Under the pieces are notes generated by a model. That model did not search any database and was not told the origin of the DNA. It worked only from the letters and a program-made list of their open reading frames with translations. A stretch of 53,917 bases of DNA from Verrucomicrobia bacterium ADurb.Bin118 (GTDB taxonomy: Bacteria > Verrucomicrobiota > Verrucomicrobiia > Limisphaerales > MWDV01). The DNA is taken from assembly GCA_002070715.1 (NCBI GenBank), contig MWDV01000063.1, positions 1-53,917 on the forward strand, read 5' to 3'. A program made the position numbers and the translations under genes. This document shows positions 1 to 53,917 of this stretch, piece by piece (the first letter of the stretch is position 1; each line of letters begins with the position of its first letter).

Positions 1-1
1 G

Positions 2-1219
2 TTGGGCTTCGGGACGGATGTCGGCAGCAAAACCTCGCACACCGCCATTCTGGCGCGGTCGTTGCGTCTGCCGGCGGTGGTGGGATTGCACACCGCCTCG
101 CAGGAACTGGCGACGGATGATTACGTCCTGCTGGACGGCTTCAATGGTCTTATCATCGTCAACCCCACCGACCAGACCCTCTTTGAATACGGCCAGCTCA
201 TCCGAAAGCAGGTTTCGCTCGAGAAAAAACTGCGGGACATCTTGGACCAGCCGGCGGTCACGCTCGACGGGCAGCGCGTGGGGTTGCTGGCGAACATTGA
301 GCAGGCCACCGATGCGGAAAACGTCAAGGACAGCCGCGCGGAAGGCGTGGGATTGTTCCGCACCGAATACCTCTTCATCAACCGGGGCCAGCCGCCCTCC
401 GAGGATGAGCAGTACCAATCGTACCACGCCGCAGCGGCCGCGTTGGCGCCCCATCCGGTCACGATCCGCACCCTTGATTTGGGCGGCGACAAATTTCTCT
501 CCCACCTGGCCGTGCCCACCGAAATGAATCCGTTCCTGGGCTGGCGCGCCATCCGGTTTTGTCTCCAACAACAGGACATCTTTGCCGCCCAGTTGCGCGC
601 CATCCTGCGCGCCAGCGCCCAAGGGAATGTCAAGATGATGTATCCCATGATCTCAGGCTTGGACGAACTGAACCAGGCCAACGACCTGCTGGCCGCCTGC
701 AAGGCCGAGTTGCGCGCCAAGGGCCAGGCTTTCGACGAGAGCTTGGAAATCGGGGTCATGATTGAGATTCCCTCTTCGGCCATGATCGCCGACGCCCTAG
801 CCCGGCGGGTGAAATTTTTCAGCATCGGCACCAACGATCTGATTCAATACACGCTGGCCGTGGACCGGATGAATGAGCGCATCGCGCATTTGTACGACCC
901 GACGCATCCCGCCATCCTGCGGCTGGTCCACACCACCGTCAGCGCCGCGCATCAGCACGGAGTGCGGGTCAGTGTGTGCGGAGAAATGGCGGGAGACCCG
1001 GCGCTCGTGCCCTTGTTGCTGGGCTTGGGCGTGGATGATCTCAGCGCCGCGCCGTCGCTCCTGCCCGCAATCAAGTATCTCGTCCGGCGGCTCAAATTCA
1101 GCGAGGCCCAACAACTCGCGACGTTTGCGCTGAACTGCGAGAACAGTGCCGAAATCTTGGCTCACTCGGAAGCGCTGGCCCGACGCAGTGCGCCCAGCTT
1201 GTTCAAGAGTCGGATTTAA
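2..1219 (+). CDS. ptsI: PTS Enzyme I (PEP-protein phosphotransferase), 5'-truncated
   Basis: This cytoplasmic enzyme takes phosphate from phosphoenolpyruvate and passes it to HPr, the first step of the sugar phosphotransferase relay or its regulatory variant. The window starts inside the gene, so the N-terminal HPr-binding part is missing; about 405 of the usual 570-590 residues remain. The fragment opens on the phospho-histidine motif KTSHTAILARS (His13 of the fragment). The PEP-binding TIM barrel follows, with GVGLFRTEYLF, RTLDLGGDK, NPFLGWRAIR, GVMIEIPSSA, SIGTNDLIQYTLAVDR and the proton-donor cysteine in SVCGEMAGDP (Cys326). All expected C-terminal motifs are present, so it looks functional. 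HPr and any HPr kinase would lie outside the window. The 180 bases after the stop hold only a small stem (1241-1258) without a T tract. Confidence 0.95.
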   Translation: MGFGTDVGSKTSHTAILARSLRLPAVVGLHTASQELATDDYVLLDGFNGLIIVNPTDQTLFEYGQLIRKQVSLEKKLRDILDQPAVTLDGQRVGLLANIEQATDAENVKDSRAEGVGLFRTEYLFINRGQPPSEDEQYQSYHAAAAALAPHPVTIRTLDLGGDKFLSHLAVPTEMNPFLGWRAIRFCLQQQDIFAAQLRAILRASAQGNVKMMYPMISGLDELNQANDLLAACKAELRAKGQAFDESLEIGVMIEIPSSAMIADALARRVKFFSIGTNDLIQYTLAVDRMNERIAHLYDPTHPAILRLVHTTVSAAHQHGVRVSVCGEMAGDPALVPLLLGLGVDDLSAAPSLLPAIKYLVRRLKFSEAQQLATFALNCENSAEILAHSEALARRSAPSLFKSRI

Positions 1220-1399
1220 GCGTTCCCTCCGTTGGGTGATCGCCGATGTGCTTCGGCGGCTGGAAAGGAAGTTGCATTTTTTCGGTGCCGAAACATTGAA
1301 ATCCAGCAGCCCGGGCGGAAAACGAATGGGAGAACTCCGGCGCGTTGCGGGCGTTCCGCATCGCAAACCGCCCGCTCCCAGTAAACGGTTTCCCGCGCC

Positions 1400-1819
1400 T
1401 TATTTCGGCGGGGGGAAATCGGTGATGACGGGAGGTGACGCCGCTGCGGAGGCCAGGGCGCGCAGTGCGTTCGCCTTCGCTTCGCGCAGCAGGCTGAAGC
1501 TGGTGACGAGTGCCCACAGCCACGATACCACGAACAAAAGCGCGCCGATTTTCCAAAGCCACGCGGGTGGCGTCACTGCGGGGGATGCCGCATTCGCCGT
1601 ACTGATCAGGCCGTAGTAGGCCTTCATCATTCGGACGAACCACGCCAGGAGAAACCCACACCCCGCCAAGGCCAGCAAAAGTTGTCCGGCGCCGGCGAGG
1701 TAGCGCCCGCCCATCAACGAACCCAGCCCGGGCGTGGCGAATTGGTTAATGGCCACCGCCGACATGGCCCGGCCCTGGCCGAGGGGCCGGCCTCTCCAGT
1801 GTCCGAGCGCCCGTTGCAT
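1400..1819 (-). CDS. Small membrane protein, last gene of a GYF_2 cluster
   Basis: This is a protein of about 139 residues with no family I can name with certainty. It begins with a short motif NQFATPGLGSLMGGRYLAGA that resembles small verrucomicrobial membrane proteins, then has two hydrophobic segments (about residues 35-55 and 85-105) and a polar tail, so an inner-membrane location is likely. I chose the ATG at 1819, 17 nt after the stop of the upstream GYF_2 gene; the internal ATG at 1765 is an alternative. A long upstream extension of the same frame is only the shadow of the neighbouring gene. It is the most distal gene of the minus-strand run 3518-1400 and is probably co-transcribed with it. 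Function unknown. Confidence 0.6.
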   Translation of the reverse strand: MQRALGHWRGRPLGQGRAMSAVAINQFATPGLGSLMGGRYLAGAGQLLLALAGCGFLLAWFVRMMKAYYGLISTANAASPAVTPPAWLWKIGALLFVVSWLWALVTSFSLLREAKANALRALASAAASPPVITDFPPPK

Positions 1820-1836
1820 AACTGCCCGCCCGGGAT

Positions 1837-2466
1837 TCAGGGCAATTGTTGCAACGCGGATTTGACCTCGGGCCGCATCAGCACCACCAGCGCCCAGATG
1901 CCGATCGGTACCCCCACCAAGCAGCAGGGGGAAGTGCAGGGGACCAAGGCCAGAATCGCCGCAGTCATCGCCCAGCCGTAACTGCGCCCCTTTTTCAGTT
2001 GCAGGGCGCCGTACCAAACCAGCGCGGAAAGCGCGACCCCCAGCAGGGCGCTTACCACGCCCCCCATGCTGCGGGCGACCTGAAAGATTTTTTCTATTTC
2101 CGGATCCAAGTCCGGCGGTAATGCTTGGAACTGACCCGCCACCAAGAACCAGATCACCATAAAGCCGTTGGCGAGAAATCCAAGAACCGCCGTGACGATC
2201 AGCCCCGTCGCCGGGCCGGACACTTGGTCCAAGACCCGGGAGTCGGGCGACGAATACCCGAGGGTTGAAAACGAAGACGGCGGCAGCGGCTTGGCGCCCA
2301 GTGCGCCGGCAAACTCCGGCCGGTCCGCCAGGGTCTGCCAGTCCGACGCGTCTTCCACCCGCACCCGAGTCTGTTCGTTGGCCCGCCCTTCCGCAATCCA
2401 TTGACGGATTTGCTCGTCGTTGACCGGACCGTATTCGTTGCCGTCTGCTCCAATGATTTTATACAT
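1837..2466 (-). CDS. GYF_2 (DUF4339) domain membrane protein
   Basis: The protein has about 209 residues. The first 55 form a GYF_2-type domain: MYKIIGADGNEYGPVNDEQI, then a tryptophan and WQTLADRPEF, the usual YGPV...W...W pattern of this presumed peptide-binding fold. A short linker is followed by hydrophobic stretches near residues 85-110, 135-155 and 165-195, so the GYF_2 domain is probably cytoplasmic on a membrane anchor. The ATG at 2466 fits the domain boundary; a longer in-frame start at 2520 adds residues that do not belong to the fold. The partner and role are unknown. It shares its architecture with the gene at 2994-3518, which suggests duplication within the cluster. Confidence 0.8.
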   Translation of the reverse strand: MYKIIGADGNEYGPVNDEQIRQWIAEGRANEQTRVRVEDASDWQTLADRPEFAGALGAKPLPPSSFSTLGYSSPDSRVLDQVSGPATGLIVTAVLGFLANGFMVIWFLVAGQFQALPPDLDPEIEKIFQVARSMGGVVSALLGVALSALVWYGALQLKKGRSYGWAMTAAILALVPCTSPCCLVGVPIGIWALVVLMRPEVKSALQQLP

Positions 2467-2532
2467 GGCCGTGCTGGATGATTGAATGTGCGGTCGAGCT
2501 TGGGCCAACCCTTCCGCCAACGCAAGCGCGCG

Positions 2533-2946
2533 TTACAGTCCGGTGCCCGCCAGCGCCACGCCCGGCAGGTTACGGACGATGCCAAAGAGAATGAAGATCG
2601 CCACCCCCACCCAAATCCACGCGGTGGGCAGGGTGAACTTTTCCATAGGATTCCGCCGTTGCCGCGCCCACCAAATCGTGGTCAGCACCAGCACCCCCGG
2701 GACGCCCAGGACGAACAAGGGATTCAAGCGCAGGGCCTCCCGCCAATGCCCGTGCAACAACGCGTGCAACGCCCGCAACCCGCCGCAACCCGGGCATTGC
2801 AACCCGGTCACGGTATAAAACTGGCAGCGGGGGTAAAAATGGCTGTGTGCGGGATCGAACCGGTAGAACACAAACGCCAGCGCCACCGTCGTCAAGGCCA
2901 GCAACAGCGTGCTGATGATCAGGCCTTTGCGCGAGGAACGGGGCAT
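2533..2946 (-). CDS. DUF2752 family membrane protein
   Basis: This protein of 137 residues carries the DUF2752 signature: a hydrophobic N terminus, an FDPAHSHFYPRC segment, and CPGCGGLRALHALLHGH around residues 72-88, followed by two more membrane segments. DUF2752 proteins are small polytopic membrane proteins of unknown biochemical role, and the CPGCG...R motif is the family hallmark. It sits between two GYF_2 membrane protein genes on the same strand with gaps of 47 and 66 nt, which suggests one transcription unit and perhaps one membrane assembly. The physical association is inferred from gene order only. Confidence 0.85.
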   Translation of the reverse strand: MPRSSRKGLIISTLLLALTTVALAFVFYRFDPAHSHFYPRCQFYTVTGLQCPGCGGLRALHALLHGHWREALRLNPLFVLGVPGVLVLTTIWWARQRRNPMEKFTLPTAWIWVGVAIFILFGIVRNLPGVALAGTGL

Positions 2947-2993
2947 CGTTTCATTCGGTTACCGGAACGCTGCAAAACTCCGTGTCCGCCCCT

Positions 2994-3518
2994 TCAAAAG
3001 CGGTGGATTTTGCAGGAGATATCCGGCCAGGCGGCGACCATGCCGAAGAGGCTCAGAATGACCGAGAAAAACAGGCTCAACACCGACAGGATCAAGCCGG
3101 CAATGGCCAGTTCACGACCGGATTCTACAGCCGGGGCGCGGTTGATTTGCATCCACGCGAGGATGCCAAAGAGAATCCCCAGCACGTTGAAGGGAAACCC
3201 GTAACAACAGCAGCAACCGCAGGTGATGGCCAACAGTCCCATGACGAGGCTGGTGACCGCCATTGGATTGGTGCGGCGCACCGTGGGAATCGGCGCCAAG
3301 GCGACCGGCGGAGTGCCCAGCAGTGGACCGGCGGTAGGCGGAACCCCGCCACCCGCCTCTGCGAATTCCGGCAGCGTCCCCAAGGGTTGCCAGCCGGTGG
3401 CGCCGGTTGTTTGCACCCACGATTGCGCGTTGGCCCGGCCTTCGCGCAGCCATTGCAGCAGGGTTTCACGCGAAATCGGGCCATATTCGCGTCCATCGGC
3501 GCCAATGATTCGATACAT
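2994..3518 (-). CDS. GYF_2 plus DUF4190-like membrane protein
   Basis: The protein has 174 residues. Residues 1-55 are a GYF_2 domain (MYRIIGADGREYGPISRETL, W in the middle, GWQPLGTLPEF). After a Pro/Ala linker the C-terminal half has two long hydrophobic helices (about 88-118 and 138-165), matching the DUF4190 pattern of a two-helix membrane module; the first helix contains an unusual CGCCCC cluster. It is the first gene of the minus-strand cluster, so the promoter should lie between here and the divergent threonine aldolase gene at 3736. Function is unknown; a membrane-tethered adaptor is the most that can be inferred. Confidence 0.8.
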   Translation of the reverse strand: MYRIIGADGREYGPISRETLLQWLREGRANAQSWVQTTGATGWQPLGTLPEFAEAGGGVPPTAGPLLGTPPVALAPIPTVRRTNPMAVTSLVMGLLAITCGCCCCYGFPFNVLGILFGILAWMQINRAPAVESGRELAIAGLILSVLSLFFSVILSLFGMVAAWPDISCKIHRF

Positions 3519-3735
3519 GATTCAGGTCGCATTGGGGCGGGGCGGCATGCCGTCGCCGGGCGACGTTGTTTATACGGCTAACGCTGCCCGGGGGATTCCG
3601 CAAGCGCGGAAATTCGCTGGAGGGACTTCGCGCGGTTGTCGGCGGCGCATCTCGGTGGCGCGGCGCCCGGCTTGCGCGCAACGAAATGCTTTTCAAGCCG
3701 CCGCGTTTCCCGCTTAATCCGCCGGAGAACGAGCC

Positions 3736-4791
3736 ATGAACACGAACCGCGATCCTTTGAAACCCCGTCACTTCGCCAGCGATAACTACGCCGGGATCTG
3801 CCCGGAAGCCTGGACGGCCATGGCCGAGGCGAACACCCGCCACGAAGTCAGTTATGGCGATGACACCTGGACCCAGAAAGCCTCCGATCTGCTGCGCGAG
3901 GTGTTCGAAACGGATTGCGAGGTGTACTTCGTCTTCAACGGCACGTCGGCCAATTCCTTGTCGCTGGCCACGCTATGCCAGTCGTATCACAGCGTGCTTT
4001 GCCACGAACTGTCGCATATCGAAACCTCCGAATGCGGCGCGCCGGAATTTTTTGCCAACGGCAGCAAGATTCTCGTCCTGCCCGGCGCCGAGGGCAAAGT
4101 CACGCCCGCCGGCATCGAACACGCCGCGCACCGGCGGAATGACATCCATTATCCCAAACCCCGGGTGCTCAGTCTCACCCAGGCCACGGAGGTGGGCACG
4201 ATTTATTCCGTGGCCGAGTTGCACGCGTTGACGGCCACAGCGCGGGGCTGCGGGCTGCGGGTTCACATGGATGGCGCGCGTTTTGCCAACGCGGTCGCGC
4301 GCTTGAACGTGCCGCCCAAGGAAATCACCTGGAAAGCGGGCGTGGACGTGCTCTGTTTTGGCGGCTCGAAGAACGGTCTGGCGGTGGGCGAGGCGGTGGT
4401 GTTTTTCGACCGGGAACTGGCGCGGGAGTTTGATTACCGCTGCAAACAGGGCGGCCAGTTGGCGTCCAAAATGCGTTTCCTCTCGGCGCCCTGGGTGGGC
4501 CTGCTGAAGGACGGCGCCTGGTTGCGGCATGCCCGGCATTCGAATGCGATGGCCCAGCGGCTCGAAGCCGGGTTGCGCGGGCTGGCCGGAGTGCGGATTA
4601 CCTATCCTGTGGAGAGCAACGCCGTGTTCGTCACCCTGCCGGCGGCGGTGGAAAAACAACTGTACCAGCGCGGCTGGAAGTTTTACACCGGCGTCATCAC
4701 CGGCGCTGAATCGCGGTTGATGTGCAGTTGGGATACCACGCCGGAAGACGTGGATGCATTCGTGGCGGACTTGCGGGAATTGACCGCGTAA
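3736..4791 (+). CDS. ltaE: Low-specificity L-threonine aldolase
   Basis: This PLP enzyme cleaves L-threonine or L-allo-threonine to glycine and acetaldehyde. The 351 residues match the full family length. Visible motifs are NGTSANSLSL (about 68-77, phosphate-binding region), ATEVGT (150-155), HMDGAR with the PLP-pairing Asp179, and the Schiff-base lysine in FGGSKNGL (Lys212). The ATG at 3736 has a GGAG sequence at a plausible spacing. It is transcribed away from the GYF_2 cluster and towards the EF-hand gene, so it appears to be monocistronic. Related beta-eliminating lyases such as tyrosine phenol-lyase are longer and lack this motif set. Confidence 0.93.
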   Translation: MNTNRDPLKPRHFASDNYAGICPEAWTAMAEANTRHEVSYGDDTWTQKASDLLREVFETDCEVYFVFNGTSANSLSLATLCQSYHSVLCHELSHIETSECGAPEFFANGSKILVLPGAEGKVTPAGIEHAAHRRNDIHYPKPRVLSLTQATEVGTIYSVAELHALTATARGCGLRVHMDGARFANAVARLNVPPKEITWKAGVDVLCFGGSKNGLAVGEAVVFFDRELAREFDYRCKQGGQLASKMRFLSAPWVGLLKDGAWLRHARHSNAMAQRLEAGLRGLAGVRITYPVESNAVFVTLPAAVEKQLYQRGWKFYTGVITGAESRLMCSWDTTPEDVDAFVADLRELTA

Positions 4792-4888
4792 CCGCGTTGG
4801 CGCGCCGGCAAGCGTATCCCCCGCGCCGCGCCATCGGAGCGCGGCAACGGGGGATTCAAGTTTCCATCCGGAACCAGGGTTTCCCGAC

Positions 4889-7150
4889 TTAACTGGCGGG
4901 CGACGCGTCGGGCGCCTCCGCCGCATCTTTCTGACCGGCTTTCCCCGCCCGATCCACTTGCTCGTCGGCGGGGGGCTTCTTGCCCCATTTGCCGCCCGTC
5001 ATCTGGTCAATCAGGTAGTAATGGTTCAGCAGGCTGTAAATGAAACCGATGATGACCACGACCAGCGCGAATTTCGGCCAGGCGCTCGGGCGTTCCCCGA
5101 ATTTGTCCGCCGTGATGGACGCGCCCGGCGGCAACTCGGCCACGCTCGTCAACGATGCCCCAAACGGCACGTTGATCCGGGCTTTGGCGTTCACCGCCCA
5201 CCCGTTGGCATCCAGGATGGGGCCGAGGTTCCGTTTGCGCAGCTTGAGCCAGGCAATAAGCATCGAAGGCCCGGAAATGAGCAACAACAAGCCAACCACC
5301 GCCAGGCAGACCTGCCAGAACGGCAGCTTGAGCAATCCCGTGGCATACCCGGCAATGGTGGCGAAGGCGGTCATCAGAAAACCGAACGCCACGCCCATGG
5401 CCGCCACCGCGCCCACGTCCACCTTCTTGGGTTCGGCCGGTTTGGCTTTATCCACGTTGGCCGCGGTGGCCGCGGTGGATTCCAGTTTGGCGGTTGCGGC
5501 GTCGTCGGCCGCGGCGGCGCGTTTGGCCACTTGTTCCTCAATCAGCCGGACGAGCTTCTTGTAAGGTGCCCAGAACGCCTGCCGGATGCTGATGGGATTA
5601 TCCACAATCTTGGTGATGGTGGCATCCCAGTCGCGGCCTTGGCGGTCGTAAAACAAACCGTTGCGTCCGACCATCAGGTTGTCGGCGTCGCCGTTGGTGA
5701 ACGCGGCCACGATCTGGCGTTTTTCGTCCGTGCCTTTGCGCACGCAATCGCAATACGCAAGGTAGGTCCCGGCCAGCGCCGCCATGCTGGCGTGTTTGCC
5801 GGCGTCATCCACCGGCAGGCACAGCCGGCACGCCCGTTGATCCAGATACAACGTGCCCGCCTGAAACGTCGCCGGTTCGTCGTCGTTGTCGTAAAAATCG
5901 CGGAAATTGACGAAATTGATGCAGAGCTTGTGCAGGTCGCGCACGTAGCGGCAGAGCTTTTCCACATTGGCAATCCCGGTGGCCTGCGGTTCGAGCGCCA
6001 AGTCGTCCGCGATGAGCGCCGCAATGGTTTCCTTCGCCTTGCTGCCGAGGATTTCCCGAATCCGGGCGACGCCGAGTTTCTCCACGTTCGCGCCGGTTTT
6101 CGCAGCGCTCCAAGTGGCGTACGGCGCCAGCCGCGCCTGTAACGCCGCCCAATCCGCCTCGGTCAATTCCGCTTTGTCCCCCAACAACGGTTTGACGGCG
6201 TCGGTTTGCAGGGTGGCGAGCGCGGCGGCGTGCGCGGGATTCACCGCGCCTTTCAGCGGCAACGGTTTGCCGGGCGCCACTTGCGCCAGCGGAAAACTGG
6301 CGATTTCCTCGGCGGTGATGCTCAGATCTTGCGCGGCCACCGCCAGATATTCCTCCTCCTTGCGGTTGAGTATGGCCACGGCGCGCGAATCAAAAGCCGC
6401 CAGCCGGCAACGCCCAAAGAAATCGTCCACTTTGGCCTTGATGGCCTGCACTGCGGCCGCCGCGGCGGCGGTGGCTTCTCCGGCGGGCAGGATGGTCGCC
6501 GCCTCCGATTCACTTTGCCGGATCCACGCCTCGTAGTCGGCGCACTCGGTGAAGAAGGCATCCACCTTGGCCTGATCAATGCCGGGTTTGCCGGAGCGAT
6601 CCATGACCGTGCCCAAACAATCCGCAATTTCGGTGATGACCGCCTGGGTGGCTTTGTCTTTGGCGGATTCTGGTAGAATCACGCCATCGCCGTTGAGGAC
6701 GGTGTCGGCAAAAATCTTGTTGGCATCGGAGGCATCGGCCAGGGAAATCGCGTCGGCGTCTTTTTTGCCGAGATTGGTCAGGATTTGTTGGGCCGAAGCA
6801 AGGATGGCCCCGCCTTCCTCGGTGGCGTCGTTGATGGCCGCGAGCGGCAGCACGTCGCCGCCCTTGATCAAATGATCGGGATTCTTCAACCGCGCCCCGG
6901 CCCACTTGACGGCGGCGATCAGTTCCGGCGCGCGGATGCGGCCATCTTGGTTGGTGTCAATCAACGCGGCGGTTTTGGCGTCGAATTCCAAGCCGGTGGT
7001 GGGGCAGGCTAGGGCGACCCACAGTTTCTGGTCGAGTTGATCCAAATGCATCAGGTCCGCGCCCGATTCCAGTTTGACCTGGTCAAAACCGCCGGCGCGA
7101 AAGAACTGCCAGCGCGGTTGCGATGGCGAAGCCATGGTGTTGGTTTGCAT
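4889..7150 (-). CDS. Large EF-hand membrane protein of unknown function
   Basis: This is a 753-residue protein. An EF-hand loop is clear at residues 65-76 (DTNQDGRIRAPE), and a looser LNGDGVILPES loop follows about 85 residues later, so calcium binding is likely. The centre is a long alpha-helical region rich in Ala and Glu with a conserved-looking LCRYVRDLHKLCINFVNFRDFY segment and paired cysteines (RACRLC, AYCDC). Three hydrophobic segments lie between about residues 585 and 720, followed by a charged tail, so the bulk is probably soluble and anchored near the C terminus. The ATG at 7150 is used; 7135 is an in-frame alternative. I believe similar EF-hand proteins occur in other Verrucomicrobia and Planctomycetes, but I know of no assigned function. 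Confidence 0.8.
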   Translation of the reverse strand: MQTNTMASPSQPRWQFFRAGGFDQVKLESGADLMHLDQLDQKLWVALACPTTGLEFDAKTAALIDTNQDGRIRAPELIAAVKWAGARLKNPDHLIKGGDVLPLAAINDATEEGGAILASAQQILTNLGKKDADAISLADASDANKIFADTVLNGDGVILPESAKDKATQAVITEIADCLGTVMDRSGKPGIDQAKVDAFFTECADYEAWIRQSESEAATILPAGEATAAAAAAVQAIKAKVDDFFGRCRLAAFDSRAVAILNRKEEEYLAVAAQDLSITAEEIASFPLAQVAPGKPLPLKGAVNPAHAAALATLQTDAVKPLLGDKAELTEADWAALQARLAPYATWSAAKTGANVEKLGVARIREILGSKAKETIAALIADDLALEPQATGIANVEKLCRYVRDLHKLCINFVNFRDFYDNDDEPATFQAGTLYLDQRACRLCLPVDDAGKHASMAALAGTYLAYCDCVRKGTDEKRQIVAAFTNGDADNLMVGRNGLFYDRQGRDWDATITKIVDNPISIRQAFWAPYKKLVRLIEEQVAKRAAAADDAATAKLESTAATAANVDKAKPAEPKKVDVGAVAAMGVAFGFLMTAFATIAGYATGLLKLPFWQVCLAVVGLLLLISGPSMLIAWLKLRKRNLGPILDANGWAVNAKARINVPFGASLTSVAELPPGASITADKFGERPSAWPKFALVVVIIGFIYSLLNHYYLIDQMTGGKWGKKPPADEQVDRAGKAGQKDAAEAPDASPAS

Positions 7151-7663
7151 GATCTGTCTATCTACGTTTGGTGCCGGGGGCGGGGTTTGATTACTCGCCG
7201 TTGTTCAACGCCACCCGCGGCGGGTTTTTCTCTTAAAACGAACGCCGGCTAGTATGCGCAGCCCAATCCTCCAAATCAAATGCAAATACCAGCCGCCGTG
7301 GGAAAGGCTGGGAACAGTGTGACCTCCCTTCGCCTTGGTTTTTGGTGTGCGGAAATGTTTGGTGGGTTTCATCGGCGTCTTTACTGGCTGGCACATTGGA
7401 TGGTGTTGGTCAGCGTCGGCTTGTTGGTCTTTGTTGGGTTCAGATTGAAATGACCACGATGTCCAACACAGCGCGGGGTTCAGCCGGCCAGGGCCGCGTC
7501 ATCTGGCCCAAGGCCGGCTTATTTTGTTTTTAGTCCGCCTGATGGGTAAGGCCGCCGTGTGCGGCGCGATTCCCGCCCGCCGGCGTTTTTTCCGCTGCCC
7601 CGGAATCTGCGGCGGTGCATAAGGGTTGCCAAACGCGTCGCTTGGCGGCATTGTCTCAGGGTC
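7151..7663. other. Intergenic region with a lone plus-strand terminator
   Basis: This 513-base gap lies between the EF-hand gene, transcribed leftwards, and the coiled-coil gene, transcribed rightwards. No convincing protein gene is present; the longest plus-strand frame (7342-7533) has an unconvincing composition rich in Trp, Val and Gly. The one clear signal is the rho-independent terminator at 7482-7531, which serves no annotated plus-strand gene. A small RNA ending there is therefore possible. I could not match the region to 6S RNA, tmRNA, SRP RNA or a known riboswitch by eye. Confidence 0.4.
7482..7531 (+). terminator. Strong rho-independent terminator without an upstream gene
   Basis: An 8-bp stem AGCCGGCC (7482-7489) pairs with GGCCGGCT (7512-7519). 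Inside it, GGGCC (7491-7495) pairs with GGCCC (7505-7509) around a 9-nt loop. The T-rich run TATTTTGTTTTT follows immediately at 7520-7531. The T tract lies on the plus-strand side only, so termination is rightward. Confidence 0.7.
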
Positions 7664-8332
7664 ATGAAGATCAAGATTGCGATGCTTGTTTGCGCGGTTG
7701 CCGCCATCGCCCTGGCGGTGACGCTTTTGGTTACCCGACAGAAGGCCGCCGAGGTTCATCAGCAAGATGTGGAAACCATCCTCTTCCATTCGAACAAGTG
7801 GGTGACGACCCAGGATAATCTGGATCGGCAAACCCAGGTGGGGGCGGAATTGAACCGGATGCTCGACGCGCAGAAGGAAGCCTACGCCGAGTTGACCAAT
7901 TCTTACACGCGCACGGCGGGGAAACTGGCCCAGACGGAATCGTCGTTGGCCGACACGATTGCGGCGCTTAAATCGGCCGAAGAAATCGTAGCGCAACGGG
8001 ACGCCAAAATCGCCGAGCTGGAATCCCAGAACGCGGTGCTGGATCAGCAGGCGCTGGATCTCAGCGCCGCCATCACCAATCTCACCAGCCAGATCGAGGA
8101 AACGGAACGCAAATTGGCGGCGTCGGAGGGGGACAAGGCGTTTCTGCAAAAAGAGTTGAAACGGCTCATGGCGGAAAAGGCGGAACTGGAGCGGCAATTC
8201 AACGATCTGGTGGTCTTGCGCGCCCAAGTGGCCAAGTTGCGGGAGGAACTGAGTATTTCCCGTCGCCTGGAATGGATCCGCCGCGGACTCTCGACGGCGG
8301 GAGACCGGGGCGCGGTGAGAGACCGGCCGTGA
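7664..8332 (+). CDS. Membrane-anchored coiled-coil protein, 3' end probably frameshifted
   Basis: The product starts MKIKIAMLVCAVAAIALAVTLLV, a signal anchor, followed by about 170 residues of uninterrupted heptad-like coiled coil (for example ERKLAASEGDKAFLQKELK) that should project into the periplasm. The ATG at 7664 is chosen because the upstream 35 codons of the same frame are Arg-rich and unlike a protein. The frame ends at 8332 with a short Gly/Arg-rich tail that does not look native. The overlapping frame at 8272-8490 encodes VHYDLNVEVGADGSLRVIPPLTN, which reads like the natural C terminus. I therefore think the gene extends to 8490 with a frame change near 8280-8330. Function unknown. 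Confidence 0.65.
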   Translation: MKIKIAMLVCAVAAIALAVTLLVTRQKAAEVHQQDVETILFHSNKWVTTQDNLDRQTQVGAELNRMLDAQKEAYAELTNSYTRTAGKLAQTESSLADTIAALKSAEEIVAQRDAKIAELESQNAVLDQQALDLSAAITNLTSQIEETERKLAASEGDKAFLQKELKRLMAEKAELERQFNDLVVLRAQVAKLREELSISRRLEWIRRGLSTAGDRGAVRDRP

Positions 8333-8490
8333 CGGCGGCGGCTTTGTTGCAGGGCAAGAACGCGCCGCGCAAACCGCCGAAACCGCCGGTGCATTATGAT
8401 CTCAATGTGGAAGTCGGTGCGGACGGGTCGCTGCGGGTCATTCCGCCCCTGACCAATCCTCCGGCGGCGTCGAATCCTCCGACCAATTAA
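8272..8490 (+). pseudogene. Out-of-frame 3' portion of the coiled-coil gene
   Basis: This frame overlaps the end of the coiled-coil gene at 7664-8332. Its last 40 codons give a Pro/Lys linker and then YDLNVEVGADGSLRVIPPLT, a compact beta-like segment with normal codon use for this genome. It has no start codon of its own with a good context; a GTG at 8329 overlaps the upstream TGA as GTGA and would allow translational coupling. The simplest explanation is one ancestral gene broken by an indel, either real or from assembly. A coupled two-gene arrangement is less likely. Confidence 0.5.
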
Positions 8491-8578
8491 AACGGTGCCG
8501 CGGTCGTCGCCCCGTCCTGGGAACAACGGCGGAGTGGCGCCACCGCGGCGCTGGTAATCGAAAGTACGTTATTCTGTC

Positions 8579-8896
8579 ATGCCTACCTACGAGTACGTTT
8601 GCGAAAAATGTGGACATCAATTTGACAAGTTCCAATCCATCACCGCCCGACCGTTGACCGTGTGTCCGAAAGATCAGTGCGCCCGTAAACAGTGGGGCAA
8701 AGGGCGCGTCAAACGCGTCCTCAGCGCGGGTGCGGGGTTGATCTTCAAGGGCAGCGGGTTTTACATCACCGATTATCGGAGCGAGAACTATAAACAAGCC
8801 GCCAAGAAAGACACCGCCGCCCCTGCCGCCAGCGGCGAGACGAAAACGGCTGCCGCCAAACCCGCCAAGGCGACGGCCAAAACTCCGGCCCCATAG
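8579..8896 (+). CDS. FmdB-family zinc ribbon protein
   Basis: This 105-residue protein starts MPTYEYVCEKCGHQFDKFQS, the classic FmdB/CxxC_CxxC_SSSS N terminus. The second metal-binding knuckle is CPKDQC at about residues 32-37. A conserved middle part (RVLSAGAGLIFKGSGFYITDY) is followed by a Lys/Ala-rich tail, as is usual in the family. FmdB was named from a putative regulator of formamidase, but for most members the role is not established; zinc binding is the only safe prediction. It lies downstream of the coiled-coil gene on the same strand. Confidence 0.92.
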   Translation: MPTYEYVCEKCGHQFDKFQSITARPLTVCPKDQCARKQWGKGRVKRVLSAGAGLIFKGSGFYITDYRSENYKQAAKKDTAAPAASGETKTAAAKPAKATAKTPAP

Positions 8897-8927
8897 CGGC
8901 TGCAGAGCGCGGCGGTCCCCCCGCCTG

Positions 8928-10295
8928 GTGAATTGGCATTGGTTAACGTGGATGGTGATGGGTGGACTGGCCGCCCAGTCCCTCGCGCAAAATGCCGCGT
9001 CCTTCCGCCCGTCCGCCACGAGTCAGTCGGGGCAATTCGTTGTCTCGCGCCATGGAGGCGCCACGCATCCGACGATTGTCTCCGCGCTGACCACGCAGGC
9101 GCAATGCTTGGAACTCGAACCCACCCTGCTGGTGGTTTCCTGCGAGCGCATCCGGCAGGCTTTGGATCGGGAACTGGGCCTGACGGCCCCGTGGCAGGGA
9201 CGCATTCACGTGTTGCTCCGGCCGGCGCAGGGGGCGGAGGACGCGATTACCCTCACCGCCGAGAAGTTTCGGGATGGCTGGGCTTACCGGTTGAGTTTGC
9301 CGGAGGTCGTGGCCCCGCACCGGCTCATGCGCGCCGTGGTGGAAGCCATCCTGCTCGAAGTCGCCAATCGGCACCATGCCGGGCGGTCGGCGGAAATACC
9401 GCCCTGGTTGGCGATCGGCCTGGCTGAACGATTGCTGGCCCTGGCCGGACCTGAATTGTTGTTTCCGCCGCCGCGCCTGCGCGTGGGCGCGCTCACGCTC
9501 AGCCCCAGCACCGTCACCAGCCGGCCGCCGGACCCGCTGGCGCAAGCCCGGGCGCAGTTGCGCGAGCACGCCCCGTTGACCTTGCAGGATTTGAGTTGGC
9601 CCACCGAAGCGGATTTCACCGGGGACACTGCGGCGGGATACCGGGCCAGTGCCCATTTGTTTGTGGTTGAACTGCTGCGCCTGCGCGACGGCCCGGCCAG
9701 CCTGCGCGCCCTGCTCGAAGAACTGCCCCGCCATTACAACTGGCAAACCAGTTTCCTGAAAGCGTTTCCGCTCCACTTCCAACAATTGCGGGATGTGGAA
9801 AAATGGTGGGCGGTGCAGGTCGTCTATCTCAGCGGCCGCGATTTGGCGCACACCTGGTCGGTGGCGGAAAGCTGGCGCAAACTGGACGCGGTCCGGCGGG
9901 TGCCGGCGCTGGTCCGCCCCACGGCGGACGCGCTGCCCGAGGCGACCGCCGAGATTCCGCTGGCCACGGTCATCCGCGACTGGGATTTTGTCCGGCAGAC
10001 GGCGGCTTTGCGCGCGCAGATCCAGCAACTCGAGTTACTGCGCCAGCGGGTCGCCCCGGAGCTGCTGCCGTTGGCGGATGCTTACCGGCGCGTGCTGGCG
10101 GAGTATCTCGACCAACGCAACAAGACCGGGATGGTGCTCGCGCAGCGCGGGGTCGCCCGTCCGGGACACGGGCAATTGATCCGTGACACCCTGCGGCGCC
10201 TGGCCGAGTTGGACCAGCAACTGGCCCAATACCAACCGGAAGAACCCACGCCGACCGCGGAAGCTAAACCCGCCGCGTCCACGCCGCGGCGTTGA
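8928..10295 (+). CDS. Secreted protein of unknown function
   Basis: This protein of 455 residues has an N-terminal signal peptide (WLTWMVMGGLAAQSLAQ, cleavage near residue 21), so it is exported. The body contains PWLAIGLAERLLALAG near residues 160-175 and a helical C-terminal third ending in a Pro/Thr/Ala-rich tail. The middle part (VAPHRLMRAVVEAILLEVANRHHAGRS...) resembles the placement of a peptidase-MA-like fold, but no HExxH motif exists, so enzyme function cannot be claimed. The GTG at 8928 is used because the signal peptide needs it; an ATG at 8952 is possible. I do not recognise the family. Confidence 0.65.
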   Translation: MNWHWLTWMVMGGLAAQSLAQNAASFRPSATSQSGQFVVSRHGGATHPTIVSALTTQAQCLELEPTLLVVSCERIRQALDRELGLTAPWQGRIHVLLRPAQGAEDAITLTAEKFRDGWAYRLSLPEVVAPHRLMRAVVEAILLEVANRHHAGRSAEIPPWLAIGLAERLLALAGPELLFPPPRLRVGALTLSPSTVTSRPPDPLAQARAQLREHAPLTLQDLSWPTEADFTGDTAAGYRASAHLFVVELLRLRDGPASLRALLEELPRHYNWQTSFLKAFPLHFQQLRDVEKWWAVQVVYLSGRDLAHTWSVAESWRKLDAVRRVPALVRPTADALPEATAEIPLATVIRDWDFVRQTAALRAQIQQLELLRQRVAPELLPLADAYRRVLAEYLDQRNKTGMVLAQRGVARPGHGQLIRDTLRRLAELDQQLAQYQPEEPTPTAEAKPAASTPRR

Positions 10296-10433
10296 CGAAT
10301 TGCCTTTGTTCACTCTACCGGAAGCGGCGATGCTGGAGAGAGAAACTTCCCCATCAATTTTGGCGTTGCGGCGTGGTCGTGCCGTCTTTCGTCTTGCCTG
10401 ACGGCTTCAAAAACGACAAATCAGGCGCGGCTT

Positions 10434-11321
10434 ATGTTGACGGACAACATTTTGGAACTCATTGGTCGCACCCCGCTCATTTCGCTCAAGCAGGAAAATC
10501 TTTATGCCAAGGCGGAATTTCTCAATCCCGGGGGCAGCATCAAAGACCGGGTCGCGCTGGCGATGATTGAAGGCGCCGAGCGCGACGGCCGGTTGCGACC
10601 CGATTCGATCATTGTGGAACCGACTTCCGGCAACACCGGGATTGGCATCGCCCTGGTGGGCCGGCGGAAGGGATACCGCGTGCGCATCGTCATGCCCGAA
10701 AACATGAGCGAAGAACGCAAGAAGTTGATTCGCTGCCTGGGCGCGGATCTGGTATTGACCCCCGCCGCCGAAAGCCTCGCCGGCGCCGTGGCGCGGGTGC
10801 GCCAGATGCAGGCGGAAGACACCCGCGTCTTTGTGCCGCAGCAATTTGAAAACCCCGATAATCCGCGCGTTCACTATGAGGAAACGGCTCGCGAATTGTG
10901 GCGACAAATGAACGGCGACATCGCCGCTTTTGTGGCTGGAGTAGGCAGCGGCGGCACGTTACAGGGCGTGGGACAATTTCTTCGCGAACACAAACCGGCG
11001 GTGCGCCTCGTGGCGGTGGAACCCCGGAATGTTTCCGCCCTGCTCGGCCACGAACCGGGGCTACACCAGATTCAAGGGATCGGCGATGGATTCATCCCCG
11101 CCGTGCTGAACGTGCAACTGATTGATGAAGTGATCGAGGTGAGTGACGAGGACGCGATTGAAACCACGCGTCAACTGGGGCGCGATCACGGTTTGCTGGT
11201 GGGGATTTCCTCCGGAGCGAATGTGTGGGCGGCCCGGCGAGTCGCGGAGAAAATCCGCGGCCCCGTCGCCACCGTGCTGCCTGACCGGGCCGAACGCTAT
11301 TTCAGCACAGCGCTGATTTGA
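10434..11321 (+). CDS. cysM: Cysteine synthase B-type (O-acetylserine sulfhydrylase)
   Basis: This PLP enzyme makes L-cysteine from O-acetyl-L-serine and sulfide or thiosulfate. Its 295 residues fit CysM length. NPGGSIKDR carries the Schiff-base lysine (Lys37), PTSGNTGIGIA (about 64-74) is the substrate-binding loop, GVGSGGTLQGVG (about 168-179) binds the PLP phosphate, and GISSGAN (about 257-263) contacts the pyridine ring. The ERKKLIRCLGADL stretch after MPENMS is more CysM-like than CysK-like. It is preceded by a 138-base gap without an obvious riboswitch and has no co-oriented sulfur gene beside it. The exact sulfur donor cannot be read from sequence. Confidence 0.93.
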   Translation: MLTDNILELIGRTPLISLKQENLYAKAEFLNPGGSIKDRVALAMIEGAERDGRLRPDSIIVEPTSGNTGIGIALVGRRKGYRVRIVMPENMSEERKKLIRCLGADLVLTPAAESLAGAVARVRQMQAEDTRVFVPQQFENPDNPRVHYEETARELWRQMNGDIAAFVAGVGSGGTLQGVGQFLREHKPAVRLVAVEPRNVSALLGHEPGLHQIQGIGDGFIPAVLNVQLIDEVIEVSDEDAIETTRQLGRDHGLLVGISSGANVWAARRVAEKIRGPVATVLPDRAERYFSTALI

Positions 11322-11592
11322 ACCGCTTCGGACGCCTCGCCGCAAAACGAACCGGGCTGAGAACGATCGAATCAATCCTTTTGTCCGCAGCTGGCGCCGA
11401 TTCACGCCGCTGGGATCTCGAAAAAAATCTGGGAAATCAGCGGCATCGGTAGATTCGTTTTTCAGGCTTTGGACGGCGCCCCTCATTGATGCGATGACTC
11501 CGAATGTGCCCGGAGCCATGCCGCACGCTCCCCCCGCCGGGCGTCCGGGCAAACGGCTTGACGAAACGCGCCTTTGATTCCAGATTGCTGCC

Positions 11593-12447
11593 ATGGACCG
11601 TAGGCAACACCCCAAGTCGTTCTGCCGGGCGCAACGGGGAAACCGCCCCGCGTCTCCCGCTTTTACCCTGATCGAGTTGCTGGTGGTCATTGCCATCATT
11701 GCCATTCTGGCGGCGATGTTGTTGCCGGCCCTGAACCGCGCGAAACTCAAAGCCCACGGCGTTTCGTGCATGAACAATCTGCGGCAGCTTCAGGTGGCCT
11801 GGTTCATGTACGTGCAGGACAACAACGACCGTCTGCCGGGGGTCAGCGGGGGGAGTTACGTCAGCGGGGATACCTGGGTGTCCGGCTGGCTCGATTTCAG
11901 CAATAACAATTCCCACAACACCAATCTCCTTTACCTCACCGACGTGCGCTTCTCGCAGATTGGGCCTTACGTCCGTTCGCCGGGCGTTTACCGGTGCCCG
12001 GCCGATCAAAGCACAGCGCCCTTCGGCCCGGAACGGTTGCCGCGGGTGCGCAGCGTCTCGATGAACTGCTGGATGAACTACCTCTTCGACGTGGACATCG
12101 GGCAGAATCAATACATCATCTTTCGCAAATACTCCGATATCGTCCGCCCCACCCCCGCGATGGCGTGGGTATTGATTGACGAGCGTGAGGACAGCATCAA
12201 CGACGGCCTGTTCCAGGTGGACGTGGCCAATCGGGGCGGCAGCGCGCGCATCGTGGATTATCCGGCGGGTTACCACGGGAACGCCGCCGGCATCTTGTTT
12301 GCGGACGGCCACGCGGAAATCAAACGCTGGATGGATCCGCGCACGACGCCGCCCTTGAAACGCAACAGCCTCATCCCGTTGAACGTGGCGTCGCCCAACA
12401 ACCCGGACGTGGCGTGGTTACAGGAACGCTCGACCAGCCGCAAATAA
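11593..12447 (+). CDS. Type II secretion-type pseudopilin with C-terminal DG motif
   Basis: The protein has 284 residues and a prepilin leader: after 23 mostly polar residues comes [20 protein letters not shown], with Glu at position +5 after the processing site (Ala23/Phe24). The body has the [25 protein letters not shown] region typical of the large planctomycete/verrucomicrobial pseudopilin family. The C terminus carries [13 protein letters not shown], the conserved DGH motif. Such proteins are processed by a prepilin peptidase and inserted in the inner membrane; these genomes encode dozens, usually without secretion genes nearby, as here. Individual roles are unknown. Confidence 0.9.
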
Positions 12448-12740
12448 AGCCCGCCGCAGACCCGGCTTGGCGCGGACGTTCCCGGGGGAGAAAATGCAGG
12501 GGACTACGCAAAGGCAAAAAAGGGAAATTGGGGGACATCGTGACTCCGGAGGCGGGGTGGGGCCAGTAAAAGTGGCGGCGTTGAGCGAGAGGTAACGGTG
12601 CTCACATCCCAAGGCAGGCCCGGCGAGTGTTCATACCCTTGTTTTTCTTCTCCAGCGGCGCAATTACCCCCGTCTTTTACAGCCAAGAGACAAACGCCGG
12701 TTGACGGATGGCGTCTGCGCTGATAGGTCCCAAGCCCGAT

Positions 12741-13508
12741 ATGACCGAGACCCGCACTCCCTCTCTCACCGGTAAAGTCGCCGTCATCACCGGTGCCAGC
12801 AAAGGATTGGGCAAAGCCATCGCCCAGGCTTTGGGACGCGCCGGCGCGCAGCTCGCCTTGATCGCGCGTGACCCGGCCACCTTGGAAACTGTCGCCGCAG
12901 CCGTTCGCGCGGACGGGGCGGAGGCCGCCATCTTTCCGGGCGATGTCAGCGACGAAGCCCAAGTGACCCAGATCGCGGAGCAGGTTATGGCGCGGTTTGC
13001 AGCAGTCCATATTCTGGTCAACAACGCCGGCATCAACCGGCGCCAGCCGGTTACGGAATTCACCCTGGCGGAATGGCGCCAAGTGATGGATACGAATCTC
13101 ACCGGGCCATTCCTGATGTGCCGCGCTTTCGTGCCCCACCTGAAAGGGCGCGGCTACGGACGCATCCTCAATCTGACTTCGACCATGAGCCATGTCTCGT
13201 TGCCGGGCCGCACGGCTTATTCCGCCAGCAAAGCGGGGTTGTTGGGTTTCACCCGGGCCTTGGCGCTGGAGCTGGCGCCGGAAGGAATCACGGTGAACGG
13301 CATCAGTCCCGGACCGTTTGCCACCGAGATGAACCAGCCCTTGATGCAGAATGCCGAGTTGAACGCGCGGTTTCTGGGAAGCATTCCCTTGGGGCGCTGG
13401 GGTCAACCGGAGGATGTCGGGCAGCTCGTGGTGTATCTTTGCTCCGAGCACGCCGGCTTCATCACCGGCACGGATATTCTGATGGACGGCGGCTGGTGCG
13501 CGCAGTGA
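12741..13508 (+). CDS. Short-chain dehydrogenase/reductase (FabG-like)
   Basis: This classical SDR has about 255 residues. TGASKGLGKA (about 13-22) is the NAD(P) glycine motif, NNAG lies near 94, the catalytic Ser is in LNLTSTMS, and Tyr/Lys are in YSASK (around 160-164). ISPGPFATEM and the C-terminal DILMDGGW are typical of 3-oxoacyl-ACP reductase and gluconate 5-dehydrogenase subfamilies. I use the ATG at 12741, where homology would begin; an in-frame ATG at 12708 adds 11 residues. The substrate is not decidable: no fatty-acid or sugar genes are adjacent. The 260-base gap upstream shows no gene. Confidence 0.88.
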   Translation: MTETRTPSLTGKVAVITGASKGLGKAIAQALGRAGAQLALIARDPATLETVAAAVRADGAEAAIFPGDVSDEAQVTQIAEQVMARFAAVHILVNNAGINRRQPVTEFTLAEWRQVMDTNLTGPFLMCRAFVPHLKGRGYGRILNLTSTMSHVSLPGRTAYSASKAGLLGFTRALALELAPEGITVNGISPGPFATEMNQPLMQNAELNARFLGSIPLGRWGQPEDVGQLVVYLCSEHAGFITGTDILMDGGWCAQ

Positions 13509-13614
13509 GCTGCCTCCCTTAACGGCGGCGGACTGCGGGGCCGACTGGTCCGCTGCGGGTCAGCGCGCAGATTCCGCTTTCCCGACCCGCATTTTTTCCT
13601 ATGGTCAGGGCGCT

Positions 13615-15009
13615 ATGATTTCGGCAATCCGGTCCATTCATTTCGTCGGCATCTGCGGCACCGCGATGGCTTCCACCGCCGCCGCCTTGAAGGAGAAAGG
13701 TCTCACCATCACCGGCTCGGACCAGAACGTCTATCCGCCCATGTCCACCTTCCTGGCGGAGCGCGGGATCGAAGTCATGAACGGTTACGCGGAACGAAAC
13801 CTCGCGCACAAACCCGATCTGGTCATCATCGGCAACGCCATTTCGCGCGGCAATCCCGAGGCGGAATTCGCCCTGGACCACAAGCTTTCGTTCTGGTCGT
13901 TGCCGGACCTGCTCCGCGAATACTTTCTCCGCGGCCGACGCTGTGTGGTGGTGGCCGGCACCCACGGCAAGACCACCACGACCGCATTGCTGACTTGGGT
14001 CTTCGAGCACAACGGCCTGAACCCGAGCTATCTCATCGGCGGCCTGCCGCACAATCTGGGGCAAGGCGCGCGTTTTACTTCGGGTGAGTGGGTCATCATC
14101 GAGGGCGATGAATACGACACCGCCTTCTTCGACAAACGCAGCAAGTTCATCCATTACCTGCCCGAAGTCGCCATCATCAACAACGTGGAATTCGATCACG
14201 CGGATATTTTCCCCAACCTCGCCGCGATCCAGACAACCTTCCGCCATTTCATCCGCCTGGTCCCGCGCAACGGCCTGCTGCTCGGCAACGGCGACGATCC
14301 CAACCTCGCGCCGCTGTTGGATGTCAATTTCTGTCCCGTCAAACGGTTCGGGTTGGGCGAGCACAATGCCGTGCGCGCCACCAATGTCCGGCTCGGCCCC
14401 ACGGCCAGCGAGTTCGAGATCCCCAGCGCCCGTTTTCACCTGAACCTGATCGGCGAGTTCAACGTGCGCAACGCCCTGGCCGTCGTGGCCGCCGCCAAAC
14501 ATTGCGGGTTGTCGAACAAACAAATCCAGTCGGCCTTCGACACCTTCAAAGGCATCAAACGGCGGTTGGAAGTGCGCGGAATCGCCGGGGGCGTGACGGT
14601 GATTGACGATTTCGCGCATCATCCGACGGCGATTCGCGAAACCCTGCGGGTGTTGCGGTTGAAGTATGCGCGGGAAAAAATCTGGGCGGTGTTTGAACCG
14701 CGCAGCAACACCACCCGGCGCAACGTCTTTCAGCGCGAACTCGCCGCCTCCTTTGCGTTGGCCGACGCCGTCATTGTGGCGCAAGTCGCGCGGTTGGAAT
14801 TACTGCAACCGGAGGAACGGCTGGATCCGCAACAACTGATGACCGACCTTCAGGCCGCTGGCAAGGACGCCGCCTACCTGCCGGATGCGGATGCCATCGT
14901 GGCGCATCTCGCCGGTAAAGCGCAGGGGGGCGACATCGTGGTGGTGTTCAGCAACGGCGACTTCGGCGGGATTCACCTGAAGCTTCTCCGCCAACTTGGG
15001 TCGCGCTGA
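13615..15009 (+). CDS. mpl: Mpl: UDP-MurNAc:L-Ala-gamma-D-Glu-meso-DAP ligase
   Basis: This ATP-dependent ligase of the Mur family joins recycled murein tripeptide to UDP-N-acetylmuramate in the cytoplasm, part of peptidoglycan recycling. It has 464 residues, the Mpl size. HFVGICGTAMASTA is the N-terminal UDP-binding loop, VAGTHGKTTTTALL (about 117-130) the Mur P-loop, EGDEYDTAFFDKRSKF the Mpl-type metal/substrate segment, and DDFAHHPTAI and FEPRSNTTRR (about 362-371) the C-terminal domain signatures. The EYDTAFFDKRSKF and FEPRSNT motifs separate Mpl from MurC. Transcription converges on the DAHP synthase gene 16 nt away. Confidence 0.93.
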   Translation: MISAIRSIHFVGICGTAMASTAAALKEKGLTITGSDQNVYPPMSTFLAERGIEVMNGYAERNLAHKPDLVIIGNAISRGNPEAEFALDHKLSFWSLPDLLREYFLRGRRCVVVAGTHGKTTTTALLTWVFEHNGLNPSYLIGGLPHNLGQGARFTSGEWVIIEGDEYDTAFFDKRSKFIHYLPEVAIINNVEFDHADIFPNLAAIQTTFRHFIRLVPRNGLLLGNGDDPNLAPLLDVNFCPVKRFGLGEHNAVRATNVRLGPTASEFEIPSARFHLNLIGEFNVRNALAVVAAAKHCGLSNKQIQSAFDTFKGIKRRLEVRGIAGGVTVIDDFAHHPTAIRETLRVLRLKYAREKIWAVFEPRSNTTRRNVFQRELAASFALADAVIVAQVARLELLQPEERLDPQQLMTDLQAAGKDAAYLPDADAIVAHLAGKAQGGDIVVVFSNGDFGGIHLKLLRQLGSR

Positions 15010-15025
15010 CGCGGGCCCGCGCGCC

Positions 15026-16387
15026 TCAACCGGCGGGCTGGTCCAACAAGCGGGCCAGCCGCAACGCCATTTCCAGCGATTGCTCGTAATTCAGACGCGG
15101 GTCCACGCGGCTGCGGTAGTCGCGGGTTAAATCCGCCTCGGTCAATCCACAGTCGCCGCCCAGGCACTCGGTGACGTTATCGCCGGTCAACTCGAAATGC
15201 ACGCCGCCGGGATGCGCCCCCGCGTCGGCCAGGATTTGGAACGTCGTTTCCAGTTCCTCCAGAATACGCTCAAACCGCCGGGTCTTGATTCCGGTGCGGG
15301 TGGTTTCCGTGTTGCCATGCATGGGATCGCAAACCCACAGGACCCGCCGCTCGCGGGATTGCACCGCCTGCACCAAGGGCGGCAGTTCCCGCGCTACGCA
15401 CGCCAGCCCAAACCGGGTGATCAACGTCAGCCGGCCCGGTTCATTCGCCGGATTCAACGCGTCGCACAAAGCCAGGACCTCCTCCGGCTGAATCGGCGGA
15501 CCGATTTTGACCGCGATGGGATTGCGGATGCCGCGGAAGTATTCGATGTGCGCGCCGTCCAGCGCTCGGGTGCGGTTCCCAATCCACGGGAAATGGGTGC
15601 CGAGGTTATACCAACCCTCGCGCCGCGGCACCTGCCGGGTGACCGCCTGTTCATAATGCAGGTGCAGGCCTTCATGGCTGGTGAAAAAATCCACCCGGTT
15701 CATCCCCGGAATCGGGCCGCCGGTGAGCGCCTCGATAAATTGCAACGACTCGGTGATCGAACGCACCATGCGCTGGTATTCCGCCGCCAGGGGGGACGGA
15801 CGGGCAAAATGCATCTCCCAGTATTCCGGGTGATGTAGATCGGCAAATCCGCCGTCAATCAACGCGCGAATGAAATTCACCGTCAATCCCGCCCGCTCAT
15901 ATCCCCGCAACAACCGCGTCGGGTCGGGCGTGCGGGCGTGCGGATCAAAGCCGGTTCGATTGACAATGTCCCCGCGATAGACGGGCAGGGTGACATCGCC
16001 GCGCGTTTCCACGTCGGCGGAACGCGGTTTGGCATACTGGCCGGCGAATCGTCCGACGCGGACCACCCGTTTGCGCGCCCCTTGCACCAGCACGAGACTC
16101 ATTTGCAGGAGGATTTTCAGCTTGGCCGCGATAGTACCGGACTGGCAGTCCTCAAAGTTTTCCGAGCAATCCCCGCCTTGCAACAGAAAGCGCTCGCCGC
16201 GTCCGGCTTCGGCAAGCTGTTGTTTCAAAGACTCAACCTCCCAACTGCTGACCAACGGGGGGAGTTCGCCGAGCTGGCGCAAGACCGAGGCCAGGGCGTC
16301 CGGATCGGGATACACCGGTTGCTGGGCGGCCGGCTTCTGCTGCCAGGAGTCCGGGCGCCAGGCCGCTGCCTGTGTGGATGCCTTCAT
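15026..16387 (-). CDS. Class II DAHP synthase (shikimate pathway entry)
   Basis: 3-deoxy-D-arabino-heptulosonate-7-phosphate synthase condenses PEP and erythrose-4-phosphate, the first step to aromatic amino acids. The 453 residues match the plant/Mycobacterium-type class II enzyme (AroAII). Signatures include LLQGGDCSENFEDC (metal-binding cysteine), RVGRFAGQYAKPRS, SHEGLHLHYEQ (metal His), GNRTRALDGAHIEYFRG, KIGPP, CDPMHGNT and ELTGDNVTECLGG. All active-site motifs appear intact. It is unrelated in sequence to the class I AroF/G/H enzymes. The neighbouring GYF_2 gene is 33 nt upstream on the same strand. Confidence 0.94.
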   Translation of the reverse strand: MKASTQAAAWRPDSWQQKPAAQQPVYPDPDALASVLRQLGELPPLVSSWEVESLKQQLAEAGRGERFLLQGGDCSENFEDCQSGTIAAKLKILLQMSLVLVQGARKRVVRVGRFAGQYAKPRSADVETRGDVTLPVYRGDIVNRTGFDPHARTPDPTRLLRGYERAGLTVNFIRALIDGGFADLHHPEYWEMHFARPSPLAAEYQRMVRSITESLQFIEALTGGPIPGMNRVDFFTSHEGLHLHYEQAVTRQVPRREGWYNLGTHFPWIGNRTRALDGAHIEYFRGIRNPIAVKIGPPIQPEEVLALCDALNPANEPGRLTLITRFGLACVARELPPLVQAVQSRERRVLWVCDPMHGNTETTRTGIKTRRFERILEELETTFQILADAGAHPGGVHFELTGDNVTECLGGDCGLTEADLTRDYRSRVDPRLNYEQSLEMALRLARLLDQPAG

Positions 16388-16420
16388 CGCGGAACAGCTT
16401 ACTTGAAAGCGGGCGGCGGC

Positions 16421-17011
16421 TCAAGCCGGCGGAGGATCGGCGGACGCGGCCTCTTCATCGGATGCCGGCGGCGGCGCCAAAAGCTCCCGGCGGCGTTCCA
16501 GACAAAAGGCGACAAACATCGGCCGGGACACGAAACGATGCACGGGCGAAGGCAGTCCCGTATAGAGGGCGTTGAACAGTTTGCGCATCAGGACTTCGTT
16601 TTGCAGCAAGGCGGGCAATCGCGTTGCGGATTGCGCGATCATCTGATGCGAGGCGAGTTGCCGAAGCCGCGGCAGAAACGCGCGCAACAGACGGTTCGCC
16701 GTTTCGGTCAGACGGGTGGAGTCGTCGCCGGAGGTGGATTGGAAGCGGTGGCGCAAACGGACCGCTTGCTTGGCGAGCCGCCCGCTCGCCGCGACAACGT
16801 GCCGCCGGGCGCGCGCCAAGTGATCCGCTGGCTCGACGGATTCGGGCGCAGGGTCGTCCCAGTCCGCAAGCGGCTGCCAATCCGCCTGTCCCGCGACCCA
16901 AAAGAAATCCGTGGGCAACAAAAATCCCGTGCGCAACAACTCCCGCGTCTCGGCGTTCGTCCACACGCCGAGTTCAACGCCGTCCCGGGCGATATGTAGT
17001 TTGCGCGACAT
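16421..17011 (-). CDS. Soluble GYF_2 (DUF4339) domain protein
   Basis: The protein has 196 residues. The first 50 (MSRKLHIARDGVELGVWTNAETRELL...DFFWVAGQADWQPLADW) form a GYF_2 domain. The rest is a basic, helical region followed by an acidic Pro/Ala tail; no membrane segment is visible, unlike the two GYF_2 proteins at the start of the window. The ATG at 17011 sits at the domain start, and further upstream codons of the same frame are not convincing. It lies between the amidohydrolase gene (26 nt upstream) and the DAHP synthase gene on one strand. No function can be assigned. Confidence 0.75.
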   Translation of the reverse strand: MSRKLHIARDGVELGVWTNAETRELLRTGFLLPTDFFWVAGQADWQPLADWDDPAPESVEPADHLARARRHVVAASGRLAKQAVRLRHRFQSTSGDDSTRLTETANRLLRAFLPRLRQLASHQMIAQSATRLPALLQNEVLMRKLFNALYTGLPSPVHRFVSRPMFVAFCLERRRELLAPPPASDEEAASADPPPA

Positions 17012-17037
17012 GGCCGCCACGGCACGGTCACGGTGCT

Positions 17038-18408
17038 TCACCGGGCTTTTGGCCGGTGCCGGTATTTTTCGTAGAGCCGCGTATGCCGGCTTTCGAGGCT
17101 GACTTCCCGGCCGGCAATCCACATCCGTTTCACGTTCGCGCGAATGTCGAGCACATCGCCATCCATCGCAAAGAAGGTGGCGTCTTTGCCGGCCTCAATC
17201 GAGCCAAGCCGGTCCGCCATCCCCGCCACCCGCGCCGGATAAAGCGTGAGTCCCTTCACCGCTTCGTCGGCGGGATAACCAAACGCCACCGCTTGCGCGG
17301 CTTCATACGGCAGATTTTTGACCAACGACGCACTGTTCACGCCGGTGCTAAAAATCACAGTCACCCCGGCCTGGCGCAACACTTCGGGCGCGCGGAAATG
17401 CACGTCGTACGCATCCGTGTCGCGGGCCGGCAAAGTGAAAATGTGCTCATAGATCACGGGCACTTGGTGCTTGGCCAGCAACGCCGCCACCCGCCAAGCG
17501 TCGCGGCCACCGGCGAGAATGATTGGCCAGCGATTAGTTGCCGCCCACGTCACCGCCGCCTGAATCTGGCGCCCCTCATCCGCATGCACCACCAGCGGAC
17601 GTTCGCCCCGCACAAACGGCAACAACGCTTCCCACGTCGGATCAGGAGTGGGCGCCTGGGCTTGGTTCGATGCCGCGGCGGCTTTCGCTTGGGCGTAGGC
17701 CCGCGCGTCCTGGAAGAAATCATCAAGGGCGCGAAGCCGGGCGGCGCGCTGCTTTGCTTGATCCTCCAGCGATTGCCAGCCCGCCTTGTCCCGGACCTGC
17801 TCCCGGGGCGTGGGGTTCAAGGTCATCGCCGGCCAATACACGTGCAGTGCGAGCGACTTCCTCACTGCCATGTCCTCGATGGTCCATCCATCCAAGGCAA
17901 CCAGCGCCGATTGCCCGGCCACCACGCCGCCTTGGGGGGCCGGCTCGAAATAGGCCACGCCGTTGGCGCGCGCCACCGGCAGCAGTTGGGAATCCGGATT
18001 GACCGCCCACCACGAGAGTACGTCCGGGGTGAAGTCCCCCACTTCACGCACGTCCACCGTCGCGCGCACCGCGCCGATTTCTTTCAAGCCCAATGCCGTG
18101 TCGAGTGCGATCAAGCCCGGATACAATTGCAATCCGGTCAGGTCAACGATCGGAACATCCGTCGTGTTCACGGACGGGCCCACCGCCGCGATCTTGCCGT
18201 CGCGGACCAATACTTCGCCTCCCGGAATCGCGTCGCCGGCAACGGTATGCACGGTGGCGCCTTTCAATAACCAGGTTTCAGCGGCCAGCGACGGCACCAA
18301 TATGCCTCCGGCACCAATCCCCGTCAGCAACAGCACACCAATCCGCGCCCCTGCGTTCCATGTCCGGAGCCTTCGGCCGCAACCGGGGGTTTTTCCGTTT
18401 CGAGTCAT
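17038..18408 (-). CDS. Secreted amidohydrolase-like protein lacking the HxH motif
   Basis: About 456 residues. The N terminus (RRLRTWNAGARIGVLLLTGIGAGGILVPSLAAE) is a signal peptide, so the product is exported. TWLLKGATVHTVAGDAIPGGEVLVRDGKIAAVG is the beta-sandwich start of imidazolonepropionase/dihydroorotase-like amidohydrolases, and LGSIEAGKDATFFAMDGD is the matching C-terminal signature. Where the metal-binding HxH should follow PGLID, the sequence reads YPGLIALDTALGL, so the first two metal ligands are absent. It may be a non-catalytic partner of the larger protein at 18420-21341, from which it is separated by 11 nt. The ATG at 18408 is chosen for the signal peptide; a GTG at 18423 would overlap the upstream gene. 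Confidence 0.8.
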   Translation of the reverse strand: MTRNGKTPGCGRRLRTWNAGARIGVLLLTGIGAGGILVPSLAAETWLLKGATVHTVAGDAIPGGEVLVRDGKIAAVGPSVNTTDVPIVDLTGLQLYPGLIALDTALGLKEIGAVRATVDVREVGDFTPDVLSWWAVNPDSQLLPVARANGVAYFEPAPQGGVVAGQSALVALDGWTIEDMAVRKSLALHVYWPAMTLNPTPREQVRDKAGWQSLEDQAKQRAARLRALDDFFQDARAYAQAKAAAASNQAQAPTPDPTWEALLPFVRGERPLVVHADEGRQIQAAVTWAATNRWPIILAGGRDAWRVAALLAKHQVPVIYEHIFTLPARDTDAYDVHFRAPEVLRQAGVTVIFSTGVNSASLVKNLPYEAAQAVAFGYPADEAVKGLTLYPARVAGMADRLGSIEAGKDATFFAMDGDVLDIRANVKRMWIAGREVSLESRHTRLYEKYRHRPKAR

Positions 18409-18419
18409 TGATGGATTTT

Positions 18420-21341
18420 TCACAAGCCCTCCGCCTCCGCTTCCCGATCTACACCTTCGTAAAGTTGTTCCCATGCCACCCGAAAGAATGTGTCGCCGTC
18501 TTTCGCGCTGCGTTCGCCGCCTCCGCCGGCTGCTTCGAGTCGCCTGACTTTTTTCGCCTTGGCCAGCAACGCTTCGCGCTCCTGCTGCCGCGCCGCGGCG
18601 CGCGCCGCAGCCTGCTCGCGGTCGAAGTATTTTTTCCCGTCAATCCACGTCTGTAAGGCCACGCTGCGGGAATCCAACGGCGGCCCGGACCAAATCACCA
18701 GGTCCGCGTCTTTGCCCGGTTCCAGCGAGCCGACGCGCGCGTCAATCTTCAACTGTTTCGCCGGATTGATGGTGACGAATTTCAGTGCCTCAATTTCCGG
18801 GGTACCGCCGAACTTCACCGCCTTGGCGGCCTCGGTGTTCAGCCGGCGCGCGAGATCGGAGGAATCCGAGTTGAACGACACCAGCGCACCGCGTTCGTGC
18901 AGCAGCGCGCCGTTGTAAGGAATCGCGTCATAGACCTCGAACTTGTAGGCCCACCAATCGGCAAAACATGATGGCCCAAGGCCGTGCGCGACGATTTCAT
19001 CCGCGATTTTGTATCCCTCCAACACATGCTCCATCGAAGCGATCCGCACGCCAAAGCTTTCCATCACCCGAAGGAGCGCCAGCATTTCGTCCTGCCGATA
19101 GGCGTGACAGTGAATCCAGCGCCGGCCTTGCAGAATCTCGGCCAGCGCCTCCAGTTCCAGGTCGCGGCGCGGCCGCGGTTCGCCGGATGCCTCCGCGCGC
19201 TCCACCGCCCGCAGATATTCCTGCGCCGCGCGGTAGCGATTCGCGATAAAGGTCGGCACGCCCATGCGCGATTGCGGAAAACGCGTGGTGTAGCGGTCGC
19301 CCCAGCCCGATTGCTTGACATTCTCACCGAGGGCCATCTTGAGCCCGGGCGGGGCCGCGTCGAACTTTAATCCTTCCGGGCTGGCGCCGTCGCGTAATTT
19401 GATGATGCAATCCTGTCCGCCGATGGGATTGGCCGAGCCATGGTAGAGATTGCACATCGTCAACCCGCCGCCGAGTTGTTCCCCCAGCGTCCGCGTTTCC
19501 GAGTTCACCACGTCACCAATGCGGCACATGGCCGACGAGGGAATGCTGGATTCATTGACGCTCCCCAGGATGGCGGTGTGACTGTGCGCGTCAATCAAGC
19601 CGGGTGTGACGTGCCGGCCACGCGCGTCTATGCGCACGAGATCGGCGCCGCTCGTCAGGGTGAAATCGCCCACGGCTTTCACCTTGCCGTCCTGGACCCA
19701 AACCCGCGCGTTCGTCAACACGCCTTGGTCGCCGCAGGTCCAGACCGTCGCATTTTCAATCAGCAAGGCTGCCGGTGTCAGAAGGGGACCGCGCCCTTCC
19801 AGCGGAGATCGCGCCACCCGCTGTTGCCGCAATGCCCGCAACTCCGCCGGGCGCGCTTCCGGGTCAGCCTTTTGTTCCCCGGCGGCGGTCGTGGCGGATT
19901 TTTCCTTCGTCGGGGAACGGACCGATTTGGCCGTATCCGCGGGCAGGCGATAAACGCGCCCGTCAATCCATACCTGTCGGACTTTGGCTTGCGGCGCAAA
20001 ATAACCCGGGCTGTCCACGACGGTGAGATTGGCGATTTTGCCCGGCGCAATCGTGCCCAAGCGCTCGTCCACGCCGCATAATTTGGCCGGTACCGTGGTC
20101 AATGCCGCCAGGGCATCCATCGGGTCCAAACCACGGTCCAGCGCGAGCCGAAGGTTTTTCCGAAAACTCTTTTTGTCGCTCAAGCCATGCGTCGTCAGCG
20201 CGATTTCGCGGCCTTCCCGGCGCAGCACCGCTGGATTTTCGGCGGCCCAATCCCAAGCCCGCAACGCGTCCAGCGATACATCCTCCCAATCGTCCTCGGT
20301 CGGCAGGGCCGGCAGGGTGGGGAAATGCAGGGGCACAATAAAGGTCGCCGGATTGTCCGCCAACAAATCCGGCCGGCGCCATTCCTGGCCGCAGGCAAGG
20401 ATGGCAAAATCCAGCTTCAACTCCTCCGCGATATAGCGGACGCGATCCCCCATCAACGCGCTGCCCGGCTCGAACAGCACGCGTTGCCGTCCTTCGATGG
20501 CGGGTCGGAGCGCCGTCCATGCGGGATTGAACTCCGGCCGGGGGCGCCCCGGAGGATGCGCGCGGTCCCCGGCGTGGATCTGGGCATCATATTGGGCGTC
20601 AAAAAATGTCTGCCGCACCGCGGCAATGATTCCCATTAACGACTGGGGATAGACGCGTTCCGGACCGCCGCGATCGTCGAACGACACATGTTGAAACACG
20701 TCCGGCTGGAGAACGACCGCATTGGGGTTGTCCTCCACCAGCGCAACCAAGGTGCTGCTCCCGCGGATGATGCCGTCTGCCGGCGCCACCACGCCCGCCG
20801 TAAATCCCAATTCCCGCAAGGGCGCCAGCGTGCGTTCCCGCGGGGAATAAGACTGAATCGCGCGGCGTTCAGGCGTCACCCGCGCAATCGCGTGTCCCGC
20901 GCCCGGCATCCCGCGATCCGTGCGTTGTCCCACCACTCCGTAAAAATCCACCGCCCCGCCCGCCGTGAATGAATCGTTGAAGTCACTGGAGGTTTCCTCC
21001 GCCGTTGCCGCCGAAGTTCGCGTGGCGGGCAACGGAAGATACGCGTCAATGAAACCCGCGTAAATCGTCCGGCCTTGCATCGGCCAAACCCGGGCGTCGG
21101 CGGGCGCGGACATATTTTGACCCACGGCCTCGATGAACCCGTCGCGAATGACCACGGTGGCGTTGCTCAACACAGTCCCCGGCTGAGTGATCACCGTGCC
21201 GCCGACCAACGCGTGGATTCCGGGCGGCCGCGCGCGATGGCCGGGCGGTAGAATGTCGGTCGCGGGAGAGTTCCAAGGAAACGGCACAACCGCCAACAGG
21301 GTCGCCCCGACGCAAACACGAAGCCATGCGTTCATCGTCAT
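18420..21341 (-). CDS. Secreted double-domain amidohydrolase (N half degenerate)
   Basis: About 973 residues with a signal peptide (AWLRVCVGATLLAVVPFPWNSPA). It contains two amidohydrolase units in tandem. The N-terminal unit starts GIHALVGGTVITQPG and ends DERLGTIAPGKIANLTVVD; its metal site is lost (YAGFIDAYLPLP instead of HxH). The C-terminal unit starts IENATVWTCGDQG and keeps the metal ligands: GLIDAHSHTAIL, WIHCHAYRQDEM, SMEHVLEGYKI and the Asp in SFNSDSSDLARR, and ends VGSLEPGKDADLVIWSGPP. Only this half should be catalytic, probably on a cyclic amide or peptide-like substrate in the periplasm. It likely forms an operon, and perhaps a complex, with the gene at 17038-18408. Confidence 0.85.
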   Translation of the reverse strand: MTMNAWLRVCVGATLLAVVPFPWNSPATDILPPGHRARPPGIHALVGGTVITQPGTVLSNATVVIRDGFIEAVGQNMSAPADARVWPMQGRTIYAGFIDAYLPLPATRTSAATAEETSSDFNDSFTAGGAVDFYGVVGQRTDRGMPGAGHAIARVTPERRAIQSYSPRERTLAPLRELGFTAGVVAPADGIIRGSSTLVALVEDNPNAVVLQPDVFQHVSFDDRGGPERVYPQSLMGIIAAVRQTFFDAQYDAQIHAGDRAHPPGRPRPEFNPAWTALRPAIEGRQRVLFEPGSALMGDRVRYIAEELKLDFAILACGQEWRRPDLLADNPATFIVPLHFPTLPALPTEDDWEDVSLDALRAWDWAAENPAVLRREGREIALTTHGLSDKKSFRKNLRLALDRGLDPMDALAALTTVPAKLCGVDERLGTIAPGKIANLTVVDSPGYFAPQAKVRQVWIDGRVYRLPADTAKSVRSPTKEKSATTAAGEQKADPEARPAELRALRQQRVARSPLEGRGPLLTPAALLIENATVWTCGDQGVLTNARVWVQDGKVKAVGDFTLTSGADLVRIDARGRHVTPGLIDAHSHTAILGSVNESSIPSSAMCRIGDVVNSETRTLGEQLGGGLTMCNLYHGSANPIGGQDCIIKLRDGASPEGLKFDAAPPGLKMALGENVKQSGWGDRYTTRFPQSRMGVPTFIANRYRAAQEYLRAVERAEASGEPRPRRDLELEALAEILQGRRWIHCHAYRQDEMLALLRVMESFGVRIASMEHVLEGYKIADEIVAHGLGPSCFADWWAYKFEVYDAIPYNGALLHERGALVSFNSDSSDLARRLNTEAAKAVKFGGTPEIEALKFVTINPAKQLKIDARVGSLEPGKDADLVIWSGPPLDSRSVALQTWIDGKKYFDREQAAARAAARQQEREALLAKAKKVRRLEAAGGGGERSAKDGDTFFRVAWEQLYEGVDREAEAEGL

Positions 21342-21435
21342 GCGCCGAGTCTGAGCCGTGCGGCGCCAGATTTCAAGCCGCGGCGCGGAGCCCCGATCGT
21401 GCTCCCGCCGGCGCCGGCACACTGACGCCACGCAC

Positions 21436-22341
21436 TTACCACGCTGGCGGAGACTCGGGTAAAGTTCCCGCGCGGCATTGCGTGGCGGCGCTGCCGGCGG
21501 CCAATCCCGCGCGCAACCACGCCGCCGGCGGTTGGCCCATTTCAATCTGCCGCGTCACGCCGGCCAGCAAGGCGTCGCCTGCTCCCAATCGGTTGCAGGG
21601 GCGCACTCGCGGCGGGAGTTCGCTGAGCATCACGGCTTCCCGGGCATTGACCAGCCACCCGGACGCCGGCCCGCGCGAAACCAGTACCCACCCCTGGGTG
21701 AGCGTGGATAAGGCCAAGGCGGCGCGCCGGACGGCGGCTTCGTTGCGCAAAGGTTTGCCCCACCATTGCGCCAGTTCATGCTCGTTGGGCTTCACCAGAA
21801 ACGGCCGCGCCGGAAGCGCCGCCGCGAACGCCGGACCATCGCAGTCCAACAACGCGCGCGCCGCCTGCCGCCGGGCCAGCCGGATGAGTTGCGCATAAGC
21901 TGTCACCGGCACGCCGCGCGGCAGACTGCCGGACAACACAAGCAATCCGCCGCGGGAAAGCTGGCGCAGAACGATCTGCGTCACTTGACGCCATTCGTTT
22001 TGGCTCAATTTCGGTCCGGCGTGATTGAAACGCATCTGCGCGCCGTCGGGTGCCGTGAGCACCACGTTGGCGCGGGTGGCTTCGCTCAACGGCACGATGC
22101 GGGCGGGGAGCTGTTCCGCCCGGAGGCATTGGACCAGTTCGCGGCCCACCGCGCCGCCCACCGGAATGACAAGCCGCGGTTGGCTGCCGAGAAACCGTAG
22201 CCAGCGCACCACATTCACGCCCTTGCCGCCGGCCCAGCGGGTTTCCGCGAGAATCGCGTTTTTCTCCTCCCACCGAAATGCATCCACCCGCCACTCGACA
22301 TCGAGCGCCGGGTTCAAGGTCAGAATGACAGATTGGGCCAT
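21436..22341 (-). CDS. PfkB-family sugar-phosphate kinase (1-phosphofructokinase-like)
   Basis: This ribokinase-fold enzyme has 301 residues. ILTLNPALDVEWRVD and AGGKGVNVVRWLRFLG are the N-terminal signature shared by 1-phosphofructokinase (FruK) and tagatose-6-phosphate kinase (LacC); LSGSLPRGVP is the middle motif, and NRLGAGDALLAGV carries the catalytic Asp and anion hole. Phosphorylation of a sugar phosphate is therefore expected, but which one is not decidable from sequence. No fru or lac genes are adjacent. It lies 94 nt upstream of the amidohydrolase pair on the same strand and may share its transcript. Confidence 0.88.
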   Translation of the reverse strand: MAQSVILTLNPALDVEWRVDAFRWEEKNAILAETRWAGGKGVNVVRWLRFLGSQPRLVIPVGGAVGRELVQCLRAEQLPARIVPLSEATRANVVLTAPDGAQMRFNHAGPKLSQNEWRQVTQIVLRQLSRGGLLVLSGSLPRGVPVTAYAQLIRLARRQAARALLDCDGPAFAAALPARPFLVKPNEHELAQWWGKPLRNEAAVRRAALALSTLTQGWVLVSRGPASGWLVNAREAVMLSELPPRVRPCNRLGAGDALLAGVTRQIEMGQPPAAWLRAGLAAGSAATQCRAGTLPESPPAW

Positions 22342-22392
22342 CAGTCTTGGAGGGCGGCGTCCGATTGCGCGCGGCGGCTGGCTCGCCCTCGA

Positions 22393-23547
22393 TTAGCGTG
22401 CGGGCGGTGGCGCGGGCGATACAATGATCGGCGGCGCGATCACCGGGGGCACGTCCGTTGGCCGGCGCGCGCTGTTCGCCAGCGCGGAACGGATCATGAA
22501 AAATTCCCCCACGTTCTCCGGCGTGAGCAGACCCACCAGCCGACCCTGGTCCAAAACCGGCATGGACAGGCCGCGTTCCGCCCGTACTTGCGCCAGCGCC
22601 TCCTCCAGCGGTGCCGCCGCCGTCACCGTGTTGAATTCCGAGCGCATGATCTCGTTCACCCGCGCGTGATCCCCGTGCTGCCGCAGGGCGGGAAAAAAAT
22701 CACGATGAAAAAGCATCCCCACCACCCGGCCTTGGTCCACCACGGGAAAATCCTGTTGCGAGCCGGCCAGCAGACAGCGGATGACGTCGGCCAGCGTGTA
22801 GTCCGGCGCGAGCGTGCGAAAGTCCGTAAGCATGGCATCCCGCACGGCGCTCCCGGTGAAAGATGATTTCACCTGGGCCGCCGCCGCTTCCTGGCTGGCG
22901 CCAATCCAGACAAACAGCGCAATCAAGAGCAGCATCGGATTGGAGAACAAGCCCACGAACCCGAAGAGCACCGCCATGCCTTTGCCGATGGCGGCGGCAA
23001 TGTTCGTGGCCCGGGCATGATTGAGCCGCATGGCCAGCAGCGAACGCAACACCCGGCCGCCGTCCATCGGAAAGGCCGGCAACATGTTGAACAGGACCAA
23101 GAACACGTTCACCACCAGCATCCGTTCAATGAATCCGCCGCTGGTAATGCTCGGTTCGGTGGGCATCTGCCACGAGCTGCGGAGCAACAAACCGGCGAAG
23201 AGTCCGGCGGCGATCACCACGTTCACCGCCGGCCCGGCCAGGGCCACGATCAATTCCTGCACCGGTTGGTCCGGAATCCGCTCCAGGCGGGCCAGACCGC
23301 CGATCGGTAACAGGGTGATGTCGTGTGTCTGGATGCCGTACCGCCGCGCGGCCAGTGCGTGGCCGTATTCGTGAAGCAGCACGCAAAGAAAGAGACCGGC
23401 AAAAAACAAGACACCCGTAACCGCCCCCACCACTCCCCGTCCCGCCATCCAGTGCGCGAATCCCACAAAGGCAAGCAGCAGTAGAAAGGTGTAATGAATG
23501 AAGATGTCTATGCCGAGAATGCGCCCAAGTTTGAAGGACCAGTTCAT
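22393..23547 (-). CDS. M50 site-2 protease with two CBS domains
   Basis: About 384 residues. The N-terminal half is a polytopic membrane metalloprotease: HEYGH (His59, Glu60, His63) in a transmembrane helix, and NMLPAFPMDGGRVLR with the third zinc ligand Asp162. The C-terminal part, from about residue 255, has two CBS repeats (VRDAMLTDFRTLAPDYTL..., VNEIMRSEFNTVTAA...), which usually bind adenine nucleotides and would gate the protease. Such SpoIVFB/S2P-like enzymes cleave membrane-anchored regulators; the substrate is unknown. The ATG at 23547 begins MNWSFKLGRILGIDIFIHYTF, the normal family start, so upstream codons of the frame are ignored. A zinc peptidase gene lies 37 nt upstream. Confidence 0.92.
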   Translation of the reverse strand: MNWSFKLGRILGIDIFIHYTFLLLLAFVGFAHWMAGRGVVGAVTGVLFFAGLFLCVLLHEYGHALAARRYGIQTHDITLLPIGGLARLERIPDQPVQELIVALAGPAVNVVIAAGLFAGLLLRSSWQMPTEPSITSGGFIERMLVVNVFLVLFNMLPAFPMDGGRVLRSLLAMRLNHARATNIAAAIGKGMAVLFGFVGLFSNPMLLLIALFVWIGASQEAAAAQVKSSFTGSAVRDAMLTDFRTLAPDYTLADVIRCLLAGSQQDFPVVDQGRVVGMLFHRDFFPALRQHGDHARVNEIMRSEFNTVTAAAPLEEALAQVRAERGLSMPVLDQGRLVGLLTPENVGEFFMIRSALANSARRPTDVPPVIAPPIIVSPAPPPAR

Positions 23548-23584
23548 GATTGTCCCCTCGCCAGTTTCCAAGTCCGCATCGGCG

Positions 23585-24280
23585 TCAATCGCGCGTCCGG
23601 CCACCCAACAACAACGGCAACAGATGCCAGAGGAGATACGCCAGCGAGGTGACGAACGCGGCGACATAGGTCCAGGCCGCCGCGTCGAGGACCTGGCGCA
23701 CTGCGGCGGCCTCGTCGCCCGGGGCAATCATGCCCAGGTTGGACAAGACTTCCTTGGCGCGGCGCGAGGCGTCGAACTCCACCGGCAGGGTGATCAGATT
23801 GAACAACATGATCACGCCCCAGGCGGCCGCCATGATGCTCGCCATGACCACCCAGTTGCGTATCAGGCCCGTGACCAATCCAAGGAAAGGAAAAATCATG
23901 ACCACGTAATTGGCGTAAGTGGTGATGCCCACCGCCGCCATGCGCCAGGTCAACGGTTTGTAGGCGAGCTGTTGCTGGATGGCATGCCCGCATTCATGCG
24001 CCGCCACCCCCAGCGCGGCTGGAGACCGTCCGTAGAAGTTTTCCGTGGACAGCACGAGCCGTCGCCGGACCGGATCGTAATGATCCCCCAACAGACCGTC
24101 TTGATGCGTAATTTGCACGTCCGGCACTCCGGCCCGGCGCAGGATCTCGTACGCCGCCTCGCCGCCGGTCAATCCGGACACCACCACGCCTTGGCTGTGC
24201 CGGCGATACACGGACTTCACCCGCGCCGTCGCCCAGAGCGACAACAACAGGGTGCCGATGAATAAAATCCAAATACTCAT
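23585..24280 (-). CDS. Membrane zinc metallopeptidase (YugP-like)
   Basis: This protein of 231 residues belongs to the neutral zinc metallopeptidase family related to Bacillus YugP. HECGH (His95, Glu96, His99) is the metal site, preceded by YDPVRRRLVLSTENFYGRSPAALGVAAHE, typical of the family. There is an N-terminal helix (1-18) and membrane segments near 118-140, 143-170 and 200-225. The FDASRRAKEVL segment after the third helix is the family's conserved downstream motif. It probably forms an operon with the M50 protease gene just downstream. The start at 24280 is supported by an AGG seven bases upstream and a TATATT element farther up. Substrate unknown. Confidence 0.9.
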   Translation of the reverse strand: MSIWILFIGTLLLSLWATARVKSVYRRHSQGVVVSGLTGGEAAYEILRRAGVPDVQITHQDGLLGDHYDPVRRRLVLSTENFYGRSPAALGVAAHECGHAIQQQLAYKPLTWRMAAVGITTYANYVVMIFPFLGLVTGLIRNWVVMASIMAAAWGVIMLFNLITLPVEFDASRRAKEVLSNLGMIAPGDEAAAVRQVLDAAAWTYVAAFVTSLAYLLWHLLPLLLGGRTRD

Positions 24281-24448
24281 ATTTTACCTGACAATATAAC
24301 AACTGTGCCCGCCGTTCCGTTCATTCCGCAAGCCTGTTCAGAACTGTCATCCCGCAGCGAATACCGGCAATGGACCATCTTGGATGAGGCCCCGCCGGGG
24401 AAACAATGGGCTGGTGAAACTCCCGGCGGGCGGCGGTGACAGGGCGTT

Positions 24449-25165
24449 TCAAGGCGCGGCCAGATCGCGCACTTTAAGATTGCGGAACCAAGCTTCGTCG
24501 TGGTGATCCGTCAACATGATCCGACCCCGGCATTTCTCCCCAAAGCCCGCAGCGTTCTTGAACTTGCTTTTCGCCACCGCGGCGCGCACCGCCGGACTGC
24601 CCAGTTCGTATTCTAACACGTTCGCACCGTTCAGCCAGTGTTCCACCCGGTTGCCGCGAACGACGATGCGGGAGACATTCCATTCGCCCATCGGTCGGGG
24701 TTGCGCGTTCGGGCCGGGCGGAAGCACGTCGTAAAAAGCCGCGGTCCGATGCTTCGCATCCGGCACGAGGATATCATCAATCATCTGGTATTCGGGCCCG
24801 GGCGCCGCGGGCCGCGATTCCAGCACCAAATACTTGATGCCGTTGTTGGCCTTCGCGGGAAGCTTCCATTCCCAGGACAACTCAAAATCCTCGAACTCCG
24901 CCTCCGTCACCAGGTCGCCCCCTCTCACGCCGCCCACTTTCCGCAGACAACCCGCTTCGATGACCCAGCCCTGTTGGGGGAACGTGCTTTTGCGGTACTC
25001 CCGCCAGCCGGCAAAACTTTCACCATCAAACAATAATCGCCAGCCGGCGCGTTGTTCGGCTGGAGTCAGCCGGTTGGGCGCCGGCGGGGAATGATCGGCA
25101 CAAGCCATCAACAGCAGCCCCACAAGGGAGGACATCAGGAGCCGGAGGCGAAACGGCGGATTCAT
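24449..25165 (-). CDS. DUF1080 (3-keto-disaccharide hydrolase-like) lipoprotein
   Basis: About 238 residues. The N terminus ends in a lipobox, GLLLMACAD, so the protein should be lipidated and anchored to a membrane facing the periplasm. The rest is a DUF1080 concanavalin-like fold: GWRLLFDGESFAGWR, DFELSWEWKLPAKANNGIKYLV, QMIDD, GEWNVSRIVVRGNRVEHWLNG and the terminal WFRNLKVRDL. DUF1080 proteins are abundant in Verrucomicrobia and Planctomycetes; some members hydrolyse 3-keto-glucosides, but most are untested. The ATG at 25165 is the one that gives a lipoprotein signal. The gene is monocistronic as far as can be seen. Confidence 0.9.
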   Translation of the reverse strand: MNPPFRLRLLMSSLVGLLLMACADHSPPAPNRLTPAEQRAGWRLLFDGESFAGWREYRKSTFPQQGWVIEAGCLRKVGGVRGGDLVTEAEFEDFELSWEWKLPAKANNGIKYLVLESRPAAPGPEYQMIDDILVPDAKHRTAAFYDVLPPGPNAQPRPMGEWNVSRIVVRGNRVEHWLNGANVLEYELGSPAVRAAVAKSKFKNAAGFGEKCRGRIMLTDHHDEAWFRNLKVRDLAAP

Positions 25166-25351
25166 CTGGTTGGCTTGACGAGTTCTATGGCGGCAATCAT
25201 CCACACCGCGCATGGTTTCCCAAAACGCCGCCCCTCGCAATCCCCGAGTTGCCGCAGGCAGCCGGTGACGCGCTTGGGAAGCACCGGCTCGCGCCACTCT
25301 CACCCGTCAGCCGAAGCTTGGCATCCCGCCCCCACCTGCTAGTGTTTCCGC

Positions 25352-26959
25352 ATGGCTTTTGATTCCTTCCGCGATTTCATCAACGCCCTCGACCAAGCCG
25401 GCGAACTGAAACGCATTTCCCAGCCCGTCGCCACCGAACTCGAAATCACCGAACTGGCGGATCGCGAAATGAAATCACCCGGCGGCGGCAAGGCGTTGCT
25501 CATCGAGCAGCCCACCGTCAACGGCGTGGTGTCGCCTTTTCCGGTTGCCATCAACACGCTCGGCTCATGGGAACGGATGGCGCTGAGCCTGGGCGCCAAT
25601 TCCGTGGACGATGTGGCCAACGAACTGGGCGCACTGATGAAAGCCAAGCCGCCCACTTCAATGCGCGAGGCCGTCAAGCTGCTCGGCCAGGCGTTCGATC
25701 TGCGTCACGCCAAGCCCAAACTCGTCAAGAGCGGTCCGTGCAAGGAAGTGGTTCATAAATTCGACGCGCCACCCGCCCGCAAAGAACCTTGGCCCACTGC
25801 GCCAAACCTTAGTGCATCGAACCTGCCAGCGACGACGCACATTTCTCCCTCTCCAGGAGGAGAGGATCGGGCTAAGGGCGAACTCTCAGCCACCAACCCC
25901 CAACCGCCAACGCTCCGCACTCCGCACTCCGCACTCCCCATTTTGAAATGTTGGCCCCTCGACGGTGGTCGTTTCATCACGTTGCCCTGTGTCGTCACCC
26001 AAGACCCCGACACCGGCGAGCGAAACGTCGGCATGTATCGTATCCAGATTTATGACGACCAAACCACCGGCATGCACTGGCAGCTTCAAAAAGTCGGCGC
26101 GCGTCACGGCCGTCGTTATTACGAAACTGGCACGCGCATGCCCGTTGCCATTTTTCTGGGCGGCGATCCCGTGTTCACCTTCGCCGCCACTGCGCCGCTG
26201 CCGGATGGTCTGGATGAATTTCTGTTGGCGGGCTATTTACGAAAGAAATCCGTCGAACTCGTGAAGTGCGAGACCAACGACCTCGAAGTCCCGGCCAACG
26301 CCGACTTCGTCATCGAAGGTTACGTTGACCCGACCGAACCGTTGCGCGAAGAAGGGCCGTTCGGCGATCACACCGGCTATTACACCTTGCCCGAGCCGTA
26401 TCCCGTGTTCCACGTCACCGCCATCACGCATCGCAAGGACGCTGTCTATCCTGCCACCATCGTCGGCATCCCGCCGATGGAAGACTTCTACATCGGCGGC
26501 GCGTCCGTGAAACTCTTCCTGCCCATCTTCAAGATGAACTTCCCCGAGATCGTGGACATCGCGCTGCCGGCGGAAGGCGTGTTCCACAACCTCGTCTTCG
26601 TGAGCATCAAGAAGACCTACCCGATGCAAGCCTACAAAATCATGCACGGCCTCTGGGGCATGGGGCAGATGATGTTCACCAAATACATCGTGGTGGTGGA
26701 CGACGACGTGGACGTGCATAACAACAGCGAAGTCCTCTTCCGCCTCTGCGCCAACACCGACCCGCAACGCGACAGCATCTTCACCAAAGGCCCGTCCGAC
26801 GTGCTCGACCACGCGACGAGCGAAATCGCCATCGGCAGCAAGCTGGGCATTGACGCGACGAAGAAACTCCCCGGCGAAGGATTCAAACGCCCCTGGCCAC
26901 CGCTCATCAAGATGGATGCGGCGGTGAAGGCGAAGGTGGAAAAGCTTTTCAACCCGTAG
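25352..26959 (+). CDS. UbiD-family prFMN decarboxylase with an in-frame repeat insert
   Basis: The protein has 535 residues, about 50 more than usual. UbiD enzymes use prenylated FMN to (de)carboxylate aromatic or unsaturated acids in the cytoplasm. Family features are RDFINALDQAGELKRI at the start, KSGPCKEVV, LPILKCWPLDGGRFITLP, GMYRIQIYD, EGPFGDHTGYYT with active-site acid residues, and GQMMFTKYIVVVDDDVD near the C terminus. Residues ~139-193 are a Pro/Ser/Thr-rich segment encoded by genomic repeats, placed between two blocks that are normally nearly adjacent. The insert may sit in a surface loop. A UbiX partner is not in the window and the substrate is unknown. The next gene starts 8 nt downstream, so coupling is likely. 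Confidence 0.9.
   Translation: MAFDSFRDFINALDQAGELKRISQPVATELEITELADREMKSPGGGKALLIEQPTVNGVVSPFPVAINTLGSWERMALSLGANSVDDVANELGALMKAKPPTSMREAVKLLGQAFDLRHAKPKLVKSGPCKEVVHKFDAPPARKEPWPTAPNLSASNLPATTHISPSPGGEDRAKGELSATNPQPPTLRTPHSALPILKCWPLDGGRFITLPCVVTQDPDTGERNVGMYRIQIYDDQTTGMHWQLQKVGARHGRRYYETGTRMPVAIFLGGDPVFTFAATAPLPDGLDEFLLAGYLRKKSVELVKCETNDLEVPANADFVIEGYVDPTEPLREEGPFGDHTGYYTLPEPYPVFHVTAITHRKDAVYPATIVGIPPMEDFYIGGASVKLFLPIFKMNFPEIVDIALPAEGVFHNLVFVSIKKTYPMQAYKIMHGLWGMGQMMFTKYIVVVDDDVDVHNNSEVLFRLCANTDPQRDSIFTKGPSDVLDHATSEIAIGSKLGIDATKKLPGEGFKRPWPPLIKMDAAVKAKVEKLFNP
25766..25935. repeat. Interspersed repeats inserted in the ubiD-like frame
   Basis: This segment is made of pieces that look like intergenic repeats: a CTCTCC/GGAGAG hairpin near 25851-25866, a run CCACCAACCCCCAACCGCC around 25890, and three to four tandem CCGCACT-type octamers at 25912-25938 (reverse complement of GAGTGCGG). 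The same octamer occurs at 46001-46033, 46473-46506 and 47075-47100. The reading frame stays open through all of it, giving PHSALPIL at the junction with the native protein. Confidence 0.75.
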
Positions 26960-26967
26960 CAGCCGAC

Positions 26968-28314
26968 GTGAAAACACTTCTCCTGCTCGAAGACAATGAT
27001 GAGCGAATCGCCGCGTTTGAATCCATCCTTCGTGAACTCGGCGAAGAATGGCAAATGCGTGTCTGGTGCGACGCACCAACGATGCTCGCCGAATGTGAGA
27101 AGTTCTTCGACAGCACTCATCTTGTTTCGCTCGACCACGATTTGAATCCGCAGCCCGGCGCTACATGCGACCCGGGCACAGGACTCGATGTGGCAAAACT
27201 GCTCGCGAGCCATTTTGCGTTTTGCCCTGTCATCATCCACTCCACAAACGCAGACCGCGCATGGTCGATGCACAACGAGTTGAGATTTGCCGGCTGGAAT
27301 GTGGACCGCGTCGGACCAATCGGTGACGATTGGGTTCGCAAACTTTGGCTGCCGAAAGCGCGAGAAATGCTGGCACAGTCGCCCCGGCGCGAAGTCTTTC
27401 GGCAACCGCCGGACCATTCCGAGCGGATGCAGCGCTCTCTGCTTTCACTCGAAGGACTCGCCATCGGCGACGCTGTTGGTGAGATGCTCGCATATCGTCA
27501 TGCAGATTCGGCTCGAATCATCGAGCGTGGATTGCCTTCCGGACCGTGGTTTCACACCGACGACACGGAGATGGCGCTTTCGATTGTCGAAGTGCTGAAG
27601 CTCTACGGTCACATTCATCAGCACGCACTCGCCCGCCGATTTGCTTGGCGATTCGAGCGCGAACCCGACCGAGGTTACGGGAGCATGACGCGAATGCAGA
27701 TGAACGAAATCATTCGTGGCGGCGATTGGCGTCAGGGCGCAGCTTCTGCGTTTGGAGGGCAAGGCTCGATGGGAAACGGCGGCGCAATGCGGGTCGCTCC
27801 GCTCGGTGCTTACTTCGCAGATGATTTACCCCGCATTGTTGAAGAAGCACGAGCATCTGCGCTCGTCACTCACACTCACACCGAAGGCGTTGCTGGCACG
27901 ATAGCCGTGGCCATCGCCGCAGCGATGGCTTGGCGGTTGCGAGAAGATAATTCGCCGACGCGCATGGCCAAACTATTCGAGGCTGTTCTTGACTCCACGC
28001 CTGAGAGCAAAGTCCGTCGCGGCATTCTCATTGCATCGCAAACACCGGCGACAATCCCAGTCGAGGCTGTCGCAAAAGCTCTCGGCAATGGTTCACTCGT
28101 TACTGCACCAGACACCGTTCCGTTCGCGCTTTGGTGTGCTGCCCATCATCTCGACAACTACGTCGAATCTCTCTCGCTGACAATTTCGGGTGGTGGAGAC
28201 TGCGACACAAACGCCGCGATTGTTGGCGGGATTGTTGCCCTATCCGTGGGACAGGAAGGAATTCGCGCTGATTGGAGGAAGGAGAAAGAACCGTTTCCAC
28301 CCAATCTGCGCTGA
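26968..28314 (+). CDS. cREC receiver-like domain fused to ADP-ribosylglycohydrolase
   Basis: A protein of 448 residues with two domains. Residues 1-135 match the cyclic-phosphate-processing receiver-like (cREC) domain: LLLEDNDERI, VSLDHDLN (Asp56, His57, Asp58) and VIIHSTNADRAWSM (His91-Asn94) replace the phospho-acceptor logic of a true response regulator. Residues ~155-430 are an ADP-ribosylglycohydrolase/DraG-type fold: GLAIGDAVGE, HTDDTEMALS (Asp198, Asp199, Thr200), GNGGAMRVAPLG and GGGDCDTNAAIVGG (Asp411, Asp413), the acidic residues that hold two magnesium ions. The fusion suggests processing of cyclic or terminal phosphates together with ADP-ribose removal, for instance in RNA-end or NAD metabolism; this is inference. 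It starts with GTG 8 nt after the ubiD-like gene. Its base composition is visibly less GC-rich than its neighbours, hinting at transfer. Confidence 0.85.
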   Translation: MKTLLLLEDNDERIAAFESILRELGEEWQMRVWCDAPTMLAECEKFFDSTHLVSLDHDLNPQPGATCDPGTGLDVAKLLASHFAFCPVIIHSTNADRAWSMHNELRFAGWNVDRVGPIGDDWVRKLWLPKAREMLAQSPRREVFRQPPDHSERMQRSLLSLEGLAIGDAVGEMLAYRHADSARIIERGLPSGPWFHTDDTEMALSIVEVLKLYGHIHQHALARRFAWRFEREPDRGYGSMTRMQMNEIIRGGDWRQGAASAFGGQGSMGNGGAMRVAPLGAYFADDLPRIVEEARASALVTHTHTEGVAGTIAVAIAAAMAWRLREDNSPTRMAKLFEAVLDSTPESKVRRGILIASQTPATIPVEAVAKALGNGSLVTAPDTVPFALWCAAHHLDNYVESLSLTISGGGDCDTNAAIVGGIVALSVGQEGIRADWRKEKEPFPPNLR

Positions 28315-28340
28315 TCGTTCTCGCTCGCACTCACGACGGA

Positions 28341-28366
28341 CTTTTGTTGCATATGCAACAAAAGTT
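28341..28366. promoter_or_regulatory. 26-bp perfect palindrome, probable PaaX-type operator
   Basis: A perfect palindrome lies in the gap between the convergent cREC-ARH and paaX-like genes. Its half site TTTGTTGCA, a 2-bp centre and the complementary TGCAACAAA have the same geometry as the imperfect operator at 29202-29229 upstream of the repressor gene. It lacks a GC-rich stem and a T tract, so a terminator role is unlikely. Confidence 0.6.
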
Positions 28367-28375
28367 TGCACCAGG

Positions 28376-29161
28376 CTATTCGGGTTTGAACGTGCGCAGT
28401 TGCCGGCTGGCGTCCCGGAGCACTTCCACCCGCCGCCGCCACGCCTGTTGCCCCAAGTAATCGGACGGCAGAATCCGGCCCGGCAGCAGCGGGTCGTTCG
28501 TCACCGCGTCCAGCCATGCCTCGCGCTCCGCCGCCGCCCAGCGCAGCAACGCCTTCGACGCCGCGTCGGTCCGCAGCGCGCCGCCCGGACGCTCCGCCAG
28601 CACTTTCAGATGCCGGGCATAGCGGCGGTTGATGCGCTCGAAGTCCCACGCGCCCGCGACGATTTCCGCGTCCGATTCCCCCGCGCACGGTCGCGCCTCC
28701 AGCAGGAGGAGCGATTCCACATTGATCTTGCCGCCGCTGAGAATCTGCCGTTCCTCCACCAGTGGATCGGGCGTAATCCACACACTGCCCTGTAAATAGC
28801 CGAAAGCCCGCGAGCGCAGGTAACGTCTTAACCGTTCGCGGCGGGCATTCTGTCCGGTCGGCACGTCAAACAGCACCAACCGCCAGTAGCCGTCCCAAGG
28901 GCGGGCCCATTGGGCTTCCGGATCACGCCCGCCCAAGGCATGCAGGCGGCCTTCCTCGGTGAGGCGGTAGAGCCGGTCCGCTGACGATTTGGCATCGCGT
29001 TCGAGGAGTTGCAGCCGCTCCAGCTTGGTCACCTGGGGCAGCAGCCCGTTGCGATAGACCCAACTTTCGTAAGAGTCGGTCAGATTGTGAAAGGTGGGCC
29101 GCAGTAGCTGGTCGGCGGACCAGAGCAGAAAGTTCAGGAGTTCTTCCGTCTTGGGCTTCAT
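28376..29161 (-). CDS. PaaX-family transcriptional regulator
   Basis: About 261 residues. The N-terminal winged-helix part (MKPKTEELLNFLLWSADQLL...LLERDAKSSADRLYRLTEEGRL) is PaaX-like; the centre (WRLVLFDVPTGQNARRERLRRYLRSRAFGYLQGSVWI) is the Cas2-like fold domain that PaaX regulators share; the C-terminal helical part ends WRRRVEVLRDASRQLRTF. PaaX represses phenylacetate catabolism in E. coli and binds an aryl-CoA effector, but no paa genes are in this window, so targets are uncertain. The ATG at 29161 is chosen; starts at 29173 and 29191 are possible. A 28-bp inverted repeat 40 nt upstream of the start predicts autoregulation. Confidence 0.88.
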   Translation of the reverse strand: MKPKTEELLNFLLWSADQLLRPTFHNLTDSYESWVYRNGLLPQVTKLERLQLLERDAKSSADRLYRLTEEGRLHALGGRDPEAQWARPWDGYWRLVLFDVPTGQNARRERLRRYLRSRAFGYLQGSVWITPDPLVEERQILSGGKINVESLLLLEARPCAGESDAEIVAGAWDFERINRRYARHLKVLAERPGGALRTDAASKALLRWAAAEREAWLDAVTNDPLLPGRILPSDYLGQQAWRRRVEVLRDASRQLRTFKPE

Positions 29162-29201
29162 GACCCGGAACATGAGCTGGCAGGGCAGCAACCGTCACGC
29201 A

Positions 29202-29229
29202 AAACTTTGTTGCAGGTGCGACAAAGTTT
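29202..29229. promoter_or_regulatory. Inverted-repeat operator upstream of the paaX-like gene
   Basis: AAACTTTGTTGCA, a GG centre and TGCGACAAAGTTT form an inverted repeat with 12 of 13 positions paired. The half site TTTGTTGCA is shared with the perfect palindrome at 28341-28366, with the same 2-bp centre. The site is 40 nt upstream of the repressor's ATG, where it would block its own promoter. No divergent gene starts on the other side. Confidence 0.65.
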
Positions 29230-29413
29230 GTTGTACCTCGCGCTGACACTGGTTCTCAAGGCAGGAGTGTTACGGTTGCGTTGAGAGGGATTCGTTGTTG
29301 GAGTGGGAGCGAACGACGGGCGCTTTGCGGGAAGTGAAGTGCCGGCGACTGATGCCAATTCGTAGTTCGGCGAGGGCCGGGCGAACGCAACCGGAGGTAT
29401 GGCCGTCCGTTTT

Positions 29414-30616
29414 TCAGGATAAGGCGTGAAGAACCGCGTTCACGACTTGCGTCACGGTAATGCCCCGCATACAGCGAAAATCAATCGGGCATTCGCGGCG
29501 AAAACAGGGCGCGCAAGGGGCATCCGATTGCAACAGATGATGGCGGGGGTCTCCCGGCAGACCCGGGCCGGTCAATTCTGATGAAGTGCTGCCAAACGGG
29601 ACTACCACAGGGGTGCCCAAAGCGGCGGCCACGTGCATAGGACCGGAGTCGTTGGTCAGCAATACCCGGCAGGAGGTCAGCACCGCCATCAATTCGCGAA
29701 GCGATGTCTGGCCCGCCAAGTTGCGCAGGAACGGTTGAGGCAGAGCCAAGCGTGCGGCGATACGCCGGGCTACAGCCCGATCACCCGAACCACCCAAAAT
29801 CAGCCAGACGCAAGGTCGGCGTTGGTGAATCTCCCGCGCGGCCGCGATGAATCGGTCCTCGGGCCAACGTTTGGCCGGGCCGTATTCCGCGCCGGGATTC
29901 AGGCCGAGAATAGGCGTGCCCGCTGCGTGAATTTCTTCCAGGCCAAATTTTTGCCGGATCGCGTCCCGTTCCGTTTTGCTCAACGCCAATTGCGGCGGGA
30001 GCGGTTCGGGATTCGCTCCCAGCGCTGCGGTCAAATGCAGGTAGTCATACATTTGGTGGCGTCGTCCGGCAGCCGCGGCGGAGCCCTCCGATCGGGGATT
30101 CAACGACTGGTAGCCGGGGGCAATGCAGCGTTTAATTTCCGTGATCGAGCGTTTTTGCATGCCTCCCCCGCCCGGGCGCGGTGGAAGTGGATCTGTCAAC
30201 AACATCGTCCGTCCGGGCCGCGCGCAACCCACGCGACGGGGAATCCGCGCCAGCCAGGTCTCCAGCGCTGAGCGCGGTGAATTGGGCAGCACGAGTGCGA
30301 GATCGAATCGTTGAACGCGTAGCCGGGCACTAACGGACCACAGGCCTGCCCCGGCCGCGAACGACTGCACGGCGTTCAACGCCGGATGCCCCTGCCACAG
30401 TGCTTCGATTTTTTGCGCCGTTAACAGGGTGATGTGCGCCTCTGGAAAGCGCTCCCGCAATCGCAAAAGTGCCGGCGTAGTCATCACGGCGTCCCCCAAC
30501 CAGTTTACGCCGCGCACGAGGATGCGGCGCGGTTGCGGACTGAAGGTTGGGATAAATTCTGAGGTCACAACAGAATGCGGAGTCTGGGAAGAGACGTGAT
30601 CTTGCTGGCGGAACAC
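29414..30616 (-). CDS. waaF: GT9 heptosyltransferase II-like, with insert
   Basis: A cytoplasmic, membrane-associated glycosyltransferase (GT9) that adds the second heptose to the LPS inner core from ADP-heptose. RRILVRGVNWLGDAVMTTPALLRLRERFP is the WaaF start, LGLNPGAEYGPAKRWPEDRF the nucleotide-sugar motif, and LLTNDSGPMHVAAALGTPVVVPFGST the C-terminal acceptor/donor motif. The length of 400 exceeds the usual ~350 for two reasons: a 30-residue N-terminal extension that contains an octamer-like repeat (QTPHSV), and an insert at about residues 149-185 between LLTDPLPPRP and RRHQMYDYLHL. The real start may be internal, near RRILVRG. It is transcribed away from the kinase genes. Confidence 0.9.
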   Translation of the reverse strand: MFRQQDHVSSQTPHSVVTSEFIPTFSPQPRRILVRGVNWLGDAVMTTPALLRLRERFPEAHITLLTAQKIEALWQGHPALNAVQSFAAGAGLWSVSARLRVQRFDLALVLPNSPRSALETWLARIPRRVGCARPGRTMLLTDPLPPRPGGGGMQKRSITEIKRCIAPGYQSLNPRSEGSAAAAGRRHQMYDYLHLTAALGANPEPLPPQLALSKTERDAIRQKFGLEEIHAAGTPILGLNPGAEYGPAKRWPEDRFIAAAREIHQRRPCVWLILGGSGDRAVARRIAARLALPQPFLRNLAGQTSLRELMAVLTSCRVLLTNDSGPMHVAAALGTPVVVPFGSTSSELTGPGLPGDPRHHLLQSDAPCAPCFRRECPIDFRCMRGITVTQVVNAVLHALS

Positions 30617-30923
30617 CGCGCGTGGCTTGACCGGTGATTTCCCAAGGGGCTGATTTGATCGGGGCGATTGCGTTCCCCGGCATCAAGATGCGGAATCGCC
30701 GTGGAGGCAACGGAGTCCACGAAGCGGGACGAGTGCAAACCATAATCAGACAGCAGATTTGCGAGACTAAAACACATCGGTTGAAATGCTAAAGGAGAGG
30801 GCAATCCGGATTCAAATGCATTTACTCCCGGCTGAGTGCAGGCGGAAGCAGCCTGGCCCCCCTCAAGCCGGTCATGCACCGAGTTTGATTTACGCCTATC
30901 GGGATTTGCGATAAACGTCCCGC
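30617..30923. other. Divergent intergenic region of the LPS locus
   Basis: These 307 bases separate the divergent waaF-like gene and the first kinase gene. No convincing gene is present in either strand. It must hold both promoters, but I could not identify a well-supported -35/-10 pair. Confidence 0.4.
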
Positions 30924-31754
30924 GTGTTGATCGTCGCCGCCGCTTTCCAAGATGCGTTCGCCCAACTCGGGTTGGATACTCCGGCCCTTGTGCGCGCGCA
31001 TTTTCTGCCCGGCCCGATCCCCGCCAAGACAACCGTCATCGTCAAGCCGGCGACGCTGGTCCAACCCGACGGCAGTTCGATGGAAGTATTCTACAAACAG
31101 TATGAATACGCTCCGCCCACCTGGCGTTTTCTGGGCCGGCCTTCCAAGGCCCGTTGCGAATACGATAATTACGGCGTGTTTATGCGCTTGGAGCTACCCT
31201 GCGCCCACCGGATGGCTTGGGGTGAGGAACGTGATGGGTGGGGCCGATTACGGCGCGCATTTATTTTGACCCAGGCGATTCCTGATGCGGTTTCGTTGAA
31301 AGAGTTTTTCCAAGCCCCGGCCGGGCTGACGTCTTCACTACGCCGGTCTTTACGCCGGACGTTGCGAAATCAATTGGCCGACATGACCCGCCGAATTCAC
31401 GCTGCCGATTTTTATCATCACGATCTGGTTTGGCGAAACTTGCTCGTGACCTGGCGGGCCCCGGCCGCGCCGCAGTTGTGGTGGATTGATTGCCCGCGCG
31501 GCGGGTTTGTCCGCTGGTCACCGGGGCGGGAGCGACGGCGGATCAAGGACCTGGCCTCGTTGGACAAGGTGGCCTCGCAAGTATGCACCCGCACGGAACG
31601 GGCGGCCTTCATCCGCGCGTATCTCGGACGTCCATCGCTGGACGTGGAGGCGCGAAAACTCATCCGCGCCGTTCTGGCTTATCGGCGCAAGCGATGGCCG
31701 AAGGACTGGCACGAGACCCGTCCCGCAACGCCGCCCACGGCTGGACATTCTTGA
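30924..31754 (+). CDS. WaaP/InaA-type LPS core kinase (1)
   Basis: A kinase of 276 residues of the lipopolysaccharide kinase (Kdo/WaaP) family, expected to phosphorylate an inner-core heptose on the cytoplasmic face. The ATP-lysine is in EVFYKQYEY (Lys58), the catalytic loop is FYHHDLVWRNLLV (His166, Asp167, Asn172), and the metal Asp is in LWWIDCPRGGF (Asp189). FLGRPSKARCEYDNY after the lysine is typical of this subgroup. It starts with GTG at 30924; later starts cannot be excluded. It is one of four kinase genes in 5.3 kb and is divergent from the heptosyltransferase gene. Confidence 0.87.
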   Translation: MLIVAAAFQDAFAQLGLDTPALVRAHFLPGPIPAKTTVIVKPATLVQPDGSSMEVFYKQYEYAPPTWRFLGRPSKARCEYDNYGVFMRLELPCAHRMAWGEERDGWGRLRRAFILTQAIPDAVSLKEFFQAPAGLTSSLRRSLRRTLRNQLADMTRRIHAADFYHHDLVWRNLLVTWRAPAAPQLWWIDCPRGGFVRWSPGRERRRIKDLASLDKVASQVCTRTERAAFIRAYLGRPSLDVEARKLIRAVLAYRRKRWPKDWHETRPATPPTAGHS

Positions 31755-31846
31755 AAAATGTGATTTTATTGGCGCTTGACAAAAACGCGCGGGGCAACTC
31801 GAGCATGAACGTACGACTGGAATCGTTACCAAGCCATTCTAAACCC

Positions 31847-32686
31847 ATGAACAGCAAACGAATTATTCTTGCCGGGGTTAGTGCGATGATCATCGTGACG
31901 CCGCTACTGCGCGCGGCGAACACCGACTATCAGGTGCAGCCCATCTCGGTGCGCTATGCCCAGACGGCGTCAAAGATCACCGTGGACACCACCATGCGCT
32001 ACTTTGAGGATGTCCAATTGCAGGAGATGAATCATTTCGACGGCTGGGGCTGCGACCTTGAAGCAACGGTGCCGTTTTATCGCACGCTGCAATTCCGGCT
32101 GCTCTGGCCGCTTTACACCGAGGGCGACGCCACCGTCATCGGCACTGGACAGCGCAGTTGGGTGCGGGGTTGGGGCGGGGTTTTAGATCTGCCAAGCGTC
32201 ATATTGGAGCATCAATTGTTGAGCGCCCCGAACCACGGCTTCAATTTTGCCTGGTATCTCGGGGCTGGCGGGCGGGTCGGCTTTCTGGAAACCGCCCATG
32301 GCGACCGCCTCAATCATCAAGGGCGACTCTATCAGGCGGGCGTAAAAGCCGATCGCAGTTTTAACGATGACCAGGTTCGTCTGTTGGCCAACCTCGGCGT
32401 GCGCGCTTATATCAAATCGGACGATTTGAATCCGTCGCGCGGAAACGATGATTTTTTCCTGGTGGATTTGAACACGGCGTCGGTCACGCGTCTGCACGAA
32501 CATTTCTGGCCGGGCATGGGATTGAATTATCAGGGAGAGTTTGAGAAATACAACAGTGTCTCGCTGTTGCCGCAGGCCATTATCCCGGTGAATTCGTGGT
32601 TGGAGGTGAAATTCGGCGTGCCGTTCCGATTGACTTCGCATGGCGAACGCGTGGGGCTGCGCCTGCAACTGACGGCGCGGTTTTAA
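31847..32686 (+). CDS. Predicted outer-membrane beta-barrel-like protein
   Basis: About 279 residues with a signal peptide (MNSKRIILAGVSAMIIVTPLLRAAN). The mature part alternates polar and aromatic residues in amphipathic strands and ends in LQLTARF, a C-terminal Phe as in many outer-membrane barrels. I do not recognise the family. The ATG at 31847 is chosen because it begins the signal peptide; an upstream in-frame ATG at 31805 would bury it. It sits between LPS kinase genes, which hints at an envelope role, but a link to LPS assembly is only suggested by position. A TTGACA at 31776 lacks a good -10 partner. Confidence 0.65.
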   Translation: MNSKRIILAGVSAMIIVTPLLRAANTDYQVQPISVRYAQTASKITVDTTMRYFEDVQLQEMNHFDGWGCDLEATVPFYRTLQFRLLWPLYTEGDATVIGTGQRSWVRGWGGVLDLPSVILEHQLLSAPNHGFNFAWYLGAGGRVGFLETAHGDRLNHQGRLYQAGVKADRSFNDDQVRLLANLGVRAYIKSDDLNPSRGNDDFFLVDLNTASVTRLHEHFWPGMGLNYQGEFEKYNSVSLLPQAIIPVNSWLEVKFGVPFRLTSHGERVGLRLQLTARF

Positions 32687-32715
32687 GCCCGAGACTCATC
32701 AACCGAAACGTTGAT

Positions 32716-34158
32716 TCAAATCCGTCGCAAAGAACAGGGGCGCATGGCCCGTATTCGACAATAGACATGGAGGAAAACAAATCGTTGGCGGGCATCAATG
32801 TGCGGTAGAGCCGTCACCGCTCGATGGAGTCGCGCCAGATCCCGGGCCGCCCGGCGGGCAGAAATCTCGCCGACAAATTCCAGTCCTTCCAAGTCAATCA
32901 GAAACAGGCGGTCTTCGGGATCAAACACGAGATTGGTTTCCTTCAAATCCCGATGTCGGAAACCTTCGTGGTGCAACTTCGCCAGCAGGGCGGCGGCGGT
33001 TCGGGCGGCGACGTAAGGATCGCCCCGCCATTGTCCGAGGTGTTGGGCATCGGGAATTTCTTCCATGAGCAGGTAACTGCGGAGTAGCAATCCGCCAAGC
33101 CGACGATCCGCCGTTGCCAGGGGGCGGGCGGTGGGGACTCCCGCGAGTTCCAAATGATACGCTTTGCGGAAGGCCCGCCGCGCTTTGGAGGCGCGGAACA
33201 AGTCCTTCAGCAGGTTTGTAAGTTTGCGGAGGTTGTAACGCTTCAACACAACCCCGCCGGCCCGCCCCACCGTGGCGCTGCGACCGGGCTTGAGAATTGC
33301 CGCGCGCCGGGCGAGGAAGTCATCCGGCCGCGCCATGATCGCCCGCACTTGGGCATCCGCAAACGGCAGGCGAACCCGCCAGGTCAAACCGCCATGCCGT
33401 TGCGGGGCGAATTCACGGTTGTGCTTGAGGCATCGCTTGGCGCGGTGCGCCAAGGCCGACCGGCGCAGGCGCCCACTGAGCTCTTGGGTTTCTTTGTCGA
33501 GGGACAGTGGCAAGTGAATTCCCAAGTAAGCGAGATTGGCCGCGCGTTCCGCGGCCGAAAGCTGGGGTTTGATCTCGATCCCGTGCAGATCCACCAATCG
33601 CATCTCGCCGGTTGCGGGGTTTCTAAGGATGTTGCCCGGATGCAAATCATGTTGCAGCACCCCGCGGTCGTGGAGTTGGCCGACGAAGGCCAGCACGGCT
33701 TGCGGCGCCAACCCACTGGCCGGATCCAGCGGTTGGCCGGCAAAACTTTCGGTAATCAAGACCGATTCTTGCAAGCCGGCCCAAGTCCATCGTTCTCCCA
33801 GCGCAAGATGCCGCACCGTCGGGACGCCCAAGGTTTCCAGTTGTTGGGCCAGACGCCACTCCCGCCGGGCCTGCGAGGCTTTGAAGAAAAACTTCAACGG
33901 TCGTAGCGCCACGGCTCGATGGCGATACCGTTTCACGTAAACCGCAATCCCGCCAGCCGTCAGTAAAGTCACGATCTTGGCCGGCGATTCCTTGATCACA
34001 CGCCCCGGCGAGTCCCACACCGCCGCCAAGTGCGGTTCAAAATCCGGGACGACTTCCCAACGGAAGCCTTGGGATTTACGTTGCAACACAGCGCAGCATA
34101 GGGAACTTCGATTTAAGGCGTCAAATCCTGCACGACGTTGAATCCCGGCCTCATGCAC
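32716..34158 (-). CDS. Tandem LPS core kinase with two WaaP/InaA domains
   Basis: A protein of 480 residues with two complete lipopolysaccharide-kinase domains. Domain 1: Lys76 in VYVKRYRH, catalytic loop LQHDLHPGNIL (His170, Asp171, Asn176), Asp190 in RLVDLHG. Domain 2: Lys306 in VVLKRYNLRK, loop RHRDLKETNLVF (Asp404, Asn409), Asp422 in FLIDLEGLEF. All catalytic residues are present in both, so both may be active, perhaps on two positions. P. aeruginosa has, as I recall, a comparable two-domain kinase in its core locus. The start is uncertain: the ATG at 34158 adds ~23 odd residues, and a GTG at 34089 is plausible. It is convergent with the barrel-like gene and divergent from the next kinase. 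Confidence 0.87.
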   Translation of the reverse strand: MHEAGIQRRAGFDALNRSSLCCAVLQRKSQGFRWEVVPDFEPHLAAVWDSPGRVIKESPAKIVTLLTAGGIAVYVKRYRHRAVALRPLKFFFKASQARREWRLAQQLETLGVPTVRHLALGERWTWAGLQESVLITESFAGQPLDPASGLAPQAVLAFVGQLHDRGVLQHDLHPGNILRNPATGEMRLVDLHGIEIKPQLSAAERAANLAYLGIHLPLSLDKETQELSGRLRRSALAHRAKRCLKHNREFAPQRHGGLTWRVRLPFADAQVRAIMARPDDFLARRAAILKPGRSATVGRAGGVVLKRYNLRKLTNLLKDLFRASKARRAFRKAYHLELAGVPTARPLATADRRLGGLLLRSYLLMEEIPDAQHLGQWRGDPYVAARTAAALLAKLHHEGFRHRDLKETNLVFDPEDRLFLIDLEGLEFVGEISARRAARDLARLHRAVTALPHIDARQRFVFLHVYCRIRAMRPCSLRRI

Positions 34159-34231
34159 AGCGCGTTTTGATGGCTTCAGTTTTTAAGGGGGGCAGGATAG
34201 ACTGCCGCCACCTGGACTGACCGGATATGCC

Positions 34232-35029
34232 ATGTTTGCCATTGCCCGACACCGAGAATTGCTAGACAAGCTGGGGCTTGCTTCGCTGGAACAGGTGAAA
34301 GCTTATCGCGGCGACCTCGTGAAAAATCATCGGGGACGGCGCGACATCTTCCGGATCAACGTCCCCGAGGCCGCCGGTCACGCGCGCGTGCTTTATCTCA
34401 AGCGGATTCTCAAGCCGTATCGCAAAGACGGATTGAAGTCCCTGCTGCGGCAAGGACGCGTGGAATCGGTCTCGCGGCGGGAATGGGAAAACTCACGCGC
34501 CTTGGAACGCGCCGGCATTGCCGTGGCGGGCTTGATCGCCTATGGCGAGGAATGCGGACCGTTGTGGGAGAAGTTCTCGTTTATTATCACCGAAAGCGCC
34601 CCCGGACAAACGATGGAACAGTTCCTGGGTGCATGCCGGGATCGCGCCCGGCGACGGGATGTGTTTGATGCGCTCGCCCGTTTCGTCCGGCAAATGCACG
34701 ATGCCGGTCTGGCCACACCCGACTTGTTCACGCGGCACATCTTCGTAGATACGGAAAACGGCGACCCGGTTTTTTGCCTGATTGACATGGCCCGGCTTGA
34801 TCGGCGGACCCGACTGCCGGAGCGGTTGCGCGCGCGCGATCTCGCGGCCTTGAACGTGACCGCTCCCCTGCGCCTGGCATCCACGCGCGAACGCCTGCGC
34901 TTCCTCCATCAATATGCCGGACGGCGGGATCGGCGCCTGGTTCAACGCATCCAACGGCGGGTCACCCGTTTGTTACGTCGCCGAAAATTCCAAGACTTCC
35001 ACCGGCCTCCTAGCCGCATCCCGGATTGA
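34232..35029 (+). CDS. waaP: WaaP/InaA-type LPS core kinase (2)
   Basis: A kinase of 265 residues most like WaaP itself. LYLKRILKPYRK gives the ATP lysine (Lys57), REWENSRALERAGI is the alpha-C region, and SFIITESAPG the hinge. The catalytic loop is ATPDLFTRHIFVD (Asp164, His169), where the His in the place of the usual Asn matches the HRDxYxxHF type of WaaP; the HRD histidine is replaced by Thr. Asp185 in FCLIDMARLDRR follows. WaaP phosphorylates heptose I of the core, a step needed for outer-membrane integrity in several bacteria. The symbol is offered from motif type only. Confidence 0.8.
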   Translation: MFAIARHRELLDKLGLASLEQVKAYRGDLVKNHRGRRDIFRINVPEAAGHARVLYLKRILKPYRKDGLKSLLRQGRVESVSRREWENSRALERAGIAVAGLIAYGEECGPLWEKFSFIITESAPGQTMEQFLGACRDRARRRDVFDALARFVRQMHDAGLATPDLFTRHIFVDTENGDPVFCLIDMARLDRRTRLPERLRARDLAALNVTAPLRLASTRERLRFLHQYAGRRDRRLVQRIQRRVTRLLRRRKFQDFHRPPSRIPD

Positions 35030-35337
35030 AGATCCTCAGCTGTTGAGAAAACTCCATTGCATGACGGCAATCCCCCTTTTAGCGTGGACAATTATTTGAA
35101 AACCAACGCATTCCAGAACACCGGGAACACAGCTCCCCTCGACCTCGTGGGTTATTCCGCAGTTCAGCGCCGCGTCGCAGATCAGGAGACGGTTCTCCGG
35201 GAAGTAAGATACGGACTCCCTTCTGAGAAACCATTGGCAGCCTTCCGGGTGCCGACAGGGATGCGCGCTTCCGTTAAGTTGTCAGGCGCGCTGACAGATG
35301 CTGTTATGGTCCGCTTCCAATCGACCTGATTAAAACC
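35030..35337. other. Intergenic region between two LPS kinase genes
   Basis: These 308 bases carry no convincing gene; a 90-codon frame at 35057-35329 has no recognisable features. A candidate promoter sits at its 3' end (35279-35307). Confidence 0.4.
35279..35307 (+). promoter_or_regulatory. Candidate sigma-70-type promoter for the third kinase gene
   Basis: TTGTCA (35279-35284, five of six consensus positions) is followed by a 17-base spacer and TGTTAT (35302-35307, four of six). Transcription would start near 35314 and reach the ATG at 35338 after about 25 bases. This suggests the kinase, methyltransferase and carbamoyltransferase genes form a separate transcript. Confidence 0.4.
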
Positions 35338-36195
35338 ATGTTGCGTTCGGAAAAAGTGTTTGTCGTTCCCGAGTGGCGGGCCCGTCTGCGGGAACAGGGA
35401 TTGGATCGTATTGAAGCCCTATTTACCCAAACAGCCGGCGAAGTGGTAGCGTCCAGCGGTACGAGCGAAGTCCGCCGGATTATTTTGGAGAAGGGGGGGC
35501 GACCACACATTTTATTTCTCAAGAAATACTGGTTCAGAACCGCCCGGGAGATTTGGAAAAGCGCCTTGCGCGGCGCGTTTTTCGGCCGGCCCAAAGTCCA
35601 AAAGGAATTCGCCAGTTTACAGCGCCTGCAACGGCTGGGAATCAACGCCGCCACGCCGCTGGCTTGGGGTGTCTTTCGCCAGGCGCGCTGCTTGCAACGG
35701 TCGTTTCTCATCACCGAAGGCGTGCCTCATCCGACGCCGTTGGATGCCTATATCCGCGATGGGTTGGCCGTGCTGTCCGCACCCGAAAACCAGCGTGTCC
35801 GCCGCCGGTTAATTGAGCGGCTCGCCGATTTCACGCGGCAAATGCATGGACAGCATTTTGTCCACCATGATTACTTCTGGCGGAATATCATTCTCTCCGG
35901 AACCGACCCGGAAACTTTTTTCCTGATTGACGCCCCCAAAGGCCGCCGCTGGTTTCCGGGAATGGCCTTGCGCAGTCGGGCCAAGGATTTGGGCACTTTG
36001 GACGCCCCGGCCCCGCGCTTTTTTCGCCGCACCGAACGGCTGCGGTTTTATCTCCGCTACGTCAACCGGGCGCGGCTCACCCCGGCAGATAAAAAACTCA
36101 TCCGGCAGGCAATGGCCGTGGCGGCAACCGAACGCGAACGCCAGTTGCGCCGAGTGGGAATCCCGCCGGCGCTCGCCTCCCGGTCCGCCCGTTGA
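35338..36195 (+). CDS. WaaP/InaA-type LPS core kinase (3)
   Basis: A kinase of 285 residues. ILFLKKYWFRT supplies the ATP lysine (Lys62 or 63), FFGRPKVQKEFASLQRL the alpha-C segment, FVHHDYFWRNIIL the catalytic loop (His177, Asp178, Asn183) and FFLIDAPKGRRWF the metal Asp198. It is most similar to kinase 1 at 30924-31754 (HHD..WRN, ID.P.G), so the two are likely paralogues acting on related sites of the heptose region. It is followed at 45 nt by the methyltransferase gene and then by the carbamoyltransferase, suggesting an operon driven by the promoter at 35279-35307. Confidence 0.87.
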   Translation: MLRSEKVFVVPEWRARLREQGLDRIEALFTQTAGEVVASSGTSEVRRIILEKGGRPHILFLKKYWFRTAREIWKSALRGAFFGRPKVQKEFASLQRLQRLGINAATPLAWGVFRQARCLQRSFLITEGVPHPTPLDAYIRDGLAVLSAPENQRVRRRLIERLADFTRQMHGQHFVHHDYFWRNIILSGTDPETFFLIDAPKGRRWFPGMALRSRAKDLGTLDAPAPRFFRRTERLRFYLRYVNRARLTPADKKLIRQAMAVAATERERQLRRVGIPPALASRSAR

Positions 36196-36240
36196 CGCGC
36201 CCCGCGCCTCGGCTTACGTTGCGGCGGATTCTATCAATAT

Positions 36241-36900
36241 ATGAGTGATCCGCCTTCGGCCGCTTATGCCGCCAAAACGAAATACACCGAACCGGTGGCC
36301 CGGCGGTATTTCGCGCGCCCCGCCCGCAAACACGTTCCCGAGATGAAACTGATGGCCCGGGCCTGCCGATTTATCCCCCCGCAGGCGTCCGTGCTTGATG
36401 TGCCCTGCGGTGGGGGTCGGGTGACGGTGCAAATGGCCCAAGCTGGTTACCACATGACTGCGGCGGACATTGCTGAAGGCATGTTGACCGTGGCCCGGGA
36501 AAACTTTGCTGCCCACGGCTTGCACATTCCAGTCCAACAACAGGATGTGGAAGGCCTGACCCTGGCCGATGGCAGTTACGACGCCGTCGTTTGTTTTCGC
36601 CTGTTCCATCATCTGCCTTCGCCGGAGATCCGGGCGCGGGTGGTGGGCGAATTGTGCCGCGTGGCCCGCCGGCAGGTCGTCATCTCTTACTTCAATGCCG
36701 CCAGCGTGGCCGCCTGGCAAAGGCGGTGGCGCGCCCGATGGAAGAGAAAACCCTGCCGGGAATACAGCACCCCGCTGTCCGAATTGAAGCATTACTTCCA
36801 GCAACACGGCTTCCAACTCGTCAAAGACTTGGCGCAACGGCGGTTCTTCCATAATCTGCACCTGGCTGTTTTTGTGCGAAGCGAAGAAACCAAAGCATGA
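36241..36900 (+). CDS. Class I SAM-dependent methyltransferase
   Basis: A protein of 219 residues. VLDVPCGGGRVTVQMAQAGYHMTAADIAEGML (about 50-81) is motif I plus the acidic loop that binds S-adenosylmethionine; YDAVVCFRLFHHLPSPE (about 113-129) is motif II/III. The C-terminal part is basic. The acceptor is not defined by sequence. The stop overlaps the start of the carbamoyltransferase gene by 4 nt (ATGA), which points to coupled translation and a joint task, most simply modification of the LPS core or of a lipid-linked glycan. Confidence 0.88.
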   Translation: MSDPPSAAYAAKTKYTEPVARRYFARPARKHVPEMKLMARACRFIPPQASVLDVPCGGGRVTVQMAQAGYHMTAADIAEGMLTVARENFAAHGLHIPVQQQDVEGLTLADGSYDAVVCFRLFHHLPSPEIRARVVGELCRVARRQVVISYFNAASVAAWQRRWRARWKRKPCREYSTPLSELKHYFQQHGFQLVKDLAQRRFFHNLHLAVFVRSEETKA

Positions 36901-38627
36901 TTGTCCTGGGTCTGGGAGGAATGGTCGGCCACGATCCCGCCGCCGCGTTGGTCGTGGACGGTCGCGTGGTGGCCGCTGCAGAAGAGGAGCGGTTCCTGCG
37001 CGACAAGCACGCCAAAGGCAAACAAGCCGAATGCGCCGCGCAATTCTGTCTGCAATTCGCGGGTCTGAAACCCGCCGCGGTGCAGGTGGTGGCGATCCCC
37101 TTTGCCCCCGTGAGTATTTTCAGTCCGGCCCGCTGGCATTTCGCCGCGCGGCATTGGTACGCGCCCGACCGGGCATTCACCGCGCTCTTCAACGGCAACC
37201 GCCGGTTCCGCCGGAATGTGCGGAACGTCTTGGCCGCCCTTGATCGGCTGGGCGTGGACCGTCACAAAATCCAATTCATCCCGGTGGAACATCACCTGGC
37301 CCACGCCTCAAGCGCCTATCATCTTTCAGGCTATGAACAGGCGGCGATCCTGAGCGTGGACGGGGTGGGCGAGTATTGCACGACTTGGTTCGGTCACGGA
37401 CGGGGCGGCGACATCCACCCGCTCAAAGAGTTTTTTGCGCCGGACTCACTGGGCGGGTGCTACGGCGCGATTACGGAATATCTCGGGTTCGAGATGCTGG
37501 ATGGCGAGTTCAAGGTGATGGGCATGGCGCCTTACGGGGACGCCCGGCGGATTGATGTTTCGCCGTTGATACAATGGAATGAGCGTGGTTTTCGGGTAAA
37601 CACCCGCCTGGTCAACTGCATCGGCTGGCGCCGGCACAAGCGGGTTGGCCGGGGGGGCGAACTGAAGGGAACTTACTTTTCGCCAAAGCTCATCGAGCAA
37701 TGGGGCCCGGTGCGCGTGGGCGATGAGATTGATGATCCCTACGTGCATATCGCCGCCGCCGTGCAACAACAACTGGAAGACATCCTGATGGCGCTCACAC
37801 GGCATTTTCTGGGCAGACACATCGCGCGCACGAAGCGGTTGTGTTATGCCGGCGGGGTCGCGTTGAATGTCAAAGCCAATCAGCGCCTGATTCAAATGAT
37901 GGGGCCGGGCCATGAGCTGTTTGTGCAACCGGCCGCCAGCGATGCCGGGACGGCGTTGGGCGCGGCCACGTATGCGGCCCACCAACTCGGCGACCGCATC
38001 CAGCCGATGGCGCATGCCTACCTCGGCCCGGAATACTCCCCGGATGAAATCGAAGCCGTTTTGCGGAAGCGCGAAATCCGGTACGAACGGTGCGCCTCCA
38101 TCACGGACACGGCGAGCGAACTGCTGGCGAAAGGGGAAGTGGTCGCCTGGTTTCAAGGCCGGATGGAATTCGGTCCGCGGGCGTTGGGAAATCGCAGCAT
38201 CCTTGGCAACCCGGCCTCCCGCGGCGTGGCGGATCGCATCAATGCCCAAATCAAATATCGCGAGCGCTGGCGGCCGTTCTGTCCGTCCCTGCTGGACACC
38301 GTCGCGCCGGACGTGTTGCAAACAACGCATCCCTCCCCCTACATGACGTTCACCTTCGACGTGGCGGATCACTGGAAGCCGCGGATTCCCGAGGTGGTGC
38401 ATGAGGATGGCACCGCGCGCCCGCAGATTGTCACCGCACAAAGCAACCCGCGCTATTACGAATTGCTGAAAAAATTCGAAGCCCGCACCGGCATCGGCGT
38501 GTTACTGAACACGTCGCTCAATCGCCGCGGGGAACCGATGGTTTGCTCGCCGGACGATGCGTTAAACATGTTTTTCGGCAGCGACCTCCAGAATCTGGCG
38601 CTGGGAGATTTTCTGGTTCGCAAATAA
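36897..38627 (+). CDS. NodU/CmcH-type carbamoyltransferase (WapO-like role)
   Basis: The 576 residues match O-carbamoyltransferases that use carbamoyl phosphate and ATP. The N-terminal Kae1-like domain has VEHHLAHASSAYHLSG (metal His132 or 133 and His136) and LSVDGVGEY (Asp155), and later CYAGGVALNVKANQRL; the C-terminal YrdC-like half has WFQGRMEFGPRALGNRSILGNP and LNTSLNRRGEPMVCSPDDAL. In P. aeruginosa a homologue (WapO) in the core locus adds a carbamoyl group to heptose; the surrounding kinases and heptosyltransferases suggest the same here. NodU, antibiotic and other sugar carbamoyltransferases share the fold, so the acceptor remains an inference. It overlaps the methyltransferase gene by 4 nt. 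Confidence 0.92.
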   Translation: MIVLGLGGMVGHDPAAALVVDGRVVAAAEEERFLRDKHAKGKQAECAAQFCLQFAGLKPAAVQVVAIPFAPVSIFSPARWHFAARHWYAPDRAFTALFNGNRRFRRNVRNVLAALDRLGVDRHKIQFIPVEHHLAHASSAYHLSGYEQAAILSVDGVGEYCTTWFGHGRGGDIHPLKEFFAPDSLGGCYGAITEYLGFEMLDGEFKVMGMAPYGDARRIDVSPLIQWNERGFRVNTRLVNCIGWRRHKRVGRGGELKGTYFSPKLIEQWGPVRVGDEIDDPYVHIAAAVQQQLEDILMALTRHFLGRHIARTKRLCYAGGVALNVKANQRLIQMMGPGHELFVQPAASDAGTALGAATYAAHQLGDRIQPMAHAYLGPEYSPDEIEAVLRKREIRYERCASITDTASELLAKGEVVAWFQGRMEFGPRALGNRSILGNPASRGVADRINAQIKYRERWRPFCPSLLDTVAPDVLQTTHPSPYMTFTFDVADHWKPRIPEVVHEDGTARPQIVTAQSNPRYYELLKKFEARTGIGVLLNTSLNRRGEPMVCSPDDALNMFFGSDLQNLALGDFLVRK

Positions 38628-38646
38628 CCGGCAACAACGTCCGCTC

Positions 38647-39717
38647 TCAACCCAGCCGCATCCGCACCCGCGCGCACACCTGGTCCGGGGTGATCATCTT
38701 CATGCAGGCCAGCGGTTCGATGTAGTGGCAGCGTCGTTTCAAGCAAGGCACACAGGGCAGTTCCCGTGCCTGCAATACATGTTCCAACTGCCCGTGTGGT
38801 CCGGTCCTTGCCGGGTTGGTGGGTCCAAAAATCGCCACCAACGGTCTGCCCAGCGCGGCGGCCACATGCATCGGCCCGGTGTCATTGCAGAGGACCAGGT
38901 CGCTGAGGCGGATCCATTCGACCATTTCCGGCAGCGAGGTCTGGCCGGTTAAATCCAGGCACCGCTCCGGGCACGCCGGATGAATCGCCGCCGCCAGGTG
39001 GCGATCGCCGGTCCCGCCCAAGATGGCGAAATGCAGGTCCGCCTGTTCCGCCGCAAGCCGGCGCACGGTTTCCGCAAAGTATTCCACCGGCCAGCGTTTG
39101 TTCTCCCAGCGCGCTCCCGGCACAAGCGTGATCCATCGGCCGGGGGTCGGTTGCCAGCGTTCCCGCACCCGCGCCGCCACTGCGGGTTGTGGCGGCAGCC
39201 AGGTGAAATGGGAATGAATCGGCACTCCGAGCAAAGGCAACACGGCCAAATACCGCTGGCTCGCCGGGGTGCCGGGCGGCGAAGCGGGGGCCAGCACATC
39301 ATAACCGGCCTGCGCTCCTTCGCGCCGGCCTTCGGTGGGGTTATCCAAGCCGATGAATGTTTGCCCGTTGGCGAGCCAGCCAAACAGGGCGCTCCGGCTC
39401 AACCCTTGCAGGTCAATCACCCAATCAAACTGCATTTGTCGCGCCCGTCGGATGGTTCGCCAAAAGGAGGGCAGCGCCCGCGCGGGGTGGCGTTCAAACA
39501 AGAACAATCCGGCGAGATCGGGATCATTGGCCAGCAACGGCGCCAGACCGGATTGAATCCACCAATACACCTCACTGGCCGGGGAATGCGCCTTGATGAG
39601 CCGCAACACCGGCAACGCCTGAACGACGTCACCCAGCGAACTCGGTTTGAGGATGAGGCATTTCAAGGAATGGCAGGGATTGCGGCCCGGACCATTTCGA
39701 CTTCCCCGGCCGGACAT
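38647..39717 (-). CDS. GT9 heptosyltransferase (WaaC/heptosyltransferase I-like)
   Basis: A protein of 356 residues of glycosyltransferase family 9. KCLILKPSSLGDVVQALPVLRLIKAHSP is the N-terminal motif in the WaaC-like form (SSLGDVVQALP), LVPGARWENKRWPVEYFA the nucleotide-sugar motif, and LVLCNDTGPMHVAAALGRPLVAIFGPT the C-terminal one. The cysteine-rich tail (LPCVPCLKRRCHYIEPLACM) is shared with the WaaF-like protein at 29414. It should add heptose to Kdo-lipid A or to the first heptose. The ATG at 39717 gives 17 extra residues; a TTG at 39666 sits exactly at the conserved start. It converges on the carbamoyltransferase gene. Confidence 0.88.
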   Translation of the reverse strand: MSGRGSRNGPGRNPCHSLKCLILKPSSLGDVVQALPVLRLIKAHSPASEVYWWIQSGLAPLLANDPDLAGLFLFERHPARALPSFWRTIRRARQMQFDWVIDLQGLSRSALFGWLANGQTFIGLDNPTEGRREGAQAGYDVLAPASPPGTPASQRYLAVLPLLGVPIHSHFTWLPPQPAVAARVRERWQPTPGRWITLVPGARWENKRWPVEYFAETVRRLAAEQADLHFAILGGTGDRHLAAAIHPACPERCLDLTGQTSLPEMVEWIRLSDLVLCNDTGPMHVAAALGRPLVAIFGPTNPARTGPHGQLEHVLQARELPCVPCLKRRCHYIEPLACMKMITPDQVCARVRMRLG

Positions 39718-39768
39718 GGATTCATCCGTTGCCCCCGGCGGGCGGGGCCGCGCCTTGGCGGACGCCGT

Positions 39769-40491
39769 TTATCTTCCGTACGCCAGACGTTCCGCCAGCC
39801 GTTCCGGCAGGCCGGCATCGCGAATCTTCTTTTGGGCGGCGGCGATGTCGTACTCCAACCGCCGCAACTCGATCGTGCCTTCAACGGTGTCGTACACCAC
39901 GTAGGCGGCCTTGGGATTGCCGTCGCGCGGCTGCCCGACCGCTCCGACATTGATGAAATACTTTTTGCCAGCCTCAATTTTGAACTTCGAGTAGGTCCCG
40001 CCCCGGACCATGCTGTCGCGGATGAAGGCCACCGGAACATGCGTGTGTCCGAAGAAACAGACGGGCGTGTTTTGATAGGGAAAGCTGGCGGCGGCGGCGA
40101 GCTTGTCGAAGACGTATCCCCAGCGCTGCGGCCCGTCGAGGGTGGCATGGACGATCGTAAAGTTTTTCACCATGCGCACATATTTCAGATCGCGCAACCA
40201 CTGCCGGCCGTCTTCACTTAATTGTTTGCGGGTCCACTGCACGGCTTCAGCGGCGGCCGGGTTGAACCCCTCGGTTTGTTCGTCAATCGAGCAGTATTCG
40301 TCGTGGTTGCCCTTCACGCAGGGCATGCCCATTTTGCGGACCAGCGCCAGGCATTCCGCCGGATTCGCCCCGTACCCGACAACATCCCCGATGCAGGCAT
40401 AGTGCGTGCAGCGTTGTTTCTGGGCGTCGTTCAGCACCACCCGGAAAGCCTCCAGGTTGCCGTGAATGTCCGCTATGATGGCAAACTTCAT
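39769..40491 (-). CDS. Metallophosphoesterase (YfcE-like)
   Basis: A protein of 240 residues with the five metallophosphatase blocks: IADIHGN (Asp8, His10), GDVVGYGANP, KGNHDEY, the His in TIVHATLD, and FFGHTHVP. YfcE-type enzymes are cytoplasmic phosphodiesterases with broad activity on small substrates; the true one is unknown. A good ribosome binding site (GAGGTAGGACGGA) lies in the last codons of the acylphosphatase gene, whose stop is 6 nt upstream, so the two are translated from one message. The heptosyltransferase gene follows 51 nt downstream. Confidence 0.9.
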   Translation of the reverse strand: MKFAIIADIHGNLEAFRVVLNDAQKQRCTHYACIGDVVGYGANPAECLALVRKMGMPCVKGNHDEYCSIDEQTEGFNPAAAEAVQWTRKQLSEDGRQWLRDLKYVRMVKNFTIVHATLDGPQRWGYVFDKLAAAASFPYQNTPVCFFGHTHVPVAFIRDSMVRGGTYSKFKIEAGKKYFINVGAVGQPRDGNPKAAYVVYDTVEGTIELRRLEYDIAAAQKKIRDAGLPERLAERLAYGR

Positions 40492-40497
40492 TCCGTC

Positions 40498-40788
40498 CTA
40501 CCTCACAATCTCAAAGCCCCGCAAATCCCCCGCGGCCGCGCTCCACGTGACCGCTTCGTCTCGAATAAAATGGGCCAGACCCGCGTCGCGAATCGCCTGG
40601 CGGAACGCGTCCAACTCAGTCCGGGTCCCCTCGGCGACCAGTTCCACCCGTCCATCCGGCAGGTTGCGCACCGTGCCCGTCACCTCGTAACCATTGGCCA
40701 CCGTCCGCACGGTGTAGCGAAATCCCACACCCTGGACGCGGCCAGAGTAAAACACGCCCATCCGGCAACGGTTCGCCGCGGCAGTCAT
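40498..40788 (-). CDS. acyP: Acylphosphatase
   Basis: A small enzyme of 96 residues that hydrolyses acyl phosphates in the cytoplasm. FYSGRVQGVGFRYTVRTVANGYEVTGTVRNLPDGRVELVAEG contains both signature parts: the phosphate-binding loop with the arginine (GRVQGVGFRY) and the catalytic asparagine in VRNLPDGRVE. Length and order match the family. It is the first gene of the short run acyP - metallophosphoesterase - GT9 on the minus strand. Confidence 0.94.
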   Translation of the reverse strand: MTAAANRCRMGVFYSGRVQGVGFRYTVRTVANGYEVTGTVRNLPDGRVELVAEGTRTELDAFRQAIRDAGLAHFIRDEAVTWSAAAGDLRGFEIVR

Positions 40789-40942
40789 TCCATCGAGTTG
40801 TTTTGCAGTGACTCAGTTGCGGGCCAGCGCCAGCCGTCCCGCTTTTAATGGCGAGGATAAAGCCATAAACCGTCCAGTTGCCGCAATGTTTTTCTCCGGG
40901 GATTTTACCCGACAACCTGTCGGGCCGACCCAGCCCCGGCCG

Positions 40943-43900
40943 CTACCCGCGTTTCTGATGCGCGCGACGTTTGGCCGCCAACAACCGGCTGGCCGTGCTC
41001 GCCGGAGGCGCCGCGGATGCGTCGGCGGGCGATTCGGCTGGCGGCAGGCTGGACGATTGCGGCGCGTGAGCCGTCGCAGCCACGGCCTCCGGGGACGGCG
41101 GTTGCGCGGGTTGAAACAGCTCGGATCGGCGTTCGGAGCCGGCAAAAGTTTGTGTTGCGCGAACCTGATCCCGGCGCGCCAGCAAGGTCGCCAGCGATTC
41201 CTGGGTTTCCACCGGACGCGGCGTGCTTTTCCAGAAAAACACCCATCGGCGCAGGACACGCGCCCCGCGCTGCCATTCTTCGCGGCCCCACTGAACCCGG
41301 CGCACGCCCACGTCGCCAACGAACAGCACGATGGCCAGTTTGAGCAGCGTTTCCCAAAGCTCGCGCGCTTGATAGGTTTTTCGCCGGTTGTGCAAAAAGG
41401 GATTATCCTTCGCCAATGCCGGATTCAACACCCGCCCGCCACTGCTCTCGGCGATCCGCCGGAGCAGGGCCCAATTCGGCTCGGACGCATTGAACTCGGG
41501 CGAATAATTCACGCTCGCGCCCACGACCTGCGCGCCGCGCACTTGACCGTTTTCCATGTCCATCAGCTGCAGCAAATACGCGCCCACCTCGCGTGTCGGA
41601 AAGCGCGCCTCGTAATGGCCCGGCCCGGTTTGTTGCAGTGTCACGGTCTCGCGCCGTCCGGCCGGGCTGACCACGGTGGCTTGAAGCTCGAGGAAGTTGC
41701 GGTAATCGCCGTGGGCATCCACCGCCTCGACCGTCAGCAACCCTTCGCCCTGATCCAGCGTGACCTCGGCGGTGAAATCCGCGTTCGCCAGCCGCCGCAA
41801 ACTCCATTGCGCGGCTTGCGACCAAAATTGCCGGTACTTGGCCCAGCCCAACCAGTGTTTCGCCCATTTGGACCGCGCGTCCGACGTGAACGCCACCACG
41901 CGGCCCAGACCATATTGCCAATGGGCCAGCAACGGATCGCCTTTATCGGTCCAAAGCGGCGTTTCCGCGCGCGGCTTGGGCGTGGTGACCACATAGCCCT
42001 GCAACGAGGGCAGCTCGGCGCCACCGATGCCGCGCACCAGTTCGGTGACGGCTTTTAACTGCGGTTGAAAAGGTTCTTCGTGGATGGCGGATTTCAAAAT
42101 GATGGCGGTCTCTTTGATGAACACCTGCGGCAGTTCGCCGGCGAATTGAACCGGATAAAAACGGCCCCCGCCCAGGGCCGCCAAACTTTGCAGCAGGGCT
42201 TCGTCAATGTCCGACCCCACGCCCACGGTGGAAAGGGTGATCCGGTCGGCCACCATGGCGCGGACAAGGCCCTCGAAATCTCCCGGCTGGGACTGGCCAT
42301 CGGTCAGCACGACGCAATGTTTGAGCGATGCTTTGGCGCCCTTGAGCATTTCGTAGGCGCGGGCCATCGGCGGATGCATGACCGTACCGCCTTGGGCGTT
42401 AATACCGGCCACATCGCGCATGATGGCGCGGCGGTGAGAGGCCCGTTGCAGCGGCGCAATTTCGTGGAATGTGCTGTCAAACGCGATCACCGCCACATAA
42501 TCCTGATCGCCCAACGCGGCCAGGGCCCCGATGGCCGCGGCCTTGGCCATCTCCATCTTTTCTCCCTGCATGCTGCCCGAACGGTCAATCACCAGCGCCA
42601 GCGCGCCGTTCGGCAGCACTTTCTTGCTGTCCAATTCCATGCTCACGGGCAGCGCGTCTTCCAAGGGCGTGCCGCGGTAACCGCCCGCCGTAAACGCCTC
42701 GTCACCGCCCACGCACACCAGCCCCACACCAAAATCCCGCACCGCGCTCTCCAGCAACCGCAACCGGTCGCGGCCCAGATCGCCCGCGCCCACGTTGCTG
42801 AGGAAGATGGCATCGTAGCTCTGCAATGCCGCCAGTGAATCGGGAAATTGTTCCGGGCCGGTGACGCGGATCTCCAGTTGCGCGGATTGCAAGGCCGCCA
42901 CCAGCGGGCCGTCCAGCTCCGGGTCATTGGAGATCACCAGCAACCGCGGTTCGCCGCGCACGGTGGCAAACGCGAAGGCGCGGTTATTCTGCGGCAACGG
43001 ATCGCCCGGCGCTTCCACCCGCGCCTCGTAGTGATAAAAACCGGGCGTGGTGAGGGTCTGCGAAAACGCAAACAGATTCTTGCCCGCCGTCAGTTCCACC
43101 GGTTGCTCGCCCAGGAATTGCTCGTTGCGATACAACCGCACCGTCGCCGGGCGGGCAGTGTCCGCCTGCACAAAAATTTTTGCCTCGAAGGCCTGGCCTT
43201 GCTTGAGTTGCGACGGCAATTGCAGTCGCTGAACGGAAACGTCGTTGGCGCGGGCCACGCCGAGGGGAATCACGTCTACTGTCACGCCTTGCGAACGTCC
43301 GGCCCGCACCGCGTTGACCGCGTCGCCGATGTTCTCGTTGCCATCCGAAAGCAGGACCAGCCGTTTCTGGCCGGTTTCGGGAAAGGCGGCGGTGCCGAGT
43401 TGGATGGCGGCGGCGAGATCGGAGCGTTGCGGATTGATCACCGCCTCAATCTTCGGGAGATCGAGCGCCACGTTGGGCAACCGGTCAATGCTCGCCTCCG
43501 CGCCGAAGACGATGACCCCGGCTTGGTCCGTCAGAGGCTTTGGCCCGACCAACCGGGTGACGAGTTGGCGCGCCGCCTCCTGTTGCTCGGCCGGGATGCT
43601 ATCCGAGCGATCGAGGAGGAAAAAAACGTTCATGCCTTCGACCGGACGCCGCCATTGCCCGCCCGCCAACGCCAGCATAATCAGCGTGCAAACCACAAGG
43701 CGTAATCCCAGCGCCACGCGCCGGCGCCCCGGACCAAGGGAGACGTCGGATTTGCGGGCCCACCACGCAATCCAGACGATGGCCGGCGGCCAAGCCAGCA
43801 ACCACCAAGGATGGCTGAAGTCAATAATCTTCCATCCGCTCGGGACAAAGTTTCCCAACCACATCACCGCCACCACCCCGCCCCCCAGCCACAGCCAATT

Positions 43901-43978
43901 GAAATGGCCCACCGTCTCCATGGCGGCAAACGGATCATCGCGCCAGCCACGATCGCGTTTCCGGGGCGCGCGGGTCAT
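40943..43978 (-). CDS. Membrane vWA/GATase-like protein, last gene of the MoxR operon
   Basis: A protein of 1011 residues. Two to three N-terminal hydrophobic segments (about 27-45, 57-73, 92-107) precede a degenerate vWA domain (FFLLDRSDSIP, Asp123-Ser125-Ser127), a beta-sandwich part, a class I glutamine-amidotransferase-like fold (RLLVISND...GLVCVGGDEAFTAGGY, about 344-445, no Cys-His-Glu triad evident), and a second vWA domain with a full MIDAS start (LVIDRSGSMQGE, Asp465-Ser467-Ser469). It ends in a basic, Ala/Pro-rich tail. Proteins of this layout regularly close MoxR-DUF58-BatA operons in Verrucomicrobia and Planctomycetes. The system's molecular task is undefined; metal-dependent protein assembly or envelope-stress response is the usual guess. 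Confidence 0.88.
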   Translation of the reverse strand: MTRAPRKRDRGWRDDPFAAMETVGHFNWLWLGGGVVAVMWLGNFVPSGWKIIDFSHPWWLLAWPPAIVWIAWWARKSDVSLGPGRRRVALGLRLVVCTLIMLALAGGQWRRPVEGMNVFFLLDRSDSIPAEQQEAARQLVTRLVGPKPLTDQAGVIVFGAEASIDRLPNVALDLPKIEAVINPQRSDLAAAIQLGTAAFPETGQKRLVLLSDGNENIGDAVNAVRAGRSQGVTVDVIPLGVARANDVSVQRLQLPSQLKQGQAFEAKIFVQADTARPATVRLYRNEQFLGEQPVELTAGKNLFAFSQTLTTPGFYHYEARVEAPGDPLPQNNRAFAFATVRGEPRLLVISNDPELDGPLVAALQSAQLEIRVTGPEQFPDSLAALQSYDAIFLSNVGAGDLGRDRLRLLESAVRDFGVGLVCVGGDEAFTAGGYRGTPLEDALPVSMELDSKKVLPNGALALVIDRSGSMQGEKMEMAKAAAIGALAALGDQDYVAVIAFDSTFHEIAPLQRASHRRAIMRDVAGINAQGGTVMHPPMARAYEMLKGAKASLKHCVVLTDGQSQPGDFEGLVRAMVADRITLSTVGVGSDIDEALLQSLAALGGGRFYPVQFAGELPQVFIKETAIILKSAIHEEPFQPQLKAVTELVRGIGGAELPSLQGYVVTTPKPRAETPLWTDKGDPLLAHWQYGLGRVVAFTSDARSKWAKHWLGWAKYRQFWSQAAQWSLRRLANADFTAEVTLDQGEGLLTVEAVDAHGDYRNFLELQATVVSPAGRRETVTLQQTGPGHYEARFPTREVGAYLLQLMDMENGQVRGAQVVGASVNYSPEFNASEPNWALLRRIAESSGGRVLNPALAKDNPFLHNRRKTYQARELWETLLKLAIVLFVGDVGVRRVQWGREEWQRGARVLRRWVFFWKSTPRPVETQESLATLLARRDQVRATQTFAGSERRSELFQPAQPPSPEAVAATAHAPQSSSLPPAESPADASAAPPASTASRLLAAKRRAHQKRG

Positions 43979-44140
43979 GCGGATGCCTCCGTTTTATCCA
44001 ACGTGGTTCGGGCGCGTTTCCTCCCACCGGATGAGGCGCGGGAGATGGCTTTGCCTTTCGCCCGGCTCATGTCACGGCGAGCGGGGCGGCTTTGGAGGAG
44101 TTTCATTGTTGCGGTGCGTGCCATGCGTAACCTTCCCTCC

Positions 44141-45997
44141 TCACGCCGTCCGACGGTGATACCACCACCATTCGAGCAAGAGCACGATCAAACCGATGGC
44201 GGCGAAGGTGCGCCAGAGTTCCATGTTGGTGCGTTGGGTCGTGGTGGCGGCGACGCGTGTGTAGCTGCCAAACTCCAATTCGCCGCGCGGCCGGATGTTG
44301 CTCTCGGCGGCATCAAGCAGGTCCACGCAGAACGTGACCTCGTTTGTCCCGGCGCGCAGGTGATAGACACCCTGCCGCGTGGTGTCGCCAAAGATGAGTT
44401 CGTTCGCGTTCTCGACATTCAACGTGACAGATTTGCCGCCTGGCAATTTGACTTCGGCACTTTTTACCGGCTCCGCCAATGCCAGACGGAACGGGTCGCC
44501 GGCTTTGACTAAAAGTTGAGCACCGGTCGCATTGGCGGGATTCAACCAGTCCACGACATTGGCGATGAAGATCGGAAACGACACGCGCAACGGCCAGTTG
44601 CTCTCCAGCGGATCAAAGCCCACCCACACGATGCGTTGTCGCCCCAGCTCGCCGGCGAGGATGAGCGGTCCTTGCGGCGCTTCGAGAATGGAGACGGCCC
44701 ACGGCGGCGAGCTGTCGCGGGGGATGAGGCTGCGCACGACTTGCACGTTGTCGAATCCCGCGTAGCGCAGCAGCGGGTGCGAGGCTTTCCAGTCCACGAT
44801 GGCCGGGGCTTCCACGGCTGCAACGCTCTCGATCCAGTTCGTATTCACCGTGTGGAAGGCCAGCACATTGCCCGCTGGCCAAACGGTGGGTTGGACCCCG
44901 TCGAGCACGATGAAATCAAAGCCCGCGCCCGCGTCAGTGAGATCGTTCGCCACAGTGAGCTGCACGTTGACCACGGCGCGCAGGGCTTTCTCGAGCAGTC
45001 GGTTGCCCGGCGTGACGAGCAACACGCGCACCGGCTTGGGCAGCAAACTCACGATGGACGCTTCATTGTCCACGATAAGATCGTCCTTGCCTGTCAGGCG
45101 GACGGTGAACACGCCATCCAAGGTTTGGGAGGCTTGAAAAATTTGCGGCGCGCTTTGCTGGCCGGGAACGGTCAGCGGCCGGGTGTCGAGCAGGGTTTGC
45201 GCGTCGCTGTCGTTGGCCTGGAAATACAACTCCAGCTCGGAACTCATCGCGTTCGACGAAAAGTTCGCCACGTTGGCGTAGATCGCGCGTTGACTGGCGT
45301 TGTCGGGGAACGCGCGCACGTCCAACGCCGTGATGCCGAGATTTTCCGCGCGCTGGCCGACCTTGTGATAGATGAGCGGCAGGGATTGGCGCTCAAAATC
45401 GCCCAAGTCGGCCACCGCTCCGTCGCTAAACAGATGCACCTCCGCGCTATGGCGATCGCGCACGAGCGCCTCAGCCATTTTGAGCGCGGGGATAAGCCGC
45501 GTGGGTGTATCCGACGGGGCGCAGGCTTGTAAAGCGCGGCGCAACGCGGACTTGTCGCTGGTGGCGGATTGTTGCACTTCGGTGTTCGCCCCGGCGAGCA
45601 GCACGATCATTTGATCCGTCGGCGCGAGGCTGTCCACCCACTTGAGGGCTTCGGCGCGCGCTTTCCCGAACCGCGATGGAGCTTCATCGGTGGCCTGCAT
45701 TGAGGCGGACCCGTCGAGGATGATCACCCGCAGTTGCGCCGGTTTCGCCGAGCTTTTGAAGTAGGGCCGGGTGAGCGCCAGCACGGCCAGCGCCAAAAGA
45801 AGGAGTTGCAAATACAGCAGCCAATTCTGGCGCAACTTCTGAAACGGCGCGCTGGCCTGGGTATCCGCGAGGAATTTCTGCCAGAGAAGTGTGCTGGAAA
45901 CGAGCTTCGTGGTCCGCTTGCGCTTGAGCAGGTAAAACACGATCACCAACGGGATGCTGGCGGCGAACGCGAAGGCGATGGGAGCGAGGAAGCTCAT
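44141..45997 (-). CDS. BatA-N/vWA membrane protein of the MoxR operon
   Basis: A protein of 618 residues. The N terminus MSFLAPIAFAFAASIPLVIVFYLLKRKR is the BatA_N double-helix module, with a second membrane helix at about 59-77. The vWA domain starts VIILDGSASMQATDE (Asp95, Ser97, Ser99) and is followed by beta-sandwich and GATase-like parts (LLVTPGNRLLEKAL, DFIVLDGVQP). A last helix (TFAAIGLIVLLLEWWWY) anchors the C terminus. The start codon directly follows an octamer repeat tract (CGCACTCCCCACTTA just upstream), so no Shine-Dalgarno sequence remains. It is separated from the DUF58 gene by the four-helix-bundle cassette; in related operons the two are usually adjacent. Confidence 0.9.
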   Translation of the reverse strand: MSFLAPIAFAFAASIPLVIVFYLLKRKRTTKLVSSTLLWQKFLADTQASAPFQKLRQNWLLYLQLLLLALAVLALTRPYFKSSAKPAQLRVIILDGSASMQATDEAPSRFGKARAEALKWVDSLAPTDQMIVLLAGANTEVQQSATSDKSALRRALQACAPSDTPTRLIPALKMAEALVRDRHSAEVHLFSDGAVADLGDFERQSLPLIYHKVGQRAENLGITALDVRAFPDNASQRAIYANVANFSSNAMSSELELYFQANDSDAQTLLDTRPLTVPGQQSAPQIFQASQTLDGVFTVRLTGKDDLIVDNEASIVSLLPKPVRVLLVTPGNRLLEKALRAVVNVQLTVANDLTDAGAGFDFIVLDGVQPTVWPAGNVLAFHTVNTNWIESVAAVEAPAIVDWKASHPLLRYAGFDNVQVVRSLIPRDSSPPWAVSILEAPQGPLILAGELGRQRIVWVGFDPLESNWPLRVSFPIFIANVVDWLNPANATGAQLLVKAGDPFRLALAEPVKSAEVKLPGGKSVTLNVENANELIFGDTTRQGVYHLRAGTNEVTFCVDLLDAAESNIRPRGELEFGSYTRVAATTTQRTNMELWRTFAAIGLIVLLLEWWWYHRRTA

Positions 45998-46000
45998 TAA

Positions 46001-46036
46001 GTGGGGAGTGCGGAGTGCGGAGTGCGGAGTGCGAAA
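46001..46036. repeat. Tandem octamer repeat, left arm of a flanking inverted pair
   Basis: Four tandem copies of GAGTGCGG (period 8), the last one decaying, begin 4 bases before the BatA-like start codon. Reverse-complement copies lie at 46473-46506 on the other side of the four-helix-bundle gene, so the two arms form an inverted pair with the outer end GGGAGTGCGG in common. Confidence 0.85.
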
Positions 46037-46064
46037 TCCCGCGATGATGCGGCGCGTTTGCGGT

Positions 46065-46427
46065 TCACTGACGACCTCCTGACTTTCGCGCGGTGTTTAT
46101 GGACGAAACAGCGATGGCAACGAGTTCATTGGTCTCTTTCAATAAAGGTGCGGCTTTTATTTCTGTTACTTTGCCGGCTTCCATTAATAGCTCAATCCAA
46201 TAAGCCGATTCGTCTGCTTCTTCTTCGACTGTCCCCATCTTGCTGATGAAATCCGCGCTGGATTTTGCCCGGCAAGCCGCGCGGTAGTTTGCGCCGACTG
46301 AAGTGCCAGAGCGAAGGAGTTGTCTGCCAAGCACGCGACAGGTTTCAATTTTCGGTAAGCCTTCAACGAACTTGACAACCTCTAACGCGAATATTTTGGT
46401 CCGTTTCTTTAAGTTTTCGTTACTCAT
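46065..46427 (-). CDS. Four-helix bundle protein (23S rRNA IVP-like)
   Basis: A protein of 120 residues of the family first seen in intervening sequences of 23S rRNA genes. KIFALEVVKFVEGLPK, LGRQLLRSGTSVGANYRAACRAKSSADFISKMGTVEEEADESAYWIELL is the usual signature, with the RS..SVGANY turn between helices. Members often occur as isolated small genes in mobile or repeat settings, and their role is unsettled. Here the gene lies between two inverted arms of the GAGTGCGG repeat (46001-46036 and 46473-46506), inside an operon where it is not expected. It is lower in GC than its neighbours and appears intact. Confidence 0.9.
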   Translation of the reverse strand: MSNENLKKRTKIFALEVVKFVEGLPKIETCRVLGRQLLRSGTSVGANYRAACRAKSSADFISKMGTVEEEADESAYWIELLMEAGKVTEIKAAPLLKETNELVAIAVSSINTARKSGGRQ

Positions 46428-46472
46428 CGTTTACCTTTCCGCTTCCCAATTACCAGGGGCATGATCATGGCT

Positions 46473-46506
46473 ATTCCGCACTTCGCATTCCGAATTCCGC
46501 ACTCCC
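46473..46506. repeat. Octamer repeat, right arm of the inverted pair
   Basis: Four diverged copies of the complement of GAGTGCGG (CCGCACTT, CGCATTCC, GAATTCCG, CCGCACTCCC). The outer end reads GGGAGTGCGG on the minus strand and begins within the TAG stop of the DUF58 gene, so the cassette was placed exactly at that stop codon. Confidence 0.8.
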
Positions 46507-47480
46507 TAACTCCACACCTCCGCTTTTCGCAATTGCTTCAACAGCAGGTCCTGCAAATCCATGTTCGAGGGGGCCAGGAAAAAGTTGATGCCGCGCTTGG
46601 TGCAATACTCGCGCAGGCGTTGAACGAAATTCTGCACCGTCTGCTGATACGCCTTCAGGCGGTAGCGGCCGAACGTGACTTCCTGCACGGCGCCGCTCTC
46701 GGAATCCACCAAGCGCAAGTCGCCGTAGTTGGCGGGCGTGAGTTCCTCCGGAGCGAGAATCTGGACGCAGCTCACCTGAAAGCCGCGACCGATCAGCGCG
46801 TTCAATCCCCTCTCATAACCCGCGGGATCAAGAAAATCGCTCAGGACGATGGCAAGGCCGGTTTGCCGCGCTTCCAACGCGCCGCGGCGCAGCGCTTCGT
46901 TCAAGTCCGCGCCACCACCCGCGGTAAGGGCATTAAGGTTTTGGAAAAATTGCATCGAAGACTTTTTTCCACGGACGCTTCGCAATCCGCCACGCGCTGC
47001 CAACTCCCCGGGTGAATGCGGACTGCGAAGCGCCGGGCGCGGAGCATTTGCGTCCGCTGCGCCGCTTGGTGATTCCGCGCTCCGCACTCCGGATTCCGCA
47101 CTGGGAAAGGGGATGACGCTCACGCGATCAAATCCGCACAACGCCACGTAGCCGATGGCGGCGGCGATTTGGCGGGCGAAATCAAATTTGCGCGGTTCGC
47201 CGAAAGTCATGGATTCACTGGCATCGAGGAAAATGCGCACCGGCAATTCGCGTTCCTCCTCGTAGAGCTTGAGGAACAGGCGGTCGAGCCGGCCGAACAG
47301 ATTCCAGTCGAGGTAACGAAAATCATCGCCCGGCACGTAGCTGCGGTGGTCGGCGAACTCAACGGATTGGCCGCGTGCGCGGCTGCGACGTTCGCCCTTG
47401 GCCGAACTCTTGGCGCGTCGGGCGGCGAGCAATTGGAATTGCTCGAGGCGGCGCAGTAGTTCAGGAGTGAGGAGTGCCAT
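46506..47480 (-). CDS. DUF58 protein of the MoxR operon, with repeat insert
   Basis: About 324 residues. DUF58 proteins are the conserved partners of MoxR ATPases. RARGQSVEFADHRSYVPGDDFRYLDWNLFGRLDRLFLKLYEEERE (about 35-79) is the family signature; a vWA-like fold follows (RIFLDASESMTFGE with Asp86-Ser88-Ser90). Normally the sequence VIPF is followed at once by the RRGKK segment; here ~32 residues (about 127-158), encoded by inverted octamer repeats, intervene. The ATG at 47480 gives MALLTPELLRRLEQFQLLA, the standard start, and directly follows the CGCAAAG repeat tract, so there is no ribosome binding site. Two decayed copies of this start region lie upstream in the repeat array. Confidence 0.9.
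   Translation of the reverse strand: MALLTPELLRRLEQFQLLAARRAKSSAKGERRSRARGQSVEFADHRSYVPGDDFRYLDWNLFGRLDRLFLKLYEEERELPVRIFLDASESMTFGEPRKFDFARQIAAAIGYVALCGFDRVSVIPFPSAESGVRSAESPSGAADANAPRPALRSPHSPGELAARGGLRSVRGKKSSMQFFQNLNALTAGGGADLNEALRRGALEARQTGLAIVLSDFLDPAGYERGLNALIGRGFQVSCVQILAPEELTPANYGDLRLVDSESGAVQEVTFGRYRLKAYQQTVQNFVQRLREYCTKRGINFFLAPSNMDLQDLLLKQLRKAEVWS
47007..47102. repeat. Inverted octamer repeats inside the DUF58 gene
   Basis: The left half (GAATGCGGACTGCGAAG and more) and the right half (GATTCCGCGCTCCGCACTCC) are imperfect reverse complements, both built from the GAGTGCGG unit. The 96 bases keep the frame open and encode AESGVRSAES...ALRSPHSPG, low-complexity sequence foreign to DUF58. 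Confidence 0.8.
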
Positions 47481-47666
47481 GAGAATTAACGCAAAGGCGC
47501 GAAGACGCAAAGACGCAAAGCATCAGGACGATCTTTCCAATTAACTGTAGTTTGCAAAACCGGGTTCGCCGGAGGCGAACAACTTGAATAGCCGTGGGTG
47601 AAACCCACGGAACTGCGACCAACAAACAATCCCGCCCCGAAGGGGCGGAACAAATCGTCCGCCCAA

Positions 47667-48113
47667 TCAAACCAGATATTTTTCATCGAATGTTATCCCG
47701 TGTTTAACCAGAAATTCACGCAACTCATCCTGGAACGAAACCATCTTGTGATGTTCCTCCTGCCTTTTGATGTATTCAATCACCGCGTCCTTGTCGCTGT
47801 GCGAAACCGTGAATCCACCGTAACCCTCCTGCCAATGATCGAAGCCAGGGAAAACGTGGTTTTGTTTAATCCAACTGCTGGTGCTGATTTTGATGTCTTT
47901 TACCAAAGTGGCCAGCGCAATGGTGGGATGGATTTCGGTCAAAATGTGAAGGTGATCTTCCACGCCGCTGATTCGGTACAGATGGCAATCTTTGTTTTTC
48001 AGAATGCCCCAGATGTAGCGGAACAGGTCGTCGCGTCTGTTGGCGAGCAGTGCACGTTCACGATTCTTCGTCGAGAAGACGACGTGGTAGTAAATTTGGG
48101 TGAACGTGGACAT
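47667..48113 (-). CDS. IS200/REP-associated tyrosine transposase (RAYT/Y1)
   Basis: A protein of 148 residues of the Y1 HUH transposase family. VEDHLHILTEIHP holds the HxH metal site (His54, His56), and VIEYIKRQEEHHK the nucleophilic Tyr114; MSTFTQIYYHVVFSTKNRERALL is the usual start. All key residues are intact, so the enzyme may be active. It lies inside a dense set of short GC-rich hairpins, as REP-associated transposases do, and could mobilise them by single-strand transfer. A canonical IS200 would have subterminal hairpins only; the number of hairpins here argues for the RAYT type. Lower GC than its neighbours fits an acquired gene. Confidence 0.92.
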   Translation of the reverse strand: MSTFTQIYYHVVFSTKNRERALLANRRDDLFRYIWGILKNKDCHLYRISGVEDHLHILTEIHPTIALATLVKDIKISTSSWIKQNHVFPGFDHWQEGYGGFTVSHSDKDAVIEYIKRQEEHHKMVSFQDELREFLVKHGITFDEKYLV

Positions 48114-48454
48114 GGAGGTTCAGGAAGTTCCCGAGGTGCAGCGATTGTGGCGTGCTGTGAAAATGTTAACGCATTGAATGCAGTCTGCGTCAGTTCGCCA
48201 AAGGCGAACCACATGAATAGCCGTGGGTGTAACCCACGGAACATGTCCACCACCATCAAAGGCCCTGAAAGGGCCGGACCACGCGGCGATTAATTTATGG
48301 CGTCTGTGAATTCGGCGTGGGCAAGGGGATGAATGAGGATACGACCCCTTCGGGGTCGAATCCTTTTTGTGCTGGGTTTCCGTGGGTTGGCACCCACGGC
48401 TATTCATGTTCATCCGCTGCGCGGATGTAGGTGGGCAAACGCACTGCCCCGCAG

Positions 48455-48506
48455 GCAACTGAGATTGTTCCGGTTGACGAAGAGGTTCAGTGGTAAGCAA
48501 AGGCAT
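48455..48506 (-). pseudogene. Decayed copy of the DUF58 gene start (ghost 1)
   Basis: Reading leftwards from an ATG at 48506 gives MPLLTTEPLRQPEQSQLPA, clearly related to MALLTPELLRRLEQFQLLA of the DUF58 gene at 47480. The bases upstream (a CGCAAAG run, CTTTGCGTTAATTC) are also shared with the functional copy. After about 19 codons the frame enters hairpin repeat sequence. Confidence 0.7.
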
Positions 48507-48511
48507 GGGAA

Positions 48512-49012
48512 TTAACGCAAAGGCGCGAAGGCGCAAAGACGCAAAGCCTCAGGGCAATCTTTCCAATCAGTTGTGCTTTGTAAAACCAGGTTCGCCGACG
48601 GCGCATTACACGAATAACCGTGAGTGCGAGCTAGGGGATATGTGTGGTGTGTTGTGAAAATGTTAACGCGGTGAATGTGGTTTTTGTCAGTTCGCCGGAG
48701 GCGAGCTGCATGAATAGCCGTAGGTGTAACCCACGGAACATGTCCACCGACATCATCGGCCCTGAAAGGGCCGCACAATGAGGCGAGTATTTTTCGGCGC
48801 ATCGGTTGGATGCGGAACGCGTGTTGGGACGGTTGTTGATGCGACCCTTTCAGGGTCGGGATTGCTTTGCGCTGGGTTTCCGTGGGTTGGTACCCACGAC
48901 TATTTACATTTATCCGCTTCGCGGATGCGGCTGGGCACACGCGCCACGCCATGGGCAATTGGAATTGCTCCATCTGATGAAACAGTTCGGGAGTGCGAAG
49001 GGACAATAACAT
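48512..49012. repeat. REP array unit B, without transposase gene
   Basis: This ~500-base unit repeats unit A in the same order: a CGCAAAG run (48511-48546), AGGTTCGCC/GGCG, TGTGAAAATGTTAACGC, TTCGCC/GGCGA (48690-48706), CCGTAGGT/ACCCACGG (48718-48737), GGCCCT/AGGGCC (48758-48772), CGACCCT/AGGGTCG (48842-48858), CCGTGGGT/ACCCACG (48880-48899) and ATCCGC/GCGGAT (48912-48926). The RAYT gene is missing, as if deleted between the first CCGTG-type hairpin and the TGTGAAAATG block. It ends with the second decayed DUF58 start. Confidence 0.8.
48953..49012 (-). pseudogene. Decayed copy of the DUF58 gene start (ghost 2)
   Basis: An ATG at 49012, 2 nt after the stop of the upstream gene, gives MLLSLRTPELFHQMEQFQLPM, which aligns with the DUF58 start; 16 bases (GAGCAATTCCAATTGC) are identical. 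Its place right after the preceding gene suggests that this was the original DUF58 start before the array was inserted. Confidence 0.65.
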
Positions 49013-49014
49013 CG

Positions 49015-49815
49015 TTATTTGTTTGTAGAGATTCCACTTACAACATCAGCCGGGGTGTTGGTTCTCGTTTGAATCCAATGAGGAGGAAAATGCTCTTTCA
49101 CCTGTGCTTCAAACCAGTCCGCCGATGGTTCGTCTTGAAACTTGAAACCCTGAATTTTGAATTCGCGTGTAGGGTGCGTCCATTTGCTTGAGTAGTTCCC
49201 GCCGCTTTCTTTTAACAATATCTTCCGAGGTATCCGAATATCACCATCTTGCATCCAGTCTTCGCAATCTTCTTCCCACTTCGTAGAAGCGGATTCTTCC
49301 TTCCAAAGGTACACATGTCGCTCGTATTTGTGACCCAGCCCAACGAAGCCGCTACTACTCCAAAGATTTCGACCGGGTACCAGATCATCAAGGTAGCCTT
49401 CTGATCCGCCCCCACCGCCACCGCGGCGCGTACCCCACCATCCGTATTGCCTTTGGCCGTGAAAATCCGCCGTGCGAATCTCTACTGCGTAGCCGCCTGG
49501 CTTCTGACCACCAAGCAAGGTTCGCTTACCCCTTGGTGCGCCCCATGTTTCTTTGCGGAAATAATTTGTGAATCCTCGCATGATGATTTCGAACTCCCTG
49601 CCGTCTACGGTTCCCTTCAGCACAAGAACCGGAGGCGTTTTGAGAGCCTCGCGAGCCTCGATTTCTTGTCGGTCTGCATAATGCCATCGCGCGTCCAGCC
49701 ATTCCCGGTGCCTTTTTATCGCGACCGATACACCCAACACTCCCGCGCTGACGCTGGCGATCAGGACTAAAGCAAATACGAACTTGCGTTCCCTCGGTTT
49801 CACTTCTTTAGGCAT
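49015..49815 (-). CDS. Membrane-anchored protein of unknown function in the MoxR operon
   Basis: A protein of 266 residues. One transmembrane helix (KFVFALVLIASVSAGVLGVSVAI, about 11-33) is followed by a charged helix and a Gly/Trp-rich soluble domain (VLKGTVDGREFEIIMRGFTNYFRKE, QYGWWGTRRGGGGGG), so it is probably periplasmic and tethered. I do not recognise a family. The ATG at 49815 overlaps the MoxR stop by 8 nt (ATGCCTAA), implying translational coupling and a real operon member. Near the C terminus REFKIQGFKFQDE is encoded by a TTTCAAGTTTCAAG-like stretch that resembles a common intergenic repeat, so part of the tail may be repeat-derived. Confidence 0.65.
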   Translation of the reverse strand: MPKEVKPRERKFVFALVLIASVSAGVLGVSVAIKRHREWLDARWHYADRQEIEAREALKTPPVLVLKGTVDGREFEIIMRGFTNYFRKETWGAPRGKRTLLGGQKPGGYAVEIRTADFHGQRQYGWWGTRRGGGGGGSEGYLDDLVPGRNLWSSSGFVGLGHKYERHVYLWKEESASTKWEEDCEDWMQDGDIRIPRKILLKESGGNYSSKWTHPTREFKIQGFKFQDEPSADWFEAQVKEHFPPHWIQTRTNTPADVVSGISTNK

Positions 49816-50809
49816 TCATCGCTTCGGCCGTCACGGGCACGTCGCGGAGGATTAGCGTGATGATGTGGTCGGTGGTGATGCCTTCGGCTTCGGCCTCGAA
49901 ATTCAGGATGAGGCGGTGGCGCAACGCGGGGAGCGCCGCGGCTTGAATATCCTCGAAGCTGACGTTGAAGCGGCCTTGCGCGAGCGCGCGGACTTTGCCG
50001 GCAAGAATGAGCGTTTGTGCGCCGCGCGGGCTGCTGCCAAAGCGCAGGTATTGGTTCGCAATCGGCGCGGCGGTGTCAGTTTTGGGGTGCGTGGCGAGCA
50101 CAAGGCGTACGGCGTAATCTTTCACGTGCGACGCAACGGGGACTTCGCGTATCAGTTGCATCAGGGCCAACAGTTTTTCACGGGGCAGGATTTTATGCAC
50201 CGCGATTTTCGCGCTGGTCGTCGTGCGGTTGATGACTTCGGTCAAACCCGCCGCGTTGGGGTAGCCGACAAGAATTTTGAAAAAGAACCGATCCAACTGG
50301 GCCTCGGGCAAGGGATACGTGCCTTCCTGGTCAATCGGGTTTTGCGTGGCCATGACGAAGAAGGGTTCGGCCAGTTTACGCATCTCCCCGGCGGCGGTCA
50401 CTTGATGTTCTTGCATGGCTTCGAGCAGGGCGCTCTGGGTCTTGGGGGTGGCGCGATTGATTTCATCGGCGAGGATCAGGTGCGCGAAGATCGGGCCGCG
50501 TTGAAATTGAAACTCGCGTCGGCCCGCCGTCGTTTCCATCACCAGATTCGTGCCGAGAATGTCGGCGGGCATGAGGTCGGGCGTAAACTGGATGCGATTG
50601 AAACTGAGGTCGAGCACTTCGCCCAACGTGCGGACCAACAGGGTTTTGCCCAGCCCGGGCACGCCTTCGAGCAAGACGTGGCCGCCGCTGAACAGGGCGA
50701 CGAGGGTGTTCTCCACAATTTCGGTCTGGCCGACGAGGACCTTGCCGATTTCGGCGCGCAGCGCGGCGTAGGTGTCGCGGAAGGATTGGATTTGTGATTC
50801 AGTGCTCAT
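49808..50809 (-). CDS. MoxR-family AAA+ ATPase
   Basis: A protein of 333 residues. Walker A is GVPGLGKT (49-56), Walker B LILADEINRA (111-120), followed by TPKTQSALLEAMQEHQVT and FFVMATQNPIDQEGTYPLPEAQLDRFFF, the MoxR sensor region, and SPRGAQTL. MoxR ATPases act as chaperones with DUF58 and vWA partners, several of which are in this operon. Its ATG at 50809 is directly preceded by CAACCTCCCA, part of a repeat tract, and lacks a Shine-Dalgarno sequence. In the operon it follows the DUF4175-like gene, from which it is separated by a degenerate four-helix-bundle gene. Confidence 0.95.
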   Translation of the reverse strand: MSTESQIQSFRDTYAALRAEIGKVLVGQTEIVENTLVALFSGGHVLLEGVPGLGKTLLVRTLGEVLDLSFNRIQFTPDLMPADILGTNLVMETTAGRREFQFQRGPIFAHLILADEINRATPKTQSALLEAMQEHQVTAAGEMRKLAEPFFVMATQNPIDQEGTYPLPEAQLDRFFFKILVGYPNAAGLTEVINRTTTSAKIAVHKILPREKLLALMQLIREVPVASHVKDYAVRLVLATHPKTDTAAPIANQYLRFGSSPRGAQTLILAGKVRALAQGRFNVSFEDIQAAALPALRHRLILNFEAEAEGITTDHIITLILRDVPVTAEAMNA

Positions 50810-51227
50810 TGGGAGGTTGTAGGTTCAAAGTTACAGGGACGCAGGCATCATGTTTGACTGGCTTCCGGACACAAGGATTATGCCGGTGTTTTTCCGGGAA
50901 GGCGATGATACTTGTGGCGCGACAGGATAACGTGACGGCTTGAGCTTTCCGTCCGTCAAATCGGGCTGCAGCCAGATATTCCGGAGCCAACGCGCCGGGG
51001 CGTGGGGCACGCGCCTCACCGACAGAACCTTTGGTAATACTGAAAAACTGAATGAATTGTGCACGGTTGCCGCGCGTAAAACCTTCAGCAACATTTGACA
51101 GAACTGAAACGGTCGCGCGACAAATCTGTTTCCAAAGGCCCATACTGAATATGGCGTAAAGGCCGTTCACCTGAGCGCTGTTGCCGCGCCAGCCCTGTGA
51201 ATCCGCAAATTGTTTTGTCGTCGCCAT
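50810..51227 (-). pseudogene. Degenerate four-helix bundle (IVP-like) gene
   Basis: Reading from the ATG at 51227, MATTKQFADSQGW starts like four-helix-bundle proteins of the 23S rRNA IVP type, and ICRATVSVLSNVAEGFTRGNRAQFIQFFSITKGSVGE is the clear signature. About ten residues are missing before it (the expected FGLRDQIRRA part is shortened), the segment after GSVGE is scrambled (ARAPRPGALAPEYL), and the C terminus runs on into repeat-derived VTLNLQPPN up to the MoxR start. I read it as a decayed copy rather than a working gene. It belongs to a different subtype from the intact gene at 46065-46427. Confidence 0.7.
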
Positions 51228-51303
51228 CAGGTTTTTCGTTCGGGTCATCCGGATTCGGGTTGTCACACAACGCGCGCCGACCAGCGCACGTCCAGCCGCC
51301 AGC

Positions 51304-53148
51304 TCACTTTTGGAGATCGTCGAAATAATCCTTCACCGTGCGTTGATAGGCGCGCGGCACCCGATCCTGATTGAGCGCACTTTGGGCATCGGTCTGCGCA
51401 GCCGTGACGGCCTCTTCGTATTGCACGCGGCTTACGCCTTTGATGCTCACACCTTTGAGGGTGATGCTTGGCAGGGGTACGTCCGGGGTAAACTGCCCTT
51501 TGACTTGGGTTGGTTTCAATGCGTCGCTCAGCACCGCCTCCTGCGGAACGATGTCCAATGCCGCCGGAGTGAGGCCGGCACACGAACCGCCCGTGCCGGG
51601 GATGAGTGCGAGCCCGCACCCTTCCTTTTGTCCCCACCGCTGTCCGGTGCCGATACAGGCTGCGGCGCGGTCCAGATCCGCCAGCATGGCCAGCAACGAC
51701 TGGCAATCACCCAGTTGATCCATTAGCCGCTGCAATTCGTCCGCGGCCTGCGCCAGTGATGCGCTGGCGGCCGGTTGATTTCCCTGCTGCATCTGGCGCA
51801 CAGCATCCTGTAAAAACTCGCCCACCTGGCCATATTCGCTGCCCGGTTGCACCGCCTGCGTCACTTCCCGCAGGATCGCCTGCAACTGTTCCGGTGGGAG
51901 CTGGGCGTGTTGTAATTGGCGCATCATTTCCCGCAAGGTGGCCTGGGCGGCGAACATCTGTCCCTTTTCCAGTCGTTCGGCGAGATCCTTCCCCAATTGG
52001 GCCAGATGGAGTTGCAATTGTCGCAAAGCGTCGGCTGTTTGCGCCAGCTTCGCCAAATCCAGCCGGGCGAGGTCCAGGTCCTTGAGGAACCGATCAATCT
52101 GGCCGGCGGCGAGCGCCTGCCTGGCTTCGTCCAACGAGGGCAGCGACAAACCGAGGTCCGCCGCGTGTTGCGCGATATCAGCGAGCAATTGTTCGAGTTG
52201 CGGCTTCATGGCGAAATCTCCGGCCGGCAGCGTGGCGGCGGTTTGTTGAAGCTGCTGGAAAGCCTGTTGCAATTTGTCCAAATCCTCCGGGGCCAGCGCT
52301 TGGTCGCCCAACGTTTTTTGGAGCGCATCCAACGCCGGTTGCGGATCGGCGGAGGCGATGGGCGGTGTGGCGCCCGGTTGACGCGAAGCCTGTTCCAGCC
52401 GGCGCAGCGCCGGATCTTTGCCCAGTTCCCGATTCAGGTCTTTCAACGGTTCGGTCACGCGGGCCAACTCACGCAGCGCCTCGCTGCGCGTGAGCTTAGC
52501 GCGTTGGAGCAATTCGCCCAGGTCTTGGACGCGTTCAAGCGCCTGTTCCAAGGCCGGGGTGACGGGCTGATGGTCGGCGCGAGTCCGCCGGATGAGTTCG
52601 GTGAGTTGCCGGCCTGTTTCCTGAATCACGGCGGTATCGGCCTGCGCTTGCCGGTATGCTGCCGTGCGGTATTCCGGGACGAACCCCAGCCCGGCGGCCA
52701 GGGCCAACGGAAGCAGCACCCAGCGACTGATCCGCGGCAGGGTAAACGGCAGCAGGTGGCGGACATCGAGTTCCCGGGCATGGTGGGCGGCGTCGCGCAG
52801 CACCATCCGCCGCCATTCCGGAGACGACGCGGAAGGCGCGAGCTCCAGCGCGGTGCTGAGACGTTCCCGCAATTGCAGGCGTTGATCCAACCAGCGGGCG
52901 GCAGCGGCGGGCGCCGGGGCGGACCAACCCGCGATCAATGCCCCTCCACATACGCAAAGGCCCGCCACCCCCGCGCTCCAAGCCAGAATCACCGTCGGCA
53001 CCGGCAGGCATTTGTAAATCACCAGCGCGCCCAGCCAAACGAGACTGCCAGTGAACAAACCATTCCATAACCCGCGAAAGGCGCGTTGCCCGCGGCGCCG
53101 CCGCGCCGTGCGGTGGACGATGGATTGGATGAACTGGAAGTCGCTCAC
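51304..53148 (-). CDS. DUF4175-like coiled-coil membrane protein, first gene of the MoxR operon
   Basis: A protein of 614 residues. Two membrane helices lie near the N terminus (about 32-73) and a third near 140-157; the rest, from about 175 to 480, is a Gln/Leu/Ala-rich coiled coil. The C-terminal ~110 residues form a separate part (SITLKGVSIKGVSRVQYEEAVTAAQTDAQSALNQDRVPRAYQRTVKDYFDDL) that is a common ending of these MoxR-operon proteins. The exact role is unknown; a membrane scaffold for the MoxR complex is a reasonable guess from operon position. The start at 53148 is divergent from the DHH gene, with 136 nt between them. Confidence 0.8.
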   Translation of the reverse strand: MSDFQFIQSIVHRTARRRRGQRAFRGLWNGLFTGSLVWLGALVIYKCLPVPTVILAWSAGVAGLCVCGGALIAGWSAPAPAAAARWLDQRLQLRERLSTALELAPSASSPEWRRMVLRDAAHHARELDVRHLLPFTLPRISRWVLLPLALAAGLGFVPEYRTAAYRQAQADTAVIQETGRQLTELIRRTRADHQPVTPALEQALERVQDLGELLQRAKLTRSEALRELARVTEPLKDLNRELGKDPALRRLEQASRQPGATPPIASADPQPALDALQKTLGDQALAPEDLDKLQQAFQQLQQTAATLPAGDFAMKPQLEQLLADIAQHAADLGLSLPSLDEARQALAAGQIDRFLKDLDLARLDLAKLAQTADALRQLQLHLAQLGKDLAERLEKGQMFAAQATLREMMRQLQHAQLPPEQLQAILREVTQAVQPGSEYGQVGEFLQDAVRQMQQGNQPAASASLAQAADELQRLMDQLGDCQSLLAMLADLDRAAACIGTGQRWGQKEGCGLALIPGTGGSCAGLTPAALDIVPQEAVLSDALKPTQVKGQFTPDVPLPSITLKGVSIKGVSRVQYEEAVTAAQTDAQSALNQDRVPRAYQRTVKDYFDDLQK

Positions 53149-53202
53149 GGCTCACCGCCAAGCTACCGGACTTGGCAGATAATGCCAGTGCAAACTGGTT
53201 GG

Positions 53203-53276
53203 GGTAGGGGAAAAGCTGGCGGTTTTTTCGGCCGCTTGGATTTCCTTGCTCGCCAGCGTCCGAGGCTTCCCCTACC
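53203..53276 (+). promoter_or_regulatory. Long two-part hairpin in the leader of the DHH gene
   Basis: GGTAGGGGAA (53203-53212) pairs perfectly with TTCCCCTACC (53267-53276). Inside, GCTGGCG (53215-53221) pairs with CGCCAGC (53251-53257). The structure ends 8 nt before the ATG at 53285, where a ribosome would bind. It could be a translational control element or, at the DNA level, an operator between the divergent genes. Confidence 0.45.
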
Positions 53277-53284
53277 GTACGGGC

Positions 53285-53917
53285 ATGGTGTTTTTGCCGA
53301 AGCCGGATGTGATTCTGACCCACGAGAGCGACCTGGACGGATTGGTCGCCGGTGTGCTGCTGCAGCGGTTGGCGCGCACGCTGTTTGATACCGACGTGCG
53401 GCTGGAGGCGTGGCATTATCACGGACTGCGCCAACGCCCGTTCAACGAATCCAGCGCCTGGGTGGCCGATCTGCCGTTCGAGCCGCGCATGGACCGGGCG
53501 GGCTGGGTGGTGATTGATCATCACGCCACCGAGGCCGTCCCCAAACACGCGCAACTGATCCACGACCTCACGAAGTCCGCCGGCCGCCTCTGTTACGAGC
53601 TGGCGTGCCGGCATGGGCTTGGTTCGCCGGCGCTGGATCGTTTGGTGCATTTGAACGATGTGGCGGATCTCTTTCTGGAGGAAGCTCCGGATTTCATTCT
53701 GGCCAGTGATTACGCGAATCTGGTGAAGATTTACGGATTTTGGAATCTGCACGCGCTGGTGGACGGGCAGATTGAGCAACTGCTGGATCATCCGCTGCTG
53801 GAGGTTATGGCCACCAAACGACGCATTGAAAATCCGCTGGGACTGGCGTGGAGCCGCAACCGCGTCGTGGAAATCACCCCCACCGTCGGCTTCGTCGAAA
53901 CGGTGTTGGGCAACAAC
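53285..53917 (+). CDS. DHH-family phosphoesterase, 3'-truncated by the window
   Basis: The frame is open from the ATG at 53285 to the last base, giving 211 residues without a stop, so the C-terminal part, including any DHHA1 domain, is missing. VILTHESDLDGLVAGVLLQRL (Asp16 and Asp18) is motif I; WVVIDHHATE (about 77-86) is the DHH motif; SAGRLCYELACRHG follows, and a further Asp lies in HLNDVADLF. These residues bind manganese in RecJ/NrnA-type enzymes, which split phosphodiester bonds in short oligonucleotides or cyclic dinucleotides. Which of these applies cannot be told from this part. Confidence 0.85.
   Translation, partial: MVFLPKPDVILTHESDLDGLVAGVLLQRLARTLFDTDVRLEAWHYHGLRQRPFNESSAWVADLPFEPRMDRAGWVVIDHHATEAVPKHAQLIHDLTKSAGRLCYELACRHGLGSPALDRLVHLNDVADLFLEEAPDFILASDYANLVKIYGFWNLHALVDGQIEQLLDHPLLEVMATKRRIENPLGLAWSRNRVVEITPTVGFVETVLGNN

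Follow-up and report, generated by a model that had tools for sequence, protein, structure and literature searches.

TnpAY1 subclass 1.2 transposase arrays between repeated ends of operon genes in Verrucomicrobiota and other bacteria

The array in the MoxR–DUF58 operon

The window analysed here is a stretch of 53,917 nt from a fragmented metagenome assembly of 464 contigs. On its minus strand a gene for a MoxR ATPase is followed by a gene for a protein of 266 aa, which has no Pfam or NCBIfam match, then by an array of hairpins holding a transposase gene, and finally by a DUF58 gene (Table 1). The start of the DUF58 gene is present three times—functional at 47480 (S1) and decayed at 48506 (S2) and at 49012 (S3)—with two homologous hairpin units between the copies. 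The functional start is the copy most distant from the upstream 266-aa gene.

Table 1. The array, its neighbouring genes and its open frames, in window coordinates
Feature	Position	Strand	Remarks
MoxR ATPase gene	49808..50809	-	
Upstream operon gene, 266 aa	49015..49815	-	stop 2 nt before ATG at 49012
S3, the old DUF58 start, reduced to a stub of about 22 codons, MLLSLRTPELFHQMEQFQLP	48947..49012	-	
Unit 2, hairpin unit without transposase, about 500 bp	48455..48955	-	deletion derivative of unit 1
S2, second decayed DUF58 start copy, MPLLTTEPLRQPEQSQLP	48440..48506	-	
Unit 1, hairpin unit with transposase, about 1,026 bp	47429..48456	-	
TnpAY1 transposase, 148 aa, Pfam Y1_Tnp, subclass 1.2	47667..48113	-	motifs DHLH, WQ, YIKRQEEHH
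Functional DUF58 gene, 324 aa, start S1 at 47480	46509..47480	-	
Leader immediately 5' of the functional ATG, with dispersed TTTGCGTC repeat	47481..47523	-	present before S2, missing before S3
Hairpin CCGTGGGT/ACCCACGG	48221..48239		more copies at 47592-47610, 48380-48399, 48718-48736, 48881-48898
Hairpin GTTCGCC/GGCGAAC	48193..48209		second copy at 47564-47580
Hairpin CGGCCCT/AGGGCCG	48757..48773		related at 48261-48275, 48842-48858
Hairpin AGGATACGACCCC/GGGGTCGAATCCT	48336..48364		
Open frame, 166 codons, S3 start through unit 2	48512..49012	-	stop ends 5 nt before S2 ATG; shuffle P 0.0015-0.005
Open frame, 128 codons, from S2	48120..48506	-	stop ends 6 nt before TnpA ATG; shuffle P 0.006-0.018
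Open frame, 66 codons	47486..47686	-	overlaps TnpA 3' end by 20 nt; stops 5 nt before functional DUF58 ATG

The three starts and the two units had both been claimed in an earlier, sequence-only reading of this DNA, and scores, shuffles and unit alignments agree with it. The proteins of the start copies (MALLTPELLRRLEQFQLL, MPLLTTEPLRQPEQSQLP and MLLSLRTPELFHQMEQFQLP) were compared. The functional start matches the copy at 49012 with a score of 24, against a maximum of 16 in 5000 shuffles and a maximum of 16 among 5204 tiles elsewhere in the window, which rules out chance similarity. The copy at 48506 is weaker (shuffle P 6e-4, with a score matched elsewhere in the window), and is still accepted because the unit alignments fix its position. 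Similarity between the units is present at base level, at 76–83%, and takes the form of three direct-repeat families, longer than any others in the 54-kb window: 47429–47600 with 48455–48626 (spacing 1026, 77% identity), 48146–48302 with 48643–48799 (spacing 497, 83%) and 48366–48488 with 48866–48988 (spacing 500, 76%). In the alignment, unit 2 is unit 1 minus the transposase, deleted between hairpins.

Which of the starts is the original one is indicated by a distant, order-level relative, G002. There the homologue of the 266-aa gene ends in TAA and is followed, after 2 bases, by the sole DUF58 start, without any element. S3 in the window stands at this same distance from the 266-aa gene; it therefore marks the old start position, as the sequence-only reading had proposed, and the element falls within the former gene, about 20–24 codons in. 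The target is thus single in the empty site of this distant relative and duplicated around the insert in the window, and the remaining relatives examined likewise carry one DUF58 start. The element splits the gene, which owes its survival to another copy of the first ~20 codons past the element. A search for a closer relative for the DUF58 locus of the window found none; one unrelated genome (L335, below) shares a methylase–helicase array, and the orthologous DUF58 gene is missing from it.

Smaller repeats and inserts were also seen in this region. A repeat, TTTGCGTCTTTGCGCCTTTGCG, lies just before two of the three DUF58 starts (47481–47523 and 48507–48549) and has short matches at two other places in the genome. 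Another, TTCCGCACTCCGGATTCCGCACT (family D5), occurs downstream of the DUF58 gene (46468–46503) and within its coding region (47067–47102), where it gives rise to an odd SAESGVRSAES stretch in the protein. Two genes for 23S rRNA-intervening-sequence (four-helix-bundle) proteins (Pfam PF05635; 46065–46427 and 50802–51266, minus strand) interrupt the same operon, which seems to gather small inserts.

The transposase and its palindromes

The window transposase matches Pfam Y1_Tnp (PF01797, E 5.5e-24), scores 72.7 bits with the NCBIfam IS200 model, above its cut-off of 55, and matches ISHp608 and related structures at E about 1e-4. Its HUH and Y motifs place it in the IS200/IS605 superfamily of Y1 HUH enzymes, and it has the catalytic residues expected from the family. 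Subclass 1.2, as defined by Quentin et al. 2018, has a Y---Q--HH motif, WQ, a length of about 148 aa and one or two copies per genome (PMC6006769); the window protein shares the motifs, the length and the low copy number, and motifs of the DHLH, WQ and YIKRQEEHH type are present in nearly all relatives surveyed.

The sequence-only reading had called the element REP/RAYT, a label that does not survive the model scores (REP_Tyr_transpos, 24 bits, cut-off 80) or the Y motif, which is YIKRQEEHH here and ends in NP in class 2. The enzyme is, by its sequence, a TnpAY1 of subclass 1.2 and not a RAYT. It resembles REP/RAYT systems (TnpA_REP, class 2) in being a Y1 transposase with flanking palindromes, but the hairpins are not genome-wide: the flanking palindrome has five sites in the 3.78 Mb genome at two mismatches or fewer, three of them in this array.

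The loci studied here also depart from what has been described for subclass 1.2 itself, which was reported to lack IS properties, REPs and IS200-type ends and to occur mostly in Cyanobacteria and Bacteroidetes (PMC6006769). Here the hosts are Verrucomicrobiota, Planctomycetota and others, there are signs of mobility, and palindrome arrays are found at the window and at related loci, against a description without terminal hairpins or REPs. IS200/IS605 transposases are described as producing no larger target duplications (PMC2817692), and the long direct target repeats at these loci depart from that rule; no known TnpA chemistry, therefore, yields such duplications.

Gene starts and gene ends repeated at other loci

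The source genome holds one further transposase of this kind, in a second array. There the first ~45 codons of a helicase gene are present five times, 65–87% identical to the functional copy and separated by a hairpin family different from the window's. The transposase again lies in the unit adjoining the functional gene, and two 276-nt stretches are 100% identical. Two genes thus each have their own start duplicated, and the duplicated segment therefore derives from the target. That the start segment is captured cargo, a part of the element, is extremely improbable. Copies do move within the repeat unit, as cargo would, but every locus carries the end of its own neighbour; the sequence-only reading had named start segments in arrays elsewhere in the genome as evidence that would tell for cargo, and a search of the genome found no copy of the DUF58 start segment beyond this array, while the other array holds the start of its own, different neighbour, the helicase. 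Element-borne cargo was rejected on these grounds.

In an unrelated genome a methylase–helicase array (L335, 4615–6661) resembles that on G000:C46 and has a RhuM gene inserted between a second stub and the helicase gene; the array as a whole may move together with the operon.

Roughly 245 transposase loci were read, 179 from the same order and 67 more via a GTDB scan, covering Limisphaerales, other Verrucomicrobiota, Planctomycetota, Acidobacteria, Deltaproteobacteria, Ignavibacteriales and others. The data are nearly all metagenome assemblies, and the genes at related loci were called from open frames, with Pfam for some. At 23 hand-tabulated loci the start (10) or end (13) of a neighbouring gene is repeated beyond the transposase, over 41–146 nt (median 69); this list is curated and is not a census, with L245 and L408 less certain and L214, L226 and L402 excluded as doubtful. 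The targets span several phyla and include genes for DUF58 proteins (the window, L216), helicases (L074, L335), HsdR (L083, where hsdR carries an in-frame stop, and L221), HsdS (L087, L183, L193, L198, L201, L253), HsdM (L279, L369, L389), IleS (L295), FeoB (L294), UbiD (L287) and a kinase (L410). TnpA has the same orientation as the duplicated gene in 22 of the 23. Copies are near-identical at L183 (99% over 98 nt) and L350 (95%), which favours recent local duplication; other copies have decayed.

Most TnpA loci have no detectable duplication. An automatic test for non-palindromic direct repeats found them at 20 of 116 transposase loci and at 8 of 294 control positions (P 1e-6), a rate that is uncertain in its exact value because some of the 20 are the element's own repeats. 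In this element family duplication recurs, both of gene starts and of gene ends, and the RAYT and IS200 literature searched holds no account of this pattern.

Three loci with other inserts were recorded. At L216 (4284–4815) a RelE/ParE-like toxin–antitoxin cassette lies on the opposite strand between the second stub of another DUF58 gene, its identity judged by eye, and the functional start. At L316, in genome G297 (1464–2450), the 3' end of ileS is present twice, around an insert without this transposase. At L025, in genome G032 (913–1347), a different transposase (45% identical) stands between MoxR and DUF58 genes; a duplicated start was looked for there and none was found.

Possible translation through the element and the origin of the duplications

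The window insert is bridged by a chain of open frames with gaps of at most 6 nt; the 166- and 128-codon frames are not independent because they are homologous. At L074 and L083, frames of 677 and 359 codons begin at the stub ATG, cross the hairpins and then the transposase in its +1 frame, and end in a TGA that overlaps the functional gene's ATG (ATGA). In the subfamily to which these two loci belong, the +1 frame through TnpA is stop-free in 18 of 22 genes, where synonymous codon shuffling predicts 3.3. The corresponding figures are 4 of 34 against 1.3 in an intermediate group and 6 of 166 against 4.3, no excess, in a distant one; the excess is given without a P value because related sequences are not independent. 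At many loci of the subfamily the stop codon of the through frame overlaps the start of the gene that follows, and reading frames from upstream extend into the element. The open frames were also considered as a mere accident of GC-rich DNA. Since simple chains of them easily arise by chance, the argument leans only on those frames that are long, on the synonymous-shuffle test and on the overlaps of stop and start codons. We infer from these sequences that selection has acted on the element to allow ribosomes through, so that an operon would be spared polarity effects.

The best explanation, and one we consider probable by a slight degree, is that an element which lets translation pass enters operon junctions by insertion with long target duplication. 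At the window, a small element consisting of a TnpAY1 subclass 1.2 gene within an array of short palindromes would have inserted long ago into DUF58, about 20–24 codons past its start, in a tight operon, and with the insertion the target end would have been duplicated as a long direct repeat. The old start would have been left as a stub by the upstream gene, while the second copy restored an intact gene past the element. The unit of start plus element would later have doubled, one unit then losing its transposase, and translation would continue along the operon. This account presumes that TnpA is responsible both for inserting the element and for duplicating the target, that the second copy is made at the time of insertion, and that ribosomes do translate the open frames. 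The sequence-only reading had likewise supposed that a target duplication rebuilt the 5' end. The rebuilding stands, since it recurs at many loci with a locus-specific segment; its origin at insertion is likely rather than proven, given the codon-bound outer edges of the repeats and the allele-like ileS pairs.

In the cases inspected, the native junction of the two genes is kept beside the stub and the functional gene's end joins the element. The repeats barely extend into the neighbouring gene: their outer boundary falls within 12 nt of a start or stop codon at 19 of the 23 loci (offsets entered by hand), with 3.6 expected under random placement, and is therefore a poor fit to a random staggered break. 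Such boundaries, and a native junction that remains with the stub, would suit the import of an allele, which is a possible but rather unlikely alternative. DNA from a relative, with the element already beside the same gene, would be joined by homologous recombination at one side and illegitimately at the other, or a circle would integrate by a single crossover; the stub would then belong to the resident gene and the functional end to the incomer. One-sided illegitimate recombination is established in bacteria (PMC3240628), and the transposase directly before DUF58 without a stub in G032 is a donor-like arrangement. The differences between copies, 86 synonymous and 88 nonsynonymous, include an excess of synonymous changes that points the same way (49% against 37% expected for a live and a dead copy, P 7e-4); the model is a simple one that takes no account of transition bias, and the test has low power at the window, with about 22 codons. 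Some pairs resemble two natural alleles: the IleS stub and gene have different tails (KQFQLNKETT and LQFKA, the latter common in the genus) and different nearest relatives (9, 9 and 12 differences), the stub being marginally closer to the allele of another species than to the functional gene at its own locus.

Against import, the stub is short (41–146 nt) regardless of age, the pairs at L183 and L350 are nearly identical and the IleS differences are few (9 vs 12). Comparing UbiD with other members of its family gave no decision between these models. The short, bounded lengths and the near-identical pairs speak for duplication at insertion, which is narrowly preferred over allele import.

Arrays do expand, as the identical 276-nt stretches of the helicase array and the two units in the window attest, which is in keeping with hairpin-driven tandem duplication: the element would have landed in an intergenic spacer, and replication slippage would later have copied it together with the adjacent gene end. 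This is improbable. The unit by the upstream gene opens with the stub at native spacing and not with the element, so that an extra deletion would be needed each time, and L183 and L350 come close to single-unit, very recent insertions which already have a stub.

Cassettes other than TnpA (RelE/ParE-like, PIN and RhuM) also lie between stub and gene, with toxin-like or RhuM genes at L216, L287 and L335. Together with the IleS stub behind a non-transposase insert in G297, these mean that the process may not be peculiar to TnpA, and TnpA may not be the cause of the stub–gene arrangement.

Rickettsia palindromic elements are short palindromes that lie in open reading frames inside genes and are not known to have a transposase of their own. 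The present elements share with them the palindromes within an open frame, but carry a transposase, bridge two genes and duplicate a gene end. Insertion with long target duplication has been described for restriction-modification genes of H. pylori (Nobusato et al. 2000, Gene 259:99, as related in PMC1643837 and PMC3031569). As summarised in those sources, it resembles the present case in that the insert lies between long, variable direct target repeats and in its link to restriction-modification, and differs in that here a TnpAY1–palindrome array is inserted, what is duplicated is the start or end of a gene, arrays reach three to five copies, and ileS, feoB and DUF58 are also hit.

The pattern across many genes and bacteria suggests that there is a class of mobile elements able to enter closely packed operons and leave them unbroken. 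A tentative generalisation, which we hold to fall somewhat short of probable, is that subclass 1.2 proteins drive operon-adapted mobile elements, with insertion at junctions, gene-end duplication that keeps both genes intact and a conserved stop-free frame (+1 across their own transposase in one subfamily), through which ribosomes would pass to re-initiate at the next gene. If so, a role would be found for a transposase-like group for which none is known, and long target duplications would be linked with IS200-type elements, which reportedly do not make them. There would also be a route for mobile DNA into operons, those of restriction-modification above all, which spares the genes and the flow of translation. 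The pattern would explain annotated fragments of gene starts and gene ends that are otherwise taken for pseudogenes or assembly errors.

At L181 the gene after the through-reading frame opens with about 20 codons of an hsdS start and then runs into another hairpin element; a further stub is likely there.
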